64,000 bases of DNA from an uncultured Paracoccaceae bacterium (GTDB taxonomy: Bacteria; Pseudomonadota; Alphaproteobacteria; Rhodobacterales; Rhodobacteraceae), in assembly GCA_947495295.1 (NCBI GenBank), contig CANLYJ010000001.1, positions 992,001-1,056,000 of the forward strand. The letters are read 5' to 3'. The stretch's first letter is position 1. Each line of letters opens with the position of its first letter. A model generated the notes under the pieces. It was not told the origin of the DNA, searched no databases, and saw nothing but the letters and a program-made list of their open reading frames with translations. The position numbers and the translations under genes were made by a program. This document shows positions 1 to 64,000 of this stretch, piece after piece.

Positions 1-417
1 GATAGCACGGGCCAGCACCGGTGCGGCACCTTCGGTGCCGATGGCGACCGTGACCGGATCACGGTCAACGATTGCGGGGGTGATGAACTGGCTATCGGCA
101 AGGTTATCGACGATGTTGACCAGCGCGCCTTCGGCATTGGCGATGGCCGATACACGGGCATCTTCGGCGTCATCTTCGTTGGCGGCATAGAAAAGTGCGG
201 CACATAATGCGTCGCCGGGCTCCATCGCCCGTTCGATGATACGCAGTTTGCCTTGGCTGGCCCATTTGTGGATGTCATCGGCGATATCCGCGGCGATGAC
301 GGTCAGATGTGCCTCTGTCTTCATCAAAAGCCGCAGCTTGGCCATGGCTGCATCACCACCGCCGGACAAAACGATGCGGCGGCCTTCGACGGCGAGGAAG
401 ATGGGGAAGTGCTTCAT
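1..417 (-). CDS. cysG: Siroheme synthase, N-terminal part (partial gene)
   Basis: Only the first 139 codons are inside the window; the gene runs off the left edge. The visible part matches the NAD-dependent precorrin-2 dehydrogenase/sirohydrochlorin ferrochelatase domain of CysG. It has an N-terminal Rossmann loop with three glycines at residues 19-21 and a VDN motif at 103-105, whose Asp104 aligns with the catalytic Asp104 of E. coli CysG. The product makes siroheme for sulfite and nitrite reductases in the cytoplasm. In Rhodobacteraceae this gene usually heads a cys gene cluster and is divergent from an Lrp-type regulator, as here. Whether the C-terminal uroporphyrinogen methyltransferase domain is fused cannot be seen. 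Confidence 0.88.
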   Translation of the reverse strand, partial: MKHFPIFLAVEGRRIVLSGGGDAAMAKLRLLMKTEAHLTVIAADIADDIHKWASQGKLRIIERAMEPGDALCAALFYAANEDDAEDARVSAIANAEGALVNIVDNLADSQFITPAIVDRDPVTVAIGTEGAAPVLARAI

Positions 418-511
418 GACGGACCTCTGATTTCTTCCGTTCAATATAGAATAATGTTCTTCCTGTTGCGCCCCCTTGGCGCTAAGTAAGGACGTATGTT
501 CTGGGTTGGCT

Positions 512-540
512 GTATTTTGGACCAGCCGTCCTGAAAATAC
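512..540 (+). promoter_or_regulatory. Inverted repeat just upstream of the Lrp-type gene
   Basis: Arms GTATTTTGGAC (512-522) and GTCCtgAAAATAC (528-540) pair, with a two-base bulge and a 5-base loop. The repeat ends directly before the Shine-Dalgarno GGAG at 541-544. It could be the operator for the regulator itself and for divergent cysG, or a leader hairpin. Lrp/AsnC proteins commonly bind imperfect palindromes in their own promoters; the assignment is inference. Confidence 0.45.
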
Positions 541-552
541 GGAGATCAGAGA

Positions 553-1014
553 ATGTCAGTTCGGATTGATGCGACAGACCGGAAAATCCTTGCCGCATTG
601 CAAGCGGATGCAGCGCAATCATTGGACGAAATTGCGCGCACGGTCGGGTCATCAAAGACCCCGGTTTGGAACAGAATCAAGAAGATGCGCGAGGCTGGGA
701 TCATCGGCCAGCAGACGGTCTTACTGGATGCTGAAGCCTTGGGGTTTGAGGCCTGTTTCTTTGTTCTGATCCGCACGTCCGAGCATGACGCGGACTGGCA
801 AGCCCGGTTTCTGGCGGCCCTGCGATCACGGGCCGAAGTGCAGGAGGCGCACCGGCTGGCAGGCGATATCGACTACATCCTAAAGGTCCGGGTGCAGAAT
901 GCGCGGGCTTATGACACGTTCTATCAGGCGCTGATTTCAGAGGTGAAAGTGCATAATGTGACAGCACTTTTGTCGATGGAAGAAATCAAGGCAACCGTGG
1001 CTCTCCCGTTGTAA
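553..1014 (+). CDS. Lrp/AsnC family transcriptional regulator
   Basis: A 153-residue protein of the usual Lrp length. Residues 1-60 form the AsnC-type winged helix-turn-helix: an IDATDRKILAALQ start, then a recognition region around SSKTPVWNRIKKMREAGII. Residues 70-150 are the RAM/AsnC ligand-binding domain, with a G-x-x-D motif in LAGDIDYILKV. It is divergent from cysG, so it probably controls sulfur assimilation or siroheme genes. The effector is unknown. GGAG lies 8 bases before the ATG. Confidence 0.9.
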   Translation: MSVRIDATDRKILAALQADAAQSLDEIARTVGSSKTPVWNRIKKMREAGIIGQQTVLLDAEALGFEACFFVLIRTSEHDADWQARFLAALRSRAEVQEAHRLAGDIDYILKVRVQNARAYDTFYQALISEVKVHNVTALLSMEEIKATVALPL

Positions 1015-1035
1015 GATGCACCTCTTCTGCTTTCG

Positions 1036-1102
1036 TGAGCATTGTTCAAGAAATCTGTTGACAGCTGGGTCAGCCTTGCCTAAATAGTGTGAACATTGTT
1101 CA
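1036..1102 (+). promoter_or_regulatory. Promoter flanked by two copies of a 13-bp palindromic operator
   Basis: A perfect TTGACA (1058-1063) is followed after 17 bases by a weak -10, TAAATA (1081-1086). Upstream lies TGAGCATTGTTCA (1036-1048). Downstream, over the expected transcription start, lies the exact palindrome TGAACATTGTTCA (1090-1102). The centres are 54 bp apart, about five helical turns, a geometry that suits repression by looping or cooperative dimers. The binding protein is not identifiable here. The promoter should drive the lipoprotein and DUF2145 genes. Confidence 0.6.
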
Positions 1103-1117
1103 TAAATGAGGTAAGCC

Positions 1118-1468
1118 ATGCATATTTTGAAACTCACAGCCGGGATCACTGGTCTGGTCGTCCTGGCGGCCTGTGCCACGCCAAGTGCCCAACATGCCGC
1201 CCAATCTGCTGATCACAGCGCGCAAGCCACTGGCCACGGGGTTAGCGCCGTTGCGGGCTCTGCGGCGACGGTTGCCGCAGTGCCCGTCATGGCGGCGGGT
1301 TCTGTTCTGGCCGTTACGGGTTCGGCGATAGAGCAGGTGGGCACAGCTTCGGCGGACGCCGGATCGCAAGTGTTTGAAGCGGGCGTTTCGCCTGCAAAAC
1401 CAACGGTATGTCATGTGCCTGCTGCGACGAATACGTGTGTTGTCGCTGACGGCCCGCCGCGCTTGTAG
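1118..1468 (+). CDS. Small lipoprotein, function unknown
   Basis: A 116-residue protein with an N-terminal lipoprotein signal. The hydrophobic stretch ends in the lipobox LAAC, with the lipidated cysteine at residue 19, so the mature protein should be anchored in a cell membrane. The rest is rich in Ala, Gly, Ser and Val, with a glycine/alanine-rich segment around residues 40-75. A Cys pair near the C terminus (in TVCHVPAATNTC) could form a disulfide. No known domain is recognised. The next gene starts 15 bases after its stop, so the two are almost certainly cotranscribed from the promoter described just upstream. Confidence 0.72.
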   Translation: MHILKLTAGITGLVVLAACATPSAQHAAQSADHSAQATGHGVSAVAGSAATVAAVPVMAAGSVLAVTGSAIEQVGTASADAGSQVFEAGVSPAKPTVCHVPAATNTCVVADGPPRL

Positions 1469-1483
1469 TTGGAGGTTATTGAA

Positions 1484-2284
1484 ATGAGACATTATATTAA
1501 ACTGATTTTTGTTACCCTGACACTCATGTTGCCATTGCCTGCGATGGCGGGCAGCAGCGCGGCTGCGGACGCCGTCTTGCCAACCGCCGATGTCGTTAGT
1601 TTTGCAAATCGTGTGCAACGTGATCTGGCATCACGAGGGGCGAATGTGGCAATTGTTGCCCGGGTTGGTCGCGACCCATCGTTATTGCCCGATGGTATCA
1701 GATATACCCATGTGGCTTTCTGGGTCTATTCCCGGATCACGCGTGCCGATGGCAGCACCGGTATGGGGTACCGCGTCTACAACCTGTATCAAACCGCCGG
1801 TGACCTGACCCGCAGCGAATTGGTGCAGGACACCCCGGCAGATTTCTTTGCGGCGGCACATCGGCTGGATGCGGGCGTCATTATTCCTGATCCACGGTTG
1901 CAGCAAAAACTGCTAAATGTGATTGCAAGCCCAACCTACGCCCGGCTGCACAACCCGTCCTATTCGGTATTGGCCAATCCCGCGACCCGTCAGTTTCAGA
2001 ACTGTACGGAGCATACTTTGGATGTGGTGATGGCCGCGCTTTATGACACAACTGATCCGACGCAGATCAAGGCGAATGTCGCTGCCCATTTTGCAGGTCA
2101 GCCGGTTCGGTTGAATGGATTGCAGCGGCTGTTGGCGCCTGCCGCATCACAGGCCTTGACCACAGCAGATCATGGTCGTGCGGTCCGTACCGCGACTTTC
2201 GGTGCGATTGCCGGGTTTATGCAAAGTCATGATCTGGATGATAGCGTCTATCGGGTCACGCCGGACAAGGTGCTGCGATTTTAA
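1484..2284 (+). CDS. DUF2145 family exported protein
   Basis: A 266-residue protein. I chose the ATG at 1484 over the upstream in-frame TTG at 1469 because GGAGG (1471-1475) precedes it by 8 bases and the product then begins with a clean 22-residue Sec signal peptide ending AMA. The body matches my memory of the DUF2145 family: a VAIVARVGRD segment, a YTHVAFWVY segment, and a central conserved Cys in the NCTEHTLDVV motif. The Cys/His pairing recalls thiol hydrolase folds, but no activity is proved. It shares an operon with the preceding lipoprotein, so a joint envelope role is likely. Confidence 0.72.
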   Translation: MRHYIKLIFVTLTLMLPLPAMAGSSAAADAVLPTADVVSFANRVQRDLASRGANVAIVARVGRDPSLLPDGIRYTHVAFWVYSRITRADGSTGMGYRVYNLYQTAGDLTRSELVQDTPADFFAAAHRLDAGVIIPDPRLQQKLLNVIASPTYARLHNPSYSVLANPATRQFQNCTEHTLDVVMAALYDTTDPTQIKANVAAHFAGQPVRLNGLQRLLAPAASQALTTADHGRAVRTATFGAIAGFMQSHDLDDSVYRVTPDKVLRF

Positions 2285-2320
2285 GTATTGGGCCCCGCTG
2301 AAGATCGGATTCGGCGGGTC

Positions 2321-2737
2321 CTAACGTCCTGTTGCAAGCAGACTGGACACTTTGTTGATAAGTTCTTCTTTTGATGCGGGTTTCGGGCAGATTGCAGCGC
2401 CCGGAAAACGCGTTTCGAGGTTTTCCAAAGTGCCGTGCCCCGAATGAAAGACGATGGGAATGTTGCGTTTGACCAATGCTTCTGCAAACGGGAAGACCGA
2501 CACCCCGCGCAGATCGATATCAAGGATGGCGATGTCAGTTTCATCCTGGTCGAATGTCTCAAACGCCTGTTCCAACGTCCCCGCTGGCCCGATGGCGGCA
2601 GCACCCGCATCACCGAAAGTGTCCATCAGGTCGAAGGCGATCAGCATCTCATCTTCGACGATCAGTACCTTCTTGCCAATCAGTGGCCTTTGTTCATCTT
2701 GTTCGCTCATCTGCGGTGCTCCATCAGGGTCGGACAT
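2321..2737 (-). CDS. Single-domain response regulator (receiver)
   Basis: A 138-residue protein consisting only of a CheY-like receiver. The acidic pair is E28/D29, the phosphoacceptor is Asp73 in ILDIDL, the switch serine is Ser99 in FHSGHG, and the conserved Lys is K119 in CPKP. The ATG at 2737 is preferred (GAGG about 10 bases upstream); a TTG at 2746 overlapping the kinase stop is the alternative. It is translationally coupled to the upstream HWE kinase and is its probable phosphorylation target. With no output domain, it must act through protein contacts, as in other HWE kinase-receiver pairs. Confidence 0.88.
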   Translation of the reverse strand: MSDPDGAPQMSEQDEQRPLIGKKVLIVEDEMLIAFDLMDTFGDAGAAAIGPAGTLEQAFETFDQDETDIAILDIDLRGVSVFPFAEALVKRNIPIVFHSGHGTLENLETRFPGAAICPKPASKEELINKVSSLLATGR

Positions 2738-2742
2738 ATTGA

Positions 2743-4134
2743 TCAAGCCTCAATTCGGTCTTGGGGCTGTTGCGAAAAAGGTATCGCTAATGTGCAGTTC
2801 AGGCCTTCATTTGTCCATTCTTGGTTAAGTGTCGCGTTCAATTGATGCGCGGATATCGTCATCAACCGGGTGCCAAAACCGGTGACTTTGGGCGTTTTCG
2901 TATCCTCGGGCACAGCGTTCTGTTCTGACCAGACAAGTTTGATTACGACGCGTCCGTTATCATCGGTTTCTTGGCCCCAGTTAACAGAAACCCGACCATC
3001 TGGGGTACGCAACGCCCCGTATTTGGATGCGTTGGTCGCCAACTCGTTGATGATCAAGCTCAGCGGACTGATGTCATTGACCGCAATAGGGAGGATGTCA
3101 CCTTCGATCTGGATCGTCTTTTCGCCCTTTGCAAAGGGAACAAGTGCCTGACTGACAAGCGTGTGCAGATCAACCGTCTTGTCGTTTTCGGGCTCCATCG
3201 ACAGGGCATATGCCTTGGCCAAAGCGTCAATCCGCGAGCAGATCTTGTCAGCCAGCCCGACATTGGTGCGCGCCAGCCGAAAACTGAGCCGGACGAGTCC
3301 CTGGATGATCGAGAACAGGTTTTTGACCCGGTGATGCAGCTCGCGTGTCAGGTGGCGCTCTTTTTCCTGCGCTTCGAACCGTTCAGTGATATCACGGTCG
3401 ATCTGTAGCAATAATGTGCGCCCGCCTGATACCTCAACCCGCTGGATGTTGGTTGAGGTGATCAAAACCTTGCCGTTGCGGGTTCTGCGTTTGGTATCGC
3501 CGGTCCAGGTTTTGCCAGCATCAAGAATAGCCCGGATTTCATGCATTGAAACGTCGAATTCCGCCTGCGTTAGCATGTTTGGGTCTTGCCCGATGGCATC
3601 GGTCTCTGGGATGCCGTACATCGCCTCGGCCCCCTGGTTCCAGCGTAACACGCCGCCATCCTCGGAATAGGCGAGGATCGCGTCGCTGGACAGTTCCAGC
3701 ATCTGACTGAGCTGCCGGTCGATTTCCATCGCCCGCGTGTCATGTATAATCGTGTGCGACCCCAACATGCGTTTGGGCACACCGTCTTTGCGCACGGCAA
3801 CACCCCGGCAACGCACAGTCACCGTGCCCCCGTCAGATGTCTTGTAACGGACCAGTTGATCATAGGGAAAAGACGGATCGTCGCAATGCTGTTTGAAATT
3901 CTGTAGGGCGGTTTCGCCGTCTTCGGGGAAAATCAGGTTTTGCCATTCGGATGCGAGGTGCTTTCGCTGTGCCGGATCAAACCCCAAGGCGTGCCAAAAA
4001 CCGGCACTCATGTATTCGTTTTCAGGGTTCTCCAGGTCCCAGAACCAAAAGCCGTCGCAGGCACTGGAATCCAGAAAAGCGAACGCTTCTGGTTGTCCCA
4101 AGAAGGCACCAAGTTCTTTTTCCAGGTAGTGCAT
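2743..4134 (-). CDS. PAS-PAS sensor histidine kinase, HWE family
   Basis: A 463-residue protein with no signal peptide or membrane segment, so a soluble sensor. Two PAS folds cover about residues 20-135 and 140-255. The dimerisation/phosphoacceptor region carries ELHHRVKN at 265-272 (His268 probable phosphoacceptor). The N box is INELATNASKYG (362-373), and a W-S-E at 402-404 fits the HWE signature. The first PAS lacks an obvious flavin-binding NCRFLQ motif, so blue-light sensing is not supported. The receiver gene follows with an almost immediate start, forming a two-gene signalling operon. The input signal is unknown. Confidence 0.87.
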   Translation of the reverse strand: MHYLEKELGAFLGQPEAFAFLDSSACDGFWFWDLENPENEYMSAGFWHALGFDPAQRKHLASEWQNLIFPEDGETALQNFKQHCDDPSFPYDQLVRYKTSDGGTVTVRCRGVAVRKDGVPKRMLGSHTIIHDTRAMEIDRQLSQMLELSSDAILAYSEDGGVLRWNQGAEAMYGIPETDAIGQDPNMLTQAEFDVSMHEIRAILDAGKTWTGDTKRRTRNGKVLITSTNIQRVEVSGGRTLLLQIDRDITERFEAQEKERHLTRELHHRVKNLFSIIQGLVRLSFRLARTNVGLADKICSRIDALAKAYALSMEPENDKTVDLHTLVSQALVPFAKGEKTIQIEGDILPIAVNDISPLSLIINELATNASKYGALRTPDGRVSVNWGQETDDNGRVVIKLVWSEQNAVPEDTKTPKVTGFGTRLMTISAHQLNATLNQEWTNEGLNCTLAIPFSQQPQDRIEA

Positions 4135-4236
4135 TCTAGAGGCCTACACGTTTTAGCTACATTATGGAAATCATAACAACTTAAGCGTGTTTAGCGTTGG
4201 AACCTGATTGCGTCAATATGGCGACCGTGCGCTGCA

Positions 4237-5406
4237 TTAACCATTCGGAGAGACGACCAAGTCCTTAAGGCCGTGAAAGTGGTAAACATTGGCATATTGC
4301 GCGGTCTCGGTGATAGACAGTTTTGGGCAACGTTCGAACAGCACGCTGAGCGCAATTTGCAGTTCCAGCCGCGCAAGTGGTGCCCCCACGCAAAAATGGA
4401 TCCCGCCGCCGAAACTGGTGTTTTGTGGTCCCTTGCGATTTGGGTCGAATATGTCAGGCGCCGCATAGGCATTGGGATCGCGGTTGGCCGCAGCAAGCAA
4501 GCACGCGATCTGGTCGCCGCGTTTGAATTGCTGTCCGTGCAGTTCGACATCCTCATAAACCCAGCGCGTGAACATATGCAGGGGCGGATCGAAACGGATA
4601 ACCTCCTCAACCGTTGAAGGTGAGATCGTGCGGATGTCCCTTTCAAGAAGCGTTTTGACACCATTGCCAAGCGTGTGGACCGTGGCCTCATGCCCTGCGT
4701 TCAGCAAAAGGATGCAGGTCGTGATCAACTCATCCTCGCTGAGTTTGTCACCGGCTTGTTCTGCGGCGATCAATGTCGAAATCAGATCACCGCCCGGTGT
4801 CTTGCGCCTTTGGTTGATATAATCCCGCATAAAGGCACTGAATTCAGCACTGGCCAGGGCTGCGGCATCTTCGATGGCCTGGCTTCGTCCGGCCTGATAC
4901 ATCGCGACCATCGCGTTCGACCAGCGCAACAGATCATCGGCATAAGTTTCAGGCACGCCCAGCAAGCGGCAAATGATGATGACGGGAACAGGCTGGGCAT
5001 AGTGTTTGAGCAGATCAAATGGCTGATCGGGGAACTGATCGATCAGATGGTGGCAAAGCCGCCGAATCCCCGGTTCCAGTGCGGCAATCGTCCGGCTGGT
5101 GAAAGCGCGCAGCACAAGCGCGCGCAGCCTGGTGTGGCGTGGCGGTTCCAGTTCCAGCATCGAATGCGCCTCAATCGCGTAAAACGGGCGCAAGTGGTCG
5201 GGCGTGTCCGGCGCCAGTTCTGCGGGGCATTCCCGACCCATGCGTTTGTCGCGCAAGACCGCATGAACTGCCTTGTGACTGACCGCACAAGCCATGTCAT
5301 AATCCTGCCACCAGAAAAAGTCGCCCGTCGCCCGGGCCTGATCATAAAACGGGTAGGGGTTCTGGACGAAATTCGGGTCGGTGGGGGATTGGTTAAATCT
5401 TTGCAT
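4237..5406 (-). CDS. Cytochrome P450
   Basis: A 389-residue bacterial-type soluble P450 that would oxidise a small substrate using electrons from a ferredoxin. The I-helix motif AGHEAT lies at 237-242, the ExxR pair at Glu268/Arg271, and the heme-binding loop FGGGIHFCVG at 332-341 with thiolate Cys339. The start at 5406 is chosen because it leaves room for the divergent kinase gene; an upstream in-frame start at 5469 would overlap that gene. No ferredoxin or reductase gene adjoins it, so redox partners must be encoded elsewhere. Substrate cannot be deduced. Confidence 0.92.
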   Translation of the reverse strand: MQRFNQSPTDPNFVQNPYPFYDQARATGDFFWWQDYDMACAVSHKAVHAVLRDKRMGRECPAELAPDTPDHLRPFYAIEAHSMLELEPPRHTRLRALVLRAFTSRTIAALEPGIRRLCHHLIDQFPDQPFDLLKHYAQPVPVIIICRLLGVPETYADDLLRWSNAMVAMYQAGRSQAIEDAAALASAEFSAFMRDYINQRRKTPGGDLISTLIAAEQAGDKLSEDELITTCILLLNAGHEATVHTLGNGVKTLLERDIRTISPSTVEEVIRFDPPLHMFTRWVYEDVELHGQQFKRGDQIACLLAAANRDPNAYAAPDIFDPNRKGPQNTSFGGGIHFCVGAPLARLELQIALSVLFERCPKLSITETAQYANVYHFHGLKDLVVSPNG

Positions 5407-5467
5407 GACGCGTAGCTTTGGGCCACCTGTCTGGTCTTTGCAAGGGGCGGTGGATAAGCTGCGGCGC

Positions 5468-7237
5468 ATGCGTCAATTGCTTCGCCCTCGCTTGCTGATC
5501 ATTACCGGATTTCTGGCGGCTGTCATGGCCTTTGCCGGTGGGGTTTGGTGGTATGGCTATGTGTCGGCGCTGGCACAACTTGACCAGCGCGCCCGATCAG
5601 ATCTGGCGCTTGCCTCGGACAGTTTGACCGGCGAATTGCGGCGCTATCGCGAGTTATCTGTACTGACGGCCGATCACCCGCAATTGCGCGCCGTGATGGA
5701 TGGTGTGGCGCCTGCCACGACACTGCGCCCCGTCCTGCAAGAGATTGCAGATAAAACCGGGGCCTTGGATATTATTCTGGTGGACGTGTCCGGTAGTGCG
5801 CTGGTCGCCACAGAAGAGGCCCCAAATGTCGATCATGCTGGTCGCGCCTACTTTGAACGGGCGCTGGATGGCGCGCTGGGTTTCTATCATCTGTTCAGCG
5901 AGGCTTATCAGCGTCGCGCCTTTGTCTTTGCCGCCCCCGTCTTTTCCGAACAGGGACCGGTTGAAGGCGCGCTGGTTGTCTATGCCGATGTTGAACCTGT
6001 TGAGGCGACATGGCGCGGTGCCCGCCCTGCGGTATTTTTCACAGATCAGCGTGGTGTGATTTTTCTATCCAACCGGTCGGAACTGGTGTTTCGGTCCCGT
6101 GTTGGCGATCCGGTGCAGAAGCTGGAATATCCGCCCGATAGCGTGACCCCATTTGTGCGTTATTCTGAAGATCTGGTCAGCGGCTACGAGGTTTGGGACG
6201 TGGACGGGGGTCGTTATCTGCCAACGCGCGCATTGCATCTGACCCTCGACTTGCCAGTTGTCGGGATGACGGGGGAAGTGCTGGTTGATGTGGCCCCGGC
6301 GCGCCAACTGGCCAGCCTGCAGGCGGCCATTGCTGCTGCGGTCTGTTTGGCCTTTGGCACGCTATTGTTTGTGGTGGCGCAACGCCGACGCACCTTGGCT
6401 GTGTTGAACACCAAACTGGAACGCCGGGTGCGTGACCGTACTGCCGACCTCCAAGCGCTGAACGCTGATCTGCGGCGCGAGGTGGCCGAACGCAAGGCCG
6501 CCGAACAGCGGTTGCAAAAAGCGCAGGACGAACTGGTGCAGGCGGGCAAGCTGTCAGCGCTGGGCCAGATGTCAGCGGGTATCAGTCATGAACTGAATCA
6601 ACCACTGACCGCGATCAGGTCGTTTGCCGAGAATGCCCAAGGGTTTCTGGAGCGCGATAAACCGCAGGTCGCTTCGCATAATCTGGGCCGCATCTCGGAG
6701 TTGACGCGCCGCATGGGCCGTATCATCAACAATCTGCGTGCCTTTGCCAGGCAAGAGGATGAACCACCCATAAATGTTGATTTGCCAGGGGTGATTGATG
6801 CGGTGCTAGAGATGGTTGGCCCGCGTGCTGCCCAAACTGGTGTGGCACTGCACTGGGTTCGCCCTGACACACCGGTGATCGTGCGCGGCGGGGAGGTGCG
6901 TTTGCAGCAGGTCGTGTTGAACCTTGTGTCCAACGGTATGGACGCGATGGAAGACAGCGAGCCCAAAAACATCTTTATCTCGGTTGCGCAGACGGGTGGC
7001 CGGACGACCCTGTCGGTGCGCGACACCGGTCCGGGAATCGCTGAGCCGGAGAAGATTTTTGATCCGTTCTATTCCACCAAAGCCGTTGGTGCGGCAGAGG
7101 GGATGGGGCTGGGCCTATCGATTTCCTACGGGCTGGTGCAAAGCTTTGGTGGTGCGATCCGCGGTCGCAATCATCCTGATGGCGGGGCTGTCTTTACCGT
7201 GGAACTGGATACTGTCCTGCAAGAGGCTGCCGCATGA
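5468..7237 (+). CDS. dctB: DctB-type C4-dicarboxylate sensor histidine kinase
   Basis: A 589-residue membrane kinase. The N terminus has a transmembrane segment (about 10-30), a periplasmic double-Cache-like region (about 35-280) and a second segment (about 285-310), then a coiled linker. The HisKA box GISHELNQPLTAIRSF follows with His374, and an ATPase domain with DTGPGI and GLGLSISYGL. This is the DctB layout: no HAMP, periplasmic dicarboxylate sensing. The start at 5468 avoids overlap with the divergent P450 gene; earlier in-frame starts at 5381 and 5405 are less likely. Its stop overlaps the dctD start (ATGA), so the pair is cotranslated. Confidence 0.88.
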   Translation: MRQLLRPRLLIITGFLAAVMAFAGGVWWYGYVSALAQLDQRARSDLALASDSLTGELRRYRELSVLTADHPQLRAVMDGVAPATTLRPVLQEIADKTGALDIILVDVSGSALVATEEAPNVDHAGRAYFERALDGALGFYHLFSEAYQRRAFVFAAPVFSEQGPVEGALVVYADVEPVEATWRGARPAVFFTDQRGVIFLSNRSELVFRSRVGDPVQKLEYPPDSVTPFVRYSEDLVSGYEVWDVDGGRYLPTRALHLTLDLPVVGMTGEVLVDVAPARQLASLQAAIAAAVCLAFGTLLFVVAQRRRTLAVLNTKLERRVRDRTADLQALNADLRREVAERKAAEQRLQKAQDELVQAGKLSALGQMSAGISHELNQPLTAIRSFAENAQGFLERDKPQVASHNLGRISELTRRMGRIINNLRAFARQEDEPPINVDLPGVIDAVLEMVGPRAAQTGVALHWVRPDTPVIVRGGEVRLQQVVLNLVSNGMDAMEDSEPKNIFISVAQTGGRTTLSVRDTGPGIAEPEKIFDPFYSTKAVGAAEGMGLGLSISYGLVQSFGGAIRGRNHPDGGAVFTVELDTVLQEAAA

Positions 7238-8460
7238 CGCGCCGTGTTCTGCTTGTTGATGATGACCGCGATATTCGCGAGGCACTGGGCCAAACGCTGG
7301 AATTGGCCGATTTGGCCCCAACTGTTGCCGGTTCATTTGTCGAAGCCAAGGATCACCTGGATCCCAGTTTTGATGGTGTTGTGGTGTCCGATATTCGTAT
7401 GCCCGGTCGTGATGGCTTCTACCTTCTTGACTATGCGCGTGAAACGGACCCGGAGATGCCGGTGATCCTGCTGACGGGCGAGGCGGATATTCCAATGGCA
7501 GTGCGCGCGATGTCAGCCGGGGCTTATGATTTTCTGGAAAAACCCTGCGCCCCGCGAGATTTCATCGCCGTGATTGAACGGGCCTTGGCGGCGCGCGCGC
7601 TCGTCCTTGAAAACCGGCGATTGAAATCAGAGTTGGAGGCGGGAGATGCGGCGGCGCGTATGTTGTTTGGGCATTCGTCGCTGGCCGAGGAATTACGAGA
7701 CCAAGCCCGCGCTGTTGCTCGCGCAGGAACAGAAGCCCTGATCCTGGGCGAGCCGGGGTCGGGGACTTCCAAAATTGCGGAGGTTATTCACCTGCTATCG
7801 CCTGACGCCGCGCATCCATTTGTGAAAAGGGCGGCGGCATCTTTGGATGAGGCGGGGCTGGCTGCGGCCCTCAGGCAAGCCAAAGACGGCACGCTTTACA
7901 TTGATGAAGTGACCGGGCTGGGCCCTGCCGTGCAATTGGTCCTGCTGGATCGCTTGGAGGCGGGCGAGCCAAGCCGTGTTCTGGCCGGAACAACCCGCAA
8001 CATCGCAGATGCGATGGGCCATGGCAGCTTCAGCGCAGAGCTGTTTTATCGGCTGGACATGATGCGCGTGCGTGTGCCGGCCCTGCGTGAACGTCCCGAG
8101 GACATTCCGGTGCTGTTCCAGCATTACGTGGCTCAGGCCTGCGAGCAGGCGAATTTGCCAATACCCGAGATTACGCCGGATCATACTGCGCGCCTGATGG
8201 CGCAGGATTGGCCCGGCAATGCGCGCGCCTTGATGAATGTCGCGATGCGCTTTGCGATGGGACTGGATGAAAGCGACGGGCAGGTCGGTGCCGGTCTTGC
8301 GGCCCAGATGGCGCAGGTCGAACGATCTTTGCTGATTGCCGCCCTACGCCGTCATAATGGGCGCGTGACGCAGGTCGCCCGCGACCTGCAGCTGCCACGC
8401 AAGACCTTCTATGACAAGCTAACCAAACATGGTTTGCGTGCGGAGGATTTTCGCAACTAA
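7234..8460 (+). CDS. dctD: DctD-like response regulator with degenerate AAA+ domain
   Basis: A 408-residue protein, shorter than classical DctD (about 440-450). The receiver (1-120) is intact: D10/D11, phosphoacceptor Asp53, Lys103. The AAA+ region is eroded. The Walker A position reads GEPGSGTS (172-179), with Thr178 where the ATP-binding Lys belongs. The GAFTGA sigma-54 contact loop is absent: the segment between PFVKRAA (195-201) and Walker B GTLYIDE (219-225) is too short. The arginine-rich FYRLDMMRVRVPALRER (271-287) and WPGN (327-330) remain. A Fis-type HTH ends the protein (about 366-398). It is coupled to dctB and probably regulates the downstream transporter without sigma-54. Confidence 0.87.
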   Translation: MTRRVLLVDDDRDIREALGQTLELADLAPTVAGSFVEAKDHLDPSFDGVVVSDIRMPGRDGFYLLDYARETDPEMPVILLTGEADIPMAVRAMSAGAYDFLEKPCAPRDFIAVIERALAARALVLENRRLKSELEAGDAAARMLFGHSSLAEELRDQARAVARAGTEALILGEPGSGTSKIAEVIHLLSPDAAHPFVKRAAASLDEAGLAAALRQAKDGTLYIDEVTGLGPAVQLVLLDRLEAGEPSRVLAGTTRNIADAMGHGSFSAELFYRLDMMRVRVPALRERPEDIPVLFQHYVAQACEQANLPIPEITPDHTARLMAQDWPGNARALMNVAMRFAMGLDESDGQVGAGLAAQMAQVERSLLIAALRRHNGRVTQVARDLQLPRKTFYDKLTKHGLRAEDFRN

Positions 8461-8595
8461 GGCGTGCGTAGGCGCGACCTTCTGCCACGCCTTGGCGCGC
8501 ACGGGTTTGTGATATGATTCTGTTGTGACTGATATCGCTAACGGACCAGTAAGGGTTCCGGGCGGTTTTAGACGTGGCACAAGGGAGGGACGTTC

Positions 8596-9426
8596 ATGGC
8601 TCGTGCGCCACTGAACGCGGAAGCGTTTGACCGTTTTGAATATGACCGGGCTGATCAGCATTTCAAGTTAGCCGAACAGAAGCTCCCCCCGCCAGCCGTA
8701 GAGGCGCTTGCCCGCGAGGTTGTAAAGCGTTTGGCGTTTCGTATGCCGCGCAGTGCCAGAAAAGAAGACCTGCCAACACAATCAGAGATTGATTTGCTTT
8801 GCGCGGCACTCTTGTCTGCGGACCATGATGCCGCAGACCGCATCATCCTTGCCGCCCGTCGGGATGGTGTGGATATCGAGGCGATATATCTGAGCTATGT
8901 CGCCGGCGCTGCGCGTAGTCTTGGGGTGATGTGGGACGAAGACCGCATTTCATTTGTCGACGTTACATTGGCATCCGGCCGACTGTACCGGATTATCCGC
9001 GGCCTACGCCATATCGTTGCGGCCTCATTGACCGAAGGACGCGATGAACGCCCGGCTTTATTTGCATTGGTGCCCGGCGAGGACCACACATTGGGTATTG
9101 AAATGGCAACTGACCTTTTCCGCCGCGAAGGGTGGGATGTCGATATGTCGGTCGGGCTGACCCATGATCAGTTGCTGCATCAAAGCGAGGAACGCAACTA
9201 TCGCGCCGTTGTTCTGGTGGCCCATTCCGACCGGATGATTGAACCGCTGGCCCGCCTGATCCTTGCGCTGCGGATTACCCAGCCATTGGCGAATATCATC
9301 GTGGCGGGCAACGTGCTTATCCATTTCCCGGATATTATTCATCTGGTGGGGGCTGATGCGGTCATGGACGATATCGAAACGGCCGCCGCCACCTTGCGCG
9401 CAGTGTTGGATGAAAACACCTCCTGA
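8596..9426 (+). CDS. Cobalamin (B12)-binding domain protein
   Basis: A 276-residue soluble protein. Residues about 60-140 form the helical B12-binding cap, containing SLGVMWDEDRISFVDVT. Residues about 150-270 form the Rossmann-like B12 domain, with GEDHTLG at 161-167. His164 is the probable cobalt ligand in an ExHxxG variant of the DxHxxG motif. The architecture resembles the AerR/PpaA light- and redox-responsive regulators of Rhodobacter, although no PpsR gene is nearby. It sits between dctBD and the TRAP transporter in the same orientation, which suggests a role in regulating that locus, but this is inference. Confidence 0.8.
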   Translation: MARAPLNAEAFDRFEYDRADQHFKLAEQKLPPPAVEALAREVVKRLAFRMPRSARKEDLPTQSEIDLLCAALLSADHDAADRIILAARRDGVDIEAIYLSYVAGAARSLGVMWDEDRISFVDVTLASGRLYRIIRGLRHIVAASLTEGRDERPALFALVPGEDHTLGIEMATDLFRREGWDVDMSVGLTHDQLLHQSEERNYRAVVLVAHSDRMIEPLARLILALRITQPLANIIVAGNVLIHFPDIIHLVGADAVMDDIETAAATLRAVLDENTS

Positions 9427-9429
9427 TCT

Positions 9430-9504
9430 GTGTGGATTTCCGCACTTTGGGCGCAAACAGATGTGCGAATTTCCGCCCAACTCTGCGGTGGTATGATTTC
9501 ATAC
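9430..9504 (+). promoter_or_regulatory. Tandem palindromes upstream of dctP (candidate DctD sites)
   Basis: Two related 16-bp near-palindromes, GTGTGGATTTCCGCAC (9430-9445) and GTGCGAATTTCCGCCC (9463-9478), have centres 33 bp apart. A third, different, perfect palindrome GTATGATTTCATAC follows at 9491-9504. The first two recall the tandem DctD sites described upstream of rhizobial dctA (recalled, not checked). I see no convincing -24/-12 sigma-54 promoter between here and dctP at 9647, which agrees with the loss of GAFTGA in the local DctD. Confidence 0.6.
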
Positions 9505-9646
9505 ACCGAAATGTTTGATGTTTTTCAGTAGTTTGTGTCCCGCTTCTAGGTTCGGCTAATGCTGCTTGTCTGGCGGCTGCGCAATCTGTCTGATCATGAT
9601 GCACGCCTGATCAAGGGGCGGCGAGATTCTCTTGGGAGGAGACATA

Positions 9647-10651
9647 ATGACCTTTTTGAAAGCCGCAGCCGCGATGGCTGCAATCTCTGTAATGGCGACA
9701 TCGGCCTATGCCGAAGGCTGCGACGATGGCGAGATTGTTGTTAAATTCAGCCATGTGACGAACACCGACCGCCACCCCAAAGGGATCGCGGCAAGTTTGT
9801 TGGCAGACCGCGTAAATGCGGAAATGAACGGCACCATGTGCATGGAGGTTTTCCCCTCCAGCCAACTTTATAATGATGATCAGGTGCTTGAAGCGATGTT
9901 GCAGGGTGACGTGCAACTGGCGGCGCCTTCGCTGTCCAAGTTCGAAGCCTTCACCAAGCAGTTCCGAATCTTTGATCTGCCCTTCATGTTTGAAAACATT
10001 GCCGCTGTTGATGCCTTCCAAGGGTCTGAGACCGGTCAGGCGATGAAAGACAGCATGCAGCGTCGCGGCCTGCAGGGCCTTGCGTTCTGGCATAACGGGA
10101 TGAAACAGATGTCGGCCAACGTACCGCTGGTATCCCCCACGGATGCGTCCGGTCTGAAGTTCCGGGTGCAGAATTCGGACGTGCTGGTCGCCCAGATGGA
10201 AGCGATGGGTGCATCACCACAGCCAATGGCATTCTCTGAAGTCTATGGTGCGCTGCAGACAGGCGTTGTAGATGGTCAGGAAAACACATGGTCGAACATC
10301 TATGGTCAGAAGTTCTTTGAAGTGCAGGACGGTATCACCGAAACCAATCACGGTATCATTGATTACCTTGTTGTGACATCGACCGACTTTCTTGACAGCC
10401 TTGAGCCAGAGGTTCGTGATCAGTTCCTGACGATCCTGGGTGAAGTGACAGATACCCGGAACGCCGAAGCCTTTGCTGTGAACGAAGAGGCCAAGCAGGC
10501 GATCATCGATGCTGGTGGTGAAATCCGCGAGTTGAATGCCGAAGAGCGTCAAGCCTGGGTCGACACCATGCGCCCGGTTTGGGACAAGTTCGTTGAGGAT
10601 GTGGGGCAGGACAACATCGACGCCGCTCAGAAAATCAACGAGTCCATGTAA
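9647..10651 (+). CDS. dctP: TRAP transporter substrate-binding protein DctP
   Basis: A 334-residue periplasmic solute receptor. The ATG at 9647 follows GGGAGGAG and gives a signal peptide ending AYA (about 22 residues). The mature part has the DctP features: IVVKFSHVTNTDRHPKG at the start, a central SGLKFRVQNSDV segment with the carboxylate-binding Arg, and an EVYGALQTGVVDGQENTWSNI segment. The family binds organic acids such as malate, succinate or fumarate. Adjacency to dctBD supports a C4-dicarboxylate. It heads the dctPQM operon. Confidence 0.93.
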   Translation: MTFLKAAAAMAAISVMATSAYAEGCDDGEIVVKFSHVTNTDRHPKGIAASLLADRVNAEMNGTMCMEVFPSSQLYNDDQVLEAMLQGDVQLAAPSLSKFEAFTKQFRIFDLPFMFENIAAVDAFQGSETGQAMKDSMQRRGLQGLAFWHNGMKQMSANVPLVSPTDASGLKFRVQNSDVLVAQMEAMGASPQPMAFSEVYGALQTGVVDGQENTWSNIYGQKFFEVQDGITETNHGIIDYLVVTSTDFLDSLEPEVRDQFLTILGEVTDTRNAEAFAVNEEAKQAIIDAGGEIRELNAEERQAWVDTMRPVWDKFVEDVGQDNIDAAQKINESM

Positions 10652-10745
10652 TCTGATCCTTTTGGATCATCTGGCAGGGCCGCTGCGTGTGGCCCCGCCA
10701 ATCACCCCGACGGGACCGGGGTCAATCTCAGGGGAGTGAGATATC

Positions 10746-11441
10746 ATGTCTGCAACTGGCTGGCAGCCACGGGGCCCTATCGGGCGTGCCGTGCATGAAT
10801 TTGAGGAGACAGCGATCGCCGTGATCCTGGCCCTGATGGCGGGGATCACCTTTGTCAACGTGGTGCTTCGCTATGGTTTTGCTGACGGGCTGATCTGGGG
10901 GCAGGAGGTTGTTCTGATCCTGTTTGCCTGGCTGGTGATGTTCGGTGTCAGTTACGGCGTGAAGGTCACCGCCCATCTGGGTGTTGATGCCGTGACCAAT
11001 CTGCTGCCGCCTGCTGTGCGCCGGATCGTGGCGCTGATCGCCGCTTTCTGCTGCATCGCCTATGCTGCGTTGTTGCTGAAAGGCGCGTGGGATTTTTATG
11101 CCAATTTTGCCAATCTGCCGCAGACGACCGGTCGGGTGATGCCGACAGGCCTGCAAGAAATGCGTATTCAGGATTTCCGTGGCTATACGCCAACCGTCTA
11201 TGTCCCGATCCCTGAATGGAGCCGTGGCATGTTAGAGGGTTGGTTGCTGATTGACGGCGATGAACCGTTTGAAAAGCTGCCCCGTGCCATTCCCTATCTG
11301 ATCGTCCCGCTGGGTGCCGCCCTGCTGCTGTTTCGCTTTGTGCAGGCCACGATTGCCATTCTGCGCGGTGAGCGTGACGGGTTGATTGTCAGCCACGAGG
11401 CCGAGGATGCGGTCGCCGAAATTCAGGCAGGGGAGCGCTAA
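10746..11441 (+). CDS. dctQ: TRAP transporter small membrane subunit DctQ
   Basis: A 231-residue inner-membrane protein with four predicted membrane helices (about 20-40, 55-75, 95-115 and 180-200). Between helices three and four is a long hydrophilic stretch (about 118-178) containing TPTVYVPIPEWSRG, longer than in minimal DctQ proteins but common in this subgroup. The EVVLILFAWLVMFG segment is typical of the family. GGGGAG precedes the ATG. It lies 94 bases after dctP and 3 bases before dctM, and forms the transport complex with them. Confidence 0.9.
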   Translation: MSATGWQPRGPIGRAVHEFEETAIAVILALMAGITFVNVVLRYGFADGLIWGQEVVLILFAWLVMFGVSYGVKVTAHLGVDAVTNLLPPAVRRIVALIAAFCCIAYAALLLKGAWDFYANFANLPQTTGRVMPTGLQEMRIQDFRGYTPTVYVPIPEWSRGMLEGWLLIDGDEPFEKLPRAIPYLIVPLGAALLLFRFVQATIAILRGERDGLIVSHEAEDAVAEIQAGER

Positions 11442-11444
11442 GTC

Positions 11445-12875
11445 ATGGAAGTCGCAATTCTTTTCACGATGGTGATCAGCCTGTTGTTGATTGGTGTGCC
11501 AATTGCCATTTCGCTTGGGCTGTCATCGACATTCTTTCTGCTGGTCTATTCGGATACCTCGCTCGCCTCGATAGCGCAGAGCTTCTATAATGCCATGGCG
11601 GCGCATTACACGCTGCTAGCGATCCCGTTCTTTATCCTTGCTTCAAGCTTTATGTCGACAGGCGGAGTGGCCAAGCGGATTATCCGGTTTTCCATCGCCT
11701 GTGTCGGCCATGCCCGCGGCGGGTTGGCCATCGCGGGTGTCTTTGCCTGCATGATCTTTGCGGCGCTGTCGGGGTCTTCGCCCGCGACGGTGGTTGCTAT
11801 CGGGACAATCGTGATCACGGCCATGAAACAGGTAGGCTATACCAAGGAATTTGCCGCAGGTGTTATCTGTAACGCCGGTACGCTGGGCATCCTGATCCCG
11901 CCCAGCATTGTGATGGTGGTCTACGCCTCTGCCACGGATGTATCCGTCGGGCGGATGTTTCTGGCGGGCGTTTTTCCGGGGCTTCTGGCAGGTCTGATGC
12001 TGATGATCACGATCTACGTCATCGCCCGGATCAAGGATATGCCCAAGGGCGAATGGCAGGGCTGGGGCGAGATCTGGGCCAGTTTCCGTGATGCGTTCTG
12101 GGGGCTGATGCTGATCGCGATCATCATGTTCGGCATTTACGGTGTGCCATGGGTTGGGGACCGGACGGATGGATCGTTTGGGTTGATCTGGACCGGTGCC
12201 ATCTTTACCCCGACCGAGGCTGCTGCTGTCGCCTCTGTCTATGCCTTTATCGTGGCCTGTTTCATCTATCGCGATATGGGTCCGCTGGCCGGAAAGGGTG
12301 AGGGCGCAAAATCGTCCGTGCTGCGCAAACCATGGGTGTTGGTTACTGCGCTGTTCCACCGTGACACGCGCGATACCCTGTTTGAGGCAGGCAAACTCAC
12401 GATCACACTTATGTTCATCATCGCCAACGCCCTGATCTTGAAACATGTGCTGACCGACGAACAGATTCCGCAGCATATTGCGGGGGCGATGCTGGATGCC
12501 GGTCTGAACTGGTGGATGTTCCTGATCATCGTGAACCTGATCCTGCTGATTGGTGGTCAGTTCATGGAGCCATCAGGCCTGATCGTGATCGTTGCCCCGC
12601 TGGTGTTTCCCATCGCGATTGAGCTGGGGATCGACCCCATTCATCTGGGCATCATCATGGTGGTGAATATGGAAATAGGGATGATCACGCCACCGGTTGG
12701 GCTGAACCTGTTTGTCACCTCTGGAGTGGCGGGCATGCCGATGATGGCAGTGGTGCGCGCCGCACTGCCATTCCTGGCCGTACTCTTCGTATTCCTGATC
12801 ATGGTCACCTATATCCCGGCGATATCGACCTATCTGCCAACGACGCTGATGGGACCGGAGATCGTGATCCGATAG
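11445..12875 (+). CDS. dctM: TRAP transporter large permease DctM
   Basis: A 476-residue polytopic membrane protein, the sodium-coupled permease of the TRAP system. Family hallmarks are the GVPIAISLGLSS start, ALSGSSPATVVAIGTI, NAGTLGILIPPSIVMVVYA and the C-terminal MEIGMITPPVGLNLFV. It is about 40 residues longer than typical because of an internal segment around 225-310 (including GDRTDGSFGLIWTG and a hydrophilic loop before FHRDTRDT). Cotranscribed with dctP and dctQ; the start lies 3 bases after the dctQ stop. Confidence 0.93.
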   Translation: MEVAILFTMVISLLLIGVPIAISLGLSSTFFLLVYSDTSLASIAQSFYNAMAAHYTLLAIPFFILASSFMSTGGVAKRIIRFSIACVGHARGGLAIAGVFACMIFAALSGSSPATVVAIGTIVITAMKQVGYTKEFAAGVICNAGTLGILIPPSIVMVVYASATDVSVGRMFLAGVFPGLLAGLMLMITIYVIARIKDMPKGEWQGWGEIWASFRDAFWGLMLIAIIMFGIYGVPWVGDRTDGSFGLIWTGAIFTPTEAAAVASVYAFIVACFIYRDMGPLAGKGEGAKSSVLRKPWVLVTALFHRDTRDTLFEAGKLTITLMFIIANALILKHVLTDEQIPQHIAGAMLDAGLNWWMFLIIVNLILLIGGQFMEPSGLIVIVAPLVFPIAIELGIDPIHLGIIMVVNMEIGMITPPVGLNLFVTSGVAGMPMMAVVRAALPFLAVLFVFLIMVTYIPAISTYLPTTLMGPEIVIR

Positions 12876-12881
12876 ATGCAG

Positions 12882-12909
12882 GCCCCCGGCGCAATGCGCG
12901 TCGGGGGGC
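12882..12909. terminator. Hairpin between convergent dctM and tpiA
   Basis: A GC-rich inverted repeat, roughly GCCCCCGGCGC / GCGCgTCGGGGGGC around a short AAT loop, lies between the stops of dctM (12875) and tpiA (12914). It has no clear T-tract on either side, so it may be a weak or Rho-assisted bidirectional terminator. Confidence 0.45.
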
Positions 12910-12913
12910 GCAG

Positions 12914-13645
12914 CTATGCCTGTTCCAACGCCGTAATAATAGGCGAGAAGTCATCCGCCTTCAGGCTTGCCCCCCCGACAAGCGCGCCATCCACATGCGG
13001 CACGCCGAAGATATCGGCGGCATTGCTGCCCTTGACCGATCCGCCGTAAAGGATGCGCATCTCGGCCCCGTCGGTGAACCGGTCTGTCAGGCGGGCGCGG
13101 ATATGGGCGTGGACTGCGCCAATCTGGTCCAGTGTCGGGACCTTGCCCGTTCCGATGGCCCAGACCGGTTCGTAAGCGATGACTGTGTTCCGGGCGGTTG
13201 CTGCGTCGGGGACAGAGCCGGCCAATTGTGTATCGATCACAGACAGTGTTGAGCCGTTTTCACGTTCTTCCAGCGTTTCGCCGATACAGATGACCGCCAT
13301 CAGATCGGCGGCATAGGCGGCGCGGGACTTGGCGGCGACTGTAGCGTCATCTTCGCCATGATCCGTCCGCCGTTCGGAATGCCCGGTCAGCACATGACTG
13401 GCGCCCGCATCGGCCAGCATTTGCGCGCTGAGATCGCCGGTATGCGCGCCGGATGTGACGCTGTGGCAATCCTGCCCACCGATGTCAAACAACATGTCCT
13501 TGCAGGCGCTGATCAGCGTGGCCGGGGGACAGATCAGAATATCAACTGACGCATCATCATGCCGTTCTTCCAGTGTTTTCAGTTCTGCCAGACTGGTGCG
13601 CAGCCCGTTCATTTTCCAGTTGCCAGCGGCAAGTTTGCGGGGCAT
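12914..13645 (-). CDS. tpiA: Triosephosphate isomerase
   Basis: A 243-residue glycolytic enzyme that interconverts dihydroxyacetone phosphate and glyceraldehyde 3-phosphate. AGNWKMNG carries the N-terminal catalytic Lys11. The electrophilic His lies in LTGHSERR, the catalytic Glu in [11 protein letters not shown], and the phosphate loops are [11 protein letters not shown] and VGGASL. The start at 13645 gives the canonical [11 protein letters not shown] beginning after AGGAGCG; upstream in-frame codons to 13846 are not conserved in the family. Stands alone, convergent with dctM. Confidence 0.96.
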
Positions 13646-13727
13646 TTGGCGCTCCTGTTTGCAAAAATCTGTCCCGGTGGTAGCAAGTCGCGGCACAGAA
13701 GCAAAGTGAATGACGACGGAGACCCCA

Positions 13728-14657
13728 ATGATACCGCGTATTGATGCTTTTGCATTGCTTGACCCCAAGCACCCAGACCATGCCGCCGCCTGTGAGCAGG
13801 TTGTTATCGGCGCAGCCGATATCGGGTTTCTGACTGTCCATAACACACCTATCCCGGCCGCAGAGGTGGAAGATGTGATTGCTGCCTACCGTACCTTCTT
13901 TCACTTGCCATCTGGCCAAAAGGAAGCGTTTGACATGGCCGCGACCGGGTCAAACCGGGGGTGGGGTGCGCCGGGGTCTGAACAGGTCGATCCAAATGCC
14001 AATCCTGATTACAAACAAGTGTTTGATTGCGGGTTTGAGGTTGATCCTGATGACCCTGTCGCTGCGTTGAACCTGCCCGGCTATGCCCCGAATATCTGGC
14101 CCGACACACCGCCGGATTTTGGCGTGATCTTGCGGAACTATTATGCCCGGGCCACCGCTTTTGCCCTTGATCTGTTATGTGCCATCGCGACTGCTGCGGG
14201 TGAGAATGGCGCATTTTTTCGGGATAAATTCGCGCGGCCCATGGCGTTGTTGCGTGGCAATTTCTATCCGACCCGACCAGCCTGGGCGACGGAGAAGGAT
14301 TTCGGCATCGCCACCCACACCGACTATGGCTGTCTGACATTGCTCGCCACGGATGGATCGCCGGGGCTGGAGGTGCGCAGGCGCGGCGGCGGCTGGATCC
14401 CGCTATCTGCACCGCCTGGCGAGTTCATCATTAACTTCGGTGAAATGCTGGAAATGTGGACCTCTGGCCGTATCAAAGCAACACCGCACCGGGTGATTGG
14501 TACTGATGCTGAACGCATCTCTGTCCCGTTATTTTTCAATCCCGGACATGATGTGAATGTGGCCCCGGAAGGATCACGGCCGATCAAGGCCGTGGATCAT
14601 TTGCAGCGGCGTTTCAATGAAACCTATGTCCATCTGCAGAACCGCAGCGGATCATAA
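13728..14657 (+). CDS. 2-oxoglutarate/Fe(II) oxygenase, isopenicillin N synthase family
   Basis: A 309-residue soluble oxygenase. The N-terminal non-haem dioxygenase domain (DIOX_N) covers about 1-120. The Fe2OG core contains [14 protein letters not shown], supplying the first His and the Asp, and KATPHRVIG, supplying the distal His. The Arg and Ser of [11 protein letters not shown] bind 2-oxoglutarate. I prefer the ATG at 13728 because GGAG sits 6 bases upstream; the ATG at 13710 adds six residues. Substrate unknown; the family includes gibberellin/ACC-oxidase-like and bacterial catabolic enzymes. Divergent from tpiA. Its last 6 bases overlap the convergent TfoX-like gene. Confidence 0.88.
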
Positions 14658-14948
14658 AACAGCAAGGGCCTGTTTGGCCAGCGACAGCGCCTCTTCGGCG
14701 TCTTCCAATGCGCTGTCGGGCAGTGACCAGTAGGGCATGTTGTGGAACTGTGTACTGCCATCTGCTTGCAGTTTGCGCGCCAGCTCACCTTTGACCTTGA
14801 TATAGATCTGGCCTTCGCTGCTGAGCAGGGCAAACACGATGCCCTGATGGTAAAGGCACATGCCACCAAACATCTTGCGCGTTGTCAGTTGGCCCAGGTC
14901 AGAGAACAGGTCAGTTGCGAAGGCGATATCGGCATCCGCGACTGCCAT
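14652..14948 (-). CDS. TfoX N-terminal domain protein
   Basis: A 98-residue protein that is only the TfoX_N domain, including the RKMFGGMCLYHQGIVFALL segment and a YWSLPDSALED C-terminal part typical of this family. In gammaproteobacteria full-length TfoX/Sxy activates competence genes with CRP, but stand-alone TfoX_N proteins like this one have no settled function. The start overlaps the stop of the upstream sufA-like gene, so the two are cotranslated. Confidence 0.8.
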   Translation of the reverse strand: MAVADADIAFATDLFSDLGQLTTRKMFGGMCLYHQGIVFALLSSEGQIYIKVKGELARKLQADGSTQFHNMPYWSLPDSALEDAEEALSLAKQALAVL

Positions 14949-15310
14949 CAGCCTGCTTTCAATGTCTCATCAAACTTGATCGATTCCCCGCAACCGCAGG
15001 CATCCACCACATTGGGATTGCGGAATTTGAAACCGGATTCGAGCAGCGAGACTTCGTAGTCAATCTCGGTCCCGAACAGGAACATCTGTGCCATGGGGGC
15101 GATCATCACCCGCGCACCATCCTGTTCGACCACCTCGTCATGGGGGTCAACTTCGGTGACGTAATCCATGGTGTATTCCATGCCCGCACAGCCGCCTTTC
15201 TTGACGCCGATGCGCAGACCCTGATGGCCGTCTTTGTCCATCAGTTTGGCGATTTGCGCCACCGCCTTGTCGGTGATGGTCACCGCTTGTTTGCCTGGAA
15301 TGCCGAACAT
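14948..15310 (-). CDS. sufA: A-type iron-sulfur carrier/scaffold protein (IscA/SufA/ErpA family)
   Basis: A 120-residue HesB-like protein that would deliver Fe-S clusters to apo-enzymes. It has the three conserved cysteines: one in KKGGCAGMEYTMDY and two in the C-terminal ACGCGES motif. Length is normal for the family. It is separated from a DUF59/SufT-like gene at 16928-17290 by two unrelated genes, so Fe-S assembly genes cluster loosely here without the sufBCDS core. The assignment to SufA rather than ErpA is not certain. Confidence 0.88.
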   Translation of the reverse strand: MFGIPGKQAVTITDKAVAQIAKLMDKDGHQGLRIGVKKGGCAGMEYTMDYVTEVDPHDEVVEQDGARVMIAPMAQMFLFGTEIDYEVSLLESGFKFRNPNVVDACGCGESIKFDETLKAG

Positions 15311-15361
15311 GGGTTAGCTCCTTTACACGCTATGTAAGGCAGCGTGCGCCTTCGCTCAAGG

Positions 15362-16057
15362 TTAGGTGGGGTCGATACCTGCAATTGTGATGAGCGATAA
15401 TGTCGCAAAGCTGATCAGTAGCGCCCAGCCGAACGATGCCAATGTCCCGATGATCACGTATTCGCTGGCGCGCTGATCCTTTGACACTGTGTCGAACCGC
15501 AGGATGGATTTGGCAGCGATCAGAAAACCGATCCCAGCAGGTTGGCCCGCCAGCACCATCAGGTAGATCAGCGCCCGTTCCAGCAGCCCGATCATCCGCC
15601 CCGCAGCGGGTAGGCCAACATGTTGAATTTCATCGAAATCGGCCATCAAAAGCCCAATCGCTGGTCCGCCCGTCATGACGCATAGGATCAGCCCAGCGCT
15701 GAGTGTCAGCACATATTGCGTCCAGATCGTTGCCTCTGGCCAGAGCGTGGAGAGTTCTGGCCAGAACCACAAAACCCCGGCAATTGTAAGAAAATGTGCC
15801 AGTTGATCAGCCAGATAAGCCCAGAGCCGTTCGGGGGCCAGATGCGTCTTGATCAGATCGATGATCAAGTGGATCGCAGCGATTGTCAGGGCTGGCACCA
15901 ATTCACCGCGTAGCGCGATGAGCGTGAACAGGAAGACGACACCGATATGGGCTGCCATCGCCTCGGGCCGTTTCTTGTTGGCGATGATCCATTTGTTTTG
16001 AAACGGATAATCGGCAAGCAGATGGGCCAGTATCAGGGCCAGTGCGGTGGTTAGCAT
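15362..16057 (-). CDS. DUF3307 family membrane protein
   Basis: A 231-residue integral membrane protein with about six or seven hydrophobic helices. The N terminus, ALALILAHLLADYPFQNKWII, holds the H-x-x-x-D-Y-P-x-Q signature I associate with DUF3307, and AAIHLIIDLIKT follows. The start at 16057 has AAGGAG 6 bases upstream. It lies downstream of a SatD-like gene on the same strand; I recall the two families being found together elsewhere. The 102-base gap between them holds three phased palindromes, so this gene may have its own regulated expression. Function unknown. Confidence 0.8.
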   Translation of the reverse strand: MLTTALALILAHLLADYPFQNKWIIANKKRPEAMAAHIGVVFLFTLIALRGELVPALTIAAIHLIIDLIKTHLAPERLWAYLADQLAHFLTIAGVLWFWPELSTLWPEATIWTQYVLTLSAGLILCVMTGGPAIGLLMADFDEIQHVGLPAAGRMIGLLERALIYLMVLAGQPAGIGFLIAAKSILRFDTVSKDQRASEYVIIGTLASFGWALLISFATLSLITIAGIDPT

Positions 16058-16080
16058 TGCTACTCCTTCATCCGCTTTTG

Positions 16081-16156
16081 ACAGCCTGATATGACTGTTT
16101 TTTGTAAAGACAGGCAAATGTGGCTGTTATTTACAAAAACAGCCGAATATGGCTGT
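16081..16156. repeat. Three 18-bp palindromes phased at 29 bp
   Basis: Three copies of an 18-bp imperfect palindrome, general form ACAGCCnnATATGGCTGT: ACAGCCTGATATGACTGT (16081-16098), ACAGGCAAATGTGGCTGT (16110-16127) and ACAGCCGAATATGGCTGT (16139-16156). Starts are exactly 29 bp apart, and the 11-bp spacers are A/T-rich. The array fills the gap between the stop of the SatD-like gene and the start of the DUF3307 gene, ending 23 bases before the latter. It could be an operator array or three consecutive RNA hairpins. Confidence 0.75.
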
Positions 16157-16159
16157 CGT

Positions 16160-16765
16160 TCACATACCATCGAGAATCTCGCATGTTTCAATGAGCGCGT
16201 CCACGCCTGCCGCGTCAATATGCCCTTGTATGGTTTGCTTGGTCACGTCCAGCGTTTCGGCCAATGCGGCTTGGGTCGGGGTGTCTGGCGCAAGGGCGTG
16301 TAGTGCTACCTCTGCCTGCGCTTCGGTCCAGCGTTTGATCACCTCTTCGGCCAATCGCAGGGCCACAGTATGCACACCGTCATTGCCCGCGACCACCATG
16401 TGACGTTTGCGCGGCATATGTTCCAAGGCTTGCCCCGAGGCGGTAAAGACCGGGCCGGCCGCATCGGCCAATGTGTCGCCGGGGATCACGCCTTCGCCAA
16501 GTGCCAGTGCCACCCTTGTGTCGAACCGTTTATCAGCCATACGGACTGCGGCGCGAGTGGCAAAGACTGCACGCAATGCAAAACCGGGCGCCACGGCCAT
16601 TTGCCAGCCATCACCGCGATTGCGCGTCAAGTGAACACTGCTGCCTTGCCAGCCGCCAATACGATCTGCCGCATCAGCCAGATTGGCAAAAATCCGGTCC
16701 AGCCCGCCTTGCGGCAATTGCGATGATTTGACGATATCGCCTGTTAGAACGGCAAAATTGGTCAT
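16160..16765 (-). CDS. SatD-like protein with C-terminal helix-turn-helix
   Basis: A 201-residue soluble protein. Its N-terminal FAVLTGDIVKSSQLP and internal RNRGDGWQMAV match the SatD family; the two Asp-containing loops resemble the metal-binding loops of nucleotidyl cyclase-type palm folds (inference). The C-terminal part TQAALAETLDVTKQTIQGHI (about 165-184) reads as a helix-turn-helix, so the protein may bind DNA. It is upstream of the DUF3307 membrane gene on the same strand, with the palindrome array between them. That layout suggests that it senses something and controls its partner. Catalytic activity and ligand are unknown. Confidence 0.68.
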   Translation of the reverse strand: MTNFAVLTGDIVKSSQLPQGGLDRIFANLADAADRIGGWQGSSVHLTRNRGDGWQMAVAPGFALRAVFATRAAVRMADKRFDTRVALALGEGVIPGDTLADAAGPVFTASGQALEHMPRKRHMVVAGNDGVHTVALRLAEEVIKRWTEAQAEVALHALAPDTPTQAALAETLDVTKQTIQGHIDAAGVDALIETCEILDGM

Positions 16766-16927
16766 CGGCCCCTCGATCTTTTGTCGCCATGCTGGCGCGG
16801 GCAGGGGGGGAGTGCAAGCTGGAATGCCGGGACAGCGCGCATAGCTGATTTTGCAGTGCTGTGATTGATAAGCTGTTAAGGCGCGGTACGTCCGCGTTGC
16901 CCGGAAATACCGCTTATTTTCAGGCGT

Positions 16928-17290
16928 TTACATGAAGCCGAGTTCAAGCCGCGCCTCATCAGACATCATATCCATGCCCCATTGCGGTTCAAACGTCATC
17001 TCCACATCGACCTGTTTGACACCGGGCAGCGGTTCGATCGCGTCAGCGACCCAACCAGGCATTTCGCCCGCAACGGGGCAGCCCGGTGCCGTCAGCGTCA
17101 TGATCACGTTCACGGCGTTATCTTCTTTGATATCAATGGTGTAGATCAGGCCAAGATCATAGATATTCACCGGGATTTCAGGGTCATAGACGGACCGGCA
17201 GGCACCCACGATATCCTCGTAAAGCGGATGTTCGGTGGTTGATGGCGCGATCATTGGGGCGCCTTCAAGCTGGCTGTTGGTGTCGGTCAT
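16928..17290 (-). CDS. DUF59/MIP18-family Fe-S assembly protein (SufT-like)
   Basis: A 120-residue protein. The DUF59 core runs from about residue 22: DPEIPVNIYDLGLIYTIDI, then TLTAPGCPVAGEMPGWV with the single conserved Cys. These proteins help insert Fe-S clusters and are usually encoded with suf genes; a sufA-like gene lies 1.6 kb downstream. The start at 17290 has GGAGCGG upstream; earlier in-frame codons to 17545 give a basic, low-complexity sequence not seen in the family. Confidence 0.85.
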   Translation of the reverse strand: MTDTNSQLEGAPMIAPSTTEHPLYEDIVGACRSVYDPEIPVNIYDLGLIYTIDIKEDNAVNVIMTLTAPGCPVAGEMPGWVADAIEPLPGVKQVDVEMTFEPQWGMDMMSDEARLELGFM

Positions 17291-17520
17291 CTGTCCGCTC
17301 CGGTTATTCCTGAGTGAATATATAGGGTTCAGGATGAGGGGCGTAAAGGGGCCGAAAAACACTGTCGGCAAAGCGTCGGCCAAACGTCGGCAATGCGTCG
17401 GACCCTTGCGTGCTGTCGGGTTAACAGATGATGAAACTGTTGGCTTGTCTCGCCAGATCCCGGCGGGTGGATCGTTCGGCGCTATACGGCCATGTCTTGG
17501 CAAGCTGCGCGTTTTGTACC

Positions 17521-18657
17521 ATGACGCAGCCCATGACATTCTCATTCGCCCTGAACGCCACCGATGGCAAAGCCCGCACCGGTCTCATTTCGACCCCGCG
17601 CGGTGACATTCGTACACCCGCTTTTATGCCCGTCGGCACCGCCGCCACGGTGAAGGCGATGATGCCCGAAAGCGTTGCCGCGACCGGTGCTGATATCCTG
17701 CTTGGCAATACCTATCACCTGATGCTGCGCCCGACGGCGGAGCGGATCGATCGCCTTGGCGGTCTGCACAAGTTCATGAACTGGGATAAGCCTATCCTGA
17801 CCGATAGCGGCGGTTTTCAGGTCATGTCCCTGTCCGATCTACGCAAGCTGACCGAAGAGGGCGTGACGTTTAAATCCCATATTGATGGATCAAAGCATCA
17901 TTTGACCCCGGAGCGGTCGATGGAAATCCAAAAGTTGCTGGGTTCGGATATTGTCATGTGTTTTGATGAATGCCCTGCCTTGCCTGCGGATCGTGCCCGC
18001 ATCACCGAGAGTATGGCGCTTTCGATGCGCTGGGCGCAGCGGTCGCGCGATGCGTTTGGGGATCGCCCCGGACATGCGCTGTTTGGTATTCAACAGGGTG
18101 GGCTGGAAGAGGATTTGCGCGGGCAGAGTGCCGAGGCCCTGCGCGCCATTGAATTTGATGGCTATGCCGTCGGCGGTCTGGCCGTGGGCGAAGGGCAGGA
18201 GGCGATGTTTTCAGTCCTTGATTTCGCGCCGGATCAACTGCCCACGGACAAGCCCCGTTACCTGATGGGTGTGGGCAAGCCCGATGATATTGTCGGCGCT
18301 GTGAAACGTGGCATTGATATGATGGATTGTGTGCTGCCCAGCCGATCCGGTCGCACAGGGCAGGTCTTTACCCGGCGCGGCGTGGTCAACATCAAGAATG
18401 CCCGCCATGCCGATGATCCGCGCCCTTTGGATGAGGCGTGTACGTGCCCCGCCTGCACGAACTATTCCCGCGCGTATCTGCATCATGTGTTCCGCGCCCA
18501 AGAGATGATTTCAGGCATGCTGCTGACGTGGCACAACCTGCATTATTTTCAGGAGATCATGCAGGGTATGCGGGATGCGATTGCGTCTGGCGGCTTTGCG
18601 TCCTGGGAGGCCGACTTTCACGCGCAAAGGGCGCTTGGCGATATCGCACCGATCTGA
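17521..18657 (+). CDS. tgt: tRNA-guanine transglycosylase
   Basis: A 378-residue enzyme that swaps guanine-34 for a queuosine precursor in GUN-anticodon tRNAs. Signatures are [11 protein letters not shown], the GGLAVGE loop, [12 protein letters not shown] with the catalytic nucleophile Asp region, and the zinc site [16 protein letters not shown] (three Cys and one His). The start at 17521 gives the normal family length; the in-frame extension to 17428 is not conserved. queA, the next step in the pathway, is also in the window but 34 kb away. Confidence 0.95.
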
Positions 18658-18941
18658 GGTCAGGATTTCCTGACCTGTCCATAAACACCGGTTTTACGTA
18701 ACGTCACATCATTGAGAGTGAACGAGTTCTACGGTGTCTTTTAAGTATCTCATTTTTATTGTGATGGTGGCGGCCAGTGTGGTGTTGGCCGCCCCATCGC
18801 TGGCTTGATCTGCCGAAATCTGCTAAGACGGACGCATAAAATGTCCGATTTCAGCCAAAGATTCACCTTTTCGCGTTTGTATGCTTGCGGCGGGCGTCGC
18901 TGACAGGCAGTTTGCCGCAAAACACTCATGTCTGGTTGAAT
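18658..18941 (+). other. tgt-lon intergenic region with a possible 24-residue ORF
   Basis: The gap between tgt and lon holds no standard gene. A short reading frame (GTG at 18734, stop at 18806-18808) would encode 24 residues: VSFKYLIFIVMVAASVV followed by LAAPSLA. This looks like a lone signal peptide or single membrane helix, with no strong Shine-Dalgarno. Such tiny hydrophobic ORFs exist in Rhodobacteraceae, but coding is unproved. The lon leader hairpin begins at 18942. Confidence 0.3.
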
Positions 18942-18983
18942 CGCCTCCTCATCAACCCCACATGTTGATGCCGAGAGGAGACG
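18942..18983 (+). promoter_or_regulatory. lon leader hairpin that covers a Shine-Dalgarno
   Basis: CGcCTCCTCATCAAC (18942-18956) pairs with GTTGAT (18964-18969) and GAGGAGaCG (18975-18983), leaving a 7-base loop and a 5-base bulge. The GAGGAG on the 3' arm is a near-perfect Shine-Dalgarno placed 7 bases before the ATG at 18988, which is in frame with lon. Folding would hide it. An RNA thermometer-like role for a heat-shock protease gene is a natural inference. Confidence 0.5.
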
Positions 18984-19038
18984 CCCCATGTTGCCGCTAA
19001 AGCGGGGCCGGAGCGTCTTGCCAAAAAAGGAAAAGAGC

Positions 19039-21444
19039 ATGCAAGAACCGTTGAGTTCATCCTATCCTGTCCTGCCGCTGCGCGATATTGTGGTGTTCCC
19101 CCATATGATTGTGCCGTTGTTTGTCGGCCGGGAAAAATCCGTCCGTGCATTGGAAGAGGTGATGCAGGACGACAAGCAGATCCTGCTGTCCAGCCAGATT
19201 GATCCCGGGCAGGACGATCCCGATCAGGATGGCATCTACAAGGCTGGTGTTCTGGCCAATGTGTTGCAACTGCTGAAACTGCCCGATGGCACTGTAAAAG
19301 TGCTGGTCGAAGGCCGTGGCCGTGTGCGCATTACGGATTTCATCGAAAACGAGAACTTCTTTGAAGCTTCCGCCGAATATCTGACCGAAATCCCTGGCGA
19401 TGATGCCGAGGTTGAGGCGTTGGTGCGCAATGTGTCGGTGGAGTTTGAGCGTTACGCCAAGATCAAGAAAAACATCCCCGAAGAGGCCATGGCCGCTGTC
19501 GGTGAGGCAACCGAGCCTGCGAAACTGGCCGATCTGGTCGCCGGGCATCTGGGTATTGAGGTTGACCAGAAGCAAGGTCTGTTGGAAACGCTGTCCGTGT
19601 CAGAGCGCCTTGAGAAGGTGTTTGGCATGATGCAGGGCGAAATGTCTGTTCTGCAGGTCGAGAAAAAGATCAAGACCCGTGTCAAAACCCAAATGGAGCG
19701 CACCCAGCGCGAATATTATCTGAATGAGCAGATGAAGGCCATTCAGAAGGAGTTGGGTGACGGCGAGGAAGGCCAGAACGAGGTCGCTGAACTGGAAGCC
19801 AAGATCGCGGAAACCAAACTGTCTAAGGAAGCCCGCGAAAAGGTCGATGCAGAGCTGAAAAAGCTCAAGAACATGTCGCCGATGTCGGCCGAGGCGACCG
19901 TTGTGCGCAACTATCTGGATTGGATTTTGGCGGTGCCGTGGGGCGTGAAGTCACGCACCAAGAAGAACCTGAACAACGCGCAGGATGTGTTGGATAACGA
20001 CCATTACGGCCTTGAGAAGGTCAAGGAACGGATCGTTGAATATCTGGCCGTGCAGCAGCGTTCGGCCAAGCTGAAAGGCCCGATCATGTGTCTGGTCGGC
20101 CCTCCCGGTGTGGGTAAAACCAGCCTGGGCAAATCGGTGGCCAAGGCCACGGGGCGCGAATTCATTCGCATCTCGCTGGGTGGTGTGCGTGATGAAAGCG
20201 AAATTCGCGGTCACCGTCGGACTTACATTGGTTCCATGCCTGGCAAGATCATTCAGGCGCTGAAGAAGGCCAAGACGACAAATCCGCTGATCCTGCTGGA
20301 TGAGATTGACAAGATGGGTCAGGATTTCCGGGGTGATCCGGCGTCGGCCATGTTGGAAGTGCTGGACCCGGAACAAAACTCGACCTTTGTCGATCACTAT
20401 CTGGAGGTCGAATATGACCTGTCTAATGTGATGTTCCTGACGACGGCCAACTCTTACAATATGCCTGGCCCGCTATTGGATCGGATGGAGATCATTTCGC
20501 TGTCGGGTTATACCGAGGATGAAAAGGTCGAGATCGCCAAGCAGCATCTGCTGCCCAAGGTCATGAAAAACCACGGGTTGAAAGACAAGGAATTCAGCGT
20601 CGCTGATGATGCCTTGGTGTCGATGGTTCGGGTTTATACCCGTGAGGCTGGCGTCCGGAATATGGAACGCGAGCTGGCCAAGGTTGCCCGTAAAGCGGTC
20701 ACAAAGCTAGTGAAGAAAGAGGCGGAACGCATTGAAGTGAATGCGGAAAACCTGTCTGACTTCCTTGGCGTTGAAAAGCACCGCTTTGGTCTGGCTGAAG
20801 AGGCGGATCAGGTTGGTGTTGTCACCGGGCTGGCCTGGACATCGGTTGGTGGGGAGCTTTTGAATATCGAAGCGCTGCGCCTGCCGGGCAAAGGCCGGAT
20901 GAAGACAACCGGGAAACTGGGCGATGTGATGAAAGAGTCCATCGACGCGGCCTCTTCTTACGTGCGTTCCATCGCGCCCGAGATCGGGGTGAAGCCGCCG
21001 AAATTCGACGCGATTGATATCCACGTTCACGTCCCTGATGGGGCGACGCCCAAGGATGGCCCCTCTGCCGGTTTGGCGATGGTCACATCGATTGTGTCGG
21101 TGTTGACGGGTATTCCCGTGCGCAAGGATATCGCCATGACGGGCGAGGTATCGTTGCGTGGTAACGCCATGCCCATCGGTGGTTTGAAGGAAAAACTGCT
21201 GGCCGCACTGCGCGGGGGGATTACAACGGTGCTGATCCCGCAGGATAACGCCAAGGACCTGCCGGAAATTCCCGATAACGTGAAAGAGGGGCTGACCATC
21301 ATTCCCGTCAAACACGTATCTGAGGTGTTGGAACATGCGTTGGTCCGCAAGCCGGAACCCATTGAGTGGGATGAGGCGGCAGAAGAAGCGGCCGCCGCAG
21401 CGTTGAAGGCAGGGTCGGAAGGCGAGGGTGCGCGCGCGCATTAA
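19039..21444 (+). CDS. lon: ATP-dependent protease Lon
   Basis: An 801-residue cytoplasmic AAA+ protease of normal length. The LAN/substrate domain (about 10-205) starts YPVLPLRDIVVFPHMIVPLFVGREKS. Walker A is GPPGVGKTSLGKS, Walker B ILLDEIDK, and the C-terminal proteolytic domain has the Ser-Lys dyad in PKDGPSAGLAM and GLKEKLLAA. The start at 19039 (AAGGAAAAGAG upstream) gives the family's usual MQEPL beginning. An in-frame ATG at 18988 with a better but hairpin-hidden GAGGAG would add 17 basic residues. Lon degrades misfolded and regulatory proteins. A strong terminator follows. Confidence 0.96.
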   Translation: MQEPLSSSYPVLPLRDIVVFPHMIVPLFVGREKSVRALEEVMQDDKQILLSSQIDPGQDDPDQDGIYKAGVLANVLQLLKLPDGTVKVLVEGRGRVRITDFIENENFFEASAEYLTEIPGDDAEVEALVRNVSVEFERYAKIKKNIPEEAMAAVGEATEPAKLADLVAGHLGIEVDQKQGLLETLSVSERLEKVFGMMQGEMSVLQVEKKIKTRVKTQMERTQREYYLNEQMKAIQKELGDGEEGQNEVAELEAKIAETKLSKEAREKVDAELKKLKNMSPMSAEATVVRNYLDWILAVPWGVKSRTKKNLNNAQDVLDNDHYGLEKVKERIVEYLAVQQRSAKLKGPIMCLVGPPGVGKTSLGKSVAKATGREFIRISLGGVRDESEIRGHRRTYIGSMPGKIIQALKKAKTTNPLILLDEIDKMGQDFRGDPASAMLEVLDPEQNSTFVDHYLEVEYDLSNVMFLTTANSYNMPGPLLDRMEIISLSGYTEDEKVEIAKQHLLPKVMKNHGLKDKEFSVADDALVSMVRVYTREAGVRNMERELAKVARKAVTKLVKKEAERIEVNAENLSDFLGVEKHRFGLAEEADQVGVVTGLAWTSVGGELLNIEALRLPGKGRMKTTGKLGDVMKESIDAASSYVRSIAPEIGVKPPKFDAIDIHVHVPDGATPKDGPSAGLAMVTSIVSVLTGIPVRKDIAMTGEVSLRGNAMPIGGLKEKLLAALRGGITTVLIPQDNAKDLPEIPDNVKEGLTIIPVKHVSEVLEHALVRKPEPIEWDEAAEEAAAAALKAGSEGEGARAH

Positions 21445-21469
21445 CCCTTGATACAGAAAAAAGATCAGA

Positions 21470-21500
21470 AAGGCGCGCCGTGATCGGCGCGCCTTCTTTG
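21470..21500 (+). terminator. Rho-independent terminator after lon
   Basis: A perfect 10-bp stem, AAGGCGCGCC (21470-21479) with GGCGCGCCTT (21486-21495), surrounds the loop GTGATC and is followed by CTTTGATT. It ends the lon transcript, so the next gene needs its own promoter. Confidence 0.85.
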
Positions 21501-21572
21501 ATTGGATGCTGCTGTTAAGGGAACCTTTGCACCTTTTGCGGTAGAACCCGGAAATCGCTGGGGTATGGCCGC

Positions 21573-22745
21573 ATGGAAGCATTTGCGAACGGGACTGCTT
21601 GGCGCGCATGCGCGCTGGCCCTGGCGGTTGCGGTCGTTATCGGCCCGGTTTTGACGGTTATCAATCAGTTTGATGCTGTCCCTGGTGATGGCCCGTTTCG
21701 CTGGGCTGGTTTTGGTGCAACGATATGTGCCGTTTTTCTGGCCACCTTGATATCGGCGCTTCTGACGCGACGATCTGAACAGGCGGCGTTGTCGGCGGTT
21801 CGGCATTGTCATGGCGCAGAATTGGCAGAGGTTTCCGGCCGGCTTGACGACATGTCTCGGGAGGTTGAAATCGCACGCGAACAGGCGGCAATGCTTGCCC
21901 TTGCCCACCAAAGTGATGCTTGCACGCAGGTTGCGATCAAGACTGTGCAGCAGATCTACATGAATGCCCGCGGTGTGAATGAAAGCTCCGTCGAACGGGT
22001 GCAGTTCATTGCGGGGCTGATTGCCCGGTTTGAAAACATCCGCAAAAGCGTGACACAGTTGCAGACGGATGCAGAGAAGACCGGCAGCGCGTTGGACGTT
22101 GTGGATAGCGGATCTGCCGATATCTCGACCGGTATATCGGATATGATCGGTGGCTCGGATCAATTGTCGGACGCGGCTGTCCACCTGGCCGCCTTGCGCG
22201 GTGATTTCGACACGAATTTCGATGCCGTGCATCAAGCCACGCGCGTTGTGTCAGATCTTGCCCTGCAAATCCGGCTTTTGGCGTTGAACGCATCGGTGGA
22301 GGCTGCAAATGCAGGCGATGCTGGCAAAGGTTTTGGTGTCATTGCAATGGAGGTGCGCGAACTGGCTGTCAGGGCGGGTCAGGATGTGGACCGCATCAAC
22401 AGTGTTTTGGCAGCGCTGGAGGCCGTTCAGAAACAGGTTACCGATCAGATGAGTAATGTCGAAAATTGCATCGCGGAAAATCGCAGCCGGGCCGGGGACT
22501 GCGCGGCGCTGTCTGATCGGGCCGGGGAGCATCTGGGCCAGTTGAGTGGGCAGATGCGCGACTTTCATGCCGATATCGCATCGCAATTGCCGCAGCTTCT
22601 GGCGCTGATTGATGGTGTGCGCGAGATCAAACAGAATACCGAAGCCGCCGTTGACGGATCCGCGCGCAACATGGCGTTATGTGAGGATGCTATCGCGGTG
22701 CTTGGCCCGGCGAAGAGGCGAGGCGCGCATTCTGTTGCAGCGTAG
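21573..22745 (+). CDS. Orphan methyl-accepting-chemotaxis-like membrane protein
   Basis: A 390-residue protein. Two hydrophobic segments near the N terminus (about 10-30 and 45-65) flank a very short loop, so there is no periplasmic sensor domain and no HAMP is seen. The cytoplasmic part is coiled-coil. It contains a recognisable MCP hairpin tip, RLLALNASVEAANAGDAGKGFGVIAMEVREL, starting about residue 233, close to the canonical sequence that contacts CheA/CheW. No che gene is nearby. It may join a distant chemosensory array or act in another pathway. Begins 128 bases after the lon stop. Confidence 0.8.
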   Translation: MEAFANGTAWRACALALAVAVVIGPVLTVINQFDAVPGDGPFRWAGFGATICAVFLATLISALLTRRSEQAALSAVRHCHGAELAEVSGRLDDMSREVEIAREQAAMLALAHQSDACTQVAIKTVQQIYMNARGVNESSVERVQFIAGLIARFENIRKSVTQLQTDAEKTGSALDVVDSGSADISTGISDMIGGSDQLSDAAVHLAALRGDFDTNFDAVHQATRVVSDLALQIRLLALNASVEAANAGDAGKGFGVIAMEVRELAVRAGQDVDRINSVLAALEAVQKQVTDQMSNVENCIAENRSRAGDCAALSDRAGEHLGQLSGQMRDFHADIASQLPQLLALIDGVREIKQNTEAAVDGSARNMALCEDAIAVLGPAKRRGAHSVAA

Positions 22746-22857
22746 CCGTTTGTGGCAGCGCGTTGTCTTTATGCCTGCGCACTGGCTGTGCTGCGCTGCA
22801 TTAGCGGTGGGCAGGAGGCGGTGGAGCAGTTAGGTTGCTGGCAAACAGGAGCCCCCC

Positions 22858-23163
22858 ATGTCAACCGAACCAACCACACCCAAAGAAACCTCCGCGCCCG
22901 CCGAAGACAGTAGTGAAATGATCAAGAAGCCGGAATTCCTGGAGCGGGTGATGGCCCGCACAGATGTGAAGAAACGGGATGCCAAACCTGCGATTGAAAC
23001 GGCTTTTGCTGTGTTGGTCGAAGCCTTGGCCGATGGCGAGGATGTGAACCTGCCGCCACTGGGTAAGTTGCGCGTTGTGCGCAGCAAAGATCTGGAAAGC
23101 GGTGCGCAGGTGATGACCCTGAAGCTGCGGACACCTAAAAACGCAACAAGGGCCGCCAAATAG
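22858..23163 (+). CDS. HU-family DNA-binding protein
   Basis: A 101-residue protein with a HU/IHF fold from about residue 21: helices around KKPEFLERVMARTDVKKRDAKPAIETAFAVLVEALADGE, then NLPPLGKLRVV and a shortened beta-arm region ending KLRTPK. The first 20 residues form an acidic/Pro-rich tail not found in classical HU. The arm lacks the usual GRNPxTG motif, so DNA bending may differ from HupB. CAGGAG precedes the ATG. Lies downstream of lon and the MCP-like gene and just before a tRNA-Val. Confidence 0.82.
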   Translation: MSTEPTTPKETSAPAEDSSEMIKKPEFLERVMARTDVKKRDAKPAIETAFAVLVEALADGEDVNLPPLGKLRVVRSKDLESGAQVMTLKLRTPKNATRAAK

Positions 23164-23205
23164 GGGCTTGCGGCACCCCGTTATGGCGACTAAATCTGCG
23201 CGAAC

Positions 23206-23280
23206 GGGTGATTAGCTCAGTGGTAGAGCGCTTCGTTCACATCGAAGATGTCAGGAGTTCAAATCTCTTATCACCCACCA
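23206..23280 (+). tRNA. tRNA-Val (anticodon CAC)
   Basis: A 75-base cloverleaf with acceptor GGGTGAT/ATCACCC, discriminator A and an encoded CCA. The anticodon stem CTTCG/CGAAG encloses the loop TTCACAT, giving anticodon CAC (codon GUG). The D-loop is one base shorter than in the second tRNA-Val, and the T-stem contains a G-U pair. Confidence 0.95.
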
Positions 23281-23303
23281 ATTTTCAGGTTTTCAGGTGA
23301 TCC

Positions 23304-23864
23304 ATGGACTTTCCGGAGCTTTACATTCTGCGCCACGGCGAGACTGAGTGGAACGCCGAAAATCGTATGCAGGGTGAGTTGAACTCGCCCCTGACCCCAA
23401 AAGGCGAAATGGATGCCGCGCGGCAGGGCGAGATTTTGGGTTCGCGTGATTTGGACGGGTTTTCATTTCTGACCAGCCCACAGGGTCGTGCCGTCCAGAC
23501 CGCTGGTATCGCATTGGCGCGGGTTGCGATGCATGTACGCACCGACGATCGTTTGCGCGAGATTGGTGTCGGCGATTGGTCCGGCGTGCTGCGTGACACC
23601 CTGCCGATGCCCGAAGGCAAGGACCCGTTCATGGCCCATTACGAGATTGCCCCGAATGGTGAAGGATTCGCGCGCCTTGAACAGCGTTGCCGTGGGTTTT
23701 TGGCTGATCTGACCGCGCCCGCCGTTCTTGTGACCCACGGGATCACCAGCCGTATGATCCGGTCATTGATTATTGGTGACAGTGCTTTGGCCGTGTCGAC
23801 GGTGCATGGCGGGCAGGGTTGTGTCTATCATCTGAAAGATGGTGTGCAGACACTGTTGGAATGA
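23304..23864 (+). CDS. Histidine phosphatase family protein (phosphoglycerate mutase-like)
   Basis: A 186-residue enzyme of the branch-1 histidine phosphatase superfamily. The phosphohistidine motif is LRHGETEWN (RHG at 10-12), an Arg lies in TSPQGRAVQTA, the acid Glu region is LREIGVGDWSG, and the second catalytic His is in VTHGITSRM. Resembles CobC/GpmB-type phosphatases; substrate not determined. It starts 23 bases after one tRNA-Val gene and ends 42 bases before another, so it may be read through from the tRNA promoter. Confidence 0.9.
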   Translation: MDFPELYILRHGETEWNAENRMQGELNSPLTPKGEMDAARQGEILGSRDLDGFSFLTSPQGRAVQTAGIALARVAMHVRTDDRLREIGVGDWSGVLRDTLPMPEGKDPFMAHYEIAPNGEGFARLEQRCRGFLADLTAPAVLVTHGITSRMIRSLIIGDSALAVSTVHGGQGCVYHLKDGVQTLLE

Positions 23865-23906
23865 GGCTTGCGCACGCCGCGCGACTGGTCTAAATCACCC
23901 CTCATC

Positions 23907-23982
<76 letters not shown>

Positions 23983-24004
23983 ATACCTCTCCGAATATAC
24001 GTCA

Positions 24005-24946
24005 CTACTCCGCCGCAGGCGCGTGAGGTGTCACCGGATAACGGTCAAGCCATTGCTGGATATCGGCTTGCCGTGTTTTGGCCACAGGAACGATGGTTCC
24101 GCCGATCAACCGAAGCGCGGGTCTGCCGTTTTGCTGGATCAGCATCGGTTGTGCCCTGGCGGACACCCACCATGACCGGTGCGGTTTGATCCCTTGATCC
24201 GGGATCGTTTGTGCAACCGCGTCCCCAAGCCGCCCCCGTACCGTGATTGTCCCGGTTGGGAGTGCAATTTGAACGTGGTGTTCTTGGGCCGCCATATAGA
24301 TGACATCGGCCAGGGGAAGTTGTTGATCGCCGAGTTTCAGCAGTTTGTCGGGTGTTTGTTGCGACGATGTCGGTTTTGAAAAGATGCCAGGCATCACGAA
24401 ACGTATGAAAAGCGTCTCGATCGCTAACCCCGCGCCCGTGATATTGAAGAAAAGTACGTACCAGGACTGCGATGGATCTGGCGGTGCCAGCGTTTCGATC
24501 AGTGTTTGCAGGCTGACAAACACGATCAGGAAGATCAGCGATGATGTGACCGGCGCATAAATCGGAAATCGCCCAAAGGTGGATTGCGTAAAGGAAAGCA
24601 GCGTGACCACCACGAACAGCATGGCGATGTAGAATCCGATAGCCCCGATCCAAAGCAGGAGTGCCATGCCAGGTCCGAGTGTGTCGCGGACTCCGCTTGG
24701 GTCGGCAACAAAGAGCAGGATAAAGCCAAGGCCCAGAAAGACCCGACTGCTTTTGTTTGCGAACATTTGCGTCAAACGCGACACGCTGACCGTGAATTTG
24801 CCGAAAAGCAGATCGTAAAATGCGACCTCACGGCAAAGTTGTGCGGGAATGTGGAGTGATCGTTTCAAAACAGGCTCATGGTTACTGGTGGAATCCGGTA
24901 GGTAGCGTGCAACCTGCGGCAAGAAAGTTTGTAAGATCAATGACAT
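24005..24946 (-). CDS. Membrane-bound LytTR-type DNA-binding protein
   Basis: About 313 residues. Four hydrophobic helices lie in the first two thirds (starting at SRVFLGLGFILLFVADPSG and including LLLWIGAIGFYIAMLFVVV and SSLIFLIVFVSL). A C-terminal LytTR domain covers about the last 100 residues: KLGDQQLPLADVIYMAAQEHHVQIAL, then a GIKPHRSWWVSA segment. A membrane-anchored LytTR regulator is common in Rhodobacteraceae; targets are unknown. The start is uncertain: I use the ATG at 24946, but homologous sequence seems to begin about 60 residues later. It lies between tRNA-Val and tRNA-Asp genes, antisense to them. Confidence 0.78.
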   Translation of the reverse strand: MSLILQTFLPQVARYLPDSTSNHEPVLKRSLHIPAQLCREVAFYDLLFGKFTVSVSRLTQMFANKSSRVFLGLGFILLFVADPSGVRDTLGPGMALLLWIGAIGFYIAMLFVVVTLLSFTQSTFGRFPIYAPVTSSLIFLIVFVSLQTLIETLAPPDPSQSWYVLFFNITGAGLAIETLFIRFVMPGIFSKPTSSQQTPDKLLKLGDQQLPLADVIYMAAQEHHVQIALPTGTITVRGRLGDAVAQTIPDQGIKPHRSWWVSARAQPMLIQQNGRPALRLIGGTIVPVAKTRQADIQQWLDRYPVTPHAPAAE

Positions 24947-25141
24947 GATCCCTATCAAAGGCTGTATCGGCGAGCAACATGGTTAATTTGTGCGCTCTTG
25001 CCGTATTTTTCGGGGCATAATGATGTTGAATTTCGGCCATATCTGATCTTGCACGACCCACCGATTTTGTAGGCTTGACCTTGACCAACCCGCCCCATAG
25101 AAGCGGCCCATGCAGCGCCAAGGTGCCTGCAAAAATGTCGC

Positions 25142-25218
25142 GCGGTTGTAGCTCAGTTGGTCAGAGTACCGGCCTGTCACGCCGGGGGTCGCGGGTTCGA
25201 GCCCCGTCAACCGCGCCA
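25142..25218 (+). tRNA. tRNA-Asp (anticodon GTC), copy 1
   Basis: A 77-base cloverleaf with acceptor GCGGTTG/CAACCGC, discriminator G and encoded CCA. Anticodon stem CCGGC/GCCGG encloses the loop CTGTCAC, anticodon GUC. As a GUN tRNA it is a substrate for the Tgt/QueA pathway encoded in this window. Confidence 0.96.
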
Positions 25219-25362
25219 CATCTTATCCTTAAAGTTTGGTGTTGATGCGCGATTGGGTATGATGATCGCATTTGTTGATCGCTGAACCCGCAGAAAAACT
25301 CTGCCGATGCGGTGATTTTCCGTTGACGCCTTCGCCAAGCCGGATTATCCCGCCCCCTACGC

Positions 25363-25439
25363 GCGGTTGTAGCTCAGTTGGTCAGAGTACCGGCCTGTCA
25401 CGCCGGGGGTCGCGGGTTCGAGCCCCGTCAACCGCGCCA
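25363..25439 (+). tRNA. tRNA-Asp (anticodon GTC), copy 2
   Basis: Identical over all 77 bases to the copy at 25142-25218. The 144 bases between the copies differ from the flanks of the first copy, so only the tRNA itself is duplicated or kept identical by gene conversion. A T-run follows the CCA directly (CTTTTTCC), which may serve as a simple terminator. Confidence 0.96.
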
Positions 25440-25513
25440 CTTTTTCCTGTAACCAAAGTTTTGCGTCGCCGTTACAATGATGGTGTGCTGCTGTCATATT
25501 GCGCGCTGATCCT

Positions 25514-25540
25514 GACCTTTCTTGGTTCTATAGAAAGGTC
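25514..25540 (+). promoter_or_regulatory. Perfect hairpin covering the phoD ribosome binding site
   Basis: GACCTTTCT (25514-25522) and AGAAAGGTC (25532-25540) form an uninterrupted 9-bp stem with a 9-base loop. The AAAGG in the 3' arm is the Shine-Dalgarno for the phoD ATG at 25546. A single Pho-box-like half site CTGTCAT (25491-25497) lies upstream. The arrangement suggests translational control or a DNA operator; which one is not settled. Confidence 0.5.
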
Positions 25541-25545
25541 AAAAA

Positions 25546-27081
25546 ATGCCACGTATTTCTTTGTCTCGTCGTCAGACGTTGCTGGGTTCCGCAGCGCTTG
25601 GTGCCAGTGTTTTCATGCCTGCGATCAGTCGGGCGCAAAGCCGGCCTATCCTGACCCATGGCGTGCAATCCGGCGATATCGCCCATGATGGTGCTGTGAT
25701 CTGGGCGCGTGCCGATCGCGAAGCGCGCATGGTGGTGGAATGGGCCACCACCGAAAGTTTCAATGATGCCCGACAGGTTCCCGCATTGGCGGTGGGTGCC
25801 CCAACTGACAATAGTGGCAAACTGTCCTTGGCAGGGTTGCCGTCAGATCAGGACATCTTTTACCGCGTGGTCATGGAGGATCTCGCGGATGGTGCCGCCT
25901 CTGCCCCCGTGACAGGCCAGTTTCGCACCGCCCCGAACGCGCTGCGCGATGTCAGCTTTGTCTGGTCGGGTGATACTGCGGGTCAGGGTTGGGGCATTGA
26001 TGAGGACCGTGGCGGCATGCAGACCTACGCCACGATGCTGGGCCACAACCCCGATTTCTTCCTGCATTCAGGCGACACGGTTTATGCGGACGGCCCGTTG
26101 CAAGAAGAGGTGGCGCTGGAAGACGGCACGACCTGGAAGAATGTGATGATCGCAGAAAAGGCCAAGGTCGCCGAAACCCTAACCGAATTCCGTGGCCAGT
26201 ATTTGTATAATCTGATGGATACCCATGTGCAGGCGTTTAACGCGAACGTGCCGATGATTGCACAGTGGGATGATCACGAGGTGACCAATAACTGGTATCC
26301 CAACGAGCAGTTGATCAGCGATGATCGCTATACCGAAAAATCGCTGGGTGTTTTGTCTGCCCGGGCGGCCCGCGCATTTCACGAGATGATGCCGACCCGC
26401 CAAACCATGGCAGAACCAAACCGGGTTTATCGCAAAGTGTCCTATGGTCCGCTGCTGGATATCTTTGTCATCGATTTGCGGACCTATCGCGGCGACAACA
26501 CGGCCAACACAGAACAAGAGGGGACGCCGTTTCTGGGCCCTGATCAACTGGCCTGGTTGAAACGCGAGATGCTCAATAGCCAAGCGACATGGAAGGTGAT
26601 CGCATCGGATATGCCAATTGGCATGATGGTTCGTGACGGTGATGCGGCGATGGAAAACGGTGCAAATGGTGATGGCCCTGTGCTGGGTCGTGAGCGTGAT
26701 ATCGCGGCTGTGTTGTCATTCATCAAGTCCGCAGACGTGCAGAATACCGTCTGGCTGACCGCAGATGTGCATTATACTGCGGCCCATCATTATTCGCCGG
26801 ATCGTGCGGTGTTTCAGGATTTTGATCCGTTCTGGGAATTTGTGTCTGGTCCGTTACATGCGGGCACGTTTGGGCCGAGCGACTATGATAATACGTTCGG
26901 GCCAGAGGTGCGTTTTGCAAAACATCCCGATGAAGGCCAGCGCAACCTGCCGCCATCGGATGGTCTGCAATTTTTTGGCAAGGTGGATATTGCTGCCGAT
27001 ACCCGCGTGATGACCGTTCGCCTGATGGACAAGGCTGATACCGAGTTGTGGTCGGTCGAGCTTGAGCCGGTTTTGGCCTAA
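25546..27081 (+). CDS. phoD: Alkaline phosphatase D (PhoD) family phosphodiesterase/phosphatase
   Basis: A 511-residue exported metalloenzyme. The N terminus has a Tat signal, SRRQTLLGSAALGASVF, cleaved near SRAQS. A fibronectin-like PhoD_N domain (about 35-130) precedes the metallophosphatase core. Metal ligands are visible in WSGDTAGQGWG, FFLHSGDTVYADGP, AQWDDHEVTNNW and LTADVHYTAAHHY. Such enzymes release phosphate from phosphate esters in the periplasm with Ca/Fe. The upstream region carries a Pho-box half site and an SD-hiding hairpin. Confidence 0.92.
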   Translation: MPRISLSRRQTLLGSAALGASVFMPAISRAQSRPILTHGVQSGDIAHDGAVIWARADREARMVVEWATTESFNDARQVPALAVGAPTDNSGKLSLAGLPSDQDIFYRVVMEDLADGAASAPVTGQFRTAPNALRDVSFVWSGDTAGQGWGIDEDRGGMQTYATMLGHNPDFFLHSGDTVYADGPLQEEVALEDGTTWKNVMIAEKAKVAETLTEFRGQYLYNLMDTHVQAFNANVPMIAQWDDHEVTNNWYPNEQLISDDRYTEKSLGVLSARAARAFHEMMPTRQTMAEPNRVYRKVSYGPLLDIFVIDLRTYRGDNTANTEQEGTPFLGPDQLAWLKREMLNSQATWKVIASDMPIGMMVRDGDAAMENGANGDGPVLGRERDIAAVLSFIKSADVQNTVWLTADVHYTAAHHYSPDRAVFQDFDPFWEFVSGPLHAGTFGPSDYDNTFGPEVRFAKHPDEGQRNLPPSDGLQFFGKVDIAADTRVMTVRLMDKADTELWSVELEPVLA

Positions 27082-27659
27082 CTGATCAAGGTTTCGAGCG
27101 GTTGCCATGGCCCGTCAGGCGTATGTGTGACCGTGTCGAAGCGATAGATATTGCCGCCGCCATGGGGTTGATCGTGGCGGCGGTCGATGGGGATGTCCAT
27201 CAACGCGCAGTAGAGCAGGGTGCCCACCGCCCCGTGTCCGACAAAGAGGATGTTGTCGTTGGGCCGTGCCTTGAGTGCTGCGTCAACGGCGTTGACAATC
27301 CGCTGTTGCGCGGCGCGCGCAGTTTCCCAGCCTTGATGGCTTTCATCTGGGTTGGCGAAAAAGGCATCTGCTGCTGCCTCGAATGCCGGGCCAGGCAGGT
27401 AGCCCGTGCTGCTGCGGTCGTTTTCGCCCATCTCGGCCACTTGGTCGTGCGGGCAGCCCAACGCCTGTGCCAGCGGTGCGGCCGTTTCCACTGCCTTGGT
27501 TTCGGTGCTGGAATAGATGACCTGCGTGCCTTGCATCGCGCCGGACGCCGCGAGTGCGGCGATCCGGGCCTGCCCCGTTGCGTTCAGGCCCCATTGCGGG
27601 ACTGGGATGGCGGGGTCCTGCACCACCTGCGGGTGGCTGAGGTAATGCGCGATGGGCAT
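27078..27659 (-). CDS. Divergent histidine phosphatase family protein
   Basis: A 193-residue protein with the phosphoglycerate mutase fold. The usual RHG motif at the N terminus is replaced by LSHPQV, so the catalytic His remains but the preceding Arg is Ser. Other elements survive: IYSSTETKAVETA, an acidic GENDRSSTGYLP loop, and FVGHGAVGTLLYC with the second His. The change suggests altered chemistry or a non-canonical substrate. The start codon overlaps the stop of the upstream peptidase gene by one base (TAATG), so they are cotranslated. Confidence 0.83.
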   Translation of the reverse strand: MPIAHYLSHPQVVQDPAIPVPQWGLNATGQARIAALAASGAMQGTQVIYSSTETKAVETAAPLAQALGCPHDQVAEMGENDRSSTGYLPGPAFEAAADAFFANPDESHQGWETARAAQQRIVNAVDAALKARPNDNILFVGHGAVGTLLYCALMDIPIDRRHDQPHGGGNIYRFDTVTHTPDGPWQPLETLIS

Positions 27660-29032
27660 TATTTGGTCATTTCGTGCAGTATGCGCGCCCAGCTTCTGAT
27701 CCCTTTATGGAAAGAAGAAAGATCATATTTTTCGTTGGGTGAATGGATCTGGTCGTCATCTTTGCCAAAGCCGATCAGCATGGCGTCCATATTCAGGATG
27801 TCCTTGAAATGCCCTGCGATTGGGATCGAGCCGCCGCAGCCAACATATGCCGCCGCATTCGGCCATTCGTCAGACAGTGCCTTGCGCGCCTGATCAAAGG
27901 CCGGGTGCGTAGTCGTCATATGACCTGCGGCACCAGCGCCGTGGTCGTTGAATGTGACCGAGCAGTCGGCTGGCAGCATGTCCTGCACCATTTTGCGGAA
28001 GTTTTCGCGGATGATCAGCGGATCCTGGGTGCCGACAAGCCGGAAGCTGATTTTAGCATGGGCTTCGGATGGCAGGACGGTTTTGAACCCGTCACCGGTG
28101 TAGCCCGCCCAGATGCCGTTGACTTCGCAGGTGGGCCGTGACCAGATCATTTCCAGCGGGCGGCGCCCCTTTTCACCTGCCGGTTCTGATAGCCCCACTT
28201 CGCCCAGGAATTGTTTTTCGTCGAATTTCAGGTCGTCCCAGGCAGCGGCGAGTTCGTTGGAAAGCTCTGGCACGCCGTCGTAGAAACCGGGGATGGTGAT
28301 GCGCCCGTCATCGTCGTGTAGCGCGGCAATGATCCGTGCCAGCACCCGTGCAGGGTTCATAGCCAGGCCGCCATACATGCCCGAATGCAGGTCCTTGTTG
28401 GGGCCGGTGATGATGAGTTCTTCGCCCAGCAGACCGCGCAGCTGCGTGATGATCGCGGGTGTGCTGTCGCCATAAAGCCCGGTGTCACAGATGAGCGCGA
28501 TATCGGCTGTGAGTTCGTCGGCGTTTTCTTCCATGAAAGGTGTGAGGGAAGGGGAGCCTGATTCTTCTTCCCCTTCGAAGAAAATGCTGATGTTGGCGGG
28601 TAGGCTCCCATGTTCGGCTTTCCATGCGCGGCACGCCTCAACAAAGGTCATCAGCTGCCCCTTGTCGTCAGACGATCCGCGCCCCCGGATCACGGGGCCG
28701 TTGGCTGTGTCTTCGACTTGCGGGTCAAACGGATCGCGGTCCCAAAGGTCCAGCGGATCAACTGGTTGCACGTCATAATGCCCGTAAAACAGCACATGCG
28801 GCCCTTCGCCTCCTGTATGCGCAACCACCATCGGGTGGCCCGGCGTGGGTCGTTTGGTGGCATTAAACCCGATGGATTGCAGGTCAGCGACCAGCCAGTC
28901 GGCGGCGGTGTCGCAATCACCTTTGTAGGCCGGATCGGTCGAGATGGACGGGATGCGCAGCAGTTCCAGCAGCCGGTCGGTTGCTTGCGGCAAATCAGTG
29001 TCGATACGGGCGAGGACGGGGTCGAGTGTCAT
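27659..29032 (-). CDS. M20/M25/M40 family dipeptidase
   Basis: A 457-residue zinc metallopeptidase. Metal ligands and catalytic residues lie in LFYGHYDVQPVDP (His, Asp), GRGSSDDKGQLM (Asp), FFEGEEESGSPSL (Glu-Glu), ICDTGLYG, and a final His in GGSIPIAGHF. The dimerisation domain covers about residues 190-300. The family (carnosinase/CNDP-like) cleaves dipeptides or N-acyl amino acids in the cytoplasm. Followed without a gap by the divergent histidine phosphatase, which suggests a shared pathway. Confidence 0.93.
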   Translation of the reverse strand: MTLDPVLARIDTDLPQATDRLLELLRIPSISTDPAYKGDCDTAADWLVADLQSIGFNATKRPTPGHPMVVAHTGGEGPHVLFYGHYDVQPVDPLDLWDRDPFDPQVEDTANGPVIRGRGSSDDKGQLMTFVEACRAWKAEHGSLPANISIFFEGEEESGSPSLTPFMEENADELTADIALICDTGLYGDSTPAIITQLRGLLGEELIITGPNKDLHSGMYGGLAMNPARVLARIIAALHDDDGRITIPGFYDGVPELSNELAAAWDDLKFDEKQFLGEVGLSEPAGEKGRRPLEMIWSRPTCEVNGIWAGYTGDGFKTVLPSEAHAKISFRLVGTQDPLIIRENFRKMVQDMLPADCSVTFNDHGAGAAGHMTTTHPAFDQARKALSDEWPNAAAYVGCGGSIPIAGHFKDILNMDAMLIGFGKDDDQIHSPNEKYDLSSFHKGIRSWARILHEMTK

Positions 29033-29171
29033 GGCGTCACCTTTTTTGAATCGGGATTTGCGCGCAGGGTGGCAGGAATGTCGCGAGGGTCAATGCCAAT
29101 CAAAGGGTGATGCTTGCAACTGCGTGATGGCCTGATCAAGATGCCCCTGATCTTTGGGGGATAAGGCAAGC

Positions 29172-29870
29172 GTGGAAGAATCCGTTTCGCAATTGTTGGA
29201 TGGCTACACCGACACGATGGTGTTTAGCGGACCAACTGCCCTGATCTGGGTGATTGTCGGGCTGGCCGCCTATTATTTGGGTGTCTTGTGGCTCAAGAAG
29301 CGCAGGGATCAGCGCAAGAGTATGGCGGACTATGATATCTCAGGTGATGTTGGGCCGGGTGTCGATCCGCTTGACCCGCTTTATATTCCTCAACCGGTGA
29401 TGCGCCGTGCTGCCCGCCCGGCCGAGGGGGGCGCATATGCGGCGATCCGCGCATTTGCGGAAGAAAAGCACAGGGTTGGTGATGCGCTGATCGAGGAGGA
29501 GCGTTTTGCCATCGGGCCGGTTGCCGTGGCTGCGGGGCTTTTGGGTGATGCCGGATTGGCGCAGATGGACAGTTACGGTGCAAACCCGCCCTATAAGGGC
29601 TGGGAATTGCGTCAGGCGATGGAGCGTATCGGCGTACCCCAGATTGGCGCGTTACTGGAAGATGCGGTGGCGGTTTTTCTGCACCGCCACCAATTGATTA
29701 CCGACATGACGGATACTGGAATGCCGTTGGAACAGGCCCACGCCCATCCAGACATGCCGCAATATGACCCGCTGGATGAAAAAATCCGGCAGGCCGGTGG
29801 TCTGGCGGCATTCCAGGCGGCAGCGGACCAGTATTTCGATACCGCATACCCCTGGGCCGATCACACCTGA
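29172..29870 (+). CDS. DMP19-like protein with N-terminal membrane anchor
   Basis: About 232 residues. I choose the GTG at 29172 (AAGG 5 bases upstream) over the TTG at 29154. One membrane helix, ALIWVIVGLAAYYLGVLWL, lies at about 20-38, followed by basic residues, so the bulk is cytoplasmic. The C-terminal half, from MDSYGANPPYKGWELRQAMERIGVPQIGALLEDAVAVF to YFDTAYPW, resembles the DMP19/DUF4375 domain. Family function is poorly known. Stands alone, between the leftward peptidase and hemA. Confidence 0.6.
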   Translation: MEESVSQLLDGYTDTMVFSGPTALIWVIVGLAAYYLGVLWLKKRRDQRKSMADYDISGDVGPGVDPLDPLYIPQPVMRRAARPAEGGAYAAIRAFAEEKHRVGDALIEEERFAIGPVAVAAGLLGDAGLAQMDSYGANPPYKGWELRQAMERIGVPQIGALLEDAVAVFLHRHQLITDMTDTGMPLEQAHAHPDMPQYDPLDEKIRQAGGLAAFQAAADQYFDTAYPWADHT

Positions 29871-29903
29871 TGCAGACGTGATCCAAGGTAGGGGTTCCCT
29901 CAC

Positions 29904-29917
29904 TTGATCCAGATCAT
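29904..29917. promoter_or_regulatory. FNR-type box upstream of hemA
   Basis: TTGATccagATCAT matches the FNR/FnrL consensus TTGAT-N4-ATCAA in nine of ten bases. In Rhodobacter, FnrL is known to act at hemA, so oxygen control of ALA synthase here is well supported by analogy. Confidence 0.8.
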
Positions 29918-30006
29918 TGTGTTGGTAGGGTTTCAGCGTCAGGTATCGTGTTAAGGGGGTGACAGTTTGTAGCGTATTGCCCGCGACATCATCGCCCTAT
30001 ATGAGA

Positions 30007-30023
30007 CTTAGAATAATTCAAAG
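30007..30023. promoter_or_regulatory. Irr/ICE-like palindrome upstream of hemA
   Basis: CTTAGAATAATTCAAAG is a 17-bp palindrome with 7 of 8 arm positions matching. It fits the alphaproteobacterial iron control element TTTAGAAYNRTTCTAAA except at the two ends and one inner base. It lies 47 bases before the hemA start codon, suggesting iron/heme control by Irr; consensus recalled from memory. Confidence 0.5.
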
Positions 30024-30069
30024 CACGCTGATTTGTTGTGTTTTGCGTGGTGACAAGAAGGAAGACCCA

Positions 30070-31293
30070 GTGGATTACAATGCTAAGCTGGATGTTGCGA
30101 TTGATCGGTTACATCAGGAAGGCCGTTACCGGACTTTCATTGATATCGAACGCAAGCGCGGCCAATTCCCACATGCCACATGGAACAAGCCCGACGGGAC
30201 CGAAGCCCCTGTCACGGTTTGGTGCGGCAATGATTATCTGGGCATGGGACAGCACCCCGTTGTTCTGTCAGCGATGCATGATGCCATTGATGCGACAGGT
30301 GCCGGATCTGGTGGCACGCGCAATATTTCGGGCACAACAGTGTACCACAAGCGTCTTGAGGCCGAGCTGTCTGATCTGCACAAAAAAGAAGCGGCGCTGC
30401 TGTTCACCTCTGCCTATATTGCCAATGACGCCACGTTAAGCACGCTGCCAAAGCTGTTTCCGGGCCTGATCATTTATTCTGATGCGCTGAATCATGCCTC
30501 TATGATTGAAGGTGTGCGCCGTAATGGTGGGGCCAAGCGCATCTTTCGCCATAATGATCTGGCACATCTGCGCGAGTTGTTGGAAGCTGATGATCCTGAC
30601 GCCCCCAAGGTTATCGCCTTTGAGTCGATCTATTCGATGGATGGTGATTTTGGTCCGATTGAAGCGATCTGTGACCTTGCCGATGAATTCGGTGCGCTGA
30701 CTTACATTGATGAGGTTCATGCCGTTGGCATGTATGGTCCGCGCGGCGCCGGGGTGGCCGAACGCGATGGTCTGATGGACCGGATTGATATCATCAACGG
30801 CACCCTGGCCAAGGCCTATGGTGTCATGGGTGGCTATATCGCTGCATCTGCAAAAATGTGTGATGCGATAAGATCTTATGCGCCGGGCTTCATCTTTACT
30901 ACAAGCCTGCCGCCTGCGGTTGCGGCTGCGGCGGCAGCATCGGTTGCCCATCTGAAAACTGATCAGGCATTGCGCGAGCAACACCAAACCCAGGCCAAGA
31001 TCCTTAAGCTGCGGCTGAAAGGTCTGGGGCTGCCGATTATTGATCACGGCAGTCATATTGTCCCGCTGATTGTTGGCGATCCGGTCCATACCAAAAAGCT
31101 GTCTGATATGCTGCTGGATGACTTTGGCATTTACGTCCAGCCAATCAATTTCCCGACCGTTCCGCGTGGAACGGAGCGCCTGCGTTTTACCCCATCACCT
31201 GTTCACGGGCCGCGTGAATTGGATGCATTGGTAAATGCTTTGGACGGGCTTTGGTCACATTGTGCCCTTAATCGTGCCGAATTAGCAGGTTAA
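30070..31293 (+). CDS. hemA: 5-aminolevulinate synthase
   Basis: A 407-residue PLP enzyme that condenses glycine and succinyl-CoA to 5-aminolevulinate, the first step of alphaproteobacterial tetrapyrrole synthesis. It is strongly similar to Rhodobacter Hem[58 protein letters not shown], and the Schiff-base Lys248 in GTLAKAYG (same number as in R. capsulatus). The GTG at 30070 is chosen because AAGGAAG precedes it and the product then begins MDYNAKLD like its relatives. An FNR box and an Irr-like box lie upstream. Confidence 0.97.
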
Positions 31294-31406
31294 CAGTTTT
31301 TCACGATGTGCATGCCGCCTGTGGATATGTTATTGGTTTCTTAGTTGTTCACGGCGATTTGATTCGGCATGTGGGTAACTGGGGGCAGTAAGCGGCGGGA
31401 CAGTCG

Positions 31407-32603
31407 ATGATCGGGAAGAGCTTCAGGCGTGATGACGCAGCTGAGGACGGGCAGGCCAAAGGGTTTGACGACTTCGAGTTGCGACTAGGCGATATGATGC
31501 GCGGCGAACGCGCAACAATGGGTAAAAGCCTGTTGGATGTTCAGCGCGAGTTGAAGATCAAGGCAGCCTACATAGCAGCAATCGAAAATGCCGACCCGTC
31601 GGCCTTTGACACGCCCGGCTTTATCGCCGGTTATGTCCGATCCTATGCCCGGTATCTGAACCTTGACCCTGACGAAACATTTGCCAAATTTTGCGATGAA
31701 AGCGGTTTTGTCACCGCCCACGGCATGTCGGCAGAGGCGTCATCGATCAAAGCCAAATCGGGTGAACCTGTCGCAGGTCCGCTTGGCAAAGACATATTTT
31801 CGCAATCATCAACCCCGTTCATTCCCGCCGGTGAGGCGGTCATGTCGCAGATTGAACCGCGCGCGATTGGGTCGCTGCTGGTTGTTCTGACCATGATTGG
31901 CGGGTTGGGTTACGGTGGCTGGACTGTTTTGCAAGAGGTGCAGAAGGTCCAGTTCGCCCCGGTAGAGCAGACCCCGGTAGTTGTGTCTGATCTTGATCCG
32001 CTGGCAGGCGCTGCCAATGCGATCCAGTCCAATGACCCGCTGGCGCAGGTCGCGGCCCCATCAGCAGAGGCGTTGGACCGTTTGTATCGCCCACAGGCGC
32101 TGGATGTTCCTGTTCTGGTCGCGCGTGATGCGCCGATTTCAACGCTGAGCCCCGGCACGATCGGTGCTTTGGCCGCCCCTGAACCCGCCCCGGCGCCTGC
32201 AATCAATTATGCCGAAGCCGGTCTGGAAGAACGCGCAGCCCCACCGGTGCAGGTCGTTGAAGACCCGGTGCCAGAGGTGCAACTGGTTGCTGTCCGTCCG
32301 GCATGGGTCCGTGTCCGTGCCGCCGATGGTACAGTGATTTTTGAAGGCGTGATGGAACCTGGTCAAAATTTTGTGGTCCCTGCCACCGAAGAACCCGCAT
32401 CTTTGCGTGTTGGCGAAAGCGGCGCGATGTATTTCGCGGTGAACGGCGTGCATTATGGCCCCGTCGGTCCGCGCGGCGTCGTCACATCGCAGGTTGAATT
32501 GTCGCCCGAAAGCCTGAGTGCCACCTATGCCTTGGCTGATCTGACGGCCGATGATGATCTGGCCGAGATCGTGAATGTGGCCCAGGTGGTCGCGGACGAA
32601 TAA
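31407..32603 (+). CDS. rodZ: RodZ-like protein (HTH, membrane anchor, DUF4115)
   Basis: A 398-residue protein. The N-terminal HTH_25 domain (about 25-110) contains RGERATMGKSLLDVQRELKIKAAYIAAIEN and FIAGYVRSYARYL. A single membrane helix (about 152-172, SLLVVLTMIGGLGYGGWTVL) follows. A Pro/Ala-rich periplasmic linker leads to a DUF4115-type domain (about 295-370, with RPAWVRVRAADGTVIFEGVMEPG and GVHYGPVGPRGVV). RodZ links MreB to the cell-wall elongation machinery. Located between hemA and ispG, 79 bases before the latter. Confidence 0.85.
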   Translation: MIGKSFRRDDAAEDGQAKGFDDFELRLGDMMRGERATMGKSLLDVQRELKIKAAYIAAIENADPSAFDTPGFIAGYVRSYARYLNLDPDETFAKFCDESGFVTAHGMSAEASSIKAKSGEPVAGPLGKDIFSQSSTPFIPAGEAVMSQIEPRAIGSLLVVLTMIGGLGYGGWTVLQEVQKVQFAPVEQTPVVVSDLDPLAGAANAIQSNDPLAQVAAPSAEALDRLYRPQALDVPVLVARDAPISTLSPGTIGALAAPEPAPAPAINYAEAGLEERAAPPVQVVEDPVPEVQLVAVRPAWVRVRAADGTVIFEGVMEPGQNFVVPATEEPASLRVGESGAMYFAVNGVHYGPVGPRGVVTSQVELSPESLSATYALADLTADDDLAEIVNVAQVVADE

Positions 32604-32682
32604 CCGCAGCCTCTGCGCCTTGCTGCCACACCGAATGATCACTAGTTTGGGTCTGTAGGCAAAGCAGCGGAAAGTGACATTC

Positions 32683-33807
32683 ATGTCCCTCAATCACGTC
32701 CGTCCCTGGCGCAATATCTATCGCCGGACGTCCCGGAAAATCATGGTTGGCAATGTGCCGGTTGGCGGTGACGCCCCGATATCTGTGCAGACCATGACCA
32801 ATACGCTGACCACGGATGTGAAGGCGACGATTGATCAAGTGAATGCCGCGGCTGAGGCTGGTGCTGATATTGTCCGCATTTCTGTTCCTGATGAGGCGTC
32901 GAGTGCGGCGTTGAAACAGATCGTTCCCGAAGTGTCAGTGCCCATCGTGGCCGATATCCATTTCCATTATAAGCGCGGGATCGAAGCTGCCGAAGCGGGG
33001 GCCGCCTGCCTGAGGATTAATCCGGGCAATATCGGTGATGAAAAGCGGGTCAAGGAGGTCATCAAGGCCGCCCGCGATCATAATTGTTCGATTCGTATCG
33101 GGGTGAATGCCGGATCGCTGGAGAAGCATCTGTTGGACAAATATGGCGAACCTTGCCCGGATGCGATGGTTGAATCCGGTCTGGATCATATCAAAATCCT
33201 GCAGGACAATGATTTCCACGAATTCAAAATTTCCTGCAAAGCTTCTGACGTGTTCATGGCTGCCGCCGCTTATCAGCAACTGGCTGAGGCAACAGATGCC
33301 CCGATCCATCTGGGCATTACCGAGGCTGGCGGTCTGATCAGTGGGACGGTCAAGTCCGCCATCGGCATGGGCAACCTGTTGTGGATGGGTATTGGTGACA
33401 CGATCCGTGTGTCTCTGTCCGCCGATCCGGTGGAAGAGGTCAAAATGGGCTTCGAGATTTTGAAATCTCTGGGCTTGCGTCACCGTGGTGTGAATATCAT
33501 TTCCTGCCCGTCCTGCGCCAGACAGGGGTTTGATGTCATCAAGACGGTAGAGGTTTTGGAGAAGCGGCTGGAGCATATCAAGACGCCGATGTCGCTGTCG
33601 ATTATCGGCTGTGTCGTCAATGGCCCTGGTGAGGCGTTGATGACTGATGTCGGATTTACAGGCGGCGGCGCCGGGTCCGGCATGATCTATCTGGCCGGCA
33701 AGCAAAGCCACAAGCAGTCGAATGACGATATGATCGATCACATCGTGGAGCAGGTCGAAAAGAAGGCGTCCGAGATCGAAGCGGCGGATAATCTGGCGGC
33801 CGAATAG
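32683..33807 (+). CDS. ispG: 4-hydroxy-3-methylbut-2-en-1-yl diphosphate synthase
   Basis: A 374-residue Fe-S enzyme of the non-mevalonate isoprenoid pathway (GcpE). The TIM-barrel part starts [23 protein letters not shown], and includes [11 protein letters not shown] and RINPGNIG. The [4Fe-4S] ligands are in [12 protein letters not shown] and [11 protein letters not shown] take the ATG at 32683 because GGAAAG lies 8 bases upstream; the GTG at 32674 would add three residues. Shares orientation with rodZ and hemA. Confidence 0.96.
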
Positions 33808-33819
33808 CCGCCCGCCCGC

Positions 33820-34563
33820 TTATTCTTCGCGAAGTTCCGCGATCAGCGTCTCCATCTCGGCCAGCGGGATGTAGCCTCTTACCATCTGGTCCTGGAATAT
33901 GAATGTCGGTGTACCGCTGATTTGCAGTTTCTGCGCCAGTTCGCGGTTCTTGGTGATGACCGCCTCAACCTCGGCACTTTCCATCGCTGCTGTGATGGCC
34001 GCGTTATCCAACCCAAATGTGTCACCCAGCCGTTGCAAACTTGCGGGCGTGATATCGCCCCGGAATGCCATCAATGCGTTATGCACTTCCTCATAGACAT
34101 CATCCCCGGCGACCTGCTGCGTTGCGATCGCATAGCGTGAGGCAAGCACGGACTGTTCGCCCAGAATGGGGAATTCCTTGATCACGTAGCGAATGTTGGG
34201 GTCGTTGCTGACAAGTTCGGCGACCTCCGGGAAGGCTCGTTTGCAAAAGCCGCAACGGTAATCCATGAATTCGACAAGTGTGATATCGCCATCCGGGTTG
34301 CCGCCAACGAATGAATATCCGTCATTGAACAATGCGTCCGTATTGGCCTGCGCAAGGGCTGCGTCATTGGCTGTTTGGGCTTCGCGTTCGCGGGTCTGCA
34401 GAACCGCAATCGCCTCTTGCAGCACCTCTGGATTATCCAGCAGATAGGCCCGCACCTCTTGCCGGAACTGTTCGCGTTCCGCGTCGGTCATTTTGTCGAG
34501 TTCGAGCGCTGACGCTGGTGTACCAAGTGCAAGCAGGGCAAGAAAGGCGAAACGGGCAAACAT
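33820..34563 (-). CDS. DsbA-family thiol-disulfide oxidoreductase
   Basis: A 247-residue exported protein. Signal peptide MFARFAFLALLALGTPASA, then a helical N-terminal extension (about 20-75, LDKMTDAEREQFRQEVRAYLLDNPEVL) typical of ScsC/BdbD-like proteins. The thioredoxin fold has YRCGFCKRAFPEV (active site CGFC) and the cis-proline in ISGTPTFIF. It probably oxidises or isomerises disulfides in periplasmic proteins. The start at 34563 gives a proper signal peptide; upstream in-frame codons do not. Convergent with ispG. Confidence 0.9.
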   Translation of the reverse strand: MFARFAFLALLALGTPASALELDKMTDAEREQFRQEVRAYLLDNPEVLQEAIAVLQTREREAQTANDAALAQANTDALFNDGYSFVGGNPDGDITLVEFMDYRCGFCKRAFPEVAELVSNDPNIRYVIKEFPILGEQSVLASRYAIATQQVAGDDVYEEVHNALMAFRGDITPASLQRLGDTFGLDNAAITAAMESAEVEAVITKNRELAQKLQISGTPTFIFQDQMVRGYIPLAEMETLIAELREE

Positions 34564-34687
34564 GATCACGGGCCTTTTTGGGAAATACTGCCGCCCCACA
34601 GACCATATCAGCCAAGCTTTGCCAAGGTGCATTGACGTCACATGCCAGTGACGGGCAAACAGGCGCCAAAGCAAAGTGAGGCAGCAG

Positions 34688-35833
34688 ATGCGACTTTCCC
34701 GCCGGGGTGATGTTGACCCGTTTATCGTGATGGATGTGATGGAGGCCGCAAGGCAGGCCGAGGATGCCGGCCGCCACATCATTCATATGGAGGTGGGCCA
34801 GCCGGGCACCGGTGCCCCGGCCGAGGCCCGTGCCCGGCTGGCAGCGGAACTGGACAATCCGCTGGGGTATACCGTTGGCCTGGGCCTGCCGGACCTGCGT
34901 GCCCGCATCGCCCGGCATTATGCCGATTGGTATGATGTTGACCTTGACCCCGCGCGCGTTGTGATCACCAGCGGTGCATCTGGCGCGTTTCTGCTGGCGT
35001 TTTCGGCCTTGTTTGACAATGGCGAACGGGTCGGGCTGGGGACCCCATGCTATCCGTCCTATCGTCAGATCCTACGGGCTGTTGGGCTGACACCGGTTGA
35101 TATCCCAACAACGCTCGACCAGCGGTTTCAACCGTTGCCATCTGACGTGGCGGCCTATGATTTGGATGGGTTGATTGTCGCCTCTCCAGCCAATCCGACA
35201 GGGACGATGCTGAACCGGGCGGCGTTAGGTGCATTGGCAGACGCTTGCGCGGCGGCGGGTGCTGCCTTTGTATCGGATGAGATTTATCACGGCATTGATT
35301 ACGATACCCGCCCGGTTACCGCCTTACAGGTCACGGATGACGTCTATGTGGTCAATTCATTTTCCAAGTATTTTTCCATGACCGGCTGGCGCGTGGGCTG
35401 GATGGTTGTGCCTGATAATCATGTCCGCACAGTCGAACGATTGGCCCAGAATATGTTCATTTGCGCGCCCCATGCCGCACAGCGATTGGCGTTACATGCG
35501 ATGGATTGCCCCGATGAATTGACCGCCAACAAGGCGGTCTATGCCGAAAACCGTGATCTGATGATTGCGGGGCTAAAGGCCGCTGGTTTTGACAGGTTCG
35601 CCCCGCCGGATGGCGCGTTCTACATCTATGTTGATGTGTCCGCCCATACCGATGATGCCCGCGCCTTTGCCGCGCAGATATTGGAAGAGGCCGGTGTGGC
35701 CGTCACTCCCGGTATCGATTTTGATGCCGCCCGCGGTCATCGCTGGCTGCGGTTTTCCTATGCGCGGTCCTCTGCGGATATTCGCGAGGGGCTGGACCGC
35801 TTGTCGGATTTCATGGCGGGTCGCAAGGCGTGA
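34688..35833 (+). CDS. Class I/II pyridoxal phosphate aminotransferase
   Basis: A 381-residue fold-type I PLP enzyme. Markers are VGQPGTGAP near the N terminus, SGASGAFLLAFSALFD, ASPANPTGTML, VSDEIYHGIDY, the Schiff-base Lys in NSFSKYFSMTGWRVGWMV, and the carboxylate-binding Arg in LRFSYARS. Amino-acid specificity is not deducible. The ATG at 34688 follows GAGG; a GTG at 34676 is possible. Its stop overlaps the start of the amidase gene (GTGA), so the pair is coupled, although a functional link to cell-wall work is not obvious. Confidence 0.93.
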   Translation: MRLSRRGDVDPFIVMDVMEAARQAEDAGRHIIHMEVGQPGTGAPAEARARLAAELDNPLGYTVGLGLPDLRARIARHYADWYDVDLDPARVVITSGASGAFLLAFSALFDNGERVGLGTPCYPSYRQILRAVGLTPVDIPTTLDQRFQPLPSDVAAYDLDGLIVASPANPTGTMLNRAALGALADACAAAGAAFVSDEIYHGIDYDTRPVTALQVTDDVYVVNSFSKYFSMTGWRVGWMVVPDNHVRTVERLAQNMFICAPHAAQRLALHAMDCPDELTANKAVYAENRDLMIAGLKAAGFDRFAPPDGAFYIYVDVSAHTDDARAFAAQILEEAGVAVTPGIDFDAARGHRWLRFSYARSSADIREGLDRLSDFMAGRKA

Positions 35834-36975
35834 TCCGGGCTCTTCTGGCGCTGATCCTGTGGGTCACCCCAGCGGTGGCTGAAATCAGCGTTGATCCGGA
35901 TCGTAGTTCGGTGCGCGACGGCTGGTGGCGTTTGAACGTTGAACTGGGGCTAAGTGATATCGCCCCATACCGGCTATTCACGCTTGACCAGCCGCGCCGG
36001 TTGGTGATCGATTTTGAACAGGTCGTCTGGGATGGCGTGACCGAGGCCCAGTTGCTGGAGCCGGGGCGGGCGACCGGGTTGCGCTTTGGCCCCTTGCATG
36101 ACGGCTGGTCGCGTTTGGTGATTGACCTTGCGGACCCGTTAGCCGTGACAGAGGCCGGAATGCGTAGGAGCGATGCGGGGGTGTCGCTATCGATTACGCT
36201 GAAACGGGCATCGGCCAGTGACTTTGCTGCCTCTGCTGGGGCGCCGGATCGGGTGCCGGGGCAATCGACCGCACAACAACAATCGCAGACCGACGACACG
36301 GTAGTGGTGGTGATTGACCCCGGACATGGGGGGATTGACCCCGGCGCGGATCGCGGTGGCGTACGAGAGGCCCCGCTGATGCTGCAATTGGGCAGCGATG
36401 TCGCGGCTGCATTGGAGGCGATGCCGGGGGCGACGCCGGTTCTGACCCGCGACCGTGATCATTTTGTGCCACTGAACAGACGGGTCAGCCTTGCGCGGGC
36501 GGCAGGGGCCGATTTGTTCATCTCATTGCATGCGGATGCGTTGGAAGAGGACGCGGCAGAGGGTGCATCGGTCTATACATTGTCAGGGGATGGCGGCGAT
36601 ACCGCATCCCGGCGCATGGTGGAACGGCACGAAAGGGGCGATCTGCTATCCGGTGTTGATCTGACCGGGCAGGGCGACAGGGTTGCATCCGTGCTGATGG
36701 ATCTTGCGCGGCAGGATACCGGGCCTGCCGGACGCCGCTTCGCTGATTTGCTGGTGCAACAGATGCGGGACCGTGGCGTGCGTTTAAACGCGCGGCCCCG
36801 GCGCAATGGGCAGTTTATCGTGCTGTCGGCTGCTGATTTCCCCAGCGTTTTGATCGAGGCCGGGTTTTTATCCAATCCCGGCGACCGTGCGCGTCTGACT
36901 GACCCCGCGACACGAGCGGTGTTTGCCCAGGCAATTGCAGATGCGGTGCAGCTTTGGGCTGCTGAACAGCGCTAA
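35830..36975 (+). CDS. amiC: N-acetylmuramoyl-L-alanine amidase with AMIN domain
   Basis: A 381-residue periplasmic peptidoglycan hydrolase. The GTG start overlaps the preceding stop, and a short Sec signal ends at AVA (about residue 17). An AMIN-like domain (about 20-120) precedes the Amidase_3 catalytic domain (about 158-375). Zinc-site elements are VVVIDPGHGGIDPGA, GVREAPLMLQL, SLHADAL and VLIEAGFLSN. It cleaves septal peptidoglycan during cell division. In many alphaproteobacteria it is followed by mrcA and prfB; here a leftward methyltransferase gene intervenes. Confidence 0.93.
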   Translation: MIRALLALILWVTPAVAEISVDPDRSSVRDGWWRLNVELGLSDIAPYRLFTLDQPRRLVIDFEQVVWDGVTEAQLLEPGRATGLRFGPLHDGWSRLVIDLADPLAVTEAGMRRSDAGVSLSITLKRASASDFAASAGAPDRVPGQSTAQQQSQTDDTVVVVIDPGHGGIDPGADRGGVREAPLMLQLGSDVAAALEAMPGATPVLTRDRDHFVPLNRRVSLARAAGADLFISLHADALEEDAAEGASVYTLSGDGGDTASRRMVERHERGDLLSGVDLTGQGDRVASVLMDLARQDTGPAGRRFADLLVQQMRDRGVRLNARPRRNGQFIVLSAADFPSVLIEAGFLSNPGDRARLTDPATRAVFAQAIADAVQLWAAEQR

Positions 36976-37583
36976 CGCGGTTTATATTGCGCCAGCCAGA
37001 CGGTGTGCTGGCCGCAATCGGGGTCTTCGGGGACGTATCGCAAAACCTTGAACCCGTGTTTTTCCAACAACTCCCGATATTCGGCAGGGTCAAGCGATGC
37101 ATGAAAAATTGGTTCATCGCCGACCTTTCCAATTGCTTCACCCGCCATGTGGCCGGATGTGAACATCAGCGCGGCCCGTGGGGTTGCATGACCAGAGAAG
37201 ACAGCGAACATCGCGCGCTGATCGTCGGCGGACAGGTGAAAAAAGCTGTTCCAGGCAAGGATTGCATCGTATTTCTGATCCAGTTGTAACCCGCGCATGT
37301 CGGCCTTGATCAGCGCCGCATCAGGGATGTTTTGGGCATAAAGCTGTGACAGGGAGGTTGTGGGTTCCACACCGGTCAGATTAACTCCGCGTTCGGCCAG
37401 ATAGGAGCCGATCGGCTGCCCTGCGCCGCAGCCCAACTCCAGCACACGCACCGCCCCCGCGTGGCGTGGTGCGGCGGCGAGCATCCGGTCTAACCATGCT
37501 TTTTCCATAAGACTGCGATTGCGGGTCTTGGCCCAGGCAAGCCCGACCCGTTCATAGGTGGCGATGACATCTTGTGCTTTCAT
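36972..37583 (-). CDS. Class I SAM-dependent methyltransferase
   Basis: About 203 residues (ATG at 37583; an in-frame GTG at 37598 is the alternative). The SAM-binding motif I is VLELGCGAGQPIGSYL, with acidic motif II in LTGVEPT and motif IV around AILAWNSFFHL. No specific substrate family is evident; it resembles generic methyltransferase_25 proteins. It overlaps the stop of amiC by 4 bases on the opposite strand and sits between amiC and mrcA, interrupting a gene order that is often contiguous. Confidence 0.85.
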   Translation of the reverse strand: MKAQDVIATYERVGLAWAKTRNRSLMEKAWLDRMLAAAPRHAGAVRVLELGCGAGQPIGSYLAERGVNLTGVEPTTSLSQLYAQNIPDAALIKADMRGLQLDQKYDAILAWNSFFHLSADDQRAMFAVFSGHATPRAALMFTSGHMAGEAIGKVGDEPIFHASLDPAEYRELLEKHGFKVLRYVPEDPDCGQHTVWLAQYKPR

Positions 37584-37740
37584 GCCGTTGATCTGCACCC
37601 GATTGGACGACGCCGCAAGAGCCCATCAAAAAGTGATCAAACGCATGGCATCTTCTGGCCGAAAGCGACATATGGTCTTTTGACCAATGGTCCGCCGGGG
37701 CGTATAAGTATCGCCAATAACGAAGGGAAAATCAAAGCTC

Positions 37741-40260
37741 GTGCTGCGTGTCATTTTATCATTTTTCGGCGGTCTTTTTACCCTTTTGACCATGGGTGCC
37801 ATCATGGGCGTGCTGACGCTGGGGGGTGTGTTTTACCTTTATGGCCGCGATTTGCCCAGTTACGAGACATTGTCGCAGTACACGCCCAAGACGATCAGCC
37901 GAATCTATTCCGGCGAAGGCAAGATCATTGATGAATTCGCGGTGGAACGCCGCCTGTTCACCCCCGCCGAAGAAATCCCTGATATCGTCAAACAGGCTTT
38001 CATTTCTGCCGAAGACAAGACGTTTTACGAACATAGCGGCTTTGACCCGATGGGGATGTTGTCGGCCTTTATCGATGCGGTACGGTCGCGCGGCGAAAAT
38101 GTGCGCGGTGCGTCGACCATCACCCAGCAGGTGATGAAGAACTTCCTGTTGGATGGTTCCCGTTCGGCAGAACGCAAGATCAAAGAGATCATCCTTGCCG
38201 TCCGCATCGAAGGGGCGATGCCGAAAGAGCGTATTCTTGAGCTTTACCTGAACGAGATTTTTCTGGGCCAGAACAGTTTTGGTGTGACCGCTGCGGCGCT
38301 GACCTATTTCAACAAACCACTTACCGCGCTGAGCCCCGGTGAGGCTGCCTATCTCGCCTCCTTGCCGAAATCGCCCAGCAACCGTCATCCGGTGCGTGAC
38401 CGTGATATTGCCTTGTTCTGGCGTAACAATACGCTGCGTCTGATGTATCAGAACGGCTATATCGATCAGGCGACCTATCAGGCGGAAAGCGAAGCGCCGC
38501 TTTTGTCTGTGCAGGGAGGTGATTATGCGAGTTTCCGCGAAAACCTGCCGCCGCGTGATTACTTTACCGATGAAATCCGTCGCCAGCTAAGCCAGAACTT
38601 TGGCGAGGAAGAGTTCTTTTCCGGCGGTCTGTCGATCCGGGCCACTGTGGACCCGGAGTTACAGGTATCGGCCCGCGCATCATTGCAGCGCGCGTTGGAG
38701 GAGTTCGATCGCGGCACGTCCATCTGGCGCGGGACCGGCAAAACCATCGCCGCAGAGCTATTGGCCACCGAACCTGAATGGCGCGCGGCATTGCGGGCGG
38801 TTGATGTGCCGCGCGACATCGTTTTGGAAAACAAATGGTATCCCGCTGTTGTGCTTGAGGTTCAGGAAAATCAGCTTCGCCTCGGCATCGAGGGCTTGTT
38901 GGAAACCGAGGAAGAGCCATTTGTCGTGCCGCGTGAGGATATCCAATGGATGCGCGGTGACTTCTTTGAAAACTATACGCCCGGCGATGTGGTCCATGTC
39001 CGCAAGATGACGCAGGACAGTGATGGTGCCTTCATCCGTTGGTCGTTGCGCCAGGTGCCGGAAGTGCAGGGCGGGTTCATGGCGATGGACGTCAATACTG
39101 GCCGTGTGATCGCGATGCAGGGCGGTTTCAGTTATGAGGATTCGGTGTTTAACCGCGCCACACAGGCGCGTCGCCAGCCAGGGTCATCGTTCAAACCGTT
39201 CGTTTATGCGGCTGCATTGGATAGCGGCTATTCCCCAGCGACGATTGTTGTGGACGCCCCGATTGAGATCAACACGCCGCAAGGCACATGGCGTCCCAAG
39301 AACGCATCGAACCAGTTCTATGGTCCAACCCCGTTGCGCACAGGGATTGAGCGTTCGCGGAACCTGATGACCATTCGTCTGGCACAGGAAATCGGGATTG
39401 ATACCGTTGGTCGCTATGCCGAAAAATTCGGTGTTTACAATGATATGAACCGGGTGCTTGCCGCCTCGCTCGGCTCGGATGAGACGACGTTGTTCAAGAT
39501 GGTGGCGGCTTATGCGATGTTTGCCAATGGTGGTGAGCGGGTCGAACCCACGCTGGTTGACCGGGTGCAGGACCGGTACGGCAACACGGTTTACCGCCAT
39601 GATCAGCGGACATGTGAAGACTGTGCCAACCCCAACCTGCCTGCTGGGCAGGCCCCGCGCATCCAGTCCAACCGGGATCGGGTGATGAATGAAATCACCG
39701 CCTATCAGCTGACATCAATGATGCAGGGCGTCGTCGACCGCGGTACGGCCAGTGGCGCCATCAATCTGCCGGTCCCTATTGCGGGTAAGACGGGTACAAC
39801 CAATGATGCAAAGGACGTTTGGTTCGTCGGCTTTTCATCCAATATCGTGGCGGGTTGCTATATCGGCCATGACACGCCCCGCTCACTGGGCCGGGGCGCA
39901 TCGGGTGGCGGCATCTGTGGCCCTGTCTTTAACCGGTTTATGTCGGACGCGATTGAAAAGTTCGGCGGCAGCAAGTTCAGCGTGCCTGCCGATTGCCAGT
40001 TCATCAATATTGATCGGTTCAGCGGTGCCCGTCTGCCGGATGGCGTTTCGGGTGACAATGTGATTGCCGAATGTTTCCGCCCCGGCGAAGAGCCGCTGTT
40101 TGGGATCATGTTTGATGGTGGTTTTGCTATGGCCGCAGACCTGCCATTGTTTGACGATGTGCCCCGTCAGGGCCGTCAGGTGACCACATCCACCGGCCAG
40201 ACCGCGACGGTAGGTCCGAAAGCCACATTTGGTACGTTGTCGACAGGCGGTCTTTACTGA
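37741..40260 (+). CDS. mrcA: Penicillin-binding protein 1A, bifunctional
   Basis: An 839-residue class A PBP that polymerises and crosslinks peptidoglycan. A GTG start leads into a membrane anchor (about 5-35). The glycosyltransferase-51 domain (about 60-235) has AEDKTFYEHSGFDPMG and GASTITQQVMKN. An OB-like insert follows. The transpeptidase domain carries SSFK (482-485, nucleophile Ser482), SRN in IERSRNLMT, and KTGTTND. Downstream of amiC and upstream of prfB, as in many alphaproteobacteria. Confidence 0.95.
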   Translation: MLRVILSFFGGLFTLLTMGAIMGVLTLGGVFYLYGRDLPSYETLSQYTPKTISRIYSGEGKIIDEFAVERRLFTPAEEIPDIVKQAFISAEDKTFYEHSGFDPMGMLSAFIDAVRSRGENVRGASTITQQVMKNFLLDGSRSAERKIKEIILAVRIEGAMPKERILELYLNEIFLGQNSFGVTAAALTYFNKPLTALSPGEAAYLASLPKSPSNRHPVRDRDIALFWRNNTLRLMYQNGYIDQATYQAESEAPLLSVQGGDYASFRENLPPRDYFTDEIRRQLSQNFGEEEFFSGGLSIRATVDPELQVSARASLQRALEEFDRGTSIWRGTGKTIAAELLATEPEWRAALRAVDVPRDIVLENKWYPAVVLEVQENQLRLGIEGLLETEEEPFVVPREDIQWMRGDFFENYTPGDVVHVRKMTQDSDGAFIRWSLRQVPEVQGGFMAMDVNTGRVIAMQGGFSYEDSVFNRATQARRQPGSSFKPFVYAAALDSGYSPATIVVDAPIEINTPQGTWRPKNASNQFYGPTPLRTGIERSRNLMTIRLAQEIGIDTVGRYAEKFGVYNDMNRVLAASLGSDETTLFKMVAAYAMFANGGERVEPTLVDRVQDRYGNTVYRHDQRTCEDCANPNLPAGQAPRIQSNRDRVMNEITAYQLTSMMQGVVDRGTASGAINLPVPIAGKTGTTNDAKDVWFVGFSSNIVAGCYIGHDTPRSLGRGASGGGICGPVFNRFMSDAIEKFGGSKFSVPADCQFINIDRFSGARLPDGVSGDNVIAECFRPGEEPLFGIMFDGGFAMAADLPLFDDVPRQGRQVTTSTGQTATVGPKATFGTLSTGGLY

Positions 40261-40276
40261 TCGTCCTGTGCTTGCT

Positions 40277-40292
40277 GCGGGTTCCAACCCGC
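40277..40292. repeat. Short hairpin between mrcA and prfB
   Basis: GCGGGTTCCAACCCGC is a perfect 7-bp stem with a 2-base spacer in the 74-base mrcA-prfB gap. It lacks a T-tract, so it is not a good intrinsic terminator; it may modulate read-through or RNA stability. Confidence 0.4.
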
Positions 40293-40334
40293 GTTATCAC
40301 CACGCTTTGAAGACAACACCAAAGGCCGGTTCAG

Positions 40335-41459
40335 ATGCGCGCAGAAATACAGAATGCTGTTGAGGCGATTGAAAAATCGCTGGACCTGCTGGCCCAGCGG
40401 ATGGACCGTGAAACAGCCCCGCATCGGTTGGAGGAGTTCAACGCAAGGGTTGAGGACCCGACCTTGTGGGATGATCCCGAAGCCGCCCAAAAGTTGATGC
40501 GCGACCGTCAGTTGCTGGTTGACGCCATGGCCAATTACGACGGCATTCATCAGGAGTTGACCGACAATATCGAGTTGATCGAGTTGGGCGAGATGGAAGA
40601 GGACACTGAAGTTGTGGCCGAGGCCGAGGCCGCTGTGGTGAAGCTGCAAGCGAAAGCCGCCAAGAAAGAGCTGGAGGCGTTGCTTGATGGTGAGGCTGAC
40701 GGCAATGACACGTTCCTTGAGATCAACGCCGGTGCCGGTGGCACTGAATCCTGTGACTGGGCCAATATGCTGGCCCGGATGTATGTCCGCTGGGCTGAAA
40801 AGAAGGGCTATAAGGTTGAATTGCAGGCCGAGCAGTCGGGCGATGAGGCTGGCATCAAATCGGCCAGTTACAAGATCAGCGGGCACAATGCCTATGGCTG
40901 GCTGAAATCGGAAAGCGGTGTGCATCGCCTCGTCCGAATTTCGCCTTTTGACAGCGCCGCCAAGCGCCATACCTCTTTCACCTCTGTGAAGGTCTATCCG
41001 GTGGTCGATGACAATATCGAGATTGAGGTGAACCCGTCCGATATTCGTATTGATACCTACCGGTCGTCCGGGGCCGGGGGGCAGCACGTTAACACCACCG
41101 ACTCTGCTGTGCGGATTACCCACAATCCCACCGGGATCGTGGTGACCAGTTCCGAGAAATCCCAACACCAGAACCGTGACATTGCCATGAAGGCGTTGAA
41201 ATCCCGGCTTTATCAGATTGAGTTGGATAAACGGTCGGCCCTGGTCAACGAGGCCCATGAAAGTGCTGGCGATGCGGGTTGGGGCAACCAGATCCGGTCA
41301 TATGTTTTGCAGCCCTATCAGATGGTCAAGGACCTGCGCACCAATTTTGAGACGTCCGACACCAAGGGCGTGCTGGATGGTGATCTGGATGGGTTGATGG
41401 CGGCCACGTTGGCCATGGATGTATCCGGCAAGAGCCGGGCAGAGGCGAACGCGGAGTAA
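40335..41459 (+). CDS. prfB: Peptide chain release factor 2
   Basis: A 374-residue protein that terminates translation at UGA and UAA. The codon-recognition tripeptide SPF is in [16 protein letters not shown], and the peptidyl-tRNA hydrolysis motif GGQ is in [17 protein letters not shown]. The gene is one continuous frame from ATG; the programmed +1 frameshift with in-frame UGA seen in many bacteria is absent. An N-terminal coiled region covers about residues 1-110. Confidence 0.96.
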
Positions 41460-41495
41460 CCTTGCCAATCCCACCGTGCCGCGTTTGACTGCGGT

Positions 41496-42872
41496 ATGAG
41501 TGATTTACTGGATTGGGATGCCTGCCGATTGTCTGCTGCGATTGCGGCGGGGCAGGTGACGGCAACGGAATTGATGCGTCAGACGCTGGATCGCATTGCG
41601 GCGGTTAACCCGGATGTGAATGCCATCGTGTCGCTGCGCCCTGAACAGGATTTGATGGCTGAGGCCCATGCCGCCGATCTGGTTCCCGCCAAGGGCGTGC
41701 TGCATGGTATTCCGATTGCGGTCAAAGATTTAGCCAATGCAGCAGGCCTGCCGACCTCGCAAGGGTCGCCCTTGTTCGCAGGTGAGGTTGCCGGACGCAG
41801 CGATATCATGGTCCAGCGGATGCAGGATGCCGGTGCGATTATCATCGGCAAGACCAATACGCCCGAATTTGGGTTGGGCAGCCACACGTTTAACCCGGTT
41901 TTTGGGGCGACCCAGAATGCGCTGATGCCGGGGCATTCGGCGGGTGGGTCATCCGGTGGCGCTGCGGTGGCGCTGGCCACGGGCATGGTGTGTTTGGCTG
42001 ACGGCTCGGACATGATGGGCAGCCTGCGTAATCCTGCGGGTTGGAATGGTGTCTATGGCATGCGACCCACATGGGGCCGCGTTCCGTCAGAGCCTACCGG
42101 CGACATGTTTTTGCATCAGCTGTCGACAAACGGTCCGATGGCCCGGTCACCGCAGGATATTGCCCTGTTGCTGGGCGTGCAGGCGGGCAGGGACCCGCGT
42201 CAGCCATTTGGGTTGCTGCAGGAGGATTACCGCGCCGGTTTGCCGGCCGATGTCACCGGTCGCCGGATCGCCTGGTTGGGCGATTGGGGCGGTGCCTATC
42301 CGATGGAGGAGGGTGTGCTGGATCAGGCTGCGGCGGCTGTGGCGACTTTCGCGCAGGCGGGATGTGTTGTGGAGGAGGTTACACCTGCGTTCGTGGCAGA
42401 CGATATCTGGCAAGCATGGATCACGTTGCGATCCTGGGCTGTCGCGGCGGGCTTGGGCCCGGTCTATGATCAACCCGACCAGCGCGCGCGGTTGAAGCCC
42501 GAAGCGATCTGGGAGGTTGCGCGTGGCAGGGCCTTGTCAGGGGCTGATATTCAAAAGGCCAGCCTGATCCGTTCGGATTGGTATCGCGCCGCGCATGCGA
42601 TGTTTGACGAGTACGATGCAATTGCCCTGCCCACGGCGCAATGCTGGCCCTTTCCGGTTGACTGGCATTGGCCGCAAGAGATCGGTGGCGTTGCGATGGA
42701 TACCTATCACCGCTGGATGGAGGTTGTGATCCCTGCCAGTCTAATCGGCTTGCCTGCATTGGCTGTCCCAATCAATGGTAATCGTCCAATGGGCTTGCAA
42801 ATCATTGGTCGCAGGGGCGATGATATGGGCGTTCTGCAATTGGGGGAGGCGTGGCATGGCATTGGCGGTTGA
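41496..42872 (+). CDS. Amidase signature family hydrolase
   Basis: A 458-residue AS-family enzyme that hydrolyses amide bonds. The Ser-cisSer-Lys triad is visible: the Lys in GIPIAVKDLANA (about 72-83), the cis-Ser in PGHSAGGSSGGAAVALATG, and the nucleophile Ser in GSDMMGSLRNPAGW, where GSLRNPA replaces the commoner GSIRxPA. Substrate unknown; the sequence resembles GatA-like amidases, but no gatCB neighbours support that role. It ends 17 bases inside the next gene. Confidence 0.92.
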   Translation: MSDLLDWDACRLSAAIAAGQVTATELMRQTLDRIAAVNPDVNAIVSLRPEQDLMAEAHAADLVPAKGVLHGIPIAVKDLANAAGLPTSQGSPLFAGEVAGRSDIMVQRMQDAGAIIIGKTNTPEFGLGSHTFNPVFGATQNALMPGHSAGGSSGGAAVALATGMVCLADGSDMMGSLRNPAGWNGVYGMRPTWGRVPSEPTGDMFLHQLSTNGPMARSPQDIALLLGVQAGRDPRQPFGLLQEDYRAGLPADVTGRRIAWLGDWGGAYPMEEGVLDQAAAAVATFAQAGCVVEEVTPAFVADDIWQAWITLRSWAVAAGLGPVYDQPDQRARLKPEAIWEVARGRALSGADIQKASLIRSDWYRAAHAMFDEYDAIALPTAQCWPFPVDWHWPQEIGGVAMDTYHRWMEVVIPASLIGLPALAVPINGNRPMGLQIIGRRGDDMGVLQLGEAWHGIGG

Positions 42873-43623
42873 GGCGGCAAAACCAGCGGTGCAATCGCTG
42901 CATTTCGCGGATTTGTGGGCGGCGTTGCGGGCGGGTGCGCGTGATTTTGGCAAGGCCCCGCAATTTGGTCTGTTCTTCAGCGCCGTCTATGTTCTGGGTG
43001 GCTTCTTTCTGATCTGGTTGGGTGCGGGTCATGTCAGCTGGACATTGGCCACCTCTTTGGGTTTTCCACTGATCGCGCCGTTTGCCGCTGCGGGTCTTTA
43101 CGAGGTCAGCCGCCGGATGGAGCAGGATCAGCCGCTGCGATGGGCGGAAGTGCTGGCGATTGTCTGGCAGGAACGCACGCGCCAATTGCCTTGGCTTGGG
43201 GCGATTATCGTCATCTATTTCCTGTTCTGGACCTTTCTGGCCCATATGGTTTTTGCCCTGTTCATGGGGCTTTCGACGATGACGAACGTGTCGGAAAGCT
43301 GGGATGTGTTTTTCACGGCGAATGGGCTGACGATGATCGGCGTTGAATTGGCGATTGGTGCTGTGCTTGCCTTCCTCTTGTTTTCACTGACCGTTGTCAG
43401 CTTGCCCCTCGTGCTGGATCGTGAGGTGGATTTTGTGACCGCGATGCTGATCAGCCTTGCCACGGTACGCGAGAACCTTTTGGTCATGCTTCTCTGGGCC
43501 TTTATCATTGCCGCGCTGACATTGGTTGCACTTTTGCCCTGGTTTCTGGGGTTGATGGTTGTGCTGCCGGTTCTGGGCCATGCGACATGGCATCTGTATC
43601 GGCGGGCCATTGGCCATGGTTGA
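42856..43623 (+). CDS. DUF2189 family integral membrane protein
   Basis: A 255-residue polytopic membrane protein with about six helices. These include FGLFFSAVYVLGGFFLIWL, ATSLGFPLIAPFAAAGLYEVSR (the most family-like segment), GAIIVIYFLFWTFLAHMVFALF and a C-terminal WFLGLMVVLPVLGHATWHLYRRA. The ATG at 42856 follows GGGAGG and overlaps the amidase gene by 17 bases, so the two are translationally linked. Function unknown. Confidence 0.82.
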   Translation: MALAVEAAKPAVQSLHFADLWAALRAGARDFGKAPQFGLFFSAVYVLGGFFLIWLGAGHVSWTLATSLGFPLIAPFAAAGLYEVSRRMEQDQPLRWAEVLAIVWQERTRQLPWLGAIIVIYFLFWTFLAHMVFALFMGLSTMTNVSESWDVFFTANGLTMIGVELAIGAVLAFLLFSLTVVSLPLVLDREVDFVTAMLISLATVRENLLVMLLWAFIIAALTLVALLPWFLGLMVVLPVLGHATWHLYRRAIGHG

Positions 43624-43709
43624 GCCATCAATTACCACTTGGGGCTGACATCTCGCGCCGGTCGAACGCAAATGCGAGGCTTGCGACCGAATACCGTTGT
43701 GAAAGATAC

Positions 43710-44519
43710 TTAGTCCGCCTGAAACGCGCCCAGGACGCGAATATCCTCATCGCTGTCATCGATTGACAGCACTCCGCCCACTTCATCAGCGTCGGGGCCG
43801 AAGAAGGTGCCGCTGGTGCCCGAAGTGGAGCTTGATCCATCCAGCGGGGCAAAGATGCCTGTCCCTGAGACCTGACCACCGGAGAAGTTGTCGCTGGCGA
43901 TGGTCGCGCCGGTCAAAGTGATTGTGCCCTGATTGCCGACATTGGCGTTGTTGAATTTGCCATCCAGGTTATAGAACCGCCCATTCACGTTGCCATCATC
44001 CCAGTTGGCGGTGAATTCTGCATTGCCTTCAAGCACATATGTGCCGGTCTCGACGATAGCGGTCATGCCGACCCAGCCTTGATTGTAGGTGGTGCTGCCT
44101 GTTGTCGGTAAATCACCGTTCTGGACATCAAGCCCGACAGCACCAAAGACGTTGTCGCCGCTGATCCGCACAATGCGGGAAAACTCACCATTCGCCGGGT
44201 TGGTGTATTCAGCATTGTCGAGGTCAGTCCCGTTCAAGAGACCGCCCGCGATGGCGCCGCTATTATATGTGATGCTGACCGCATCGCTGCTGGTTGGTGT
44301 TTGCCCATTCAACACCACATAGGCCATGCCGCCCACGCCCCCGGCTGTACGATCACTAAGTTCGTCATAGTCCGGGTCCACGATCTCAATAGGGGGATCG
44401 GCCGGTGGTTGCGTACCCCCGCCGCTACCACCACTGCTATCACCGCCGCCGCCGCCACAGGCTGCCAGAGTTAGCGCAATCACCACGCAAGACATGTACT
44501 GAAGGAGGGTTTTAGACAT
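43710..44519 (-). CDS. TbpB-like surface lipoprotein
   Basis: A 269-residue protein. A lipoprotein signal ends in LTLAAC, with the lipidated Cys at residue 21, followed by a Gly/Ser/Pro-rich flexible linker (22-45). The C-terminal part has the beta-barrel pattern of transferrin-binding-protein-B-like domains, ending SGTFFGPDADEVGGVLSIDD and GAFQAD. The family presents ligand-binding or haemophore-like barrels at the cell surface. The start overlaps the stop of the upstream RTX protease gene by one base (TAATG), so the two proteins are made together. The ligand is unknown. Confidence 0.75.
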   Translation of the reverse strand: MSKTLLQYMSCVVIALTLAACGGGGGDSSGGSGGGTQPPADPPIEIVDPDYDELSDRTAGGVGGMAYVVLNGQTPTSSDAVSITYNSGAIAGGLLNGTDLDNAEYTNPANGEFSRIVRISGDNVFGAVGLDVQNGDLPTTGSTTYNQGWVGMTAIVETGTYVLEGNAEFTANWDDGNVNGRFYNLDGKFNNANVGNQGTITLTGATIASDNFSGGQVSGTGIFAPLDGSSSTSGTSGTFFGPDADEVGGVLSIDDSDEDIRVLGAFQAD

Positions 44520-45772
44520 TACATGAAATCCGTTTCAGTCACTGTCACGTTTTCGATCGTGATCGAGAAATCAATGCCGTTCTGGCTGTAGGAGAAGATC
44601 GTGTCACCGCCAGAACTTCGCAAGTTCCCTTGGCCGACGGAGAAACCTTGAAGGTCGATCACATCAACGCCTACTTCAAAATCCAGAATCCGATTGTCGC
44701 CATTGGTACGGTCAAAGACGAATGTATCGGAACCGCCGCCGCCTTCTAAAACGTCATTCCCGGAACCAGCGATCAATCTGTCATTGCCTGCGATAAAGCT
44801 GCCCGACGGATCGCCACGCAATGTGTCGTTTCCGGCACCGCCATTCAGCACATCGTTACCGATTCCGCCAATCAGCGTGTCGTTGCCAGAGCCGCCTTGC
44901 GCATTCAGCGTGCCACCACCGCCGATGATTGTGTCGTTGCCCGCGCCGCCGGACAGAGAATTGTTCCCGCGCGTGTCAACCAACAGGTCGTTGCCCGCCT
45001 GGCCGTTTAGGTCATCATTACCTGCGCCGCCATAGAAGCTATCGCCAAGCGCCGTGCCGTCCAAATCGTCGTTGCCGCCTTTGGCAAAGGCGGTTTGCGC
45101 CACCCCAATATGTTTGAAATTCACGTCTTCGCCAGTGTTGTCCCAACGACGGCCGCCATACAGGTTTTGAATGCCTGCGATGTCATCATCACCCAATTTT
45201 TGTGAGCCGAAATTTGCGGTGGCGTGCATGATGGAGTCGGAAACGTTAAAGTGGTTCAGACCAATCGAATGACCAATCTCGTGCATGAGGACCTGAACGA
45301 AGCTGATCGAACCATCATTTGCTTCTGGTCGCCACGTTTCGTTCTGATCCATTGAAATATTCGCCCCCAACAGTTCAACCAAACCGCTGTTGTTGGAATC
45401 TCTTCCAGAGAAGCTGTATCGGGCGATACCAACCGTGCTTCCACTTAGTGGTGCGACGTTCACATTGATATCGGCGGTGCCAAAACCTGACACAAATCGG
45501 AAGTTCAGCCCTGCGATAGCGGCCCATGCGTCGAATGCTTCAAAAACGGCATCCTCAAATACTGATAGGCTGAAGCCTGCAACCGTTTGAAGCCCAGCGA
45601 GATTCATTGACCATGTTACTTCACCGCTTTGCGTACCGCGAATAGTGTTGCCCCATTTCATGTTCGCAACGCCACCACCGGACGGTCTCGTCTCGTTGAG
45701 ATTGAATTCTGCAGAGCCTGTATCAAGGATTTCATCTGCACCACATGCCGCGCAGCCACACATTATACACAT
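44519..45772 (-). CDS. Secreted RTX-repeat metalloprotease (metzincin)
   Basis: About 417 residues. The N terminus has a Cys-rich [11 protein letters not shown] motif and no Sec signal. A matrixin-like catalytic domain (about 30-208) has the zinc motif [11 protein letters not shown] (164-174) and a Met-turn SDSIMHA (around 182). From about 230 to 355 there are many GGxGND calcium-binding RTX repeats, then a C-terminal type I secretion region ending VTVTETDFM. The product should be exported by an ABC type I system not encoded here and activated by Ca. The start (ATG 45772, or 45763) is uncertain. It is coupled to the TbpB-like lipoprotein gene. Confidence 0.88.
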
Positions 45773-46203
45773 CACGTCGTCCCCATTTGTCCCGCCTCGT
45801 GGCCAAAGCCGTCGCCGAAGTCCCGGCTACCCGCCCGCTGGGGCCAAATTGTGTCAAAAAAAGGATTGCGATCTTTCGGCAAAATCTTGCCATTCAGCCA
45901 CGCGGCTTTGTGTGTTGCCGTGCCTATGTGCTGGGTTCATGATGACGCGGGTGACGCCGGACCGATCTTTGATCCGCTCGCACAAATGGCGTAGCAGCCG
46001 GAGACCTAGAAATTAAGAGGTAGGCATTTCGCGCAGGAACTTGAGTTACTTATGCGCTGCACCTCATGTGGTCCCAACGCGAAAAGTGATGCGCGATATC
46101 GCGAGGTAAGCCGACAAAGGGACACAGGGCATGTGCCGCGTAGATCAGAAATGAAAAAGGGCCCCGTGCGGAGCCCTCTTCGTTATCAGGAATAGTGCCG
46201 CCC
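45773..46203. other. Gene-free stretch upstream of the RTX protease
   Basis: About 430 bases without a convincing coding region on either strand; the frames open here lack a ribosome site and recognisable sequence. It should hold the leftward promoter of the RTX protease operon (near 45773-45900) and, at 46154-46176, the leftward terminator of the bactofilin operon. The repeated ATCGCGATATCGCGC-like palindromic bases near 46090-46110 (GCGCGATATCGCG) are a small perfect palindrome of unknown meaning. Confidence 0.5.
46150..46178 (-). terminator. Rho-independent terminator of the M23-bactofilin operon
   Basis: Read leftward, GGGCTCC (46176-46170) pairs with GGGGCCC (46165-46159), including one G-U pair, around a 4-base loop, and is followed by TTTTT (46158-46154). 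It lies 27 bases beyond the bactofilin stop. Confidence 0.8.
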
Positions 46204-46689
46204 TTAGGATTTTGGCGCTTCGCCGGGTGCTGCTGCAGTTGGCATCTTCTTGGCGCCAGTGGCCAGCGGATCGTCCTGCCGCTGCACGGAGCCTTCGAAA
46301 TGCGCGCCGGATTCGATGGCGATTGTCTTGTGGATGATATCACCTTCGACGCGTGCCGTGGATGTCAGGCGGACCTTCAGGCCACGGACCCGGCCAACAA
46401 CGCGGCCATTGACGACAACATCATCTGCAACAACCTCACCTTTCACAGTGGCGCCTTCGCCGACAGTGAGAAGATGCGCACGCACATCACCTTCGACCTG
46501 ACCTTCGATATTCACGTCGCCGGTCGTCTTGATATTGCCGGTGATCAGCAGATCGGCAGACAGAACTGATGCAGGTGGCTTGGCAGTTGGCGCACCAGGT
46601 TTGGCAGGCGCTGTTTTGGCAGCATCTGCATTTTTTGCATTATCGGCCGCTTTAGGGCCAGGTTCGTTGATTTTGGATTTAGAAAACAT
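46204..46689 (-). CDS. Bactofilin (polymer-forming cytoskeletal protein)
   Basis: A 161-residue protein. A disordered Ala/Pro/Lys-rich N terminus (1-42) precedes the right-handed beta-helix core (about 43-140), with repeating segments such as GNIKTTGDVNIEGQVEGDVRAH, VGEGATVKGEVVADDVVVNGRVVGRV and TARVEGDIIHKTIAIESGAHFEG. A disordered tail follows. Bactofilins form nucleotide-free filaments on the inner membrane and scaffold cell-wall enzymes. It overlaps the upstream M23 peptidase gene by 11 bases, a known functional pairing in alphaproteobacteria. Confidence 0.93.
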   Translation of the reverse strand: MFSKSKINEPGPKAADNAKNADAAKTAPAKPGAPTAKPPASVLSADLLITGNIKTTGDVNIEGQVEGDVRAHLLTVGEGATVKGEVVADDVVVNGRVVGRVRGLKVRLTSTARVEGDIIHKTIAIESGAHFEGSVQRQDDPLATGAKKMPTAAAPGEAPKS

Positions 46690-47986
46690 CTTGTCCCGCT
46701 CTTATGTATATCATTGGGTTGACTGGCTCGCCCCCAACGCGAACTTCATAGTGTAGGTGTGGTCCTGTTGACCGTCCGGAATTGCCCATAGCACCAATTC
46801 GTTCGTCACGCGAGACTCTTTGTCCGACTGTGACATCCATAGAATTCAAGTGTGCGTATCTTGTCTCAATTCCGAACTCGTGACGGATCTTGATCAGCCT
46901 GCCGTAACCCGACGACCAGCCTGCATGTGTGACAACCCCATCGGCTGTCGCATAGATCGGTGTGCCAATCGGGCCAGCAAAGTCGGTGCCCGCATGCAGC
47001 CGCCCCCAACGCTGCCCAAAGCCGGAGGTAAACCGGAAGTTGGATTTGACAGGGATGGTGAACGGCGCCTTTTCGGCTGCGATCCGATATAGATTGATCC
47101 GGTCCATGGATGACAGGATGCCATTGGCCCGTTCTGCATCGGGATCGGGTGTGCCGCCGCGTGTCGAGAACTGCAGTGGCGTCAGTGGCCCACCGGTGCC
47201 GGAATAGCCGCGGCGCACTTGATTGATCAGGCTTTCGGGGTTCATGCCTGCGGCGCGGAACATTTCATCCAGCGGCTCGACCGAAACCAGCATCGCCTCT
47301 TCCAACTGCCGGAAAATCTGATCATTGCGTTCTTGCAGCAGCCGCAACTCCAGCTCCATGTCCTGCGCGTGGCCGATGGCAAATTCGGCATCTGCTGCGA
47401 TCATGTCCCGCTCGGCCGCTGTTTCGGCCAATGCATTGGCAAGCAGATCGACGGTGCCGACAGCATCCTTGCTGATCGCCGCGACATCGGTGTCTTCGGT
47501 TTCAGCAGCGAGGTTGGCCAGTTGCGCGCGTGCATCCTCGCGGGCTTTCATCGTGTCACGCAGCGTGGCTTGCACGACTTCCAAACCGGTTTCCAACTCG
47601 CGGCGCTTTTCTTCGGTCGCCAAAAGTTCGGACTGCATGATCGAAATCTGTTGCAGGGCAGAGGTGAACCGTTCTTGTGCCGCAACCGCCTCGCCAGCGC
47701 GCGCATCGCGTTCGCTTGATAGCGCGTTCAGCCGCTGTTCGTATGTCAGTTGATCGCGCTGCGCCTGTGCCCGAAAGTTGCCGGCGCCAATACTGTCCAT
47801 CAAAAGGATTGCCGTTGCGACGATTGTCCATGCCACAACCACGATGCAGCCCGTCCAGGCGACCAGCTGTGTTTCCGGTTTCAGCCGAATGAACCGCGTC
47901 TCTGTTTCAGAGCGCAGGAAGAGCCGTTTTTCCGGAAAAAAGCGCTCAAGCACGCCATGAATATTTTTAGCTAGTCGTGATCGCAC
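46679..47986 (-). CDS. M23 (LytM-type) peptidase with membrane anchor and coiled coil
   Basis: A 435-residue inner-membrane protein facing the periplasm. A GTG start leads to a short cytoplasmic tail, one membrane helix (about 42-65) and a long coiled coil (about 75-245). The LytM domain (about 315-425) has zinc ligands in GRLHAGTDFAGP and GPHLHYEVRVGG. Both H-x(3)-D and HxH motifs are present, so it is probably an active endopeptidase. Its gene overlaps the bactofilin gene, which likely localises it to shape the cell wall. Confidence 0.92.
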   Translation of the reverse strand: MRSRLAKNIHGVLERFFPEKRLFLRSETETRFIRLKPETQLVAWTGCIVVVAWTIVATAILLMDSIGAGNFRAQAQRDQLTYEQRLNALSSERDARAGEAVAAQERFTSALQQISIMQSELLATEEKRRELETGLEVVQATLRDTMKAREDARAQLANLAAETEDTDVAAISKDAVGTVDLLANALAETAAERDMIAADAEFAIGHAQDMELELRLLQERNDQIFRQLEEAMLVSVEPLDEMFRAAGMNPESLINQVRRGYSGTGGPLTPLQFSTRGGTPDPDAERANGILSSMDRINLYRIAAEKAPFTIPVKSNFRFTSGFGQRWGRLHAGTDFAGPIGTPIYATADGVVTHAGWSSGYGRLIKIRHEFGIETRYAHLNSMDVTVGQRVSRDERIGAMGNSGRSTGPHLHYEVRVGGEPVNPMIYIRAGQDVF

Positions 47987-48151
47987 GATGCGTGTCCCGT
48001 CCCATCCTTATCAGTCGCTTACCGGTCCCCCGCCGGATATCCCCACTCTGTTAGACAGACAGGGGCGTTGCTGCAACATTTTTACATCCAATTATTGACC
48101 ATGTGACCATCTTCCGCCGTATGCGCGGGCTTCCGCCGATCTTTTTTACCA

Positions 48152-48964
48152 TCAGCCCGCAGTTGTCCCTGCCAGGGGCCAGTAAAAATCAGGTGGAATC
48201 CCGGCCTCGGCCCGTTTTTCTTCGTTGAATGGGGGCTTTAGGTTGCCGTGGAAGTATTTTCGGACCAGATCATGAAACACGCCGGTCGGGTCAAGGTCAT
48301 GGCGACCGCATAAGAAGTGGAACCATTTTGACCCATAGGCTACATGATGCACCTCTTCTGCATAGATCACCTCAAGTGCGGCGACGGCATCACTCAGTTT
48401 GGCCTGTTGGAAGATCTTGATCATTCCGGGCGTCACATCCAGCCCGCGCGCCTCCAACACCATCGGGACGACGGCCAGCCGCCCCATCAGATCGTCAATG
48501 GTATCTTCCGCCGCGCGCCACATGCCCGCATGTGCGGGCAGCGCCCCATAGTGGCTGTCTAATGCTTCAAGACAGTCACACATCAGATTGAAATGTTTTG
48601 ATTCTTCATCCGCAGCCTTGACCCAGTCATCGTAGAATCCCAGCGGCAATGTCGTGTCGGTGAACCGGGCGATGATGTCCCAATGCAGATCAACGGCGTT
48701 CAGTTCGATATGCGCGACCGCATGCAAAAGGGCGATCCGTCCCGCCTCTGTCCCCGGTTTGCGGTGGGGCACGTCGCGCGGGTTCCGCAATTCGGGTTTT
48801 TCGGGGCGAGCGGGACGCAGGGGCGGTGCGGCATGCCCGATTTTAACTGCCTTGCCTTTTTTGCGTGCCGCCTGCCATTGTGCCGCGTATTTCCGCGACA
48901 GCGCTGTCTTTTTCCGCCCTTCGGCGGTGCTCAGGACCGCCACGGCCATCTCTGCAAGGGTCAC
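48152..48964 (-). CDS. DUF455 ferritin-like domain protein
   Basis: A 270-residue soluble protein. The four-helix ferritin-like core covers about 75-235, with di-metal ligand candidates in HAVAHIELNAVDLHWD, KAADEESKHFNLM and IYAEEVHHVAYG (E-x-x-H pairs). DUF455 proteins are widespread in proteobacteria but have no agreed function; similarity to MiaE-like diiron hydroxylases suggests oxidation chemistry. The GTG start overlaps the bcp stop (GTGA), so it is coupled with the peroxiredoxin. Confidence 0.85.
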   Translation of the reverse strand: MTLAEMAVAVLSTAEGRKKTALSRKYAAQWQAARKKGKAVKIGHAAPPLRPARPEKPELRNPRDVPHRKPGTEAGRIALLHAVAHIELNAVDLHWDIIARFTDTTLPLGFYDDWVKAADEESKHFNLMCDCLEALDSHYGALPAHAGMWRAAEDTIDDLMGRLAVVPMVLEARGLDVTPGMIKIFQQAKLSDAVAALEVIYAEEVHHVAYGSKWFHFLCGRHDLDPTGVFHDLVRKYFHGNLKPPFNEEKRAEAGIPPDFYWPLAGTTAG

Positions 48965-49428
48965 AGACTGCGCACCGCCTCTAGCACAGCCTCCACGTGA
49001 CCGGGGACTTTCACCTTGCGCCAGACCTGCGCGATCTTGCCATCGGCCCCAATCAGGAAGGTCGCCCGCTCGATACCCATATAGGTTTTGCCATACATCT
49101 GTTTTTCGACCCAGACGCTGTAGCGTTCACAGACGTCGCCATCTTCATCCGACAACAGCGCGACTTTCAGGTCATGTTTGGCGGCAAATTTGTCATGCTT
49201 TTTCACACTATCCTTTGAGACCCCAAGGATGACGGTATTCAGCGCATCAAAGGCGTCCAGGTTTTCGGTAAACCCAATCGCCTCTTTCGTGCAGCCTGAT
49301 GTGTCGTCGCGGGGATAGAAATAGACCACAACATTCTTACCGCTGAAATCTGACAGGTTCACCTGATCGCCGCCATCGCGGGGCAGGCTGATATCGGGCG
49401 CAGTGTCGCCGACGGTTGGATTTGTCAT
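48961..49428 (-). CDS. bcp: Bcp/PrxQ-type peroxiredoxin
   Basis: A 155-residue thiol peroxidase. The peroxidatic Cys46 is in YPRDDTSGCTKEA. The resolving Cys five residues later, found in classical Bcp, is Ile51 here. Another Cys, Cys100 in DEDGDVCERYSVW, is placed like the resolving Cys of the other PrxQ subtype, so an atypical 2-Cys mechanism through helix 3 is likely. It reduces H2O2 and organic peroxides with thioredoxin. First gene of a two-gene operon with DUF455. Confidence 0.92.
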   Translation of the reverse strand: MTNPTVGDTAPDISLPRDGGDQVNLSDFSGKNVVVYFYPRDDTSGCTKEAIGFTENLDAFDALNTVILGVSKDSVKKHDKFAAKHDLKVALLSDEDGDVCERYSVWVEKQMYGKTYMGIERATFLIGADGKIAQVWRKVKVPGHVEAVLEAVRSL

Positions 49429-49517
49429 CTGGGCATCCTTTTGCAGATTTGCACTTTACCGGTTTCGTTTTAGCCCGACACGCGCAAAGATAAAGGGGGC
49501 CAAGTGGTGGGACCTGC

Positions 49518-52500
49518 GTGACAGAGCCAGTGAAAACAAAAACGCCAGAACCGGAGGCGTCGCAAGATGAGCCGTCAAGACTGCCGCGCCGTCGCTGGCT
49601 GTTCTGGCTGCGTGCGGCGTGGATCATTTGCCTGACCCCTGTCGTCTTTGCGGCTGTTGCTGCTTTCATGCTGATCGAGCGTGACATCACCGCACCCAGT
49701 TGGATCGTGAACCGGGTCGAGGCGCGGGCGGCAGAGCTACTGAACGGCGGTGACTTACAGTTTGGTGCAATTTCGCTGTTCATCGCCCGCGATCTGCACC
49801 CGACGATCCGTTTGCACGATGTCGCATTGCGTGATGCTGATGATGCGCTGCTGGCGCGTATCCCTGTTGCCGAAGGGTTGATGTCGCCCCGTGGGCTGAT
49901 CCTGAAACAAGAGGTCCTTATGCAGGAGATCCGCTTGACCGGTGCGCAGTTGAATTTGCGCCGCGCGACGGACGGATCGGTTGCTGTCGCTTTTGAGCGC
50001 GACGCACAGACCGTCCAACAGGCCCGATCCTTGCCTGAGTTGTTGGATCAGGCGGACAGTTTTTTTGAGCAACCGCCGTTGGAGGCGTTGGAAACAGTGC
50101 AGGCCGATGGTCTGGTTGTGAATTTCGACGATGCCCGTGCCGGGCGTAGCTGGATCGTGGATGGCGGTACTGTCGCGCTTGACTTGCGGGGTGGCGAAAC
50201 GGCGTTGCGCGGTAACTTCGCGTTGCTATCCGGTCGTGCTGACGTCACATCTGTCAACCTGTCCTATACCAGCCCGCGTGGCAGTCGTACCGCGCAGATT
50301 GCCCTGAATATTGATGATGCGATTGCCAGTGACATCGCGGCGCAATCCGCGGGTTTGACGTGGCTTGCCGATGTCGATGCACCTTTATCGGCTGCGTTAC
50401 GTACGACCTTGGACGAAGAAGGCGCATTGGGCCCGTTGAACGCCACGTTGTCGATCGGGCGTGGCGTCTTGCAGCCTAATCCGGCGACTAATCCCGTCAG
50501 TTTTGAAGCGGCGAAGGCTTACCTGACCTATGATCCGGCCCGCGACCGCATTTCATTCAGCCAGATCGCATTGGAAACAGAATGGGGACAGTTGACGGCC
50601 ATTGGCGATGCATATTTGCGCGAAATTCGCGACGGCCTGCCGCAGGCGTTGCTGGGTCAGTTTCAGTTGTTGGATATCAGCATGAATCCTGCCGCAGTCT
50701 ATGAAAAGCCACTGATGCTTGAACAGGCGGCGGTCGACTTTCGTCTCCGCTTCGCCCCTTTTTCGGTCGAGATAGGCCAAGCGGTGGTGATTGACGGTGA
50801 AACCCGGATGACCGCCAAAGGTGATGTGCGGGCAACTGATACGGGGTGGCAGGTGGCCGTCGACGCCGCGATCAATCAGATCGCGCCCGAGCGTGTTGTT
50901 CGCTTTTGGCCTGCCAGCGTGAAGCCTGGAACGCGTCGCTGGGTCAGTAACAACCTGACGGGGGGGCTGCTGTTTGATGCAGAGGCGGCGTTACGTATTG
51001 CGCCGGACGCGCCAAACCAGTTTGCCGCAGAGTTCGAATTTGCGGGGTCCGAGATCCGGTACCTTCGCCACATGCCGCCCATAACCGCCAGTGCGGGAAC
51101 CCTGACAATCTATGATAACGCGCTGTCTGTCAGCCTTGATGCCGGCCATGCAACGCCGCCGCAGGGCGGGTTGATGCAGCTTGCCGGCACCAGCTTTATG
51201 ATCCCCCGACTAGGCGGGGCCGCCCCGCAGGCTGTGCTTGATCTGCGCATTGCAAGCACGGCGACCGCCATCATGTCTGTTCTGAACCAGCCCCCTTTTG
51301 GTTTTATCGACAAGGCCAATTTGCCGGTTACGTTGCTGGATGGGCGCGCAAAGCTGGCGGGCGAGATTGCGTTCCCGCTACAGCCTCGCATCGCCCCTGA
51401 TGAAATCGCATTTGATATCGGTGCCGATTTGACTAGTGTGCGGAGTGACATATTGATCCCGGACCGTCAGATCGCGGCATCAAACATCCGGGTTACCGCA
51501 AATCCAGATGGGATTACGCTGGCAGGCCCCATCCGGGTTGGTGCGGTGCCAACCAATATCACCTGGACCAAGGCATTTAATAATGCGCTGGCTGGACAAA
51601 GCCAGCTGCGCGGCGATGTGGAGCTGTCACAGCGGTTTCTTGATGAGTTTGGGATTACATTACCACCTGGAATGGTTGGTGGGCGCGGGCGGGCTGATCT
51701 GTCGATTGACCTGCAAGAGGGAACACCGCCGCGATTGCGTCTGACATCTGATCTGCGCGGTGTTCAGCTGGCACTGCCTGCGGTCGGTTGGTCCAAATCC
51801 CCAAATTCAGCGGGCGAATTGGTCTTAGAGGGGACGCTGGGTGCGGTTCCCCAGATATCCAGTCTTTCCATCCTAGGTGGCGGCTTGCGGGCGCAAGGAC
51901 AGATTTCACTGACGCCAGGTGGGCAATTGGACGTGGCGGCATTCAGTCGGATCAGCGTCGGCGACTGGTTGGACGTGCCGATCACATTGCGTGGGCGCGG
52001 GGCAGGAAACCCGATTGCGGTTGAGATCAAGGGAGGCCGTGTCGATCTGCGCCGCGCGCAGTTTGGCGCAAGCGGCGGCCAGGGTGGCCCACTGTCCATC
52101 GCCCTTGACCGGTTGCAAGTGGTGCAGGGCATCGCGCTGACCGGGTTCTCTGGTGATTTCAACAGCAATGACGGTTTTTCTGGCCAGTTCCGCGCGTCGG
52201 TAAATGGCGGGGCCAGTGTGCAGGGCGCAGTGGCGCCGCGCGATGGCCGCTCTGCCGTGCGTATTCGCAGCGATGATGCTGGCGGGGTCGCCCGTGCCGC
52301 TGGTTTCATGCGCGGCGGTGTGGGTGGCACGCTTGATCTGACCCTGTTGCCTGCGGCTGGGTCGGGCACGTTCGACGGCACCCTGGCTGTGCGTGACATT
52401 CGCCTGCGTGATGCGCCGGCTATGGCTGCCCTGCTGGATGCGATCAGCGTTGTTGGTTTGTTGCAGCAGTTGGACGGGCAGGGCCTGTCCTTTGATGCGG

Positions 52501-52823
52501 TGGATGCGCGGTTCCGCCTCAGCCCGCAACAGGTGACGATTGCGCAGTCCAGCGCGGTGGGTCCGGGGCTTGGCATTTCGGTGGATGGCATCTACACGCT
52601 GGCCAATAAACAACTTGATTTGCAGGGCGTTGTGTCACCTTTTTACCTTGTTAACAGTATCGGCTCGATCTTGACCCGCCGGGGTGAAGGGCTGATTGGC
52701 TTCAATTTCAATATTGGTGGTACGGCGGATGCACCACTGGTGACGGTCAACCCGCTATCGGCCCTGACACCGGGCATGTTTCGTGAGATTTTCCGCAGGC
52801 CGCCGCCGGTGCTTGGCCAATGA
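49518..52823 (+). CDS. AsmA/YhdP-like giant envelope protein
   Basis: An 1101-residue protein. A cytoplasmic basic N terminus precedes a single membrane helix (about 30-52, [22 protein letters not shown]). A very long beta-rich periplasmic part follows (DUF3971/AsmA-like), and the C-terminal AsmA_2-like end contains [16 protein letters not shown] and [20 protein letters not shown]. Such repeating-beta-groove proteins carry phospholipids from inner to outer membrane. The GTG start is preceded by GGTGGG. Its stop overlaps the queA start (ATGA), so it is cotranslated with a tRNA-modification gene, probably only for expression. Confidence 0.88.
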
Positions 52824-53866
52824 AACTAAGCGCGTTTGACTTTGATCTGCCGGACCGGTTGATCGCGACGCGGCCTGCGCGCCCGCGGTCATCCGCCCGG
52901 CTGTTGCTGGCTGAGGCGGGCGGGATCGCGGATCGTATCGTGAATGAACTGCCAGGCATTCTGCGACCCGGTGATCGTCTGATCCTGAATGATACCAAGG
53001 TCATTCCCGCCCGCCTGTCAGGTCTGCGCCACCGCGCCGGTGAGGCGGGCCAAACCAGCGCCCGGATTGAGGTGACCCTGCTTGAACCCCAAGCCGATGG
53101 CAATTGGACGGCGTTGGTGAAGCCGTTGAAAAAGTTGCGTGATGGCGAGGTGGTGGTGTTTTCCGATGTGTTGTCTGCGGAGATGACAGGGCGGATGGAT
53201 GGACAAGCTCGCCTGAAGTTCAATCTGGCAGGCGATGATTTTGATGCCGCCTTGGCAGAAGTCGGGGCGATGCCGTTGCCACCATACATCGCAGCCAAGC
53301 GTCCGGCGGATGCAGCGGATAAGGATGACTATCAAACTTATTGGGCGCGCAGGTCAGGTGCGGTGGCAGCCCCCACGGCGTCGTTGCATTTTGACGGACC
53401 GCTGCTGGCTGCGTTGAAGGCGCGCGGCGTCCAGTTCACCCATGTCACCTTGCATGTCGGGGCGGGGACGTTTTTGCCAGTGAAGGTAGATGACATCAGC
53501 ACCCATAAAATGCACGCGGAATGGGGCGAGGTCACGCCAGAGGCGGCAACGGAAATCAACGCGACCAAGGCCGCCGGTGGCCGTATCATCCCCGTAGGCA
53601 CAACGGCGCTGCGTCTGATCGAAAGTGCGGCCAAAGATGGCCAGATACAGCCATGGCGCGGTCCCACAGATATTTTCATCACGCCCGGCTTTGCCTTTCA
53701 GATTGCCGACGGGCTGATGACGAACTTTCATCTGCCAAAATCCACACTCATGATGCTGGTTTCGGCCTTGATGGGGGTGGAGACGATCCGCGAGATTTAC
53801 GCGCATGCGATTGCACAGGAATACAGGTTCTTTTCCTACGGCGACAGTTCGCTTTTGCTCCCCTGA
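52820..53866 (+). CDS. queA: S-adenosylmethionine:tRNA ribosyltransferase-isomerase
   Basis: A 348-residue enzyme that transfers the ribosyl part of SAM to preQ1 in tRNA, giving epoxyqueuosine. Family segments include the [24 protein letters not shown] start, [14 protein letters not shown], a long [11 protein letters not shown] segment, [15 protein letters not shown] and the C-terminal [17 protein letters not shown]. Length is normal. It acts after Tgt (17521-18657 in this window). Coupled to the AsmA-like gene by a 4-base overlap. Confidence 0.95.
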
Positions 53867-53993
53867 TTTCCGGCCAATATCCCTGCCGCGACATCAGAGG
53901 CGCGAACAGGCGCGACCGTGTCGTTTTCCTGTGATGATTTGGTAAGAGAATCGTGTGATAGGGCGGTTCTTGCAGCCAAAGAAAGGGCGCGGA

Positions 53994-55268
53994 ATGTTTC
54001 AGGTTTTTGCCAGCTCTTGGGCCCTATTTCTGGGCATGTTCATGCTGATGATCGGCAATGGCCTGCAAGGCACGTTGCTGGGTCTGCGTGGCGAGGTTGA
54101 GGGGTTCAGCACGCTGAGCCTGTCGATCGTGATGTCGGGTTACTTCATCGGATTTCTGTTCAGTTCGCGCTACACGCCCGAGCTTATCCGGCGGGTCGGC
54201 CATGTGCGTGTCTTTGCGGCCCTTGGTTCGACCATTTCGGCGGTGTTGATCCTGTACCCGGTTCTGGTTGACCCTTGGGCCTGGACCATTGGGCGCGTTG
54301 TCATCGGTTTTTGCTTTTGCGGGGTTTATGTGACCGCAGAAAGCTGGTTGAATGACGCATCCGAGAATGAAACCCGGGGCAAGGCGCTGTCGCTTTATAT
54401 GATCGTGCAGATGGCCGGGATCGTCTTTGCTCAATATATCTTGAGCCAGGGCGACATATCAGGCTATGCGCTGTTCATCATTCCGTCGGTGCTGGTATCG
54501 CTGGCCTTTGCGCCGATCCTGCTATCGGTCAAACCAACGCCGGCCTTTGCGTCCACCAAACCGATGACCATCAAAGAGGTCATCGCCGCGTCACCTTTGG
54601 CATGCGTGGGTATGTTCATGCTGGGCGGCGTGTTCGCGGCGCAATTCGGGATGTCGGCGGTTTATGGCAATCGTGTCGGGCTGACGGTCGGCGAGATTTC
54701 GCTATTTGTGTCATCGATTTATGTCGCGGCCTTGGTGCTGCAATATCCTATCGGCTGGTTGTCCGATCGGATGGACCGACGGCTTTTGATTATCTGGGTG
54801 TCGATGCTGGGTGGGCTTGGTTCGCTGATCGCCTTTCTGGTGCCCGGTAACTATACGCTGATCCTTGTGAGCGGGGCGATTGTTGGCGGGACGTCCAACC
54901 CATTGTATGCGCTGTTGATTGCGTACACCAATGACTATCTGGAGCGGGAGGATATGGCGGCCGCTTCTGGTGGGTTGTTGTTTATCAATGGCTTAGGTGC
55001 AATCATGGGGCCGTTGATCGTTGGCTGGATGATGGATTTCATCGGCGCAAACGGGTTTTGGCTGTTCACTGCTGTGCTGATGATGGCGGTTGCGGTTTAC
55101 GGTCTGTACCGATCCACCCAGCGCAGTCGCAGCCAGATGGATACCGAAACTGTGCCTTATGCAGTCGTCTCTGCATCCTCTACCCCGATCGTGGCCGAGG
55201 TGGCGCAAGAGGTCTATATTGATGCCGAAGAGGAGGTGGCCAGTGAAGAGGCTGCTCAACCACTGTGA
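53994..55268 (+). CDS. MFS transporter, YcaD-like
   Basis: A 424-residue permease with 12 membrane helices. It matches the YcaD-type major facilitator group: FASSWALFLGMFMLMIGNGLQGTLLGLR at the start, a helix 4 segment with GVYVTAESWLND, and YPIGWLSDRMDRRLLI as the second MFS A-motif. The C terminus is a long acidic cytoplasmic tail (after about 380). The ATG at 53994 is preferred over the GTG at 53955, which would add 13 basic residues. Substrate unknown. A hairpin terminator follows. Confidence 0.88.
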   Translation: MFQVFASSWALFLGMFMLMIGNGLQGTLLGLRGEVEGFSTLSLSIVMSGYFIGFLFSSRYTPELIRRVGHVRVFAALGSTISAVLILYPVLVDPWAWTIGRVVIGFCFCGVYVTAESWLNDASENETRGKALSLYMIVQMAGIVFAQYILSQGDISGYALFIIPSVLVSLAFAPILLSVKPTPAFASTKPMTIKEVIAASPLACVGMFMLGGVFAAQFGMSAVYGNRVGLTVGEISLFVSSIYVAALVLQYPIGWLSDRMDRRLLIIWVSMLGGLGSLIAFLVPGNYTLILVSGAIVGGTSNPLYALLIAYTNDYLEREDMAAASGGLLFINGLGAIMGPLIVGWMMDFIGANGFWLFTAVLMMAVAVYGLYRSTQRSRSQMDTETVPYAVVSASSTPIVAEVAQEVYIDAEEEVASEEAAQPL

Positions 55269-55300
55269 CACATAGAAAGATCAAGTGATCATGAAGACGC

Positions 55301-55337
55301 AGGAAAGCCTTGTCATGCAAGTGTTTTCCTGTTTCGC
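55301..55337 (+). terminator. Terminator after the MFS gene
   Basis: CAGGAAA (55301-55307) and TTTCCTG (55326-55332) form the base of an interrupted stem, with inner TTG/CAA pairs around the TCATG loop, followed by TTTCG. Moderate strength by eye. Confidence 0.6.
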
Positions 55338-55375
55338 TGAACTTGGGGGCACGGGCGAGTTAGGAGTGTGGTGCT

Positions 55376-55969
55376 GTGGTAACCGCAGATGATGTTCTGG
55401 CCTTCTGGCTGGATGAGTGTAACCCATCCGATTGGTACAAATCCGATCCGGTTTTTGACACCAAAATCCATGATAAATTCGTAGAGGCTTGGCATCGTGC
55501 CTATGACGGATCGCTTGGTCTTTGGCTGACCTATCCATCTGGCACATTGGCTTACATTATCCTGACGGATCAATTTCCGCGCAACATGTTCCGCGATGAT
55601 GCCAAGGCATTTGCGACCGACAAATGCGCCTTGGCTGCCGCCAAGATGGCCATTGACCGTAACTGGGACATGAAAATCGACGAACCCGCCCGGCAGTTTT
55701 TCTATCTGCCGCTGATGCATTCCGAAAACCTGTGCGATCAGGACCGCGCGGTTCGGCTGATACATACCCGTATGCCCGTTGATGGTGACAGCAATGTCGA
55801 TCACGCCCGTGCGCATCGGCAGGTCATCCGCGATTTTGGCCGGTTTCCTTATCGTAATGAAGCCTTGGGCCGCAAAACGCGTCCTGCCGAACAGGCATTT
55901 CTGGATGCGGGGGGCTATGGGGCTGCCATTCGGGCGGTGCAGGGCGGGGCGGCCCTGACGCAAACTTAA
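55376..55969 (+). CDS. DUF924 family protein
   Basis: A 197-residue soluble, mostly helical protein. DUF924 signatures include VLAFWLDECNPSDWYKSDPVFD, TLAYIILTDQFPRNMFRDDAKAFATD, FFYLPLMHSENLCDQDRAV and a C-terminal FGRFPYRNEALGR. The fold is TPR-like; no biochemical role is known. GTG start with TAGGAG 9 bases upstream. Between two terminator-separated units, so probably monocistronic. Confidence 0.88.
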   Translation: MVTADDVLAFWLDECNPSDWYKSDPVFDTKIHDKFVEAWHRAYDGSLGLWLTYPSGTLAYIILTDQFPRNMFRDDAKAFATDKCALAAAKMAIDRNWDMKIDEPARQFFYLPLMHSENLCDQDRAVRLIHTRMPVDGDSNVDHARAHRQVIRDFGRFPYRNEALGRKTRPAEQAFLDAGGYGAAIRAVQGGAALTQT

Positions 55970-56034
55970 GAGATCCGTTAAGGGATTATTGTGATCCTGC
56001 TGGCATATGCACTCTTGCGTCGGAGGAGCATTGA

Positions 56035-57567
56035 ATGCGGCATGAGAATGATATCAGGCCTGATGCTGAAAAGGATCGGGGTTCTGAGCAGGATACCAGA
56101 ACGCGGGTATCGACTGATCGCGGTCTGGCGATGCAGATCATGGATTCGCTTGAACAAGGGGTGATTATTTGGTCGCAGGACGGTGTCTGCCAGATGTTTA
56201 ACCATCGGGCTGTCACCCTTTTGGAGATGCAGCGGTCAAGTTTGCGTACCGGCACGTCCATGGAAGAGTTTTTGCAACAGGCTTACGAGCGTGGTGAGTT
56301 TTCTTCCGCCCGTCTGCAGGAGAATCTCGAGCTCTTTGCGTTGGGCCGTCCGTTTCAATTTGACTTCAACCTGTCGTCGAAACGGATGTTGTCGACCAAT
56401 GTACGCCCCGTCAGGGGCGGCGGTCATATCATGGCGCTGTCAGATGTGACCGAGGAGCGCGAGGCGCTTGCGGCCCTTGCGATTGCCGAAGCCGAAGCGG
56501 AGGAAGCGCAGCGCAAGGCCACCGAAGTGCTGGAAGACGAGCGCGCGCGCCAGCGCGAGGTTTCGTTGTTGTCGCAGATGGATGAATGGCTGCAATCGTG
56601 TAAGTCGTTGCGAGAACTATATGAAATCGTGACTGTCTTTATGGAAAAGGTTTTGCCGGGTACGCGGGGGCAGTTGTTCATATATTCCAATTCGCGCGAT
56701 GTTCTGGATCTGGCTTGTGCGTGGCACTGCGATGATGCGCCGGAGCATGTCACGCCAGACAGTTGTTGGGCGCTGCGGCGCGGACGAAACTATAATTTTG
56801 ATTCCACCGCGCTGAGTTTTGTTTGTGATCATGTGAAGGAATCGTTTGGCCCCGATGAAACGCCAGACATGTTCACTTGTCTGCCCATTATGGCACATGG
56901 TGATACGGTTGGCCTGATCCATATCGAGTTTCTGGAAGATGGCATAAACCCCGAAGTGCTTGACACAAAGGTGTTCACCAAACGTTGTGCCGAACATATC
57001 TCAATGGCGATTGCCAATGTGAAACTGCGCGACGAATTGCAGGATCAATCGACCCGCGATCCGTTGACAGGTCTTTATAACAGGCGGTTCTTTCTCAATG
57101 CGCTGCGGCGTGAACTTGCCCAAACCGCATCGCGGCAGGGCAATTTCGCGCTTTTGTCCTTGGATGCCGACAAATTCAAACAGTTCAATGATGAACATGG
57201 CCATGATGCGGGCGATGTTGTGCTGGAGGCAATTGCGCAAAGGATGACAGAGCTTGACGTGGAAGGGGCTATCGCCTGCCGTGTCGGCGGCGAAGAATTC
57301 AGCGTGATCCTACCAAATGCGGATCGGACGCGTGCAACGGCAATGGCCGAAGAGTTGCGCCGCGCTGTGGCAGAGACCCGCGTCGACTACATTGGTGGCG
57401 ACTTGCCAAAGGTCACGGCGTCAATCGGTGTTGCGGTCTATCCTACCCACGGGACCGAACCGAAAGATCTGATCAAACAGGCCGATGTTGCACTGTATGA
57501 TGCAAAGAAGGCCGGTCGCGATTGCTGGCGTCTTGCTGATGGTGCCGACCTGATCACCTTCGACTAG
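56035..57567 (+). CDS. PAS-GAF-GGDEF diguanylate cyclase
   Basis: A 510-residue soluble protein. A PAS_7-type domain (about 30-145) is followed by a coiled coil (about 145-190), a GAF domain (about 190-335) and a GGDEF domain (about 345-505). The active site reads RVGGEEFSV (GGEEF), so cyclic-di-GMP synthesis is expected. The product-inhibition I-site RxxD is absent: the corresponding positions in DVEGAIACR are Val and Ala. Thus feedback inhibition is probably lost. Signals for PAS and GAF are unknown. Confidence 0.92.
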   Translation: MRHENDIRPDAEKDRGSEQDTRTRVSTDRGLAMQIMDSLEQGVIIWSQDGVCQMFNHRAVTLLEMQRSSLRTGTSMEEFLQQAYERGEFSSARLQENLELFALGRPFQFDFNLSSKRMLSTNVRPVRGGGHIMALSDVTEEREALAALAIAEAEAEEAQRKATEVLEDERARQREVSLLSQMDEWLQSCKSLRELYEIVTVFMEKVLPGTRGQLFIYSNSRDVLDLACAWHCDDAPEHVTPDSCWALRRGRNYNFDSTALSFVCDHVKESFGPDETPDMFTCLPIMAHGDTVGLIHIEFLEDGINPEVLDTKVFTKRCAEHISMAIANVKLRDELQDQSTRDPLTGLYNRRFFLNALRRELAQTASRQGNFALLSLDADKFKQFNDEHGHDAGDVVLEAIAQRMTELDVEGAIACRVGGEEFSVILPNADRTRATAMAEELRRAVAETRVDYIGGDLPKVTASIGVAVYPTHGTEPKDLIKQADVALYDAKKAGRDCWRLADGADLITFD

Positions 57568-57646
57568 CAGCTATGCATTTGCGTTGCTGGTCGTCCGTTT
57601 CAAAGTAGTTTAGTGTTCAACTAAATCTGATTTGGAGGGCGACCGC

Positions 57647-59041
57647 ATGGCTGCGAGGAATTTTGACTTGATCGTGATTGGTGCCGGGCCGGGGGGCTAT
57701 GTCGCCGCCATTCGTGGCGCGCAACTTGGGATGAATGTCGCGGTGGTCGAACGCGAGCATCTGGGGGGTATCTGTCTGAACTGGGGATGCATCCCAACAA
57801 AAGCGATGCTCCGGTCTTCGGAAGTATTTCACCTGATGCATCGCGCAAAGGATTTTGGCCTGAAGGCAACCGGTATCGACTATGACCTGGATGCAGTGGT
57901 CAAGCGCAGCCGCGATGTTGCCGGTCAGCTATCGGGCGGCGTTGGTCACCTGCTCAAAAAGAACAAGGTCACTGTCATTATGGGTGAGGCCAGCCTGCCT
58001 GCCAAAGGCAAGGTTAGCGTGAAGGGTGAAAAAGGTGTCGAGGAACTGACAGCCAAGAACATCGTTCTCGCAACCGGTGCCCGCGCCCGCGAATTGCCAG
58101 GCCTTGAAGCTGATGGCGATCTGGTATGGACCTATAAACATGCGCTGAAACCGCCTCGGATGCCCAAGAAGCTGCTGGTGATCGGTTCTGGCGCGATTGG
58201 CATTGAATTCGCAAGCTTCTACAACACACTGGGCTGCGAGACGACCGTGGTCGAGGTGATGGACCGTGTCCTACCCGTTGAAGATGCCGAGATTTCTGCC
58301 TTTGCCAAGAAGCAGTTCGTGAAGCAGGGCATGAAGATCATGGAAAAGGCCATGGTCAAACAATTGGACCGCGCCAAGGACAAAGTCACCGCGCATATTG
58401 AGACCGGTGGGAAGGTCGAGAAGCAGGAATTTGACACGGTTATCAGCGCTGTTGGGATCGTGGGCAATGTCGAAGGATTGGGCCTGGAAGCGCTCGGTGT
58501 TAAAGTTGATCGTACGCATGTTGTCACAGATGAATATTGCCGGACCGGTGTGGACGGGCTTTATGCAATTGGCGATATTGCCGGTGCACCTTGGCTTGCC
58601 CACAAAGCCAGCCACGAAGGCGTTATGGTCGCCGACCTGATCGCTGGGAAACATGCGCATCCCGTAAAACCGGAATCCATCGCAGGCTGCACCTATTGCC
58701 ATCCGCAGGTGGCATCTGTGGGCTATACCGAAGCGAAAGCCAAGGAGCTTGGGTTTGACATTAAGGTTGGCCGTTTCCCGTTTATCGGCAACGGCAAGGC
58801 GATTGCACTGGGCGAACCTGAAGGCATGATCAAGACGGTTTTTGATGCCAAAACGGGTGAACTGCTGGGTGCCCATATGGTGGGTGCGGAAGTCACCGAA
58901 CTGATCCAGGGCTACGTGGTCGGCCGCCAGTTGGAAACGACCGAGGAAGATCTGATGAACACGGTCTTCCCGCACCCGACTTTGTCAGAGATGATGCATG
59001 AAAGCGTCCTGGATGCATATGATCGCGTGATCCACATGTAG
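57647..59041 (+). CDS. lpdA: Dihydrolipoyl dehydrogenase (E3)
   Basis: A 464-residue FAD disulfide oxidoreductase that reoxidises lipoamide in 2-oxoacid dehydrogenase complexes. The FAD fold is VIGAGPGGYVAAIRGAQLG, the redox-active disulfide is GGICLNWGCIPTK, the NAD fold is VIGSGAIGIEFASFYNTLG, and the C-terminal catalytic His-Glu is in VFPHPTLSEMMHE. ATG at 57647 follows GGAGGG; a TTG at 57632 is less likely. It is monocistronic, ended by a strong terminator, so the E1/E2 subunits are elsewhere. Confidence 0.95.
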   Translation: MAARNFDLIVIGAGPGGYVAAIRGAQLGMNVAVVEREHLGGICLNWGCIPTKAMLRSSEVFHLMHRAKDFGLKATGIDYDLDAVVKRSRDVAGQLSGGVGHLLKKNKVTVIMGEASLPAKGKVSVKGEKGVEELTAKNIVLATGARARELPGLEADGDLVWTYKHALKPPRMPKKLLVIGSGAIGIEFASFYNTLGCETTVVEVMDRVLPVEDAEISAFAKKQFVKQGMKIMEKAMVKQLDRAKDKVTAHIETGGKVEKQEFDTVISAVGIVGNVEGLGLEALGVKVDRTHVVTDEYCRTGVDGLYAIGDIAGAPWLAHKASHEGVMVADLIAGKHAHPVKPESIAGCTYCHPQVASVGYTEAKAKELGFDIKVGRFPFIGNGKAIALGEPEGMIKTVFDAKTGELLGAHMVGAEVTELIQGYVVGRQLETTEEDLMNTVFPHPTLSEMMHESVLDAYDRVIHM

Positions 59042-59067
59042 GTCACTGCGACAGCGCGACGAAATAG

Positions 59068-59094
59068 CCCGCCTTTTCCAAAGGCGGGTTTTTT
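59068..59094 (+). terminator. Rho-independent terminator after lpdA
   Basis: A perfect 9-bp stem CCCGCCTTT (59068-59076) / AAAGGCGGG (59080-59088) with a 3-base loop is followed by TTTTTT (59089-59094). Confidence 0.92.
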
Positions 59095-59107
59095 CGTGAC
59101 GAATATT

Positions 59108-59136
59108 TTGCATATGTTCGCTGATTGTTCTATATT
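59108..59136 (+). promoter_or_regulatory. uvrA promoter with embedded LexA (SOS) box
   Basis: A -35 TTGCAT (59108-59113) and a -10 TATATT (59131-59136) are separated by exactly 17 bases. That spacer contains GTTCgctgattGTTC (59116-59130), a perfect match to the alphaproteobacterial SOS box GTTC-N7-GTTC. LexA bound there would block RNA polymerase. This explains damage induction of uvrA. Confidence 0.88.
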
Positions 59137-59196
59137 TGGGGTGGCAGATGCAGATCGTGCTGCTATCTGGTAGATCTGTTGTCCCTGGGGGTCAGA

Positions 59197-62055
59197 ATGG
59201 CTGAGCTGAAGAACATCGAAGTGCGCGGTGCGCGCGAGCATAATCTGAAAAATATCGACGTGGATATCCCGCGTGATCAGCTTGTGGTCATCACCGGGCT
59301 TTCGGGCTCGGGCAAGTCGTCATTGGCCTTTGACACGATCTATGCCGAAGGGCAGCGGCGCTATGTTGAATCACTTTCTGCCTATGCCCGCCAGTTTCTG
59401 GATATGATGGAAAAGCCGGATGTCGACCACATCAGCGGCCTGTCCCCGGCGATTTCGATTGAACAGAAAACGACATCAAAAAACCCCCGGTCAACCGTTG
59501 GCACAATTACAGAGATTTACGATTATCTGCGTCTGCTGTTTGCACGCGCCGGCACGCCCTATTCACCAACCACGGGTCTGCCGATTGAGGCGCAGCAGGT
59601 ACAGGATATGGTTGATCGCGTGATGACGATGGAGGAGGGGACGCGCGGCTATCTGCTTGCCCCCATCATCCGCGACCGTAAGGGTGAATATCGCAAGGAA
59701 TTTCTGGAACTGCGCAAGCAGGGATTTCAGCGGGTGAAGGTAGACGGCGAGTTCTATGATCTGGACGAACCGCCGACCCTGGACAAGAAATTCCGCCATG
59801 ACATTGATGTGGTTGTTGACCGCATTGTGGTGCGGGAAGGTTTGGAGACCCGGTTAGCGGATAGTTTCCGCACAGCCCTGGACCTTGCCGATGGCATTAC
59901 CGTGCTGGAGACCGCCCCGAAAGAGGGCGCCCCTGAGCGTATCACGTTTTCCGAAAATTTCGCCTGCCCTGTAAGTGGCTTTACGATCCCCGAGATTGAG
60001 CCGCGCCTGTTTTCTTTTAACGCCCCATTCGGGGCTTGCCCCTCTTGCGACGGCTTGGGGGTGGAGCTGTTTTTTGACGAACAACTGGTCGTCCCCGATG
60101 TGACGTTGAAAATCGCCGATGGGGCGCTGGCCCCTTGGCGCAAAGGTAAATCGCCTTACTTCTTGCAAACGATCGAAGCTATCGCGAAGCATTATGGGTT
60201 CAACAAGAACGCCCGCTGGAAGGACCTTGATCCGAAAATCCAGCAGGTGTTCCTGCGTGGCTCTGGTGATGAAGAGATCAAGTTTCGCTATGACGAAGGC
60301 GGGCGTGTCTACCAGGTAGAGCGCGCCTTTGAAGGTGTGATTCCGAATATGGAACGCCGCTATCGCGAGACGGATAGTAACTGGATCCGTGAAGAGTTCG
60401 AAAACTACCAGAACAACCGTAATTGCGGGACTTGTGGCGGCTATCGCCTGCGCGAGGAGGCCTTGGCCGTCAAAATCGGTGGCCTGCATGTGGGGCAGGT
60501 TGTTCAGATGTCGATCAAGGAGGCGTTTGATTGGTGTCAGGCGGTTCCTGAAAGCCTGACCAAGCAAAAGAACGAAATTGCCCATGCGATCCTGAAAGAA
60601 ATCCGAGAACGGCTTGGATTTTTGAATAATGTGGGCCTCGAATACCTGACGCTGTCGCGGAATTCCGGCACATTGTCGGGTGGTGAAAGCCAACGGATCA
60701 GATTGGCCAGCCAGATTGGGTCTGGCCTGCAAGGCGTGCTTTATGTGCTGGATGAACCGTCGATTGGGTTGCATCAGCGTGACAATGACCGGTTGCTGAC
60801 GACCCTGAAAAACCTGCGCGATCAGGGCAATACGGTAATTGTTGTCGAACATGACGAAGAGGCGATCCGCGAGGCCGATTATGTGTTCGATATTGGACCC
60901 GGGGCTGGCGTGCATGGCGGCGAGGTTGTTGCCAAAGGCACGCCGCAGGAAATTATGGCGCATGAAGGGTCGATCACCGGCGAATATCTGGTGGGCACGC
61001 GTGAGATTGCAGTGCCGACCAAGCGCCGCAAAGGCAAAGGCAAAAAGCTGACCGTTGTGAAGGCAACGGGCAACAATCTTCAGAATGTGACCGTGGATTT
61101 CCCGCTGGGCAAGTTTATCTGCGTGACGGGTGTGTCTGGCGGCGGCAAATCGACCCTGACAGTTGAGACCTTGTTCAAGAACGCATCCATGAAACTGAAC
61201 GGGGCGCGGCAGACACCGGGGCCGTGCGAGACGATCAAGGGGTTTGAGCATCTCGATAAGGTGATTGATATCGACCAACGCCCCATTGGTCGCACGCCCC
61301 GGTCGAACCCGGCGACATATACCGGGGCCTTCACACCGATCCGCGATTGGTTCGCGGGGATGCCAGAGGCGAAAGCGCGCGGGTACAAGCCAGGGCGGTT
61401 CAGCTTCAATGTGAAGGGGGGCCGTTGCGAGGCCTGCCAGGGCGATGGTGTCATCAAGATCGAGATGCATTTTCTGCCCGATGTCTATGTCACTTGCGAA
61501 ACCTGCAAGGGTGCGCGCTATAACCGCGAGACGCTGGAGATCAAATTCAAGGGCAAGTCTATCGCGGATGTCCTTGATATGACTGTGGAAGATGCGCAGG
61601 GGTTCTTTTCCGCCGTCCCGTCGATCCGCGAAAAGATGGACGCGCTGATGCGTGTCGGTCTTGGCTATATCAAGGTTGGTCAGCAGGCCACGACCCTGTC
61701 AGGGGGCGAGGCGCAGCGGGTGAAGCTGTCGAAAGAGCTGGCGAAGCGATCCACCGGTCGCACGCTTTACATTCTGGATGAGCCGACGACTGGCCTGCAT
61801 TTCGAGGATGTGCGCAAGCTGTTGGAAGTACTGCATGAATTGGTTGATCAGGGCAATTCGGTCATTGTGATCGAACACAATCTGGATGTGGTAAAGACAG
61901 CGGATCATCTGATTGATATCGGCCCAGAGGGCGGCGATGGCGGTGGTCGGATTGTCGCCACCGGAACGCCGGAAAAGGTCGCCGAGGTGGCGGAGAGCCA
62001 CACTGGTCGCTATCTGAAAGAGATGTTGAACACGCGAAAAGTCGCCGCCGAATAG
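59197..62055 (+). CDS. uvrA: Excinuclease ABC subunit A
   Basis: A 952-residue DNA-damage recognition ATPase of nucleotide excision repair. Two ABC ATPase halves: Walker [14 protein letters not shown] near the N terminus and [13 protein letters not shown] in the second half; ABC signatures LSGGESQRI and LSGGEAQRV. Zinc modules are CPVSGF...CPSC in the first half and CEAC...CETC in the second. The start at 59197 gives the family's [18 protein letters not shown] beginning; the frame is open back to 59125. Controlled by the SOS box just upstream. Confidence 0.97.
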
Positions 62056-62151
62056 TTGCTGTTGCAACATGCCTGTCGTGCATGTGAATTGCTTTGGTGT
62101 GGCGGCTTCGCTATCGCCAAGACAGTGCTTTGCCGCGAAATGGGTTTGCGA

Positions 62152-62769
62152 ATGAAGAATGTGATAGCTGGGCTTTTGATCGGGATGCTGTCTGCCGGTA
62201 AGGTGTTTGCCGCGCCGGAAACCTATGACGTCGGTGTGTTTCGCGCGATTGAAGTGCAGCAGGATGTCCGTCTTGATGTGTCGATTGCTGAAGCCCAGTC
62301 GGTATCAGCCGTCGCCATTGACGGTGATGTTTCCAAGCTGCGCATTCGCGAGTTTTTGCCCTGGATTGTGTTTGATCGAAATACCCGTTGGTTCATCTTT
62401 CCCAAATGGCGCGAGGATCTTTTGAAGGTTTCCGTTGAAACGCCAGTTTTGAATGGATTGAAGGCCTTTGATGGCGCTCAAGCCACGTTTTCAGGTGATG
62501 CCGATGAGCGCCTCTGGGTTGAGACGGGCCATGGCGGCCTGATCACGCTGCCGAATGTAAGGGTGGATGAGCTGACGTTGGTGGCTCGTGAGGGCGGTAC
62601 AATTGTTGCCGCGGGCCGCTGCGACCGGCTGACCATTCGAAACGAAGGCGTATTGGTTGATGCCAGCGGCATGGATTGCGCCAGTTTTGTTGTGCGTGGT
62701 GACCCGACAGACGTGACTTTGCCCGGCGGTGCCGTTGTTGTGGAGGCGCATCCAGAGGTGAGAGGTTAG
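62152..62769 (+). CDS. Exported GIN-domain-like (DUF2807-type) protein
   Basis: A 205-residue protein. A signal peptide, MKNVIAGLLIGMLSAGKVFA, gives a periplasmic or surface protein. The mature part has the head GIN-domain look: FRAIEVQQDVRLDVSIAEAQSVSAVAIDGD, then a beta-helix-like series of short strands with GLKAFDGAQATFSGD, LTLVAREGGTIVAAG and LVDASGMDC. An ATG at 62140 is possible. Function unknown. Downstream of uvrA, but with no sign of shared function. Confidence 0.7.
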   Translation: MKNVIAGLLIGMLSAGKVFAAPETYDVGVFRAIEVQQDVRLDVSIAEAQSVSAVAIDGDVSKLRIREFLPWIVFDRNTRWFIFPKWREDLLKVSVETPVLNGLKAFDGAQATFSGDADERLWVETGHGGLITLPNVRVDELTLVAREGGTIVAAGRCDRLTIRNEGVLVDASGMDCASFVVRGDPTDVTLPGGAVVVEAHPEVRG

Positions 62770-63632
62770 CCCCGTCTGCGGCTTTCGAAACGGAGCAGCA
62801 TGGCAGAGAAATCCTTGCCTTTGCCGTCCTCGCTTTCAACAAACTGCTGATAGAGCGCGGTGGCCGCTTGCCCCATCGGGGTATCGGCGTCAGCCGCCTC
62901 GGCCGCCATCTGGCTTAGGTTGAGGTCCTTGAGCATCAATTCCGCGGCAAAACCGGGCTGGTAGTTGTTATCGGCAGGGCTTTGCGGCCCGACCCCCGGC
63001 GCAGGGCAATAGGCGTTCATTGTCCAGCTATAGCCGGATGAGGTGCTGACTACATCGAACATTGCCCGTCGGTCGAGCCCCAGTTTGTCCGCCAACACAA
63101 ACGCTTCGCAAGTGGCGATCATTGTCACCCCGAGGATCATATTATTGCAGATTTTTGCGGCTTGCCCGTTGCCTGCCGCGCCGCAATGCACTGCCTTTTG
63201 GCCCATGATATCAAAGAGCGGCTTGACCTTGGCAAAGGCCGCATCGGGTCCACCGGCCATGAAGGTCAGGGTGCCGTTGGTGGCGCCGCCGATTCCGCCG
63301 GAGACGGGGGCGTCAATGGCAGCGAGGCGATGGGTTTCGGCCTGTGTGGCCACCGCGCGGGCGCTTTGGACATCCACGGTTGAGCAATCCAGGTGGATCG
63401 CGCCGGGTTTCATCGCTGGATGGATTTCATCCGCAACTGCGCGGAGTATATCCCCATTGGGCAGCATGGTGATTACCACGTCCGCGTCCTTGGCCGCTGC
63501 GGCGGCATTCGGGGCCATGGCGATGCCGTCAGGTTGGGCGATTGTGTCAAAGCCGGTGATGTCGTGATCCTTGGCAAGGTTGATCGCCATCGGCGCGCCC
63601 ATGTTCCCCAACCCGATAAAGCCGATTTTCAT
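62766..63632 (-). CDS. mmsB: 3-hydroxyisobutyrate dehydrogenase
   Basis: A 288-residue NAD-dependent beta-hydroxyacid dehydrogenase that oxidises 3-hydroxyisobutyrate to methylmalonate semialdehyde in valine degradation. The Rossmann motif GFIGLGNMG is at the N terminus, the substrate loop is DAPVSGGIGGATNGTLTFM, and the catalytic Lys is in GNGQAAKICNNM. Start at 63632 follows GGAGG. Its start overlaps the stop of the upstream hydrolase gene (ATGA), so consecutive valine-pathway enzymes are coupled. Confidence 0.94.
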   Translation of the reverse strand: MKIGFIGLGNMGAPMAINLAKDHDITGFDTIAQPDGIAMAPNAAAAAKDADVVITMLPNGDILRAVADEIHPAMKPGAIHLDCSTVDVQSARAVATQAETHRLAAIDAPVSGGIGGATNGTLTFMAGGPDAAFAKVKPLFDIMGQKAVHCGAAGNGQAAKICNNMILGVTMIATCEAFVLADKLGLDRRAMFDVVSTSSGYSWTMNAYCPAPGVGPQSPADNNYQPGFAAELMLKDLNLSQMAAEAADADTPMGQAATALYQQFVESEDGKGKDFSAMLLRFESRRRG

Positions 63633-64000
63633 GATGTTTCCTCCCATTGCAGGGCGTCTTTGCCCAAAGGCTGCGTCATGCGCAGAACCTCTGATGCGGG
63701 AACGTTGGCCCAGCTTTTGTGTTTCCATTGCGGGTTTCGGTCCCGGTCGATAATCGCGGCCCTGATCCCCTCGATAAAATCGCCTTGTGCGGCACAGCGA
63801 TACGTATACCGAAATTCCTGATCCAGCGCGTTTTCGATCCGCTGCCCGTTACGGACTCGGTGGATGATCTCGGTTGCGACTGACATCGCCAGCGGTGCAT
63901 TCCGCTCCATCAGCTTAGTTGCATGGCTGACGGCAGGGCCGGGATCCACAGGCATGGCGCGATAAATATCGCCGAGCTTCTCGCCCGCGAATGTTGCATC
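63629..64000 (-). CDS. 3-hydroxyisobutyryl-CoA hydrolase, C-terminal part (partial gene)
   Basis: Only the last 123 residues are in the window; the gene runs off the right edge. The visible part matches the C-terminal region of the enoyl-CoA hydratase/isomerase-family hydrolase (HIBYL-CoA hydrolase): TKLMERNAPLAMSVATEIIHR, then LDQEFRYTYRC, FIEGIRAAIIDRDRNPQW. This step precedes mmsB in valine degradation, and the genes overlap by 4 bases, which supports the assignment. Confidence 0.82.
   Translation of the reverse strand, partial: DATFAGEKLGDIYRAMPVDPGPAVSHATKLMERNAPLAMSVATEIIHRVRNGQRIENALDQEFRYTYRCAAQGDFIEGIRAAIIDRDRNPQWKHKSWANVPASEVLRMTQPLGKDALQWEETS

Follow-up and report, generated by a model that had tools for sequence, protein, structure and literature searches.

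The locus lies within a stretch of 64,000 nucleotides (positions 992,001 to 1,056,000 of contig CANLYJ010000001.1, from an uncultured Paracoccaceae bacterium) that is hereafter called the window. It comprises two genes read from the reverse strand, encoding a SatD-like regulator and a membrane protein, together with three palindromes in the gap between them:

16160..16765, reverse strand: SatD-like regulator of 201 aa (open reading frame; AlphaFold model with pLDDT 97; class III cyclases by Foldseek/VIA; PF16264 through intermediates)
16346..16765, reverse strand: class III nucleotidyl cyclase-fold domain, residues 1-140, with the metal-site-like Asp10 and Asp52
16208..16273, reverse strand: C-terminal helix-turn-helix (HTH), residues 165-186 (model helices 165-172 and 176-186), with recognition-helix residues K176 and Q177 at 16235-16240
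16139..16156, no strand assigned: operator-like 18-bp palindrome, the first past the SatD-like gene in reading direction
16110..16127, no strand assigned: operator-like 18-bp palindrome, the middle one
16081..16098, no strand assigned: operator-like 18-bp palindrome closest to the membrane gene, whose ATG follows after 23 bp
15362..16057, reverse strand: membrane partner of 231 aa, with a DUF3307 half and an unnamed C-terminal module; ATG at 16057
15383..15730, reverse strand: C-terminal membrane module, about residues 110-225, retained in the partners of wider SatD genes
16789..16817, reverse strand: possible array-free promoter of the SatD-like gene, TTGCAC, 17 bp, CAGCAT (by-eye comparison of seven window-like loci)

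The gap between the two co-oriented genes measures exactly 102 bases (16058-16159), as the initial annotation had claimed, and its three perfect or near-perfect inverted repeats of 18 bp, reported there with starts at 16081, 16110, and 16139 and a pitch of 29 bp, are confirmed by their coordinates and by shuffling. With up to three mismatches, the motif has six matches in the window against 0.42 expected, all of them corresponding to the three sites on the two strands, and a count of six was reached in 0 of 100 shuffles. Across the whole genome, a slightly wider pattern allowing up to one mismatch recovers the three array sites and a single other place, at C5:188139; at up to two mismatches, 18 matches are found, versus 32 for the reversed control. 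The fourth match, with one mismatch (G000:C5:188139-188156, or L004 1501-1518), falls within an ABC-transporter ORF and is likely due to chance.

In the window's family, matches to the SatD-like protein occur in 28 of 149 genomes and, in a larger scan, in 101 of 394 (its own genome counted in both); 84 places of the 394-genome scan are strong (E ≤ 1.4e-47) and the others are weak partial matches. Within the window's genus, 15 of 31 genomes have a match, its own again counted, and among 385 genomes sampled across the class, strong matches are confined to three genomes of its own family, the ten other matches being weak and covering one domain. The 119 loci collected encode 95 distinct SatD-like proteins, and the membrane gene lies directly downstream, on the same strand, in 94 of these 95 loci (the exception is L132). 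Among 398 genomes of the phylum, the SatD profile (PF16264) matches eight, five of them over its cut-off, and in all eight loci satD is followed by the membrane partner. A scan of genome contigs added 79 named loci (the best 79 of 365) from Sphingomonas, Roseibium, Phenylobacterium, Pseudomonas, Bordetella, Bacteroidota, Chlorobiaceae, and others. The wider SatD set comprises 83 distinct proteins in all, none of them shared with the 95 family proteins, and the loci examined number 178 in all.

The relationship to SatD is shown through intermediates, because searching the window's genome with PF16264 at E 0.001 gives no match, and the model is absent from the Pfam hits of the window protein (at E 0.1). 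The family profile, A1, finds seven of the eight PF16264 loci (E 3e-39 to 5e-7; L137 is missed), and three loci (L139-L141) are matched by both models, their matches to PF16264 (E 4e-6 to 3e-4) falling short of its cut-off. The label SatD-like, given in the initial annotation, thus stands as homology through intermediates, but not as a PF16264 match in this genome, and the window group is best described, from profile comparison, as a putative SatD-like sister group of PF16264; one family relative (P0027) is named "SatD family (SatD)" by UniRef. The two groups share the gene order with a membrane partner, the profile similarity through L139-L141, and 18-bp arrays with a pitch of 28-30 bp, and they differ in that the window protein lacks a PF16264 match and its partner has an added DUF3307 half. 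In published annotation, SatD appears under "secretion and acid tolerance" (PMC10326533; PMC5786311; PMC10210942), and a Streptococcus suis target table names it a "DNA-binding protein," without a test there (PMC12005413). A tested molecular function for SatD or DUF3307 was not found in the available parts of the literature searched, and the available text of PMC2447327 has no HTH passage. The suggestion of a defence-like system finds no support, as neither protein matches any PADLOC defence family at E 0.1.

The structural model, Foldseek/VIA, and profile search agree in assigning the N-terminal domain of the SatD-like protein to the class III nucleotidyl cyclase fold, and model and profile together bear out the earlier description of a C-terminal HTH preceded by a cyclase-like domain. 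The likeness to class III adenylyl cyclases (Ma1120, Rv1900c, and Rv1625c) extends from the fold to the motifs GDI, RxxGDGW, and TRxxxxxG. Asp10 and Asp52 are conserved and align with the metal-site motifs of Ma1120; they presumably represent the metal-binding aspartates of class III cyclases, and aligned positions 108 and 112 are taken here to correspond to the two catalytic residues, Asn and Arg, of the VNxAAR-type helix. Unlike these enzymes, the SatD-like protein has a C-terminal HTH fused to the domain and lacks a counterpart of the catalytic Asn: none of the 95 family proteins and none of the 83 wider ones has Asn at aligned position 108. The Arg is variable (position 112 is Arg in 51 of 95 family proteins and Gln in the window protein). 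Given the missing Asn and the variable Arg112, nucleotide binding stays a prediction, and ligand sensing by the SatD-like protein is plausible on the grounds of its fold. Among 25 of the 38 Pfam families listed for 28 members, none is a cyclase family.

The nearest known architecture is that of PucR/CdaR-type regulators such as MabR (Rv2242; PDB 9f80), in which a GGDEF/cyclase-like alpha/beta domain is followed by an HTH effector (PMC11617747). According to the part of that report available, MabR differs in carrying an additional globin domain, and a section heading describes it as without catalytic motifs (PMC11617747). The fold match between MabR and the SatD-like protein is weak (Foldseek rank 43, rmsd 15.6), and no PucR, CdaR, or HTH_30 domain appears among the Pfam hits of the window protein at E 0.1; the SatD-like fold is closer to class III cyclases, with both metal-site aspartates kept. 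The HTH itself resembles that of MarR-type zinc-uptake regulators (ZitR and AdcR) in profile comparisons (E 0.007 to 0.3), but the MarR_2 score is 16.5 against a cut-off of 27 bits, and the rest of the protein is a cyclase-fold domain.

In the membrane partner, PF11750 (DUF3307) covers residues 6-99 (55 bits versus a cut-off of 23, E 1.1e-14), and the model is all-helical (pLDDT 94.7). In the four proteins scanned, no Pfam family exceeds its cut-off over the C-terminal half, and the initial label of DUF3307 hence holds for residues 6-99 and does not extend to the rest of the protein. Downstream of 76 of the 83 wider SatD genes there is a match to the partner profile, which in 73 of the 76 starts beyond profile position 90; in the remaining loci, three partners were recognized by motif and two by eye, and two contigs end too early. 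Since the matches begin in the C-terminal half, it is the unnamed module, and not DUF3307, that constitutes the constant companion of SatD. This module, spanning residues 110-225 of the protein encoded at 15362-16057, carries the motif LER...K..R...Y..G..S and is kept beside SatD as far as the Bacteroidota; judged by these alignments, DUF3307 is an extra N-terminal half of the window-family partner. The DUF3307 half (15761-16042) also matches phrog_2470, a phage membrane protein of the host-takeover category (E 9e-16). In the available parts of the literature searched, DUF3307 was found only as the best hit of a phage ORF, in a Ralstonia jumbo phage whose DUF3307 ORF has its best hit in Sulfitobacter (PMC8504454).

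Arrays comparable to that of the window are a common feature of these loci. They were scored as chains of 18-mers with agreeing half-sites and a pitch of 28-30 bp, and called when no more than one of 40 dinucleotide shuffles did as well. By this test, 90 of 95 family loci have an array (77 of 95 regions upstream of the satD-like gene, and 27 of 37 testable gaps), where about six calls are expected by chance among the 132 regions, and so do 62 of 83 wider loci (52 of 66 in the Pseudomonadota), with about four expected by chance; five family loci and 21 wider loci have no array by the same test. Arrays reach four sites at constant pitch. A stricter test without preset pitch places the distance peak at 29 bp in the family (52 of 95 loci, versus about none in shuffles) and at 28-29 bp in the wider set (26 of 83 loci). 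With slightly wider gaps allowed, the strict test finds a pair at 28-30 bp in 54 of 95 loci and in 0 of 1094 control windows taken from the same loci, 12 of which have a pair at some other distance. In thirteen loci the array is restricted to the gap, and 12 of them have K or Q at residue 176; some of the called gap arrays (e.g., L011 and L049) look like chance. In the gaps of L010, L018, and L020, the last palindrome overlaps the sequence ATGCTT(G/T)CC, in frame with the partner ORF by eye, and the operator may cover the partner start codon.

The association of the arrays with satD is also apparent at the genome scale. In 20 whole genomes with satD-like loci (seventeen with GCAAG-type sites and three without, G086, G092, and G208), a search for two GCAAG...CTTGC sites separated by 9-13 bp finds 13 places in 11 genomes. 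Comparison with the places of the 394-genome scan shows that every one of them immediately adjoins the satD-like gene, and the reversed control of this search finds none in the same 20 genomes. The confinement of double sites to these loci indicates that the array is a private partner of the gene, rather than a scattered repeat.

Half-sites vary between genomes (ACAGCC, ACAGGT, GCAAGC, TCAAGC, GCAACC, and others), and their letters follow the residues of the HTH. In 90 family rows, base 1 is G in 63 of 65 rows with R176, A in 13 of 14 rows with K or Q at this residue, and T in 10 of 11 rows with P, T, or A. When covariation is ranked over the 422 variable columns of both proteins, partner included, base 1 is led by residue 176 (z 31.1, against 12.9 for the runner-up), base 4 by residue 178 (z 12.0 against 8.2), and base 2, by a narrow margin, by residue 177 (z 8.5 versus 7.6 for Sat50); residues 182, 174, and 181 rank highest for base 5. 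A tree computed from the cyclase domain together with the partner, leaving the HTH out, offers nine independent pairs, and these agree on the association of R176 with G at base 1 (among 200 pairings, a few have eight of nine in agreement; median p 0.004). This is the only family test of sufficient size, K/Q176 providing five pairs and Q177 only two. In 51 proteobacterial rows of the wider set, the highest of 185 columns for base 2 is residue 177 (z 9.2, against 6.3 for the runner-up), with R going with G in 18 of 18 cases, H with G in 9 of 15, and Q with A in 6 of 6; the corresponding tree test, with only four pairs, is not significant (median p 0.25). In these rows, residue 176 does not stand out for base 1, nor does the HTH for bases 5 and 6. 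The family rule for residue 176 predicts 41 of 62 wider loci correctly, below the 44 of 62 obtained by always guessing T, and its failure there indicates that the half-site code drifts between clades. That the letters of the half-sites follow the HTH is the pattern expected from direct reading of the array by the SatD-like protein.

Some clades illustrate this variation. A clade with a KSRQ-type helix followed by K(S/A)L (L026, L082, L086, L089, L096, L097, L099, L115-L117, L131, and L133) has the half-site GCA(A/C/T)CC upstream of satD-like, with a pitch mostly of 30 instead of 29 bp, as if pitch and helix had changed together; L071 and L094 share this half-site with other helices, and L071 has a pitch of 28 bp. 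In the Bacteroidota, satD loci (L205, L212, L214, L215, and L220) have AAATAA/AAATTA-type arrays with a pitch of about 29 bp and K(T/N)RS-type helices; their half-site code is unlike the proteobacterial one, R176 going with A.

In arrays upstream of satD-like genes, the letters of the sites also resemble promoter elements. Sites in these arrays mostly end in TTG(C/A). Of the 77 last sites, 53 have TA at positions 9-10, versus 4 of 136 earlier sites (p 2e-26). Together with the 29-bp pitch, these letters would place a -35 and a -10 element, with 17 bp between them, on adjacent sites. The distance from the end of the last site to the chosen start codon is 0-4 bp in 54 of 77 cases, which fits a leaderless transcript. 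The 29-bp phasing, initially read as setting successive sites on different faces of the DNA, hence has a simpler reading that applies to the upstream arrays of relatives, but not to the gap array of the window: the -10-like TA is found in 3 of 27 last sites of gap arrays and is absent from that of the window, and a promoter scan lists none on the window's array. The window's branch, with a VTKQ helix and ACAGCC sites, has no array upstream of satD; a TTGCAC-17-CAGCAT element is conserved there in seven loci (by eye), and the scan does not list it either. In the wider set, the TA signature is not significant (9 of 52 versus 6 of 89, p 0.086).

These observations point to the palindromes being, quite probably, operators for the adjacent SatD-like protein, a predicted nucleotide-sensing repressor of the membrane partner gene. 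Array conservation, exclusivity to the locus, and covariation of helix and half-site lend strong support to the initial proposal that a cyclase-fold SatD-like regulator would bind the array and control its partner. A SatD-like homodimer would occupy each palindrome, and a metal-bound nucleotide in the cyclase pocket, as its fold suggests, would set the affinity for DNA. In most relatives, the array would overlie both the -35 and the -10 element of a leaderless promoter; binding there would block RNA polymerase, and the satD-partner operon would be autorepressed. The window's branch carries no array other than the one preceding the partner gene, and regulation by SatD would there be limited to the partner, exerted at an internal promoter or by a roadblock that stops read-through. 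The lack of a promoter on the window's array, together with the scarcity of TA in gap arrays and its non-significance in the wider set, makes the sign of regulation the weakest step. The mechanism fits a known kind, the local one-component repressor, while the combination of parts is new.

Activation, with ligand-bound SatD-like protein recruiting RNA polymerase to the membrane gene, would account for an array that in the window's branch lies just upstream of the partner ATG with no consensus promoter, as expected of an activator-dependent promoter; it is nevertheless unlikely, because the distribution of TA in relatives puts the -10 on the last operator, the preceding one ending in the -35, and operators placed on these elements normally occlude RNA polymerase. 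A wrapping or architectural role, in which the array would serve for DNA looping or a nucleoid-type filament instead of a promoter switch, could draw on the presence of up to four constant-pitch sites, more than one promoter needs, and on pitches of 28-30 bp that place successive sites off one face. The arrays are, however, short and local, and upstream of satD they are tied to promoter-like letters, which renders this role quite improbable. The same promoter context bears on the earlier alternative that the inverted repeats between co-oriented genes form RNA hairpins in the satD-partner transcript, for processing, attenuation, or translational coupling. An array ahead of a predicted leaderless start would not be transcribed, and this reading is hence disfavoured wherever the last site just precedes such a start, within 4 bp in 54 of 77 upstream arrays; the arm letters, moreover, track SatD helix residues, and neither a T-run terminator nor an Rfam family was found, making hairpins very improbable. 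Least probable is the binding of some other transcription factor, with covariation arising from shared ancestry alone, for although related sequences can covary by descent and only the R176 tree test is large enough, the top columns among 422, partner protein included, are adjoining recognition-helix positions, the nine independent pairs agree on the HTH-free tree, and double sites occur only beside satD in the 20 genomes.

SatD and DUF3307 are both widespread families. If the palindromes are operators for a SatD-like repressor, SatD gains a testable role as a local, cyclase-fold repressor acting on an operator array; the nameless SatD-linked membrane module, for its part, is set apart from DUF3307. 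The loci would also provide a natural protein/operator series for a one-component regulator, with residues 176, 177, and 178 set against bases 1, 2, and 4, and the placement of the -35 and -10 on adjacent operators offers a reason for the 29-bp pitch. A far broader generalization, which is speculative and rather doubtful at present, would make SatD proteins of the Pseudomonadota and Bacteroidota a class of cyclase-repressors that, within a single polypeptide, bind, and perhaps cyclise, a nucleotide in the class III cyclase pocket and read their own promoter-embedded array, the nucleotide state directly switching the unnamed family of membrane effectors.

Within the window's genus (L005, L064, and L103-L117), three lineages of the pair can be distinguished by their half-sites and by the place of the array, with ACAGCC sites in the gap, GCAA-type sites upstream, and GCAACC-type sites upstream at a pitch of 30 bp. 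The presence of three such lineages in one genus suggests that the pair may have been replaced or transferred.
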